Source: a virus. From it: DNA of 24,499 nt. The position numbers and the translations under genes are program-made. Shown here piece after piece: positions 1 through 24,499 of this stretch (positions within the stretch are counted from its first letter, which is position 1; the number at the start of each line of letters is the position of its first letter). The notes beneath the pieces are model-generated. The model was not told the DNA's origin. It saw only the letters and a list, made by a program, of their open reading frames with translations, and did no database searches. Location of the stretch: positions 1 through 24,499 of IMG/VR virus record IMGVR_UViG_3300029787_000294; one strand, 5' to 3'.

Positions 1-169
1 TTTCACAGCCAGTAAAGATAATCTGAAAACTTAAACACCTGTCTGGTATTGTATTGACTGCGATTGCCATTCCATGTAAGAACTCTCCATGATATTGTTC
101 ATGGTTACACGTATACTCTCTTCTCACCCACACTTTGAAGTGAGGAATGTTGCTGATTAAGTAGGGCAT
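1..169 (-). CDS. hypothetical phage protein, C-terminus cut by window edge
   Basis: An open minus-strand frame starts at the ATG at 167-169 and runs off the left edge without a stop, giving 56 visible residues that begin MPYLISNIPHFKVWVRREY and include YHGEFLHG and GRCLS-like PDRCLS. The start codon overlaps the stop of the upstream gene by one base (TAATG), the same coupling used by the next gene pair, which supports a real cistron. I do not recognise a function. From memory, similar short proteins occur in marine podoviruses. It belongs to the leftward operon. Confidence 0.65.
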   Translation of the reverse strand, partial: MPYLISNIPHFKVWVRREYTCNHEQYHGEFLHGMAIAVNTIPDRCLSFQIIFTGCE

Positions 170-333
170 TACTTGTAGCCACCACCTTTAGCCTTGTACT
201 GCTTGGCTAACATCTGTGCCTTTCTAGCTGACCACTGACCGGGATTACCACCTTTACCACCTGATTTAATTCTGTTGAACAAGTTCTTTCTCATGGTAGG
301 CTTTGTGTAGTTTCCTGCTTTGTTTACTGCCAT
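169..333 (-). CDS. small basic protein, DUF5872-like
   Basis: 54 residues, with Gly- and Lys-rich sequence: KAGNYTKP near the N-terminus, then GGKGGNPGQWSARKAQ and a C-terminal KGGGYK. The segment G-Q-W-S-A-R-K-A-Q is the core I associate with the DUF5872 family of phage and bacterial small proteins; the family name is from memory, not searched. Function is unknown. The strong positive charge suggests nucleic-acid contact. Start and stop each overlap the neighbouring genes by one base (TAATG), so it is translationally coupled in the leftward operon. Confidence 0.75.
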   Translation of the reverse strand: MAVNKAGNYTKPTMRKNLFNRIKSGGKGGNPGQWSARKAQMLAKQYKAKGGGYK

Positions 334-674
334 TAGCTCGGTATCTCCGTAATTGATGCAACTACATGCAGCCTGTTGGCTGTAGCTGCTTGAACTTTTA
401 AAATATCTCCTGCTGTTAGGAGTAGATCCCTAGAAAGTAACTCTACTGTACCATTAGCACTAACTGCTTTAACCTTAAAAAGATTAAAGACAGCAGAAGC
501 AGAATTAGTAATGGTAACATTAATAGTATCTGCATTTCCACTGTCTTCAGAAACGATAATAGATTCAACAATAGAGTCATACCTGCTAGGTACAGTATAA
601 AGAGTTGTGTTGTCTGTTGTAGTTAGGTCTAGTCTAGCAACTCTAAGAGCAGAAGAAGTTTGTATGGTTGACAT
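333..674 (-). CDS. hypothetical virion-type protein, beta-rich
   Basis: 113 residues without Cys or Trp, rich in Thr, Ser, Val and Ile (for example SALRVARLDLTTTDNTTLYTVP, shortened here to its key part LDLTTTDNTTLYTVP). The alternating hydrophobic pattern suggests a single beta domain such as a decoration, head-fibre or tail-accessory domain. That is a fold guess from composition, not a match. The start ATG shares one base with the stop of the Lys/Gly/Met-rich gene upstream, and its own stop overlaps the DUF5872-like start. Its place among small basic virion-like proteins is the only other clue. Confidence 0.7.
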   Translation of the reverse strand: MSTIQTSSALRVARLDLTTTDNTTLYTVPSRYDSIVESIIVSEDSGNADTINVTITNSASAVFNLFKVKAVSANGTVELLSRDLLLTAGDILKVQAATANRLHVVASITEIPS

Positions 675-1000
675 TATCTACCTCTACGAGCAGCACCACC
701 TTTTGCCATACCCTTTTTCTTCATGGACATACCACCTTTAGCCATGTAGCCCATTTTATTTCTTACAGTAGTAGGTAGCTTCTTGAGTCCTTTTTGTCCT
801 GCAGCAGGTTTCTTCATAGCTCCACCCATTGCGTAACCCTTCTTCTTCATTCCACCTTTAGCATAACCTTTTTTCTTCATCATGCCTCCACCTTTCATGC
901 CAGTAAGACCTGTGGCTGAATCTTCAGGCTTCTTCTTTGTAGGTGACATCATTCCACCCATGTTCATTTTCTTTTTAGCTGCACCTTTTTTCTTCATCAT
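674..1000 (-). CDS. Lys/Gly/Met-rich repeat protein
   Basis: 108 residues made largely of degenerate repeats of the form MKKKGYAKGG, MKKKGYAMGG and MKKKGMAKGG, with an N-terminal MMKKKGAAKKKMNMGG and a C-terminal arginine cluster (AARRGR). There are almost no acidic residues (one Pro-Glu-Asp near residue 27). The gene has a good AGGAG site about nine bases before the ATG. The composition predicts an unstructured polycation that could bind DNA or RNA, or pack with the genome in the virion; this is inference. Similar MKKKG/AKGG repeat proteins are, from memory, common next to structural genes in marine phages. Confidence 0.75.
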   Translation of the reverse strand: MMKKKGAAKKKMNMGGMMSPTKKKPEDSATGLTGMKGGGMMKKKGYAKGGMKKKGYAMGGAMKKPAAGQKGLKKLPTTVRNKMGYMAKGGMSMKKKGMAKGGAARRGR

Positions 1001-1018
1001 GTTACTATTCTCCTAGTG

Positions 1019-1321
1019 TTAACATTTCCATCTACGTCTAGCTTGACGTAATCTACTGTTTGGGTCTTTTGCAGCTTTAGGAAACTGCTTCATCTGTCCT
1101 GCAGATCTAGCACAGTATGATTTTCTCCTTGCTGCTCTCTTTTTTGAAGTGGGTTTTGATTCTGTCACTGCTGTCTGAAGTTTTGATCCGGGATTATCCC
1201 TACGATATTTAGCAACACCTTTTGCAGTCATACCTGCACCTTTTTTAGTGGGTCTCTTATGACCACCACTAATAGTGTGACCCTTCATAGTACCTTTAGT
1301 TGTACCTGCTTTAGAAACCAT
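1019..1321 (-). CDS. basic protein with conserved Arg/Cys C-terminal motif (possibly DUF6321-like)
   Basis: 100 residues, highly basic. The N-terminal half is Gly/Lys/Thr-rich (KGTMKGHTISGGHKRPTKKG). The C-terminal half carries the distinctive string R-R-K-S-Y-C-A-R-S-A-G-Q, then KDPNSRLRQARRRWKC ending in Trp-Lys-Cys. I recall this C-terminal signature from many podovirus and cyanophage small proteins (DUF6321-type); the name is uncertain. The two conserved Cys and the dense arginines suggest a nucleic-acid-binding or metal-stabilised mini-domain. Its 5' end overlaps the 3' end of the upstream gene by 11 bases, so it is in the same leftward operon. Confidence 0.75.
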   Translation of the reverse strand: MVSKAGTTKGTMKGHTISGGHKRPTKKGAGMTAKGVAKYRRDNPGSKLQTAVTESKPTSKKRAARRKSYCARSAGQMKQFPKAAKDPNSRLRQARRRWKC

Positions 1322-1616
1322 ATTCTTTTCGCTTTACACTAGGTTGAAATACGTCTTTGGCATCAAGTAATCCCTCTAAGAACATGGCTCTTTCTACATG
1401 ATCTAGTGAATACTGAACACCTGTGTCTAGAAATATCTTTTGTCTTACGTAAAATACATCAGAACGAGGTATGTGACATCTCCTCAGTTTAGCTTCGTCT
1501 TCATCTGCCAGAGCTAAATAAAATTCTTCTAGAACATTATCGCTAATGTACATCTTAGGCTTTGACATGACCCTAGTTATACTCCAAAAATTGCTGTTGT
1601 CAAGAAGAAACGACAA
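1311..1616 (-). CDS. hypothetical acidic protein, first gene of the leftward operon
   Basis: 101 residues from a TTG start at 1616, which has a strong GGGAGGAG site four bases upstream. An in-frame ATG at 1566-1568 would give 85 residues (MSKPKMYISDNVLEEFYLA...). The recognisable protein begins near that ATG: YISDNVLEEFYLALADEDEAKLRRCH, quoted here only as YISDNVLEEFYLALADED, then VFYVRQKIFLDTGVQYSL and VERAMFLEGL. It looks mostly helical. I do not recognise a function; a small regulator or small terminase-like helper is possible but unsupported. Start choice is unsettled because a promoter-like sequence (1576-1603) lies between the two starts, so the gene might make two forms. Confidence 0.7.
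   Translation of the reverse strand: MSFLLDNSNFWSITRVMSKPKMYISDNVLEEFYLALADEDEAKLRRCHIPRSDVFYVRQKIFLDTGVQYSLDHVERAMFLEGLLDAKDVFQPSVKRKEYGF
1576..1603 (-). promoter_or_regulatory. sigma70-like promoter immediately before ATG 1568
   Basis: On the minus strand, TTGACA (1598-1603) is followed by a 16-base spacer and TATAAC (1576-1581). The expected start of transcription is at about 1569-1570, one or two bases before the ATG at 1568, so the product would be leaderless. The same arrangement and the string TTGGAGTATAACTA occur at 14082-14095. It lies inside the longer TTG-started reading frame. Confidence 0.5.
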
Positions 1617-1620
1617 AAAT

Positions 1621-1710
1621 CTCCTCCCAACTCCAGTTAAAAGAAAAATCCCCTACTTTAAGTTTAACTTTAAGTATTTAACTTTAATAAATAACTAGAA
1701 GTAGGAGGAG
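1621..1710 (-). promoter_or_regulatory. leader with Shine-Dalgarno and complementary anti-SD arm
   Basis: In the leftward transcript the leader contains CTCCTCC (1704-1710) and, 76 bases later, its exact complement GGAGGAG (1621-1627), which is the ribosome-binding site for the TTG at 1616. Pairing of the two 7-mers would hide the site. That is inferred from complementarity alone; no energy was calculated. Confidence 0.35.
1655..1690 (-). repeat. operator-like short tandem repeats in leftward leader
   Basis: Read on the minus strand, three units begin TTAAAGTTAAATAC, TTAAAGTTAAAC and TTAAAGTAGG. They contain CTTAAAG-N5-CTTAAAG with 12-base spacing (1668-1674 and 1656-1662). The integrase leader holds CTTAAAG-N5-CTTAAAG at 6914-6932, and the two 19-mers differ at two positions. 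The sequence is AT-rich, so chance contributes, but the repeat of both arms and spacing in two leaders suggests a protein-binding site. Confidence 0.4.
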
Positions 1711-1747
1711 TTTTAGTAGTACATTAAGTATTACTTATAGTATTATA
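1709..1747 (-). repeat. promoter-leader module, copy A
   Basis: The 39 bases from the -10 box of the leftward promoter into its leader match 6907-6945 (integrase promoter) at 33 positions without gaps. The core AAGTAATACTTAA contains a palindrome with arms AAGTA and TACTT around one A. It continues into ACTACTA and AACT, shared with copy B. The conservation covers sequence that is not coding in either place. Confidence 0.65.
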
Positions 1748-1769
1748 TCATGTATACTGCATTTGTCAA
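1742..1769 (-). promoter_or_regulatory. consensus sigma70-type promoter for the leftward operon
   Basis: On the minus strand, a perfect TTGACA (1764-1769) is separated by 16 bases from a perfect TATAAT (1742-1747). The predicted start is near 1735, leaving a leader of about 120 bases before the TTG at 1616. It is the best promoter in the window and points at the left minus-strand genes. If the genome is circular it could also feed the structural genes re-entering at the right edge. Confidence 0.75.
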
Positions 1770-1830
1770 CAAAAAACTGCCGCCTTCCTACATTTTTTTA
1801 TAATATTATCTAAGATTGTGCTTAACAAAT

Positions 1831-1853
1831 AAAATTGGTATACTTTTGGTATA
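1831..1853 (+). repeat. 23-bp imperfect inverted repeat, left arm
   Basis: The segment AAAATTGGTATACTTTTGGT plus ATA contains TTGGTA twice. Its reverse complement recurs at 2077-2099 with three mismatches (20 of 23 identical). Two spaced TTGGTA half-sites per arm look like a dimeric protein-binding site or iteron. No function is proven. Confidence 0.45.
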
Positions 1854-2076
1854 TACATAGACAAAAAACAATGTGGTTAACAGCTAAAAATACTCATTTC
1901 TGGCATTTTGTATACATATATCCACGCAGCCCCCAGTGGAGCATGCACTACTATAGTAAATAAGTCACAGTGTAACATAATAATATTACATTTTTACCAC
2001 AATAACAGTTAAACTACTGATATTATTACATATTTATATAATAATAGATTATACTCTATATAAATACATTGAGAAT

Positions 2077-2099
2077 TATACCAATACTGTACCAATTTT
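2077..2099 (-). repeat. 23-bp imperfect inverted repeat, right arm
   Basis: On the minus strand this reads AAAATTGGTACAGTATTGGT plus ATA, matching 1831-1853 at 20 of 23 positions in inverted orientation, 223 bases away. It also carries two TTGGTA half-sites. Confidence 0.45.
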
Positions 2100-2358
2100 G
2101 AATAAAAGTTAAAAATTGTGTATATCTGCCTAAATTTTAAGCACATTAAACTTTTTTTAAAAATAATTATTTTTTGTATTGACTATTATTTTTTTATGTA
2201 CTAGATTGATTGTATTAAGACGCAAAACACTTTAAGTAAATATCTAAACAGAGATTGAAAACACATAACAACTTATAACTTGAAGCACTTAATAAAATAC
2301 TAAATAAGAATACTAATACTAATAAATAAAACTAAAACTAAACTAAAATAAAAAGGAT

Positions 2359-2385
2359 TTGACAAACAGATAAAAATAAAATAAC
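2359..2385 (+). promoter_or_regulatory. possible rightward promoter upstream of candidate RNA
   Basis: A perfect TTGACA (2359-2364) is followed after 15 bases by AATAAC, a weak -10 box. A separate perfect TATAAT lies at 2412-2417 without a clear -35 box. Either could start rightward transcription through the hairpin-rich stretch. An additional TTGACT is at 2179-2184 with no good -10 box. Confidence 0.25.
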
Positions 2386-2411
2386 GTAAATAGAATAACA
2401 AGTCGCATAAG

Positions 2412-2646
2412 TATAATGTGCCATTGTCTAGATGATACTAGACTAGGTTAAACCTCTACTTGCCAATCATGTGGAAACGCATAGGCTAACTCTAACGCTG
2501 ACCTTATGTCAGTATATTCGTGGGTGTCTTAAAAGGGTGGTAGATATCGACTAGAGCTTCGTGTAATTTTGTCTAGTCAGCCGAATGGATTAATCACTTT
2601 GTAGGTGGTGTAGATATGGCAACATATGTGACAAGCACCACCTATA
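2412..2646 (+). ncRNA. candidate structured noncoding RNA
   Basis: This stretch is less AT-rich than its flanks, has no credible ORF, and begins with TATAAT (2412-2417). Visible helices in order: GTCTAG/CTAGAC (2426-2431 with 2438-2443); GCC/GGC (2462-2464 with 2484-2486) enclosing ATGTG-GAAA-CGCAT (2469-2482, GNRA loop, one G-U pair); CTGAC/GTCAG (2498-2502 with 2508-2512); GACTAGA/TCTAGTC (2549-2555 with 2572-2578); and TAGGTGGTG/CACCACCTA (2602-2610 with 2636-2644) enclosing ATATG-GCAA-CATAT (2614-2627, GNRA loop). Both tetraloops are GNRA only on the plus strand, which sets the orientation. TTGTC (2424-2428) can also pair with GACAA (2630-2634), hinting at an end-to-end closure or an alternative fold. 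It may be an independent RNA or the 5' leader of the 2690 gene. I cannot assign a known RNA class. Confidence 0.5.
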
Positions 2647-2668
2647 AGTTTAAATATAATGTACCTAC
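2647..2668 (+). repeat. 22-bp perfect inverted repeat, left copy
   Basis: The 22 bases from AGTTTAAATA to GTACCTAC are the exact reverse complement of 2969-2990. They include a perfect TATAAT (2655-2660) pointing at the 2690 gene. The end, TAATGTACCTACTAGAA (2657-2673), resembles the leader module TAATGTACTACTAAAA of the leftward promoter. No good -35 box is visible at normal spacing. Confidence 0.7.
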
Positions 2669-2689
2669 TAGAAAGTTATGAGGTATAAC

Positions 2690-2938
2690 ATGAAAAAATC
2701 AACACAAAAAATTGTAATTGAAAATTTCTACAATCACTCAATATTAGCAATGCGTAACGTATGCGAAAATCTTGATGGTAATCCAAGATGTATTTCTGGA
2801 GCATTAAGACAAGCATTCAAAAACCATCAAGTACCTAAAGGTCAAAAGGTTATCATAGGCAATAAGGTCTATGTAGGTGGTAGGTGGCTTCCTCGTTTTG
2901 ACGAAAGAGGTAAGCCAATTTGGACAATATCAAAGTAA
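2690..2938 (+). CDS. hypothetical small protein between inverted repeats
   Basis: 82 residues from the ATG at 2690, chosen over the in-frame ATG at 2678 because GAGG (2680-2683) sits six bases upstream of it. The sequence starts MKKSTQKIVIENFYNHSI. It contains a helical N-terminal part with a Cys (NVCENLDGNPRC) and a basic segment ALRQAFKNHQVPKGQKVIIG, ending with a likely beta hairpin GNKVYVGGRWLPRFDERG. This could be a small DNA-binding protein, but I see no standard helix-turn-helix signature and recognise no family. It is the first gene of the rightward block. Perfect 22-bp inverted repeats lie on both sides. Confidence 0.65.
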   Translation: MKKSTQKIVIENFYNHSILAMRNVCENLDGNPRCISGALRQAFKNHQVPKGQKVIIGNKVYVGGRWLPRFDERGKPIWTISK

Positions 2939-2941
2939 ACA

Positions 2942-2968
2942 TTGACAACAATTTAAATTTAAAATAAT
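2942..2968 (+). promoter_or_regulatory. possible promoter for the 3005 gene
   Basis: TTGACA (2942-2947) is followed after 15 bases by AATAAT (2963-2968), five of six bases of the -10 consensus. The right inverted-repeat copy begins one base later, so a protein bound there would overlap the start of transcription. Confidence 0.4.
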
Positions 2969-2990
2969 GTAGGTACATTATATTTAAACT
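2969..2990 (-). repeat. 22-bp perfect inverted repeat, right copy
   Basis: This is the exact reverse complement of 2647-2668. Its TATAAT lies on the minus strand and would read back into the 2690 gene. The segment bounded by both copies is 344 bases long. I see no target-site duplication outside the repeats. Confidence 0.7.
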
Positions 2991-3004
2991 ATGGGGTATC
3001 AATT

Positions 3005-3652
3005 ATGGGACAACTAAGACATAACGCTTTTGGTGACGTTATACAACAAGTACATCAAAGCAATATGACAGGTAAGTTGATAGGTTTTAAAGCTATTAGC
3101 ACCAACACATTAACTAATGAATACTGTCAAGATATGCACAAGAAAGGTAAAGATATAATCTGTGGTGATTGTTACAGTTATATTATGTTGCAATCTTACA
3201 GAAAGAATATGCAAGCTTGCCTTGAAAGAAATAGTAAGTTGTTAAGTGAAAGTGTATTACATGACCAACAACTACCTACCATTATGGAAATATATTATAG
3301 GTTTCAAGCTCATGGTGAATTGATAAACATGAACCACCTTGTCAACTTGATGAACATTACAAAGAAAAATCCACTTACAACATTTGCATTGTGGACTAAA
3401 CGTAATGATTTAATACAGAAGTATCTCAAGAATAATGAGAAGCCCAAGAACTTAATACTGATATACTCTAATCCAAAAAAGAGTAAGATAATGAGCAAGC
3501 CACCAAAACACTTTGACAAAACATTTAATACTGTGCTAGAACATGAGCATAAAGAATTACAAAATTGCACAGGTCAAAAGTGTAAAGATTGTCTAGCTTG
3601 TTACAAGTTTAACAATATAGATACAATAGTAGAAAAAGTTAAGAGGTACTAA
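3005..3652 (+). CDS. Cys-rich phage protein, Gp88-like
   Basis: 215 residues with eight Cys at positions 41, 53, 56, 72, 188, 193, 196 and 199. The pairs C53-x2-C56 (IICGDCYS) and the C-terminal C-x4-C-x2-C-x2-C (NCTGQKCKDCLACY) look like metal or Fe-S ligands. The middle carries HGELINMNHLVNL, FALWTKRNDLI and LILIYSNPK. This pattern matches what I remember of the mycobacteriophage Gp88-type family, whose function is unknown. The name is from memory. A GGGG ribosome site precedes the ATG by eight bases. The next gene starts one base after its stop, so it is probably cotranscribed with the nucleotidase and methyltransferase. Confidence 0.75.
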   Translation: MGQLRHNAFGDVIQQVHQSNMTGKLIGFKAISTNTLTNEYCQDMHKKGKDIICGDCYSYIMLQSYRKNMQACLERNSKLLSESVLHDQQLPTIMEIYYRFQAHGELINMNHLVNLMNITKKNPLTTFALWTKRNDLIQKYLKNNEKPKNLILIYSNPKKSKIMSKPPKHFDKTFNTVLEHEHKELQNCTGQKCKDCLACYKFNNIDTIVEKVKRY

Positions 3653-3653
3653 A

Positions 3654-4166
3654 ATGATTATATATAGTGATATGGATGGTGTACTAGCTGACTTCTTTAG
3701 TGACCTAGCAGAAAAAAATAATGTTAATCATTGGAAGGAAATTAAAGATATTAACAAGGCACTAGAAGAACTAGCAGGAACTCAATTCTTTAGCCAACTA
3801 CCTACCTTTCATATGATAACTTACCCATTGGTCGGACACTTGAAAGAGATAGAGAGCATTAACAAGTTCATACAATGGGGAATTATTTCTACACCTCTTA
3901 AATGTGATCACGATTGGTCAATCATGCAAAAAAGAAAATGGTTACACTTGAAAAACTTGATGCCAAGCAAACACAACTTACATTTTTTATATGATAAAGA
4001 ACAACTTGCCATTAACAAACTTGATAGTTCACCTAATGTTTTAATAGATGATAAGTATGACAACATAAGAAAGTGGAGAAAAAAGGGTGGAATTGGCTTG
4101 CAATTTCAAGCAACAAAAGATAGTTTAAGTACATTACTAAAACGAATCAATGGGGTGATAACATGA
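3654..4166 (+). CDS. HAD-family 5'-nucleotidase-like protein
   Basis: 170 residues. The N-terminus IIYSDMDGVLADF has the HAD motif I, with nucleophile Asp6 and acid/base Asp8. Motif II is probably GIISTP (Ser79/Thr80), and motif IV is LIDDKYDNI (Asp132, Asp133). The layout resembles the 5'(3')-deoxyribonucleotidase branch (NT5C-type), which removes phosphate from (deoxy)nucleoside monophosphates; the substrate here is inference. It overlaps the downstream methyltransferase by four bases (ATGA), so both are probably made together. It may adjust nucleotide pools for phage DNA synthesis. Confidence 0.75.
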   Translation: MIIYSDMDGVLADFFSDLAEKNNVNHWKEIKDINKALEELAGTQFFSQLPTFHMITYPLVGHLKEIESINKFIQWGIISTPLKCDHDWSIMQKRKWLHLKNLMPSKHNLHFLYDKEQLAINKLDSSPNVLIDDKYDNIRKWRKKGGIGLQFQATKDSLSTLLKRINGVIT

Positions 4167-5173
4167 AACAGAAACTTAAAATAGTATCATTATGTGATGG
4201 CATGAGTTGTGGTGCTTTAGCATTAGAACCTTGGCTTGAACAACAAGGATTAACATGGGATGACATAGACAAGTATGCTGATGCAGTTAGCAGATACAAC
4301 TACCCATTGATGTATAGACATGGTGATGCTAGGAACTACAAGAACTTACTAGGTGAGGACATCTTCTTATTAATGGGTGGCTTTCCTTGTCAACCTTATT
4401 CATTTTCTGGCAAGGGTAAAGCTACAGAAGATGAAAGAGATTTATCTAATCTTATCTTTGATGCACTCAAAGAGTTGAAACCTAAATACTTTCTGTTTGA
4501 AAATGTGCCCATGAAAAAGGAACATCAAGATAGAATTAGTGAGGGTATTGGTGTTGAACCTACCATAATTAATTCACAGGATGTTGGTACTGCACATCAT
4601 AGAAAGAGATTGTATTGGACTAACATTGAGATAGATGGGTGGCACAATCTCTATAAAGATATATCACTTAAAGACATACTAGAAGATGGATTTGTTGATA
4701 GAGATAAATCATTCTGCCTTGATGCAAACTATTTCAAGGGTGGATCAATGAAGATGTACAAAGAGAAATCCAGAAGGCAACTTGTCTTTGATACAGAAAA
4801 GAAGAAAGGTTGTAGACAGATAGGTGTAGCTGACATCAAAGGTTATGACATTATCAAAAGAGTTTATGATCCAGACTTTAAAGCACCTTCCTTAACAACT
4901 ATGCAAGGTGGTTGGAGACAACCAAAGGTTGCAACAAGTGAACTCTATTGGAGAAACTTGACACCTCTTGAATGTGAGAGGTTGCAAACTGTACCAGATG
5001 GGTACACAGAGTATGGTAACTTTGATGATGGTAAGAGAATAATTGATGATGTTTTAGTTGATCACTTTGTTGAAGATATTAGACACATCAGCAATACACA
5101 AAGATACAAGATGTTAGGTAATGGGTGGACTGTTGCAGTAATATCACACATAATGAAAAACATGGAGAAATAA
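4163..5173 (+). CDS. DNA (cytosine-5) methyltransferase
   Basis: 336 residues with the C5-methyltransferase motifs in normal order: motif I SLCDGMSCGALALE (9-22, S-adenosylmethionine binding), motif IV GGFPCQPYSFSG (72-83) with catalytic Cys76, motif VI FENV (112-115), motif VIII AHHRKRLYW (144-152), a variable target-recognition region (about 160-262), motif IX RNLTPLECERLQTVPDGY (264-281) and motif X YKMLGNGWTV (315-324). All key residues are present, so it should be active. No restriction endonuclease is adjacent, so it is an orphan enzyme, as is common in phages for protection from host restriction or marking of phage DNA. The target sequence cannot be read from the protein. Confidence 0.92.
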   Translation: MKQKLKIVSLCDGMSCGALALEPWLEQQGLTWDDIDKYADAVSRYNYPLMYRHGDARNYKNLLGEDIFLLMGGFPCQPYSFSGKGKATEDERDLSNLIFDALKELKPKYFLFENVPMKKEHQDRISEGIGVEPTIINSQDVGTAHHRKRLYWTNIEIDGWHNLYKDISLKDILEDGFVDRDKSFCLDANYFKGGSMKMYKEKSRRQLVFDTEKKKGCRQIGVADIKGYDIIKRVYDPDFKAPSLTTMQGGWRQPKVATSELYWRNLTPLECERLQTVPDGYTEYGNFDDGKRIIDDVLVDHFVEDIRHISNTQRYKMLGNGWTVAVISHIMKNMEK

Positions 5174-5174
5174 A

Positions 5175-5504
5175 ATGAAAGCATATTTAATAGACCCAAA
5201 AGAACAAACAATAACACAAGTTGAACATGATGCTAGTGACTACAGAAACATCTCAAGAACTATAGGGTGTAGCTATTTTACAACAGTCGTATTAAATGAA
5301 CATGATGATACGATTTATCTTGATGATGAGGGTTTACTTTACATGGACATTAAGTATATGTTTCAGATAGATAACAATGAGAACTTTTGTTATGCAGGTA
5401 AGGGTTTAGTGTTAGGTACTGATGAAGAAGGTGAGAGTTGTGAACCTACCATAACACTAGATGAATTAAAGAAAAGAGTAACAAGATATTTTACAATAGG
5501 TTAG
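5175..5504 (+). CDS. hypothetical protein, DUF3846-like
   Basis: 109 residues, acidic. It starts MKAYLIDPKEQTITQVEHD and contains TTVVLNEHDDTIYLDDEGLL, followed by YAGKGLVLGTDEEG. The order 'MKA.LIDP...V...D...', then 'D.IYLDDEGLL', then 'GKGLVLG' resembles the DUF3846 family of phage proteins as I remember it. Its function is unknown. The gene starts two bases after the methyltransferase stop codon. Confidence 0.65.
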   Translation: MKAYLIDPKEQTITQVEHDASDYRNISRTIGCSYFTTVVLNEHDDTIYLDDEGLLYMDIKYMFQIDNNENFCYAGKGLVLGTDEEGESCEPTITLDELKKRVTRYFTIG

Positions 5505-5514
5505 GAAAAATAAA

Positions 5515-5763
5515 ATGAAAGATATAACAATAACAAAAAAAGATAGAGAAGAATTACTAAGACTTATTAATATTATGCATACAAGTTTGAGCAAGGCTAG
5601 GGATTTATTTGACTTAGAATTATCTGATCTAAAAAACTTTGATGAACTACAATGGAAACTGTTTCATGCACTACAACTTGCACACAATGATGATGATAAA
5701 GATAGATGGTCACATCAATTTATATTAAGAGAGGAGAAGAAAGATGAAAAAGAAAATGTATAA
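5515..5763 (+). CDS. hypothetical small helical protein
   Basis: 82 residues, charged and predicted to be mostly helical (KKDREELLRLINIMHTSL, ALQLAHNDDDKDRW). It has no Cys, no membrane segment, and resembles no family I know. An AGGAAA site precedes the ATG. The 3' end overlaps the next gene by 20 bases, consistent with a compact early operon. Confidence 0.55.
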   Translation: MKDITITKKDREELLRLINIMHTSLSKARDLFDLELSDLKNFDELQWKLFHALQLAHNDDDKDRWSHQFILREEKKDEKENV

Positions 5764-5968
5764 ACTATCAAAGATTCCAATTTCAGATTGGAAACATGGT
5801 TCAGAACATAGTCACAAAGTTGATCAACTTACAATAGGTGATTTGCTTGGGTCTGAGTGGGAAGATTTAATACCTGCAGACACACTTGATAATTTATATT
5901 ATCATTTACTAGACAGTAAAGCTATCAGAAGGAAATTAAAAGATGATGCACCATTGGGAAACAAATAG
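5744..5968 (+). CDS. hypothetical small protein
   Basis: 74 residues with a basic start (MKKKMYKLSKIPISDWKHG) and an acidic middle (GSEWEDLIPADTLDNLYYHL), ending in KDDAPLGNK. GAGGAG about eight bases upstream of the ATG supports the start. Function is not recognised. Its end overlaps a tiny membrane-type ORF that starts at 5943 in another frame. Confidence 0.55.
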   Translation: MKKKMYKLSKIPISDWKHGSEHSHKVDQLTIGDLLGSEWEDLIPADTLDNLYYHLLDSKAIRRKLKDDAPLGNK

Positions 5969-6047
5969 GTGGAAGTTATTGATATTAATAATCTTTATGG
6001 CATGGACATTTGAGATGTGCTATGGAACTTTTGGAGGATTAAGATGA
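5943..6047 (+). CDS. tiny single-pass membrane protein
   Basis: 34 residues from ATG 5943 (a second ATG follows directly at 5946): a short polar start MMHHWETNRWK, a hydrophobic stretch LLILIIFMAWTF (residues 12-23) and a tail EMCYGTFGGLR. It starts inside the end of the preceding gene and its TGA (6045-6047) overlaps the ATG of the next gene (6044). This overlap at both ends is the pattern expected of a real cistron. AAGGA lies upstream at a loose spacing of about ten bases. Possible roles are membrane remodelling, holin-like function or exclusion; none is shown. Confidence 0.5.
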   Translation: MMHHWETNRWKLLILIIFMAWTFEMCYGTFGGLR

Positions 6048-6232
6048 TGAACGATTTTGAATTTTTAAAAACAAGTCTAAGAAGTTTGATAGACAAGATG
6101 GAGAATGACAAGTACTATGATCTTGAAGTATCAGTAGATGCCTTATGTTCTATAGCAAGATACTATGAGAAGATGGGTGGTGATTATAAACGTAGACAAA
6201 AACTTAATAAAAAATTAGATGAGAAAGGATGA
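6044..6232 (+). CDS. hypothetical small helical protein
   Basis: 62 residues from ATG 6044, which has GGAGG six bases upstream (6033-6037). A longer reading frame from GTG 6017 exists but has no such site. The protein starts MMNDFEFLKTSLRSLID and is charged and helical, with YDLEVSVDALCSIARYYEKM in the middle and a Lys-rich end (KLNKKLDEKG). I recognise no family. Confidence 0.55.
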   Translation: MMNDFEFLKTSLRSLIDKMENDKYYDLEVSVDALCSIARYYEKMGGDYKRRQKLNKKLDEKG

Positions 6233-6431
6233 GATTAAATTGACACACATATATTATTTAGTATTGGTATCTGCAATAGCAGGTGGTGACTATAAGGCAC
6301 AACAGATTGATTCTTACATAATACCTAGTCAATGTGTGGTAGCAGTAGATGCTAGATCAATGTACCTAAAAGATGAACAAGCACTTGTTTGTATTAGGAA
6401 AGTTAGAAAGGTATCTTACAATGAAGAATGA
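6219..6431 (+). CDS. hypothetical small protein with hydrophobic N-terminus
   Basis: 70 residues from ATG 6219, or 63 from a TTG at 6240 that has AAAGGA 11 bases upstream. The ATG at 6219 has no ribosome site, so the start is unsettled. From the TTG the protein would begin with a hydrophobic LTHIYYLVLVSAIAGG, like a short secretion or membrane signal, followed by SYIIPSQCVVAVDARSMYL. Function is unknown. It overlaps the genes on both sides. Confidence 0.5.
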   Translation: MRKDEIKLTHIYYLVLVSAIAGGDYKAQQIDSYIIPSQCVVAVDARSMYLKDEQALVCIRKVRKVSYNEE

Positions 6432-6648
6432 TGAACCCTACCACAATGAAGGCTTTGGTGTTGCTTATATAACACTATTGTTTTTTATTTTAATTCTTCC
6501 TGCAATCATACTGTTCACATCATTAGGTACATGGGATATGTTTTGGAAGATGCACCTACCAGATGGTGACTGTTGGGAAAACTCAAGGCATGAGAAGGTG
6601 TGCAAACCTACTGCCAACTGTAAAATAGGAAGGAACTTTTGTGATTAA
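6421..6648 (+). CDS. small membrane protein with Cys-rich tail
   Basis: 75 residues from ATG 6421 (AAGG upstream); an earlier in-frame ATG at 6373 lies well inside the previous gene and lacks a site. A polar start (MKNDEPYHNEGFG) is followed by one transmembrane segment, VAYITLLFFILILPAIILF, then a tail with four Cys within about 27 residues (GDCWENSRHEKVCKPTANCK and NFCD). Cys spacing of this kind suggests disulfides in the periplasm. Candidates are a lysis-associated (holin- or spanin-like) protein or a superinfection-exclusion protein; the sequence alone does not decide. Confidence 0.6.
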   Translation: MKNDEPYHNEGFGVAYITLLFFILILPAIILFTSLGTWDMFWKMHLPDGDCWENSRHEKVCKPTANCKIGRNFCD

Positions 6649-6674
6649 ACCACTACCATATTTAGGAGAAGAAG

Positions 6675-6863
6675 ATGTATAGAGTAACAGTATATAGAAA
6701 TGAGTTGATGATAGCTAAGTTTATTGAAGACATTATGAGCCAAGCTATAGGCAAAGCAAGAAGGATAGGTCAGAGTGGTGATCAAGTCTATGTCCATGAA
6801 GTTATACAGACATCTGATGGACACTTTGATGAGGTGGAGTGTACCTTAAAAACCACAATATAA
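6675..6863 (+). CDS. hypothetical small protein
   Basis: 62 residues starting MYRVTVYRNELMIAKFIED. It has the look of a small alpha/beta protein: a beta strand, then a helix with SQAIGKARRIGQSGDQVYVH, then a strand ending in ECTLKTTI. AGGAG precedes the ATG. It is the last gene before the integrase promoter. No family recognised. Confidence 0.55.
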   Translation: MYRVTVYRNELMIAKFIEDIMSQAIGKARRIGQSGDQVYVHEVIQTSDGHFDEVECTLKTTI

Positions 6864-6882
6864 ATTAAATTAGTTCTTGCTA

Positions 6883-6912
6883 TTGTCAATCTTATAGATA
6901 TAACTATATAAT
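6883..6912 (+). promoter_or_regulatory. sigma70-type promoter of the integrase gene
   Basis: TTGTCA (6883-6888, five of six bases) and a perfect TATAAT (6907-6912) are separated by 18 bases. Transcription should start near 6919, giving a leader of about 65 bases. The preceding 20 bases hold no terminator-like hairpin with a T tract, so readthrough from upstream is also likely. Confidence 0.6.
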
Positions 6913-6961
6913 TCTTAAAGTAATACTTAAAGAACTACTAGAACTAACTACTACTCTAGTA
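6907..6961 (+). repeat. promoter-leader module, copy B, with leader hairpin
   Basis: Bases 6907-6945 match 1747-1709 (minus strand) at 33 of 39 positions. Within it lie CTTAAAG at 6914-6920 and 6926-6932 and the palindrome AAGTA-A-TACTT (6918-6928). Just downstream, TACTAGA (6936-6942) and TCTAGTA (6955-6961) form a 7-bp inverted repeat with a 12-base loop, and GAACTA is repeated (6932-6937 is AGAACT-shifted by one base; the second copy is at 6941-6946). The whole looks like an operator for a regulator of the integrase. Confidence 0.6.
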
Positions 6962-6983
6962 ATTAACTAAAGAAAGAAGATAG

Positions 6984-8087
6984 ATGAAGTATACACATAA
7001 AGTAAAACTTAAAGATGGTTCTCATGTCTTTAGATTCGTTCCACCTAAAGATGCAAAGCTTGCAGGTGTGATGAAGAACCATACATTTAGAGATGGTCGT
7101 CAAGCTAGACATGAGATACCTAAGTTGGTGAAGATAGTAGAAGACTTTCGTAAAGGTAAGATACTTGCAGGTAACATCAGCATTAACTCTAATTTTAATC
7201 AAGTGGTTTTACATTATATGAATACTGACCAATTTAACTCTTTGTCGTCTAATTCTAGACGTACCTATGAGTATATACTGAACTCAATATGCAAGACTAA
7301 ATTATTTAGTCGTGATTTGGGTGATATAACCTTGAAATACCTCACTCCTGCCCATTGCTCTACACTTTATGAGCTTTGGGTAAGAGGTGTCAGCATAGAT
7401 AATGCCAATCAAAAGGCTAGAGTGTTCTCAATGCTGATGAACTATTGTATTTCTATTGGATTGGTTGAGTTTAACCCAATGTCAAGGATAAAAAAGAGAA
7501 GACATCAACCTAAATCTATCGTCTGGACAAAAGATCAAGTAGAACTTTTTGTAGAAACTGCTTTCTCTCAATTTAAGTGGAGAAACATAGGTCTACTAGC
7601 CTTGATGTGCTATGAGTGGGGTCAAAGACCTACAGATATTATGAATTTAAAGTGGGATTTTGTTGAACCACCTATTGAAGAAGATACAGGCATAGTAACG
7701 ATCAAACAATCTAAGAGAGGTGCTACAGTTAAGCTACCTATTGAGGATCATTTGATGAAATTACTAACACAACAACATAAGGATTGGTCTTTCCAAGAAT
7801 ATGTAATACCTCATCAGAGGCCTTCTGATGGGTGCTACAGACCTCTCTCTCCAATGCAAGTGTCAACACTTGTGAACGAGATAAAGGCTACATGTGGTCT
7901 TCCTATGGAGTTACAGATAGGATTCCTAAGAAAGACTGCAATTAATGAGATGATTGAGAGTGGTGTAGATCAGTTGGCTATCATGTCTGTGACAGGGCAT
8001 CAGAATGTACAAAGTTTGAACCCATACAATAAACATAATTACGATACTGCAAGATCGGCACTAGACATGAGGAGAGAAAGATGTTAG
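6984..8087 (+). CDS. int: tyrosine recombinase / phage integrase
   Basis: 367 residues, normal integrase size. An N-terminal DNA-binding region (1-70) is followed by a core-binding domain (about 71-170, NQKARVFSMLMNYCISIGLV) and a catalytic domain. Box I Arg is R215 in EWGQRPTDIMNLKW, the beta-hairpin Lys is probably K244 (IKQSKRG), box II Arg is R316 in IGFLRKTA, the second box II position is H339 (VTGHQN), and the nucleophile is probably Y348, nine residues after H339 as in XerD. The first box II His (HxxR) is replaced by Gly313. It presumably integrates and excises the phage. No tRNA-derived attP is visible next to it. It overlaps the next gene by seven bases. Confidence 0.9.
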   Translation: MKYTHKVKLKDGSHVFRFVPPKDAKLAGVMKNHTFRDGRQARHEIPKLVKIVEDFRKGKILAGNISINSNFNQVVLHYMNTDQFNSLSSNSRRTYEYILNSICKTKLFSRDLGDITLKYLTPAHCSTLYELWVRGVSIDNANQKARVFSMLMNYCISIGLVEFNPMSRIKKRRHQPKSIVWTKDQVELFVETAFSQFKWRNIGLLALMCYEWGQRPTDIMNLKWDFVEPPIEEDTGIVTIKQSKRGATVKLPIEDHLMKLLTQQHKDWSFQEYVIPHQRPSDGCYRPLSPMQVSTLVNEIKATCGLPMELQIGFLRKTAINEMIESGVDQLAIMSVTGHQNVQSLNPYNKHNYDTARSALDMRRERC

Positions 8088-8476
8088 AGTTTTTTCTGAA
8101 AGGAAATTATGACGTTACAAAAAGAATTAAAAACAAACTAAAGAAAATAGCAAAGGAAGGAAACAAGAATGCACTTGAAGCTTACAACAAAACAAAAGAA
8201 GGGTACGTTTATATTATCACCAACCCTGCTTGGGAAGGGTGGGTCAAAATAGGTATGGCAGTTGATGCTGAAGATAGATGTAAAGCATTTCAAACATCAA
8301 GTCCTCACAGGGATTATCAGCTAGAGTACTGTGCTTATTTTAACAATAGAAGATTAGCAGAAGATAAAGTTCACAAGAAGATGGTTAAAATATCTGATGA
8401 CAATACATCAGAATGGTTTAAGACAACTGTAGTTGATGCCATCAAAGTTATAGAAAGGGTAGTGTATGGCAGATAA
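8081..8476 (+). CDS. T5orf172 / GIY-YIG-like protein
   Basis: 131 residues. A basic helical N-terminus (DVTKRIKNKLKKIAKEGNKN) precedes a domain that begins GYVYIITNPAWEGWVKIGMA (41-60), with R66 and F70, then QTSSP (71-75) and AEDKVHKK (93-100). This is the pattern of the T5orf172/MUG113 relatives of GIY-YIG nucleases: GYVYI for GIY, VKIG for YIG, then Arg and Glu. It may nick DNA or only bind it; the activity is not known for most members. It overlaps both the integrase and the primase-helicase. Confidence 0.75.
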   Translation: MLEFFLKGNYDVTKRIKNKLKKIAKEGNKNALEAYNKTKEGYVYIITNPAWEGWVKIGMAVDAEDRCKAFQTSSPHRDYQLEYCAYFNNRRLAEDKVHKKMVKISDDNTSEWFKTTVVDAIKVIERVVYGR

Positions 8477-10067
8477 TCCACATAAAGCATGTCCTTTTGA
8501 GGATTGTGGATCTTCAGATGCTTTTAATTGGAATGATGATGGCTATGGATTTTGTCATAGTTGTGGTGAAGCCTATCCATCTAAAAATAAACTAAGAACT
8601 TTTGATTGGGTGAGCCAAGCATATCCATTAAAGAGAAAGGTAAATGTTATGGATGTAGAAATAAAAGGATTTACCTATGAGAATATCAGGGGTATTGATC
8701 CTGAAGTATGCAAGCTATATGGTATAGCTGTACATACAGATGCTCAAGGTAATCCTGTAAGATACGCATATAAGTATCCACACACTGTCAAGTATAGAGA
8801 CTACAATGATAAGTCTAAAACTTGGATTAAAGATAGGGGTGTGGGCATGAACGAAATGTTTGGTCCAGACTTTAACTCTAACAGTTCAAACAAACTGTAT
8901 ATTACAGAGGGTGAGTTTGATGCAGCCAGTTTGTATCAGATATTAGGACAGAAGTTTTTTGTTAAGTCTCTACCATCTGCGTCTATTGGTGAGAAGTTTA
9001 TCAAGAACAACTATGACTATCTTAATTCTTTCAAAGAATTGATTTATGCAGGTGAGCTTGATGATGCAGGTAAGAGATCAGCAGAAAGAATCTATGAAGC
9101 TTTTCCAAACAAGCTTTACTATGTACCTATGACCAAACACAAAGATGCCAATGACTTTCTGATGGCAGGTGATGATAAAGATTTGATGTGGTCTGCAGTT
9201 AAGCCACAAAGATATTCACCAGATAACTTCTTCTGTTCTGATGAAGAGGTTAAGCAAGCCATACTTAATGAAAGTCCTTATGACTATACACCAATAGGAC
9301 ATACAGGACTTGATGATAAGATCAGAGGTATTGTCAAGGGTGGTCTGACATTTATCAAAGCACCTAGAGGTACAGGTAAGACAGAGCTTATCAGATATAT
9401 TGAGACAGGTCTACTAAAAAATCCAGATATACGTATAGCTATGCTACACATGGAAGAGATGAAGTCCACCACCTACAGAGCTATGGCAACCTATGAGTTG
9501 GGTGTCAATGTAAGAACAAAAGATGATGCTAAAGAAAGTAATATATCAGAGGATGAGGTTATCAAGTCAGCATTGAGAGCCACGCAAGGTGAAAGAACGA
9601 TTGTATTTGAGATGAGATCACATGATGATCCACTTAAACTATTAGAGTATACTAGACTAGCTTGTTCTGTCTATGGTGCAGAATACATCTTTGTAGATCA
9701 TGTTCAAAGATTAGCCTACCTTAGTCAGTCTGGTGTGGATGGTGCTACCTCTGTCCTTACATCCCTTGGTGCAAGAATGGCACAGTTATCTAAAGAACTT
9801 AATATTGGTGTGGTATTTATATCACAGGTCAATGATGATGGTAGAACGAAGTATGCATCTTCTCTTGAAGAAGAAGCTATCATATGCATTAAGATAGAAA
9901 GAGATATAGAGAATGAAGATGAGGTGGTACAGAATACCACTAACTTTATCGTGGATAAGAACAGACCTTTCGCAAAGTTAGGCAAGGCAGGTAGTGTATA
10001 CTATGATCCAAAGACAACTTTGATAAGGGAAAGTTATGGTGATGAAGAGGATAAGATGGTAGCATGA
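8466..10067 (+). CDS. T7 gp4-like DNA primase-helicase
   Basis: 533 residues, close to T7 gp4 (566). A zinc-binding primase head has Cys9, Cys14, Cys30 and Cys33. The TOPRIM domain contains YITEGEFDAASL (145-156, E148 and D152) and GELDDAGK (196-203). The RecA-like helicase domain has Walker A KAPRGTGKTEL (298-308), Walker B EYIFVDHV (406-413) and a motif GVVFISQVND (448-457). The enzyme should unwind DNA as a hexamer and make primers at the fork for the phage polymerase. The zinc finger is complete, so it is the priming form. Four bases overlap with the polymerase gene (ATGA) and with the upstream gene by 11. Confidence 0.93.
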   Translation: MADNPHKACPFEDCGSSDAFNWNDDGYGFCHSCGEAYPSKNKLRTFDWVSQAYPLKRKVNVMDVEIKGFTYENIRGIDPEVCKLYGIAVHTDAQGNPVRYAYKYPHTVKYRDYNDKSKTWIKDRGVGMNEMFGPDFNSNSSNKLYITEGEFDAASLYQILGQKFFVKSLPSASIGEKFIKNNYDYLNSFKELIYAGELDDAGKRSAERIYEAFPNKLYYVPMTKHKDANDFLMAGDDKDLMWSAVKPQRYSPDNFFCSDEEVKQAILNESPYDYTPIGHTGLDDKIRGIVKGGLTFIKAPRGTGKTELIRYIETGLLKNPDIRIAMLHMEEMKSTTYRAMATYELGVNVRTKDDAKESNISEDEVIKSALRATQGERTIVFEMRSHDDPLKLLEYTRLACSVYGAEYIFVDHVQRLAYLSQSGVDGATSVLTSLGARMAQLSKELNIGVVFISQVNDDGRTKYASSLEEEAIICIKIERDIENEDEVVQNTTNFIVDKNRPFAKLGKAGSVYYDPKTTLIRESYGDEEDKMVA

Positions 10068-11902
10068 TAATATTTGATATTGAAACTAATGGTTTAAATC
10101 CAGACAAGATACATTGTTTAACTTACACAAGAAATGGAGAATCTTTTGAAACTATTTATCAATATAATGAAATGAAAGAACTTCTTCTATCTGGTGAGCC
10201 TTTACTAGGACATAACATAATACGATATGATATACCTGTATTGGAGAAGATACTAAATATCAAGATCAAGTCTAGACTGTATGATACCCTGCCTATGTCT
10301 TGGGTAATGAACCCTACTAGATCAAAGCATGGACTTGATAGTTTCTTTCCTGACTTTGGTATTGAGAAAGTTAAGATAGATGATTGGGAAAACTTGAGCC
10401 TTGAAGAGTATCAAAATAGATGTATTGAAGATGTAAAAATAACAAAAGCTTTGTGGGATAATCTCTTAAAAAGATTCCTAAAAGTATATGACTGTAAGAA
10501 AATGCTTGACAAGTTCTTTCGTTACCTTCAATTCAAAATGGATTGTGCAAAAGAAGCAGAGAGTCAAGGTTGGAAACTAGATGTAGACCTTGCTCACACA
10601 CTTCTTAATGAATGGACAAGACTACAAGAAGAAAAGATAAAAGAACTTGTGAAAGTTATGCCAATGAGAAAGCTTTACAAGACACAGACTAGACCAAAAG
10701 TGTACCAAAAAAAAGATGGTTCTCTCTCCTCTCATGGTAAGAAATGGAACGATCTTCTTGAAGAACATGGTCTACCCTCTGACTATATCGGTGAAGTGAC
10801 TGTAGTTAAGGGAACAGAAGATCCTAATCCTAACTCTACTGATCAAGTTAAAGATTGGTTATTTTCTCTTGGTTGGAAACCTTGCACCTACAAGTATAAC
10901 AAAAATAAAGAGACAGGTGAAGAGAAAAAGATAGAACAAGTTAGAAAAAATAGTGAGCTTACAGAATCTGTAAAGCTTTTAATAGACAAGAACCCTGCTG
11001 TTGGTATTCTTGATGGACTAACTGTTCTTCAACATAGGCTAGGTATTGTAAAAGGTTTTGTAGATTGTGAAGAAGATGGTTATGTTAAGGCAGAGATAGA
11101 TGGATTGACGAATACCTTGAGGTTCAAGCACAAGAAACCTCTAGTCAACCTACCTTCTGTTGAGAAACAGTATGGTAAAGAGATTAGGAGTTGCTTAATT
11201 GCAACACCGGGACATTTATTATGTGGTGCAGACATGACTTCTCTTGAAGATACAACAAAGAGACATTATATGATGCCATATGACCCACAGTATGTGAAAG
11301 AAATGTCAGTAGATGGGTTTGATCCACACTTAGACTTGGCAAGACACGCTAAGTTTGTAACACAAAGGCAAATAGATCAACACAACAAGGGTGAGATAGA
11401 CTTGAAACCAATTAGAAAGAACTTTAAGGTAGTGAACTACTCTGCAACCTATGGTGTAGGTGCTGAAAAACTATCTAGAGAAACAGGTATGTCTATTCCA
11501 AAAGCCAAGAAACTTCTAGAAGCTTACTGGGATAGGAACTGGTCAGTAAAAAAGTTTGCAGAAGATCAACCTATCAGAAGAATAGGTGAAGAGATGTGGA
11601 TACAGAACCCTGTTAGTAAGTTCTGGCATTCATTAAGATACGAGAAGGATGCTTTCTCCACCATCAATCAAAGCACAGGTTCTTATTGCTTTGACAGGTG
11701 GGTAGCCATCTACAGAATAAGAAGATCAAACATCATAGGACAATTCCATGATGAAAGTATTAACTTAATTAAAGAAGGAGAAGAAAAGGAGCATACAAAA
11801 GAACTAAAGTCAGCAGTTCAGAAGTTAAATGAACAGTTAAAACTTAATGTAAGTCTAGGTATTGATGTACAATATGGAAATAATTATGCAGAAGTACATT
11901 AA
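10064..11902 (+). CDS. polA: family A DNA polymerase with 3'-5' exonuclease
   Basis: 612 residues, somewhat shorter than T7 gp5 (704). The exonuclease domain is intact: Exo I FDIETNG (Asp5, Glu7), Exo II GHNIIRYD (Asp56) and Exo III YQNRCIED (Tyr116, Asp123). The polymerase has motif A GADMTSLEDTTKRH (Asp390), motif B RKNFKVVNYSATYG (Arg451, Lys455, Tyr459, Tyr463) and motif C GQFHDES (His562, Asp563). By alignment with E. coli Pol I R754-K758-F762-Y766, Tyr459 takes the place of Phe762, as in T7. A processivity insert between thumb helices is not obvious. It replicates the phage genome with the primase-helicase just upstream. Confidence 0.95.
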   Translation: MIIFDIETNGLNPDKIHCLTYTRNGESFETIYQYNEMKELLLSGEPLLGHNIIRYDIPVLEKILNIKIKSRLYDTLPMSWVMNPTRSKHGLDSFFPDFGIEKVKIDDWENLSLEEYQNRCIEDVKITKALWDNLLKRFLKVYDCKKMLDKFFRYLQFKMDCAKEAESQGWKLDVDLAHTLLNEWTRLQEEKIKELVKVMPMRKLYKTQTRPKVYQKKDGSLSSHGKKWNDLLEEHGLPSDYIGEVTVVKGTEDPNPNSTDQVKDWLFSLGWKPCTYKYNKNKETGEEKKIEQVRKNSELTESVKLLIDKNPAVGILDGLTVLQHRLGIVKGFVDCEEDGYVKAEIDGLTNTLRFKHKKPLVNLPSVEKQYGKEIRSCLIATPGHLLCGADMTSLEDTTKRHYMMPYDPQYVKEMSVDGFDPHLDLARHAKFVTQRQIDQHNKGEIDLKPIRKNFKVVNYSATYGVGAEKLSRETGMSIPKAKKLLEAYWDRNWSVKKFAEDQPIRRIGEEMWIQNPVSKFWHSLRYEKDAFSTINQSTGSYCFDRWVAIYRIRRSNIIGQFHDESINLIKEGEEKEHTKELKSAVQKLNEQLKLNVSLGIDVQYGNNYAEVH

Positions 11903-11925
11903 TTACTTGCATTGTAATAAGTAAT
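11902..11925. repeat. inverted repeat between polymerase and SSB genes
   Basis: ATTACTT (11902-11908) and AAGTAAT (11919-11925) form a 7-bp inverted repeat with a 10-base loop in the 63-base gap. A run of T (11935-11941) lies ten bases after it, so it could be a weak terminator. It could instead be a binding site, since AAGTAAT also occurs in the shared promoter-leader palindrome. Confidence 0.35.
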
Positions 11926-11965
11926 CGTGTTATAGTTTTTTATTAACAAAATTTAGGAGCATTAA

Positions 11966-12502
11966 ATGGCTACAAGAAAAGTAAGAATTGAAGGTATCGC
12001 TGAATGGGCGAAAGTGTTTGAACAAAATCGTGAGATGACAGGCTACAAGCCTACACCACAAGCAGTAGGTGCTTACGAAGATTGTAATGGTGCTTGTAAA
12101 GTTGACATCATTATGAATGATGAGAACTTCAAGAGATTAAAAGCATCTAAGTCTATGAAGTCTGGTACTGATGATGATTTAGGCAGAGGTAAGAAAGTTA
12201 CCTTTGTACGTAAGTTTGAAACAGGTAGAGATTGGGATAGTGGAGCACCCATTGTTCTCAAAGAGGATAATACACGTTGGGATTATGAAGTAGATGGCCC
12301 TATTGGTAATGGATCTATTGTGGAAGTTACACTTGCTGTCTTTGATATAAAGAAGTATGGTAACACAGGAACAAGACTTGAAAGACTAAAAGTTCTTACC
12401 CACAAGAAGTATGATCCTGATGGTGAAGAAGAAGAGATACTGTCTCCACCACCTAAGAAGGAGAAGGTACTTGAAACAGCAGGTGAAGAAATTCCTTTCT
12501 AA
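11966..12502 (+). CDS. T7 gp2.5-like single-stranded DNA-binding protein
   Basis: 178 residues. It starts MATRKVRIEGIAEWAKVF and contains a beta-rich core (GKKVTFVRKFETG, DGPIGNGSIVEVTLAVFD). The C-terminal tail is acidic and ends DGEEEEILSPPPKKE...GEEIPF. An acidic tail closing in an aromatic residue is a hallmark of T7 gp2.5, where it contacts polymerase and helicase. It should coat single-stranded DNA at the replication fork. AGGAG precedes the ATG. The gene follows the polymerase after a 63-base gap, the longest in this operon besides those at promoters. Confidence 0.8.
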   Translation: MATRKVRIEGIAEWAKVFEQNREMTGYKPTPQAVGAYEDCNGACKVDIIMNDENFKRLKASKSMKSGTDDDLGRGKKVTFVRKFETGRDWDSGAPIVLKEDNTRWDYEVDGPIGNGSIVEVTLAVFDIKKYGNTGTRLERLKVLTHKKYDPDGEEEEILSPPPKKEKVLETAGEEIPF

Positions 12503-12635
12503 AAGACCTAAACTTAGAAACCTTGAGGCTAAAGAGTTACACACTCCTAAGTATAGCCTCAAGGTTATACCTAATAAGATCAATAAGATCTTCAGAAAAA
12601 GAAAGCATAAAGGATTAACTGATGAAAAAGATTGA
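12471..12635 (+). CDS. small basic protein overlapping SSB and nuclease genes
   Basis: 54 residues from a TTG at 12471 with AAGGAG seven bases upstream (12458-12463); an ATG farther upstream at 12411 would lie deep inside the SSB gene in another frame. The sequence runs through PKLRNLEAKELHTPKYSLKV and then IPNKINKIFRKRKHKG. The order RN-x2-AK-x-L-x-TPKY followed by basic RKxKHKG resembles small phage proteins I remember next to replication genes. It overlaps SSB by 32 bases and the nuclease by 14, which fits translational coupling. Function unknown. Confidence 0.55.
   Translation: MKQQVKKFLSKRPKLRNLEAKELHTPKYSLKVIPNKINKIFRKRKHKGLTDEKD
12519..12566 (+). repeat. 13-bp perfect hairpin between SSB and nuclease
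   Basis: AACCTTGAGGCTA (12519-12531) and TAGCCTCAAGGTT (12554-12566) pair perfectly around a 22-base loop. No T tract follows, so it is not a standard terminator. An RNase III-type processing or mRNA-stabilising site is possible. It lies within the coding sequence of the small basic protein if that gene is real. Confidence 0.6.
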
Positions 12636-13473
12636 AAGCCTTGTTAGAGATATCTACAAGACAATAGAGGGTAGAGGTGGTTGGACAAATACTATCAGCG
12701 AATCCTTTGGTATTAGTTTAGCACACACTGCTAACAATAGGTTCTCTGAACCACAAAAACCAAGAGCCTACCTTTCTTTGTCGTCTGTTGGTACACCATG
12801 TCAACGTAAACTGTGGTATAAAATCAACAAACCTAACACAGGTGAACCATTAAAACCTAATGCTTTGCTAAAGTTTTTCTATGGTGATATGATAGAAGAG
12901 TTGATCCTACATTTAGCTGTGGCTAGTGGACATAAAGTTGAGGGTATGCAGGACAAGTTAGATGTTCATGGTGTTAAAGGTCATAGAGATGCTGTTATAA
13001 ATGGCATGACAGTTGATGTTAAGTCATGTAGCAGTTATGCCTTTAAGAAATTTAAAGAGGGAAAGTTAAGAGAGGATGATCCATTTGGTTATATATCACA
13101 GCTTAGTTCATATGTTTATGCAGGTAAAGATGATCCACTTGTTACTAATAAAACACATGGTGCTTTTCTTGCAGTTGATAAACAGAATGGACATATTTGT
13201 TTGGATGTTTATGATTTCTCTAAAGAGTTAAAGACCAAAGAGAAAGAAATAAAAACCATAGTGAAGATGGTGGAAGGAAAGTTACCTAGAAAAAAGTTAG
13301 ATCCTATCCCACAGTCAAGAACAAGCGACAACAAAAAACTAAGTATGGTATGCAGTTATTGCGAATACAAGCAAAGCTGTTGGGATAATCTTAGAACTTT
13401 CATCTACTCCTATGGTCCTGAATACTTAGTTGAAGTTAATACAGAACCCAAAGTACCAGAGGTGTTTACATGA
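12622..13473 (+). CDS. PD-(D/E)XK nuclease with Fe-S-type cysteines (RecB/Cas4-like)
   Basis: 283 residues. One Cys lies near the N-terminus (GTPCQRKLWY, Cys60) and three at the C-terminus (MVCSYCEYKQSCW: Cys244, 247, 253), the layout of Fe-S cluster nucleases such as Cas4 and AddB. Between them are GDMIEELI (Glu92-93), GHRDAV (His121, Asp123), VDVKS (Asp132, Lys134) and YISQLSSYVYA (Gln160, Tyr164), matching PD-(D/E)XK core motifs. It probably acts as a DNA exonuclease in replication or recombination, in the place that T7 fills with gp6. The next gene starts four bases before its stop. Confidence 0.85.
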   Translation: MKKIESLVRDIYKTIEGRGGWTNTISESFGISLAHTANNRFSEPQKPRAYLSLSSVGTPCQRKLWYKINKPNTGEPLKPNALLKFFYGDMIEELILHLAVASGHKVEGMQDKLDVHGVKGHRDAVINGMTVDVKSCSSYAFKKFKEGKLREDDPFGYISQLSSYVYAGKDDPLVTNKTHGAFLAVDKQNGHICLDVYDFSKELKTKEKEIKTIVKMVEGKLPRKKLDPIPQSRTSDNKKLSMVCSYCEYKQSCWDNLRTFIYSYGPEYLVEVNTEPKVPEVFT

Positions 13474-13829
13474 GCAGGTCAGCTAAAGCAAAGGGTAGAT
13501 TAGGTCAGCAAGAGATCAGAGATAAACTATTAGAAACTTTTCCAGAGTTTGAGAAAGATGATATTCAGTCTGCTATCATGGGTGATACAGGTGCTGACAT
13601 AAAACTATCTCCTCAAGCAAAAAGAAGACTGCCACTAGCAATAGAAGTTAAAAGACGTAAAGGTGAAATGAAAACAGTTTATGGTTACATTGAACAGGCT
13701 GTTAGTCATGGCAGTGGTGAACCTGTTGTCTTCTACAGATCAGATCACAGACCTTGGATTGTTATGGTAGGACTAGAACATTACATGGATTTAATTAGAG
13801 ATTGGAAAATAAATGAAAAGAAACTTTAA
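13470..13829 (+). CDS. putative Holliday-junction resolvase-type PD-(D/E)XK endonuclease
   Basis: 119 residues. Glu15 (GRLGQQEIRDKL), Asp43 (GDTGADIKLSP) and Glu59-x-Lys61 (LAIEVKRRKG) fit the small endonuclease/resolvase active site E...D...ExK, followed by Gln76 in GYIEQAVSH. The role would match T7 endonuclease I (gp3): cutting branched DNA before packaging. The spacing between Asp and ExK differs from T7 gp3, so it belongs to another subfamily. It overlaps the preceding nuclease by four bases and the following ORF by 17. Confidence 0.75.
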   Translation: MSRSAKAKGRLGQQEIRDKLLETFPEFEKDDIQSAIMGDTGADIKLSPQAKRRLPLAIEVKRRKGEMKTVYGYIEQAVSHGSGEPVVFYRSDHRPWIVMVGLEHYMDLIRDWKINEKKL

Positions 13830-14061
13830 AGTTTGGGCAGTTGCAGGAGGTCCTTATAGTAGGGAACAACTAGAAGATGCTTACTATGAAGAAGAGTATT
13901 CTGAATTTCCTAAAGATGGTAACTTTTTACTCCTGTGTAATGTAGAAGAAAATAAGAAGTTAAGAGAAGAAGAGTTTTGGTTTGCTACAGAGGAGCAAGC
14001 CTATAAGTTTAAGAATTATATTGATGGAAGAATGGAAGCTTTAGAAGTTTCTGAAGATTAA
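13813..14061 (+). CDS. hypothetical acidic protein
   Basis: 82 residues, very acidic, starting MKRNFKVWAVAGGPYSREQL with LEDAYYEEEYSEFPKDGNFL following. There is a beta-strand-like NFLLLCNV segment and a helix FATEEQAYKFKNYIDG. A small acidic protein could be a host-enzyme inhibitor or DNA mimic, but nothing confirms this. The start lies inside the resolvase gene. Confidence 0.6.
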   Translation: MKRNFKVWAVAGGPYSREQLEDAYYEEEYSEFPKDGNFLLLCNVEENKKLREEEFWFATEEQAYKFKNYIDGRMEALEVSED

Positions 14062-14065
14062 TGTG

Positions 14066-14093
14066 TTGACTTTTAGTGAGATTGGAGTATAAC
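14066..14093 (+). promoter_or_regulatory. sigma70-like promoter overlapping a ribosome site
   Basis: TTGACT (14066-14071), a 16-base spacer and TATAAC (14088-14093) end one base before the ATG at 14095. The same block TTGGAGTATAACTA appears before ATG 1568 on the other strand. GGAG (14084-14087) is also a normal Shine-Dalgarno site for this ATG, so the similarity may partly reflect translation signals. If it is a promoter, it would serve the MazG/ribonucleotide-reductase group, with its start inside the 14095 gene. Confidence 0.35.
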
Positions 14094-14094
14094 T

Positions 14095-14268
14095 ATGGGT
14101 TTACGATTTGAAATAGTTTTAACTGTTGAGGTTGAGGAAGATGCAAATTTTCTATCAGTTGATGAAAGCAGTACACTAGAAGTTGTCAAGGAAAAAATAT
14201 CAGACTGCGTCTATGATTTAGATGATGTAGAGATATTGGAATCAGATATTACAAGGAGAATAGATTGA
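14095..14268 (+). CDS. hypothetical small acidic protein
   Basis: 57 residues: MGLRFEIVLTVEVEEDANFL, then SVDESSTLEVVKEKISDCVY and DLDDVEILESDITRRID. GGAG lies seven bases before the ATG and the TGA overlaps the TTG start of the next gene, so it is a good cistron. Two beta strands around a helix are likely. No family recognised. Confidence 0.65.
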   Translation: MGLRFEIVLTVEVEEDANFLSVDESSTLEVVKEKISDCVYDLDDVEILESDITRRID

Positions 14269-14582
14269 ACTACGATATGGAATTGTACAGTAAACAAGTT
14301 GAAAAACTTATTGTTACTGAACCTAAAAATAGATTGATGGAAAATGTTTTAGGTTTAGGAGAAGAAGCAGGGGAAGTTCAAGGTAAGATTAAGAAATTAA
14401 TTAGAGATAAAAGTTTTTCTAAATCTGAAGTTATAAAAGAATTGGGTGACTGTCTCTTTTATGTCACAGCTATAGCAAATTATCTGGATTCTAATCTACA
14501 AGAAGTAGCTAATGCTAATATTAAAAAGCTTCACGACAGAAGAGACAGAGATAAAATAAAAGGTTCAGGAGACAATAGATGA
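14265..14582 (+). CDS. MazG-like nucleotide pyrophosphohydrolase
   Basis: 105 residues. GLGEEAGEVQGKIKK has Glu33, Glu34 and Glu37, and VIKELGDCLFYV has Glu59 and Asp62. These acidic pairs bind Mg in the MazG/all-alpha NTP-PPase family. The single-domain length is normal for phage MazG-like proteins, which hydrolyse dNTPs or ppGpp-like nucleotides; the substrate is unknown here. The start is TTG 14265 with AGGAG eight bases upstream. It overlaps the ribonucleotide reductase gene by four bases, so nucleotide-pool genes are coupled. Confidence 0.85.
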   Translation: MNYDMELYSKQVEKLIVTEPKNRLMENVLGLGEEAGEVQGKIKKLIRDKSFSKSEVIKELGDCLFYVTAIANYLDSNLQEVANANIKKLHDRRDRDKIKGSGDNR

Positions 14583-16486
14583 ATAACGCTTTACCCACAG
14601 ATTATCAAAACTTTATTGCCACCTCTCGTTATGCACGTTGGTTAGAAGAAGAAGGAAGAAGAGAAACGTGGACTGAAACAGTCACACGATATGTAGACTA
14701 TATGGCAGACAAGACAGGTCTTGACAAGAAGACAACAGATGAGATCTGGAATGCTATCTACACTCTTGACGTTATGCCATCTATGAGAGCCTTGATGACT
14801 GCAGGACCTGCATTAGACAGAGATAATACTGCAGGGTACAACTGCTCCTATCTCCCTGTCAATGACCCTAAATCTTTTGATGAAGCTATGTACATACTGT
14901 TGTGTGGAACAGGTGTAGGCTTCTCTGTTGAGAGACAATACATAGATAAACTTCCAGAGATACCAGAGAAGTTATTCAAAAGTCAAACAACGATTGTTGT
15001 TAGAGACAGCAAGGAAGGTTGGGCAAAGGCATTCAGAATGTTAGTTGCACTATTGTATGCAGGTGAAGTTCCTGACTATGATGTTAGCATGATCAGACCT
15101 GCAGGTGCTAGATTAAAAACATTTGGTGGTAGAGCATCAGGACCTGCTCCTCTTGTTGATTTGTTTAAGTTCACAATCAATATGTTCAAAGGTGCTACAG
15201 GTAGAAAACTAAATAGCTATGAGTGTCACAGTATCATGTGTAAGATAGGTGAGATTGTAGTAGTAGGTGGTGTAAGACGTTCAGCTATGATCTCTCTCAG
15301 CAACCTTTCTGACATACGTATGCGTCATGCTAAGACAGGACAGTGGTGGGAAACTGCACCACACATGGCACTATCTAATAACTCTGTAGCTTATACAGAC
15401 AAGCCTGATTCAGAGACATTCCTACGAGAGTGGACTTCATTGGTAGAATCAAAGTCAGGTGAGAGAGGTATCTTCAACAGGGTATCTGCACAGAAGCAAG
15501 CAGCTAAGAATGGAAGAAGAAATCCAGACTATGAGTTTGGCACTAATCCTTGTAGTGAGATTATTCTTAGACCCCATCAGTTCTGTAACTTAACTGAAGT
15601 TGTGATCAAGGAGCATGACACAGATGAAGACCTAGATCGTAAAGTCAGACTAGCTACTATCTTAGGTACTGCACAAGCTACTCTTACTGACTTCCCCTAT
15701 CTAAGAAAGATATGGAAAAGTAACACAAGAGAAGAAAGATTGCTTGGTGTAAGTCTTACAGGTATCATGGATAACATACATACAAATTGTTTTCTTGTGA
15801 ACATGAGAGAAAGACTTACAAGACTAAAGCAGATAGCTATAGATACAAACAAAAAGTATGCTAAAAGATTTGGTATAGAAGAGAGTACAGCCATTACCTG
15901 TGTTAAACCATCAGGCACAGTATCACAGCTATGTGATTCAGCAAGTGGTATTCATGCTAGACACAGTAGGTATTACATCAGAACAGTTAGGGGAGATAAC
16001 AAAGATCCACTTACAAAGTTTATGATAGATCAGGGTGTGCCAAGTGAACCTTGTGTAATGAAACCTGACACAACAACTGTGTTTAGTTTTCCAATGATGT
16101 CACCTTCAGGTTCTAGACTTAGAAATGATCTGTCTGCTGTTGAACAGTTAGATGTTTGGTTGATCTATCAAGAACATTGGTGTGAGCATAAACCTTCTGT
16201 CACTGTTACAGTTAAAGAAGAAGAGTGGCTTGACGTTGGAGCATTTGTGTTCAAACACTTTGATAAAATGTCAGGTGTGTCTTTCTTGCCACACTCAGAT
16301 CATGTTTATCAGCAAGCACCTTATCAGGAGTGTACAGAAGATGAGTATGATGCTATGCTTCTTAAAATGAAAACTAGAATTGATTGGTCTAAGCTACGAG
16401 ATTATGAGTCAGTTGATACTACTGCAGGTAGTCAGACAATGGCTTGTAGTGGGGATAGCTGTGAGATCGTAGACATAGGAGCTTAA
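14579..16486 (+). CDS. nrdJ: class II (adenosylcobalamin-dependent) ribonucleotide reductase
   Basis: 635 residues. It fits the monomeric B12-dependent ribonucleoside-triphosphate reductase group but is shorter than Lactobacillus RTPR (739). Key parts: Cys89 (GYNCSYLP), CGTGVGFSVE (109-118), IRPAGARLKTFGG (172-184), GVRRSAMISLSNLSD (231-245), NPCSEI (323-328) with the likely thiyl radical Cys325 and Glu327, Cys336, KPSGTVSQ (443-450), and C-terminal thiols Cys623 and Cys628 (MACSGDSCEI). All expected active-site residues are present. It makes deoxyribonucleotides for phage DNA. It needs cobalamin but no partner subunit or oxygen. Confidence 0.93.
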   Translation: MNNALPTDYQNFIATSRYARWLEEEGRRETWTETVTRYVDYMADKTGLDKKTTDEIWNAIYTLDVMPSMRALMTAGPALDRDNTAGYNCSYLPVNDPKSFDEAMYILLCGTGVGFSVERQYIDKLPEIPEKLFKSQTTIVVRDSKEGWAKAFRMLVALLYAGEVPDYDVSMIRPAGARLKTFGGRASGPAPLVDLFKFTINMFKGATGRKLNSYECHSIMCKIGEIVVVGGVRRSAMISLSNLSDIRMRHAKTGQWWETAPHMALSNNSVAYTDKPDSETFLREWTSLVESKSGERGIFNRVSAQKQAAKNGRRNPDYEFGTNPCSEIILRPHQFCNLTEVVIKEHDTDEDLDRKVRLATILGTAQATLTDFPYLRKIWKSNTREERLLGVSLTGIMDNIHTNCFLVNMRERLTRLKQIAIDTNKKYAKRFGIEESTAITCVKPSGTVSQLCDSASGIHARHSRYYIRTVRGDNKDPLTKFMIDQGVPSEPCVMKPDTTTVFSFPMMSPSGSRLRNDLSAVEQLDVWLIYQEHWCEHKPSVTVTVKEEEWLDVGAFVFKHFDKMSGVSFLPHSDHVYQQAPYQECTEDEYDAMLLKMKTRIDWSKLRDYESVDTTAGSQTMACSGDSCEIVDIGA

Positions 16487-16487
16487 C

Positions 16488-16898
16488 ATGACTACTATTT
16501 ATCCAAAAGAAATTTGCGTTATGTGTGGCAACTATCTAGATGACGATATGAAATGTTATGAATGTGAGGATTGTAATATGGAACACTCAACAGAAGATGC
16601 TTTTGATATAGGAGATACAGTGACAGTAACATCAGATACAACATTTGACCACTTAAAATTTTCAGGAGAGTATGACCCTGTGAATAAACCACCTCACTAC
16701 ACTCTTAATGGTGGACTAGAATGCATTGACTACATGAGACAGGTGTTAGGACTACAGGGTTTCATAGATTACTGTCATGGTAATGTTATCAAGTATCAAC
16801 ACAGGTACAACTACAAGAACAAGCCTGTACAAGATATGGAAAAGGCACAATACTATCTGAACAAAATGATAGAAGCCTTGAAAGAAAAGCATAAGTAA
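16488..16898 (+). CDS. DUF3310 protein (T7 gp1.7-like) with zinc-ribbon head
   Basis: 136 residues. The N-terminus has Cys10, Cys13, Cys23, Cys26 and Cys29 (ICVMCGN, KCYECEDC), a likely zinc ribbon. From about residue 63 it matches DUF3310: DPVNKPPHYTLNGGLECIDY, then YCHGNVIKYQHRYNYKNK and MEKAQYYLNKMIEAL. T7 gp1.7, a member of this family, is a nucleotide kinase for dTMP and dGMP; that function is assumed, not shown. It follows the reductase by one base and shares one base with the endolysin gene (TAATG). Confidence 0.85.
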   Translation: MTTIYPKEICVMCGNYLDDDMKCYECEDCNMEHSTEDAFDIGDTVTVTSDTTFDHLKFSGEYDPVNKPPHYTLNGGLECIDYMRQVLGLQGFIDYCHGNVIKYQHRYNYKNKPVQDMEKAQYYLNKMIEALKEKHK

Positions 16899-17314
16899 TG
16901 TTAGCAGAGGCTCTTGTCTGTCTTGCTCTCAATGTTTACTATGAGGCTAGAAGCCAGAGCATTGTAGAGCAGATAGCAGTAGCACAGGTTGTTATTAACA
17001 GGGTTAATGACGATAGATATCCAGATACAATCTGTGAAGTTGTTAAACAAGGGGAGAAAAATACTGATGGAACAATGAAAGAAGATCGTTGTCAATTCAG
17101 TTGGTATTGTGATGGAGCTAAAGATAAACCATACAATGAAAAATCTTGGGAGCTTGCATTAAGTGTTGCCAGATCTGTACGTGATGGTAAGACAACAGAC
17201 TTAACAGAAGGTGCAACACACTATCATGCTATCTCTGTCAATCCTTATTGGGCAAAGACTTTGAAGAGAGTAGCTAGAATAGGTAAACATATTTTCTATA
17301 GGTGGGAGAAGTAG
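16898..17314 (+). CDS. SleB-type cell-wall hydrolase (endolysin)
   Basis: 138 residues of the Hydrolase_2/SleB fold. It begins MLAEALVCLALNVYYEARSQ, with the likely catalytic Glu16 in YYEAR. Then come IAVAQVVINRVNDDRYPDTI and CEVVKQG, CQFSWYCDG (65-73), a HYH at 108-110 and Trp118 near the end. These are the ordered landmarks of the family. It should cut peptidoglycan during lysis. There is no clear signal peptide, so release would need a holin. No holin gene adjoins it; the small membrane ORFs at 5943 and 6421 are possible partners. Confidence 0.85.
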   Translation: MLAEALVCLALNVYYEARSQSIVEQIAVAQVVINRVNDDRYPDTICEVVKQGEKNTDGTMKEDRCQFSWYCDGAKDKPYNEKSWELALSVARSVRDGKTTDLTEGATHYHAISVNPYWAKTLKRVARIGKHIFYRWEK

Positions 17315-17527
17315 ATGAGGTACAAGAACCTAGAACAAGAAGCTAGAAACTTTAACAAGTTACGTATGATTAAGACCAACAGTAACGACAAGGTTCTTAC
17401 AACAAGAAGGTTTCTAGCAGGTCAGGCACTGTCTGGTATCATAGCCAGAAGTCCTAGTTGGTCTAACAAAAAAGATGCAGTGAGAGAAGCTTATGAGTGG
17501 GCAGACAAGATGTTAGAAGAGGGTTAG
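17315..17527 (+). CDS. hypothetical small basic protein, end of the rightward operon
   Basis: 70 residues starting directly after the endolysin stop. MRYKNLEQEARNFNKLRMIK is followed by VLTTRRFLAGQALSGIIARS and a helical end (KKDAVREAYEWADKMLEEG). Homologous short proteins with 'ALNGLLA'-like helices occur, in my memory, in many phages with unknown role. Its stop overlaps the stop of the converging minus-strand gene by four bases. Confidence 0.65.
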   Translation: MRYKNLEQEARNFNKLRMIKTNSNDKVLTTRRFLAGQALSGIIARSPSWSNKKDAVREAYEWADKMLEEG

Positions 17528-20500
17528 TTTAATCCCATCTGTTTATCTATCTGATCATATCCAAATTGAAAAGTGTCATAGTTCTGTGCTTCTTGTTTCA
17601 TTATGGATAATAATTCTACACCATCTTTAAGTTCTAGTATTTCAGAGAAATCCATATCAATTAAATTCATACCATAAACTTCTCCTAACTTCTCTTTTAT
17701 TTCTCTTAATTTAGCTTTATCAAATGTCGATAAATATTTAATATCTAAAAATTCAGGTGAGTATTTTTCAAGCTGTTGTATAGTTAACTTTCTAAGTTGC
17801 TCTTGCATACCACCCTTACCAAGTACTATTTGTTTTTTAGTTTTTAAATCTGCCCTAAAAAAATTAGGATACCTTTGAAGAGTGTTTCTTGCAATAGATT
17901 CAAAGATAGGACCTGCTAACTTATCCATAGCATTCTTTACTATTGGATCTCCATCCCATTTAGAAAATTTATAACTTGGTAAACCTATTGAATTTAACAT
18001 CATGTGACCTAGTGTATTTGGTGGTGAACGTCTAGCACCAAATAAAATCTTTCCCTCACCATAAGAAATATTCTCATCAAAACCTTGTGTAATGGTATAT
18101 CTGGTAGGTCTTACAGGTTTTTCACCTGTTATTGTTTCAACTCCTGTATCAATTAAACTATTTACATATCTAAAAGCTTGATTGTATCTTTGATTTCCTT
18201 GTCTTAAATCAGGTATCTGTCCATCACCATTAAATATATTATTAACAACATTAAAAGGTTCAAGAGGTCTTAGTATACCATTTGTGACTCTTGCAGCACC
18301 ATCAGAAAACATACCTAAAAATTCACCTAAAGTTCCATCTCCTTCATTAGTAGCAATATTATAAAATTTTTCTGTAAAATATTTCATAACTTTTTCTGTA
18401 TCTCTTACAGCAGATGCTCCTAAAGAAACACCTATTTCAGCTATAAGATCTGGTGGTATATTAGAGGGATTAAAATGTTTAGCTATATAGTCAACAGTTT
18501 CAGCAGCATTTAAACCTTGCAAGTCTTTCATAATGTCTCTACCATCTCCACTAATAGCGTGTGCTAATGCTTGAGCAGTCATTTCAGCTTGATTGAGAGG
18601 CCAATCAAATTCAGAGTTTAACAACTCACCTTTATCATCATAATTTTGTTTGTAAGATCTACCATCTGATACTTTTTCTATTGCAGAGTTACCATTACCA
18701 GAGAAATCATAAAGAGTTCTATAAACAATATAATTAAATCCAGATGCAGTTTTACCTAACATTTCAGATGTAACCATATCATTAGGTTTACCTGACCAAT
18801 CTCTAGCTGCAGATCTTAAAAAATTTATACCTGAGTAGTCACCAAAAGTAGCAAGAACAGTATTCATAAAACTACCAAATGGAACTACAAAACCTAAACC
18901 TGTTTTGTTAGTTACATATTCAATAAACTCGGCACTATCTCTAAAGAAATTACTACCTTCAACTCTATTTAAAGTAGTCCAATTAACAGATGCTGTTTGT
19001 CTATTTGTTTGATATGCAGCTTTCATCAATACATTATCTACAAAATCTTTTGTATTAATAGTTACCTGAGAATTTTTATCTCTAAAAAAAGCAGTAGGAC
19101 TTACACCATAATGCTTCATAATATATCTGTTCATATTGTTTGTAAACGCCCAAAGTTTTGTATAGTCATTTTGTAATCTCATAAGAGAAGCTGCTTGAAA
19201 AAACTTACTAGAGTTATCTAAACCTTTAGCAATCTTAGAGTTTCCTAAATTATAAATATCAATACCTCTTTCTACACCACCATCACCTGCCATGTCTCTC
19301 ATTAGAGTGCTTAAAACTTTAGGATCTGTATCTAAAATTAATTTAGCAAGTTGTATATTTAAATCTGGATCTAAAACTGCAGCTCCTCTTTTAACTGAAC
19401 TTAAAAGATTTGCCCAAGATTGTTTTGCAAAGTAAGCTGCTCTATCTTTATCACCAATAGCTTTGTAATATCCAGACTGAACAATATTAATAATAGATGT
19501 ATTAAATTCAGAAGCACTATCTGCTAAATTCAAAGCTGCAAAACCTTTTAAGTTTGTTCCTGTTGTAGCAGGATGAGAAGTTAAAAACCTTTTATAGATA
19601 GATAAACCAAATTGCATTCTTTTTGGAGTTATAACATCATCACCTTTTTCTCCTAATAAAGCATTAAGTGATTGAACTGGATCATTAATAAGACCATCTG
19701 AAACTTTCTTACCCCTTACCATAACAGAGGTTATTTGATTTATTCTACCACCTGTACTTGCTAAACTAATGTAGTTAGATTCTACTTCTTTAGCTGTATA
19801 ACTTTTTAAGTTTAAAGATACACCTGTCATTTCTTCATGTGCTTTGGCAGCTCTTTCTATTACCTTATCATCTAACCAAGTAATTGTATTAGCGACAATA
19901 GAAGTTGCTTTTTCTCCATCCTCTAAAGCATCTTTAGAAAATGTCCAACCATTATCAGTTAAAGCTTCATAATAACCTTTTGTAATTAAGTTACCATCTT
20001 TATCTTTAACACCATGAAAAAATCTAGATAAGAATAAAGAAAGATTTGCATAGTCTGGATTACGTGCAGACCTAACAAACTCAATCGCTTCTGCTTTTGC
20101 TTCCTCCCATTTTTTTAAATCTGTTATATCACTTTTAATAACTCCAAAGGTGCTGTCAACAGCATCAATTAAAGGTTTTGGATCTTCTAGAACTCTTTCT
20201 TTAATAATTTGAGACATCTTTTTACCAGATAGTCTCACTGTTTCTAGAGCATCTTCATAGTTTAAAAAATATTTTTCAAATATGGGAGAGTTTTTTAATT
20301 TTCTATAAGCAACAGTTCCACTACCTACAGTTAAAGGTAATGCAGCTCCTGTAATAGCAACAACAGCAAGCCTGTTGCGATCTACTTCTTCTTGATTACC
20401 AACATTAATAAGTTGAAACTGTTGCATTAAATCAATCCCAACATTAAATGCCATATCAGGTAACATATATTTTAAAGTAGCTGACGCTAAATTTCTATTA

Positions 20501-21378
20501 GCTATTTTAGAGAAAACTATTTTTCTAGCTCTTTGTGGGGAAACACCTTTTTGTAAAAGACTTTTATAAGTTGCTTTAGAAAGTTTGTTTAAAGATTCAG
20601 TAAATGCTTTTTTACCACCTTTAGATGCAGGTATCGTAAACAGTTTACTAACACCAAAAGAAAGAGCATTCGTTACATCAAAGGCTAAACTTCTACCATA
20701 ATCAAACAGGGCATCTCCCATCTCTTTATAAGTTCCACCACCTGTAATAGCATTGTCTTGTAATCCAAATAACTTATAACCTGAACCTATCTTTTCTCTT
20801 TCTTCTTCAGTAGCTATATTACCTGCTACAAGATCTGTAACAACAGTTTGAAAATTACCTATATCCCAAGACCTCATGTAATTTTGAAACTTCTCCCACC
20901 TCTTTCTTGTTTCCATTTTATCATAGCCTCTAAAACCTCTTACTGTTCTAGCAACTTCTGATATAAACTCTGTTCCTCCATCTAACTCTGTTAATCTTTG
21001 TATCATATTAGGACCAAACCTTGCCTTGACATGATCATCAACAACCTGCATTAAAACAGGGTTAGTATATATATCTCTAGGTAATAATTTATTTTCTTTT
21101 ATTTTTTGACCTACTTCTAATAGTTCAGGATAAGGCATCTTTTTATCCTCAAACTCTCTTCTTAATTCCATTAAGTTATCTACATACTTTTCTACATCAA
21201 TAACACCATTTTTATTTTTTGATGTTAATTTAGTATTTAAATAGTTTTCATCATAAATAGTACCAATAGGTTTTCTATCTTCTCCTTCTGGTATTTTTGG
21301 AAAACTAGTATCTTCACCACTTAAAAGACTAAGATATTCTGAAAATGTTAATTCTTTATTATCGTTTAATTCTTCCAT
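17524..21378 (-). CDS. very large internal virion / ejection protein
   Basis: 1284 residues, the size of T7 gp16 (1318), and like it the terminal gene of a group of virion proteins. It contains a mostly helical, charged sequence with a hydrophobic patch near 337-358 (LAVVAITGAALPLTVGSGTV) and a Gly/Ala-rich region around DVTNALSFGVSKL (235-247). I see no clear lysozyme or transglycosylase active site. In podoviruses such proteins enter the cell with the DNA and build a channel through the envelope; this role is inferred from size and context. It follows the 393-residue gene after one base. Its end meets the rightward operon. Confidence 0.7.
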   Translation of the reverse strand: MEELNDNKELTFSEYLSLLSGEDTSFPKIPEGEDRKPIGTIYDENYLNTKLTSKNKNGVIDVEKYVDNLMELRREFEDKKMPYPELLEVGQKIKENKLLPRDIYTNPVLMQVVDDHVKARFGPNMIQRLTELDGGTEFISEVARTVRGFRGYDKMETRKRWEKFQNYMRSWDIGNFQTVVTDLVAGNIATEEEREKIGSGYKLFGLQDNAITGGGTYKEMGDALFDYGRSLAFDVTNALSFGVSKLFTIPASKGGKKAFTESLNKLSKATYKSLLQKGVSPQRARKIVFSKIANRNLASATLKYMLPDMAFNVGIDLMQQFQLINVGNQEEVDRNRLAVVAITGAALPLTVGSGTVAYRKLKNSPIFEKYFLNYEDALETVRLSGKKMSQIIKERVLEDPKPLIDAVDSTFGVIKSDITDLKKWEEAKAEAIEFVRSARNPDYANLSLFLSRFFHGVKDKDGNLITKGYYEALTDNGWTFSKDALEDGEKATSIVANTITWLDDKVIERAAKAHEEMTGVSLNLKSYTAKEVESNYISLASTGGRINQITSVMVRGKKVSDGLINDPVQSLNALLGEKGDDVITPKRMQFGLSIYKRFLTSHPATTGTNLKGFAALNLADSASEFNTSIINIVQSGYYKAIGDKDRAAYFAKQSWANLLSSVKRGAAVLDPDLNIQLAKLILDTDPKVLSTLMRDMAGDGGVERGIDIYNLGNSKIAKGLDNSSKFFQAASLMRLQNDYTKLWAFTNNMNRYIMKHYGVSPTAFFRDKNSQVTINTKDFVDNVLMKAAYQTNRQTASVNWTTLNRVEGSNFFRDSAEFIEYVTNKTGLGFVVPFGSFMNTVLATFGDYSGINFLRSAARDWSGKPNDMVTSEMLGKTASGFNYIVYRTLYDFSGNGNSAIEKVSDGRSYKQNYDDKGELLNSEFDWPLNQAEMTAQALAHAISGDGRDIMKDLQGLNAAETVDYIAKHFNPSNIPPDLIAEIGVSLGASAVRDTEKVMKYFTEKFYNIATNEGDGTLGEFLGMFSDGAARVTNGILRPLEPFNVVNNIFNGDGQIPDLRQGNQRYNQAFRYVNSLIDTGVETITGEKPVRPTRYTITQGFDENISYGEGKILFGARRSPPNTLGHMMLNSIGLPSYKFSKWDGDPIVKNAMDKLAGPIFESIARNTLQRYPNFFRADLKTKKQIVLGKGGMQEQLRKLTIQQLEKYSPEFLDIKYLSTFDKAKLREIKEKLGEVYGMNLIDMDFSEILELKDGVELLSIMKQEAQNYDTFQFGYDQIDKQMGLN

Positions 21379-21379
21379 A

Positions 21380-22561
21380 CTAATCTACTCTGATAGGTCC
21401 CGGTTGACCCTCAATATTTATTCTTGAAAAATAATTAAAAGGATTGCCATCATCATATGTATTTAAATAATTTAACTCTTTTAATTTTTCCATAATCTTT
21501 TTTTGATATTGTGCAGATGGTGATATCATTTGTCCTCCTGCACCCACTAATGATGAATCAGGTATAAATTCTGCAGGAACTTTACTAGGTAGGGTAAAAA
21601 ATTTATCTGCTGTTCTAAAACTTTTAGGTATAGCATTAGGTGGAAAATAAGTATTTTGAAATTGTGTATTCATTAATTCATCTACTTGATTATTAGTTCC
21701 ATAAAATGACCTATTTTGTCCTGCACTTTTACCAGTTATTAAAGTATTAACTTCTTTTAATCTGTTAGATAAAATTAAATAAAGTTCTTTATTAATAACA
21801 TCAGATGTACCTGCAGCAGTTAAACTGTTTAATGCTCTTTGAAGTCTTTCTTTTTCTTGAGCTAACCTTTGTTGTAAAGATGTATCAATACTACTTTCCA
21901 TTGTTGTTATATCTGTAGTTTTAAACATTGGTTTATCAGGTATTCCAATACCACCTACATCAACATTCATTCTAATAGTTTCTTCAAAACCCTGTAAAAC
22001 CTGTTGCATTGTATCACTTATTTCTCCACCTGTCATTGAAGAAATTCTATCAAATAATCCTTCATAAGGTTTTTCTAAAGAAGCACTTTCTACAACTTCT
22101 TCAAGCATCCTACCTATTTCTTCTTTTGGAATGTTTGGATAGTTAGAGTCTGTATATACTTTATATGACTTTTCTAATTCATCAATAATTAATTGTCCAA
22201 CATTATCTTGAGTTTGAGTATTACCAAGAAGTTTAAATATTGTGCCTTCTTTAATACCCCACCTATCTTGTAAAATTTTTGCAGCTCTTGCATTAGTCAT
22301 AGTTTTTTTAGAAGAACTAGTTCCAGTTAAACCTAATGCACCAGACAAAGCAGTTCCACTTCCACCTTTATTTAAAATTTTTAATGTGTCAATTATTACT
22401 TTGTCTTTTTGAGAATTGATATTAAAGTCTAAAGTTCTTTCATCTAAGTCTAACCTTTTTTCTTTAAGATCCATTTCTCTTTGTAAAAGATTAACTTTTT
22501 CTTTATATCTACGTTGCTCTCTTGCATAATCATCATATTTTAACCAACCTATAGCTGACAT
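21380..22561 (-). CDS. virion-associated protein with N-terminal coiled coil
   Basis: 393 residues. The first 50 residues form a heptad-like charged helix (EQRRYKEKVNLLQREMDLKE and KRLDLDERTLDF). A second long helix is at IDTSLQQRLAQEKERLQRAL. The C-terminus carries Pro/Gly-rich turns. It lies between the 184-residue and the 1284-residue genes with one-base gaps, so it is part of the same virion cluster and may play the T7 gp15 role. I recognise no family with certainty. Confidence 0.65.
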   Translation of the reverse strand: MSAIGWLKYDDYAREQRRYKEKVNLLQREMDLKEKRLDLDERTLDFNINSQKDKVIIDTLKILNKGGSGTALSGALGLTGTSSSKKTMTNARAAKILQDRWGIKEGTIFKLLGNTQTQDNVGQLIIDELEKSYKVYTDSNYPNIPKEEIGRMLEEVVESASLEKPYEGLFDRISSMTGGEISDTMQQVLQGFEETIRMNVDVGGIGIPDKPMFKTTDITTMESSIDTSLQQRLAQEKERLQRALNSLTAAGTSDVINKELYLILSNRLKEVNTLITGKSAGQNRSFYGTNNQVDELMNTQFQNTYFPPNAIPKSFRTADKFFTLPSKVPAEFIPDSSLVGAGGQMISPSAQYQKKIMEKLKELNYLNTYDDGNPFNYFSRINIEGQPGPIRVD

Positions 22562-22562
22562 T

Positions 22563-23117
22563 TTAAGTTCTCCTACTCATTAAACCTTCAGTTTCAACTG
22601 GCTCATCTTGTTGAGGTTCTTCAGGTATTTCTTCAATAATATCTTCAGGTGTATCTTCAGCTAACATAGCTAAATTAACTTCTTCATCACGTAAAGGTGA
22701 ACTTTCTATATCACGCATTCCCTTTTGTAAATCTGCAATCCTCCTAGAAACTTGTAAAGCTCTCTGTTCTCTAAAGTTTTCAAACCCTTCTTCATAATCA
22801 ACATTAGCAGCATTTAATATTCCTATAATTCTTTCATGCAATATAGGAGCACAATTAATACTGTTATCAATAGAGTGCATACCTTCTACTACAGCACTTC
22901 TTAATATACCCTCTGTTAAAGTTTTTACATCAATACCCATTTTACAAAAATGAACTATGTCTTGAACTGCCTGTTCATTATTAAGATTTTCCATATGAAG
23001 TTTTACAACATCTTGCAACTCTGCAATCTCTGGTGGTCTTTCATATGGAGCACCTTTGGGTGTGCTTGTTAAAGATTGTCCGGGCACTGGTAAATCAAAC
23101 GCTGTCATCAATTCCAT
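22563..23117 (-). CDS. conserved marine-phage structural-type protein
   Basis: 184 residues. The N-terminus MTAFDLPVPGQSLTSTPKGA, then PYERPPEI, and a middle VKTLTEGILRSAVVEGMHSI are strings I remember from marine T4-like cyanophages and SAR11 phages, next to tail or structural genes. The C-terminal third is very acidic (EDTPEDIIEEIPEEPQQDEP). Function unknown; the acidic tail may be disordered. It overlaps the 78-residue gene by 23 bases. Confidence 0.7.
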   Translation of the reverse strand: MELMTAFDLPVPGQSLTSTPKGAPYERPPEIAELQDVVKLHMENLNNEQAVQDIVHFCKMGIDVKTLTEGILRSAVVEGMHSIDNSINCAPILHERIIGILNAANVDYEEGFENFREQRALQVSRRIADLQKGMRDIESSPLRDEEVNLAMLAEDTPEDIIEEIPEEPQQDEPVETEGLMSRRT

Positions 23118-23331
23118 CCTTTATATCTAAATTAGATAAAACAACTTGTAAAAAAGCTTCTTTCTGTATCTCATCTATTGAGTATTCTTTTTCTTCTTCT
23201 TTATTTTTATCTTTGGGTTTACTCATAATAGACTTAGTTTCTATTTCAGGTTCATCAATAGATCCTGTTGAAATTATTTCGGTTGCATATTCTCTCAAGT
23301 CTAATAATCTTTTTCTATATTCTATAGTCAT
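23095..23331 (-). CDS. hypothetical small charged protein
   Basis: 78 residues: MTIEYRKRLLDLREYATEII, then an acidic and Lys-rich linker (SKPKDKNKEEEKEYSIDE) and a helical end (IQKEAFLQVVLSNLDIKDG). It is positioned between two virion genes and overlaps the next start, so it is probably cotranslated with it. No family recognised. Confidence 0.6.
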   Translation of the reverse strand: MTIEYRKRLLDLREYATEIISTGSIDEPEIETKSIMSKPKDKNKEEEKEYSIDEIQKEAFLQVVLSNLDIKDGIDDSV

Positions 23332-23353
23332 GTTTTCTACCTTTTATATTAAC

Positions 23354-24493
23354 CTAATCAAACCAACTGAAGATACCATCTTCTCCAAAAATACCACCTT
23401 CTCCTGTTAAACCTTTATCTCCAAACAATATTCTACCTATTAAACTTGTTCTAGCAATACCCTCTGCTGTATCATTTTGTTCTCTTAAACCTTGTAATGT
23501 CTTATCACCTAAAAGAAGTCTGGTTGTTCTTTCCATTGCGTTTTCAGATCCAGTAAATGCAAAGTTCATAATATCTCTTTCTCTTTGCCAAAGCTGATCA
23601 ATAGCTTTATTAGTTAAACCATTAACATCTTTTGCAAATTGAAAATTACTTTGATTAGTAGCTGCAGTATTAGCTACAGTAGTATCTTGTCTCCACTTAG
23701 CATTAGCTTGTGCTACTTGGGCATACATTTGTGCATTAAAAACTTCTCTTTGATTCTGTAACTCTGAGTTAAATTTTTGTACAGCATTAGCTTCACCTGC
23801 GTTAAACTGTGACATAGCATTTGTTTGTGCAGAATTAAACTGATTTACTTGTGCTTTCATACTAGCAAAAAATTGTTCAGTTTGATTTTCACTTGATGCA
23901 TTAAATTGTTCAGATGCATTAGCTGCAGCAGTATCACTCAAGATAGTATTAGCAACAGTTTGTGCTTTAAATATTTCTGCTTGCTGTTCATTGCTAAGAT
24001 TAGCCATATCTATCTGTAAAAAATTCTGTGCATTTTGAACTTGAGCTTGCTGTCTATTACTTAAACTAGCCATTTCTAATTGAGAGATCTGAGCAGCTTC
24101 AGCCATGACTAAGGCTTGTCTATTATTTAAGTTAGCAAGGTTCATAGTCTGTGCCATCTTAGCATTCTCTAAAGCTACCTGTTGTTCTGCAGTAAAGTTC
24201 ATGTTAGCAACTTCACTAACCTTTGCAGCATTCATAACCTTAGATTGAAACTCTTGGTCAAACTCTATCTGCATAAACTTAGCTCTTTGTTCTGCTTTAG
24301 CTAAAGCCATCTGTTGTTTGTTAGCTGTATCTATCTGTGCTATTGGTAATGATGCTTCCATAGCAGCTTGTATGATAGCTTGACCTGCCATACTAGATGA
24401 ACCTAAACCTCTCTGTGCCATAACTGCAGTAGCTTTACGCATTGCTCCTGCTGCCCAAGGTGGTGTATTACCTCCCTCAAACTGATCCATCAA
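23354..24493 (-). CDS. Ala/Gln/Asn-rich virion protein with helical repeats, N-terminus may be cut
   Basis: 379 residues visible from a TTG at 24493 (an ATG follows at 24490). The open frame continues to the edge, so the real start may lie outside. It contains WAAGAMRKATAVMAQRGLGS and SSMAGQAIIQAAMEA, then repeated segments ANLNNRQAL, ASLSNRQQAQ and ANLSNEQQAE at roughly 22-residue spacing, and later QFNASSENQTEQFF, QFNSAQTNAMSQFN and KFNSELQNQREVFN. These QFN/LSNRQQ repeats predict a long helical rod or coiled coil. I remember similar repeats in T4-like cyanophage virion proteins. A T7 gp14-like position next to gp15/gp16-type genes is possible. Confidence 0.7.
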   Translation of the reverse strand: MMDQFEGGNTPPWAAGAMRKATAVMAQRGLGSSSMAGQAIIQAAMEASLPIAQIDTANKQQMALAKAEQRAKFMQIEFDQEFQSKVMNAAKVSEVANMNFTAEQQVALENAKMAQTMNLANLNNRQALVMAEAAQISQLEMASLSNRQQAQVQNAQNFLQIDMANLSNEQQAEIFKAQTVANTILSDTAAANASEQFNASSENQTEQFFASMKAQVNQFNSAQTNAMSQFNAGEANAVQKFNSELQNQREVFNAQMYAQVAQANAKWRQDTTVANTAATNQSNFQFAKDVNGLTNKAIDQLWQRERDIMNFAFTGSENAMERTTRLLLGDKTLQGLREQNDTAEGIARTSLIGRILFGDKGLTGEGGIFGEDGIFSWFD

Positions 24494-24499
24494 GGTAGT

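Follow-up and report, generated by a model that had tools for sequence, protein, structure and literature searches.

In phage lambda, one dimeric repressor acts at two promoters, through a set of neighboring palindromic sites in each of the operators OL and OR. The stoperators of Cluster A mycobacteriophages of the L5 type, as described in PMC9283540, are asymmetric, spread genome-wide and bound by monomers, and are reported to act on initiation and possibly on elongation (PMC9283540, PMC6550527). A different arrangement is described for HK022 in PMC9378689, where putL and putR, a pair of related ∼70-nt leader elements, lie downstream of two promoters and act as RNA through two stem-loops. According to PMC9038755, HMO-2011-type phages are a marine group that is dominant and widely distributed. 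In the portions of PMC9038755, PMC6918029 and PMC8528129 covered by a word search, neither promoter nor repressor is mentioned, and there is nothing on transcription control.

The window analyzed here, a stretch of 24,499 nucleotides, is the first 24.5 kb of a 25.5-kb virus record. Its leftward operon starts at 1571 (−), and its rightward replication operon is headed by a tyrosine integrase (6984–8087, +; phrog_1, E 8.7e-34). The integrase records closest to this one come from HMO-2011 and several Roseobacter CRP phages, at 31–38% identity. With the HMO-2011-type marine phages (PMC9038755, PMC6918029, PMC8528129) the window shares the two marks of the group, a homologous integrase and the late-gene module with a homologous first late gene; its DNA polymerase is nearest to that of CRP-6 instead (54%). 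PMC8528129 describes a phage group that combines CRP-6-like replication genes with an HMO-2011-type integrase, and the window would, from its sequence, fit there. Its large leftward protein has a distant relative in CRP-9, and a search for tRNA and tmRNA genes in the window returned none. The first gene of the leftward operon (1311–1571, −) encodes 86 residues, with no function assigned, and also occurs in HMO-2011 and CRP phages. We fetched 66 loci containing this gene, which always lies downstream of the array described below; 27 positions of the protein are invariant over 28 relatives. A scan of bacterial genomes for prophages with this gene returned one MAG contig alone, so that no host or att site was obtained. 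The contig with that relative (L134:485-733) is binned as Blastopirellula MAG NORP48; it is perhaps a misbinned phage contig, or perhaps a clue to a host.

The original prediction held that the leftward and integrase promoters share a block that begins at the −10 box. Alignment of the left copy (1709–1747, −) with the right copy (6907–6945, +) confirmed 33 identities in 39 positions without a gap, and no inverted repeat listed for the window is longer than this pair (I1, 40 nt). The assertion that such a match would not persist by chance is borne out, since the gapless score of 25 is far above those from 1000 dinucleotide shuffles of both noncoding regions (mean 10.6, maximum 16.5), with p ∼1e-7 by extrapolation for the two noncoding regions and ∼1e-5 against the whole window. 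The block is kept upstream of the integrase in the window and eight close relatives, and the left copy also recurs at the same place in relatives. A consensus scan recovered both predicted promoters, TTGACA-N16-TATAAT and TTGTCA-N18-TATAAT. The proposed palindromic core, AAGTA-A-TACTT, is indeed present just past the −10 box and occurs only twice in the window, once per block, but the actual palindromic unit is TACTnnnAGTA. The core consists of the right half of one palindrome and the left half of the next and, being a junction between two sites, it is lost where their spacing differs. The 39-nt block belongs to a larger module, which comprises a −10 box, tandem palindromes, a central stem-loop and, mostly, further palindromes.

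In the left module, the −35 box TTGACA (1764–1769, −) and the −10 box TATAAT (1742–1747, −) of the leftward distal promoter together match the consensus at 12/12 positions; the −10 box is also found in relatives, and the −35 box is kept in their left regions. Putative operator 1 (ACTATAAGT, 1733–1741, −; with flanks TACTATAAGTA) follows the −10 box immediately. Putative operator 2 (ACTTAATGT, one mismatch) lies at 1721–1729 (−), and putative operators 3 and 4, both ACTTAAAGT, lie at 1667–1675 and 1655–1663 (−). The 115-nt leader of the window folds with a predicted −37.7 kcal/mol, in which a polypyrimidine arm (CTCCTCCTACTTCTAG, 1692–1710, −) pairs with a polypurine arm (GGAGTTGGGAGGAG, 1621–1639, −). 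Arm pairs of this type, altered in sequence, are also seen in the left leaders of related clades. A proximal promoter, TTGACA-N16-TATAACTA (1574–1603, −), is found at the same place in relatives. Most of the fetched loci share this layout upstream of the first leftward gene: TTGACA-N16/17-TATAAT, the palindromes, and then TTGACA-N16-TATAACTA beside the start codon.

The right module is less regular. There are two candidates for its −10 box, because the octamer TATAACTA at 6899–6906, 16 nt from a TTGCTA, is invariant in nine of nine close sequences while the TATAAT of the originally predicted promoter (TTGTCA-N18-TATAAT, 6883–6912, +) is broken in one of them (L006). TTGCTA-N16-TATAACTA (6877–6906, +) is a candidate for the int-replication promoter. 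Just two sites are recognizable in the array of the window, putative operators 1 (TCTTAAAGT, 6913–6921, +) and 2 (ACTTAAAGA, 6925–6933, +), each with one mismatch. They are followed by a predicted central stem-loop (ACTACTAGA/TCTAGTAAT, 6934–6963, +), whose CTAG arms are kept in most close relatives and altered in two (L007, L004). Few sites are recognizable after the stem-loop in the close int copies, including that of the window. The window contains TATAACTA in exactly three places (1574–1603, −; 6877–6906, +; 14066–14095, +), each preceded at 16 nt by a −35 box of the TTG type and followed closely by a gene; the third of these promoters has no palindrome array. In HMO-2011, CRP-1, CRP-2, CRP-345, CRP-207 and CRP-603, the element TATAACTA also directly follows the DNA polymerase gene, and it looks like a promoter type used across the group.

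Comparison of 45 dereplicated modules identified the 11-bp palindrome TACTnnnAGTA as the conserved unit, with TACTTWAAGTA as its form in the clade of the window. The unit is constant, and its spacing varies, mostly within 9–13 bp with a mode of 12. The usual plan of a module is two sites, the central stem-loop and two further sites. In 33/43 modules the first site starts 0–4 nt past the −10 box, and would thus overlap the transcription start, which is assumed here from the position of that box. All 33 have the flanking T and A on both sides, although these bases were not used in site selection. Exact ACTnnnAGT has a density of 20.4 per kb in the modules, compared to 0.3–0.7 per kb genome-wide (∼30–60 times denser). 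In a more distant clade (L104, L106 and L107), the left array is built from another motif, AAGTTAAAACTAT.

The arrays are nearly restricted to two places in a genome. In four related genomes of 53–55 kb (G001, G003, G006 and G007), clusters of ACTTWAAGT are located at the late promoter and at the promoter of the int operon, with at most one further, weak cluster; the same palindromic sites are thus present at two promoters of one genome. In an unbiased scan for palindrome clusters, the left array ranked first in the window and in these four genomes, with 5–8 sites against 3–4 in shuffles. In G003 and G006 the right array came next, with 5 and 6 sites respectively and second rank, and in G007 it had 4 sites; in G001 it fell outside the top five, and the right cluster of the window (4 sites) was not above its shuffles. 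The top cluster of another genome (G005, at 45.9 kb) is a repetitive stretch resembling coding sequence, not an operator array. The same scan of HMO-2011, CRP-345, CRP-2 and CRP-207 gave no clear signal, although the left regions of some of them do contain visible repeats. Viral contigs were also scanned with the pattern TTGACA-N15-17-TATAAT-N0-3-TACTnnnAGTA. Among the at least 79 matches listed, those with three or more sites number 27; every one of these is located 199–431 bp from the first leftward gene, with none elsewhere among the matches listed.

The two modules also evolve jointly. Using ten clade representatives, we compared the left module of one genome with the right module of another in a permutation test. 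The partner from the same genome was favored with p = 5e-5, which is the floor of 20,000 permutations and was obtained with module boundaries cut by hand; a composition-shuffled control gave 0.0 ± 0.6 compared to 7.4 observed, and p was 0.005 when the sites were masked. Joint change is seen most clearly in G011, which has ACCTTAAGGT at both places, and G001 and its relatives have a clade-specific leader, GTTAACCTTAA...GTTAA, at both places. The clear exception is L017, in which the two int-side sites are non-palindromic and are reverse complements of each other. The parallel change of both clusters across clades suggests that one regulator may switch both gene blocks.

As the original prediction stated, the window contains no recognizable CI-like repressor; none of the scanned ORFs matches a repressor family in Pfam or PHROGs. 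A search for the regulator among the small ORFs, as the original prediction proposed, identified none, and the early ORFs are not common to the module-bearing relatives. Clustering of the early ORFs of seven genomes with phmmer gave no family present in all, and only the integrase and thymidylate synthase were present in five. The small core genes also present in CRP-9 and CRP-13 comprise the first two leftward families (the two that were tested), a 178-aa protein beside the polymerase, and proteins of 57 and 70 aa; none of these proteins matched a DNA-binding family. The first late gene was considered as the regulator and left without an assigned function: its product has no Pfam, PHROG or PDB fold match, its AlphaFold model is of moderate confidence only (pLDDT 71.5) with no informative fold match, and its conserved last helix is acidic. 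An early ORF common to G003 and G007 only (L114:3288-3803 and L121:7998-8561) has two HTH-like stretches recognized by eye, and is possibly the source of a match to a D5-like regulator PHROG found in two members. Elsewhere in the window, a small ORF (2678–2938), with relatives in L004 and L008, is enclosed by a perfect 22-nt inverted repeat (2647–2668 and 2969–2990), the 16-nt cores of which are present in no other fetched locus. The noncoding region at 2400–2650 (+) has a strong predicted stem near 2600–2645 (fold z-score −2.0), with no corresponding Rfam family.

The modules are probably paired operator arrays at which a single dimeric DNA-binding protein, most likely a repressor, regulates both promoters. 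Each module would consist of a host-type sigma-70 promoter with an array of palindromic sites right after its −10 box. A regulator bound at the first site would cover the presumed transcription start and block initiation, and the further sites may allow cooperative or roadblock binding. With one array on the late leftward operon and the other on the rightward replication operon, one regulator could hold back, or time, the late (virion and lysis) genes and the replication genes together. The left half of the first site, upstream of the presumed +1, is as conserved as the right half, which points to recognition as DNA. Against operators alone, folding of the leaders is somewhat stronger than under a null that preserves the operators; the weak right array of the window and the non-palindromic int-side sites of L017 also do not fit well, nor does the negative result of the regulator search in the scanned window ORFs and early genes.

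A serious rival, although we consider it unlikely, is that the module is a structured 5′ leader, which would act as RNA either by rendering the polymerase resistant to terminators, similar to HK022 put, or by shielding the 5′ end of the mRNA. The excess folding (mean z −1.7 for left modules, n = 28, and −1.3 for right modules, n = 17), giant hairpins in several clades and the polypyrimidine/polypurine arms of the left leader of the window all agree with such a leader. So does the presence of two copies heading two long operons, as with putL and putR (PMC9378689), and the sites of L017 have remained complementary even though they are not palindromic. However, the right copy of the window shows no excess folding (z +0.5), nor do those of several close relatives, and the conserved left half of operator 1 would be outside the RNA. 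Local palindromes with a 3-nt center would be better suited to a DNA-binding dimer, and no credible Rfam match was obtained; a match to RF04157 scored 25.4 compared to a gathering score of 100 and was taken as chance. We therefore favor operators over a leader on account of the conserved upstream half-site, while the folding of the leaders and the complementarity in L017 keep the RNA in consideration. Tandem ∼12-bp repeats in AT-rich noncoding DNA beside promoters could also be iterons of replication origins fired by local transcription, and the left array of the window does adjoin a 1-kb noncoding region. The presence of two distinct arrays, each locked to a −10 box with its first repeat over the presumed start site, makes this improbable. 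There is likewise only a small chance that the sites bind a global regulator of the host recruited by the phage. Such a protein would be consistent with the failure to find a shared phage regulator gene and with the retention of the half-site ACT...AGT across a wide range of relatives, but a phage-borne partner would better account for a site that shifts between clades at the two promoters simultaneously. The CtrA site is TTAA-N7-TTAA, which the variable spacing does not fit. More broadly, this marine group might time replication and virion production by a repressor-free paired cis module, whether RNA leader or host factor, in int-bearing and int-less phages alike; this, too, we regard as unlikely.

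The position of the right array next to int raises a further explanation, in which the palindromes are arm-type sites of the integrase around an attP core formed by the central inverted repeat, and the same protein would use the left copy for regulation or recombination. The order of sites, inverted repeat and sites does resemble attP, and an integrase was found in 14 of the 16 related records searched, the other two being incomplete. This explanation is nonetheless largely refuted, and we regard it as very improbable, since CRP-9 and CRP-13 have no PF00589 protein and retain both arrays. These arrays, of their own variant (ACTATTAGT, ACTAATAGT), are located at the late promoter and within the rightward cluster, ahead of genes leading into replication. 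Moreover, the clade formed by L015, L016 and L021 has the array at the head of the operon, roughly 0.4–1.2 kb upstream of int, and L104 and L107 have an integrase with no array beside it. The same int-less isolates bear on the suggestion of a lysis-lysogeny circuit. Since both keep their arrays at the late and replication promoters, a role in lysogeny is not needed, and a circuit specific to lysogeny is not supported. Of the proposal that one regulator controls integration and leftward expression, what stands is a shared, conserved and co-evolving element where a repressor would block initiation; the tie to lysogeny does not. Shared control of both promoters is thus well supported. As the array marks the replication operon, int would be controlled because it is the first gene of that operon, and not for lysogeny.

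An array that is easy to recognize predicts which operons are co-regulated, supplies a bait for the regulator, and offers a direct handle on transcription control in HMO-2011-type phages, described as a dominant marine group in PMC9038755. It also cautions that shared operators beside an integrase need not mean a lysogeny switch. A two-array system in this marine group, with and without integrase, is unmentioned in the parts of the literature covered by our word search.

One regulator with two arrays of sites is an arrangement of a known kind, represented by lambda and the mycobacteriophages. Compared to OL and OR of lambda, the promoters here head the late and replication operons, 5 kb apart in the window, and no repressor gene was found among the window ORFs or the shared early genes. 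The persistence of both arrays in the int-less CRP-9 and CRP-13 also separates them from a lysogeny switch of the lambda type. In Cluster A mycobacteriophages of the L5 type, a single phage repressor likewise has many copies of its site, according to PMC9283540 and PMC6550527; in contrast to those dispersed, asymmetric sites, the ones described here are symmetric, tandem and gathered at two loci. Compared to HK022 put, the most conserved feature here is a DNA palindrome, and the right copy of the window has no excess of RNA pairing.

Follow-up and report, generated by a model that had tools for sequence, protein, structure and literature searches.

Comparison among related phages shows that positions 2404 to 2644 of the window encode, on the plus strand, a conserved RNA with a predicted, intricate fold. 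(The window is the whole stretch of 24,499 nucleotides that was analysed, which makes up most of a 25,523-base virus record.) That a structured RNA exists at this site is almost certain. The RNA lies in the control region that separates two operons, with genes on the minus strand to the left of ~1616 and genes on the plus strand from 2690 rightward.

The plus-strand genes include a GP88-like gene and genes for a 5'-nucleotidase, a C5 methyltransferase, and an integrase (6984 to 8087). From the reading of their sequences and a polymerase search, frames further to the right look like those of a primase/helicase, a family A DNA polymerase, and a ribonucleotide reductase. The closest isolated relatives found through the polymerase share at most ~54% identity (Roseobacter phage CRP-6). 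Among the products of the minus-strand operon, one large protein weakly resembles proteins of Roseobacter phages CRP-9, CRP-207, and CRP-603. A protein with a T5orf172 domain is encoded at 8081 to 8476, between the integrase and the primase-like gene.

The core of the RNA (2404 to 2578) is composed of seven helices in the order P0, P1, P2 (which encloses P3, P4a, and P4), and P5, all on the plus strand. P0 (2404 to 2420) is a hairpin of 5 bp, CGCAT/ATGTG, formed by 2404-2408 and 2416-2420; its counterpart in the distant homologue L112 has another sequence and is still paired (CTTGTA/TACAAG). Hairpin P1 (2426 to 2443) pairs 2426-2431 with 2438-2443 in 6 bp around the loop RTGATA. P2 is a long-range helix between 2455-2459 and 2540-2544, in which 4 of 5 pairs have changed on both sides and 100% of the alignment cells are paired. 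Within it, P3 (2469 to 2482) carries a GAAA tetraloop at 2474-2477 and is kept in four of the five distinct sequences with no double change, and P4a (2489-2492 with 2522-2525), which surrounds P4, has one pair with a two-sided change, one with a one-sided change, and 100% pairing. P4 (2497-2502/2508-2513; 6 bp, loop CTTAY) and P5 (2549-2555/2572-2578; 7 bp) are likewise fully paired (100%), with double changes in 3 of 6 and 4 of 7 pairs, respectively. The weakest helices are P1 and P3; in L102, another distant homologue, P1 forms poorly and P3 is absent. A pseudoknot between the P5 loop (GGT) and an ACC 3' of P5 was considered and rejected on geometry, because the linker of 0-1 nt is too short for the 7-bp stem, which a linker of that length is unable to bridge.

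The core is followed by a plus-strand 3' hairpin, P6 (2602 to 2644), whose 10-bp outer stem (2602-2611/2635-2644) encloses an inner stem (2614-2618/2623-2627) capped by a GCAA loop (2619-2622). Across the homologues the loop remains of the GNRA type (GCAA or GTGA), and the sequence TGACAA after it (2629-2634) is invariant. P6 does not look like an intrinsic terminator: it lacks a T run, and a terminator search found none. L112 and L102 have an extra domain before P6, closed by GGATAA/TTATCC, in which a second hairpin followed by GACAAGG or AACAAGG resembles the GNRA hairpin and TGACAA of P6. The sequence-only reading had described local hairpins, both GNRA loops, and the nested 3' stem, and all of these were recovered in place; P0, P2, and P4a are additions to it.

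Compensatory change in homologues is strong evidence for this fold, and the outcome that would have refuted the sequence-only reading, helices without such change in homologous phages, was not seen. In the five-sequence alignment, which was fitted to the model and is biased toward it, 14 of the 38 core base pairs are changed on both sides (0 of 500 shuffles), and 95% of cells are paired compared with 80.5% in the shuffles. No shuffle equals any of the five measures, and structures slid along the alignment pair in 26-51% of cells. The four-sequence alignment, built without reference to structure and used for the model, gives two-sided changes at 13 of the 38 pairs. P6 was aligned by hand, separately from the core, because automatic full-length alignment put the 3' hairpins of L112 and L102 in the wrong position; 11 of its 15 pairs are double-changed, and its pairing is 97% versus 68% in shuffles (0 of 2000). 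Furthermore, a covariance model made from four sequences retrieves the fifth, L102, which was unused in its building, at an E value of 5.6e-22; apart from L102, the 1.38 Mb of DNA from related phages yields no match with an E value under 0.27.

Folding energy alone is moderate evidence. Relative to dinucleotide shuffles, the plus strand gives a z score of -2.02 (6 of 200) and the minus strand -0.79 (39 of 200). The G-U pairs of the structure are conserved on the plus strand, while their minus-strand equivalents are A-C mismatches, and they therefore fit the plus strand only. The G+C excess over the flanks seen in the sequence-only reading is also present: 38% over 2376-2625, compared with 19-28% on the upstream side and 31-33% on the downstream side. 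When L002 is compared with L003, the RNA is the most conserved part of its neighbourhood, with an identity of ~94-99% compared with 42-66% in the spacer directly upstream and 74-89% in gene 1, the first gene downstream. The view that these are chance hairpins with no function could appeal to the folding energy of the window, which by itself is just 2 standard deviations better than shuffles, but the compensatory changes refute it, the independent model match and the high local conservation also count against it, and its probability is negligible.

The stretch does not appear to code for protein. It holds no ORF of 50 aa or more and no frame spans it, as the sequence-only reading had held, and the homologues are separated by indels and whole inserted domains, which argues against a conserved open frame. 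ARAGORN detected no tRNA or tmRNA. Rfam 15 (4227 models), at the gathering threshold, gave 0 matches in the window and in L002-L004, so that the family search proposed earlier led to no known class; a relaxed search of the window region (E up to 10) returned matches that are all far below the cut-off, and the c4 model RF01695 was not matched. By sequence comparison, this is a real family of structured RNAs in marine phages that Rfam lacks, for which we infer a function. Two further proposals fared less well. An end-to-end pairing of TTGTC (2424-2428) with GACAA (2630-2634) and a switch between CTAG-containing arms are unsupported, since the more distant homologues have lost the complementarity: L112 has CTCTC and L102 has CAATG opposite the retained GACAA, and in neither are the CTAG arms still complementary to one another. 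As to whether the element is a noncoding RNA or the leader of an early gene, covariation strongly bears out a structured RNA ahead of the early genes, and the promoter-like site upstream together with a gene 45 bases downstream would fit a leader; the element may be either that or an independent noncoding RNA.

Comparative genomics has uncovered other RNA motifs from marine phages and metagenomes, including manA, wcaG, PhotoRC-II, and Ocean-V (PMC2864571). Like these, the RNA described here is a structured RNA of marine phages with an unknown or cis-regulatory function; unlike them, it is matched by nothing in Rfam 15, a comparison that covers those motifs which Rfam includes; Ocean-VI has no Rfam accession in the table of that paper. 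The papers searched included nothing relevant on pelagiphage noncoding RNA.

To date, six viral contigs are known to carry the RNA (those of the window, L002, L003, L112, L102, and L150), in five distinct versions of the core, and no other copy has been confirmed. Searching with the neighbouring gene yielded L002 (identical to contig L093) and L003 (identical to L137). The far more distant copies in L112 and L102 came from a profile search of loci fetched with the DNA polymerase, and a pattern scan added L150, whose core is identical to that of L112. No copy was present in 80 loci fetched via another neighbouring gene, and DNA similarity linked no isolated phage to the window or L112 version of the RNA. 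No copy was confirmed in bacterial genomes either: a pattern scan that took one genome per species for 84,980 species gave three matches, which fail the covariance model and are due to chance. A weak model match in record G009 sits inside a coding sequence and was discarded.

Hairpin-rich stretches also occur in two other places. In L105/L107, a hairpin-rich leader (920-1260) has the same promoter, arms (see below), and small gene and does not match the RNA model; it may have diverged from the same family or be an unrelated RNA that has taken on the same role. Its matches in isolated phages are to a single 28-base stretch in tail genes and were taken as chance. In L004, positions ~3300-3750 are also hairpin-rich and precede the first small early ORF, in a sequence unlike that of the window RNA; there was no Rfam match in this stretch and no arm pair in the inverted-repeat scan.

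A promoter-like site is present on each side of gene 1, each identified as a pattern match on the plus strand. Site 1 (2359 to 2387, TTGACA-17-TAACGT) lies upstream of the RNA; all six phages have TTGAC at the corresponding position, and most have a similar -10. Site 2 (2942 to 2970, TTGACA-17-TAATGT) follows gene 1, and its TTGAC(A) is also kept in all six, with a weak -10 in 3 of them. Gene 1 itself (2690 to 2938, plus strand) encodes a small, fast-evolving protein of 82 aa with no assigned family. It is taken to be coding because relatives differ mainly at third codon positions. The protein has no Pfam or PHROG family and no match among isolated phages, its predicted structure is of low confidence (pLDDT 57.5), and its profile gives weak, unrelated matches in the PDB. 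Profile comparison did not link it to the small ORFs that occupy the same place in L102, L112, and L105. Thus, the RNA persists while the gene beside it changes or turns over.

Gene 1 is bracketed by two complementary arms, a feature missing from the sequence-only reading. Arm 1 (2647 to 2668, plus strand) is 22 nt long, begins directly after P6, and pairs at 22 of 22 positions with arm 2 (2969 to 2990, plus strand), which lies after gene 1 and stops just short of the ribosome-binding site of gene 2, with a few bases between them. The sequences of the arms differ among phages, but in 6 of 6 (counting L105, with its diverged leader) the best partner for arm 1 is the arm 2 of the same phage, with scores of 17-22 for the phage's own pair and 6-17 for foreign ones. 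An inverted-repeat scan of all fetched loci, restricted to the region just after TTGAC, placed exactly these control regions as its top seven and uncovered the same layout in L105/L107. Together, these comparisons show a private coevolution of the arms within each phage, and the bracketing of a gene in this way next to a structured RNA is unusual. The arms probably act through RNA-RNA pairing. The same phage-specific protein bound to both arms would likewise yield coevolution, and the positions that are not Watson-Crick, which are mostly G-U, are too few to tell RNA pairing from protein-bound DNA with certainty.

In phages P1 and P7, c4 operates by the logic of a leader-derived antisense RNA. 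The c4 RNA of P1 provides the nearest working model for the arrangement seen here (PMC8546580). Like c4 (RF01695), the window RNA is complementary to a downstream site in the same operon; unlike c4, it is much larger and folded differently, its complementary arm lies outside the folded core, and the gene downstream is not recognised as encoding an antirepressor. We favour, tentatively and with a probability of about 0.35 to 0.4, a regulatory RNA derived from the leader, in which the duplex of the arms would process or control the early operon, perhaps in a c4-like manner. Transcription from site 1 would produce the RNA as the 5' leader of the first early transcript, and in a read-through transcript arms 1 and 2 could form a duplex of 21-25 bp with gene 1 looped out. 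A duplex of that length would suit RNase III, and cleavage would release the folded leader with arm 1 as its tail. The released RNA could then control the early operon by pairing with arm 2, which would stand at the start of the following transcript, a few bases ahead of the ribosome-binding site. Such pairing could take place in cis or in trans, and the phage-specific arms would supply specificity (immunity). Early mRNA of phage T7 contains RNase III sites, and a long duplex in an early transcript could similarly be a processing site; here, however, the arms are ~300 nt apart around a gene and their sequences are private to each phage.

The relatives carry an integrase (68-87% identity), and no HTH_3 or S24 repressor was found among them, including in records of 53 kb. 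This combination leaves room for RNA-based control and is no proof of it: a repressor may be missing from the data because several records are fragments, it may belong to another family, and an integrase need not make these phages lysogenic. A new class of immunity and early-switch RNAs in marine integrase phages that lack a recognised repressor, each a conserved folded scaffold with a private antisense arm directed only at its own arm 2, seems quite improbable. Two observations count against the proposed mechanism itself. Gene 2 varies between phages, and therefore arm 2 guards no single particular target, and the -10 box of site 2 is weak in half of the phages.

The main rival is antitermination, in which the folded leader would bind the transcribing RNA polymerase and confer resistance to termination along the early operon. 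The put RNA of HK022 is ~70 nt with two stem-loops and lies just downstream of an early phage promoter (PMC9378689), and the window RNA is likewise structured and would occupy a similar place if site 1 is a working promoter. Retention of the RNA while the next gene changes would also fit an operon-wide effect in cis. Yet at ~240 nt and at least eight helices it is far from put in size, the arms would go unexplained, and the rival is weakened by site 2, from which transcription would bypass the leader; we give it a minor share of the probability. A leader that acts on gene 1 alone, through translation or message stability and perhaps with a bound ligand or protein, and with arms that protect or loop out the message, is less probable. 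Gene 1 begins 45 bases past the last hairpin, is always the next gene, and is exactly what the arms enclose, but it has no recognisable conservation among phages that share the RNA, and its ribosome-binding site lies under no covarying helix. It is decidedly unlikely that a phage-specific regulator, perhaps the gene 1 product, uses the arms as DNA operators while the RNA acts separately on its own. Arm 2 overlaps or adjoins site 2, and private sequences around a variable gene would fit immunity groups; against this, the arms are non-palindromic, inverted, and ~300 bp apart, arm 1 has no promoter of its own, and DNA binding does not predict that imperfect positions would be mostly G-U.

The analysis contributes a family of structured RNAs not represented in Rfam; its covariation support is strong, and it has a defined location in the genomes of marine phages. 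The private arms predict RNA-based specificity in integrase-bearing phages in which no classical repressor was found, and, if the regulatory reading is true, the RNA would bear on the decision of such ocean phages between lysis and integration.

The spacer between the operons contains other repeated or conserved elements. An element in its AT-rich part, TATCCACGCAGCCCCCAGTGGAGCATGCACTA (1919-1950), is kept in L002, L003, and L105/L107 with 3-5 differences, and a looser version is seen in L150. A 23-nt inverted repeat (1831-1853/2077-2099) is 87% complementary. Finally, on the minus strand at 1769-1742, a promoter sequence matches the consensus perfectly (TTGACA-16-TATAAT, with TG preceding the -10) and points toward the minus-strand operon; L002 has a version of it with 17-nt spacing.
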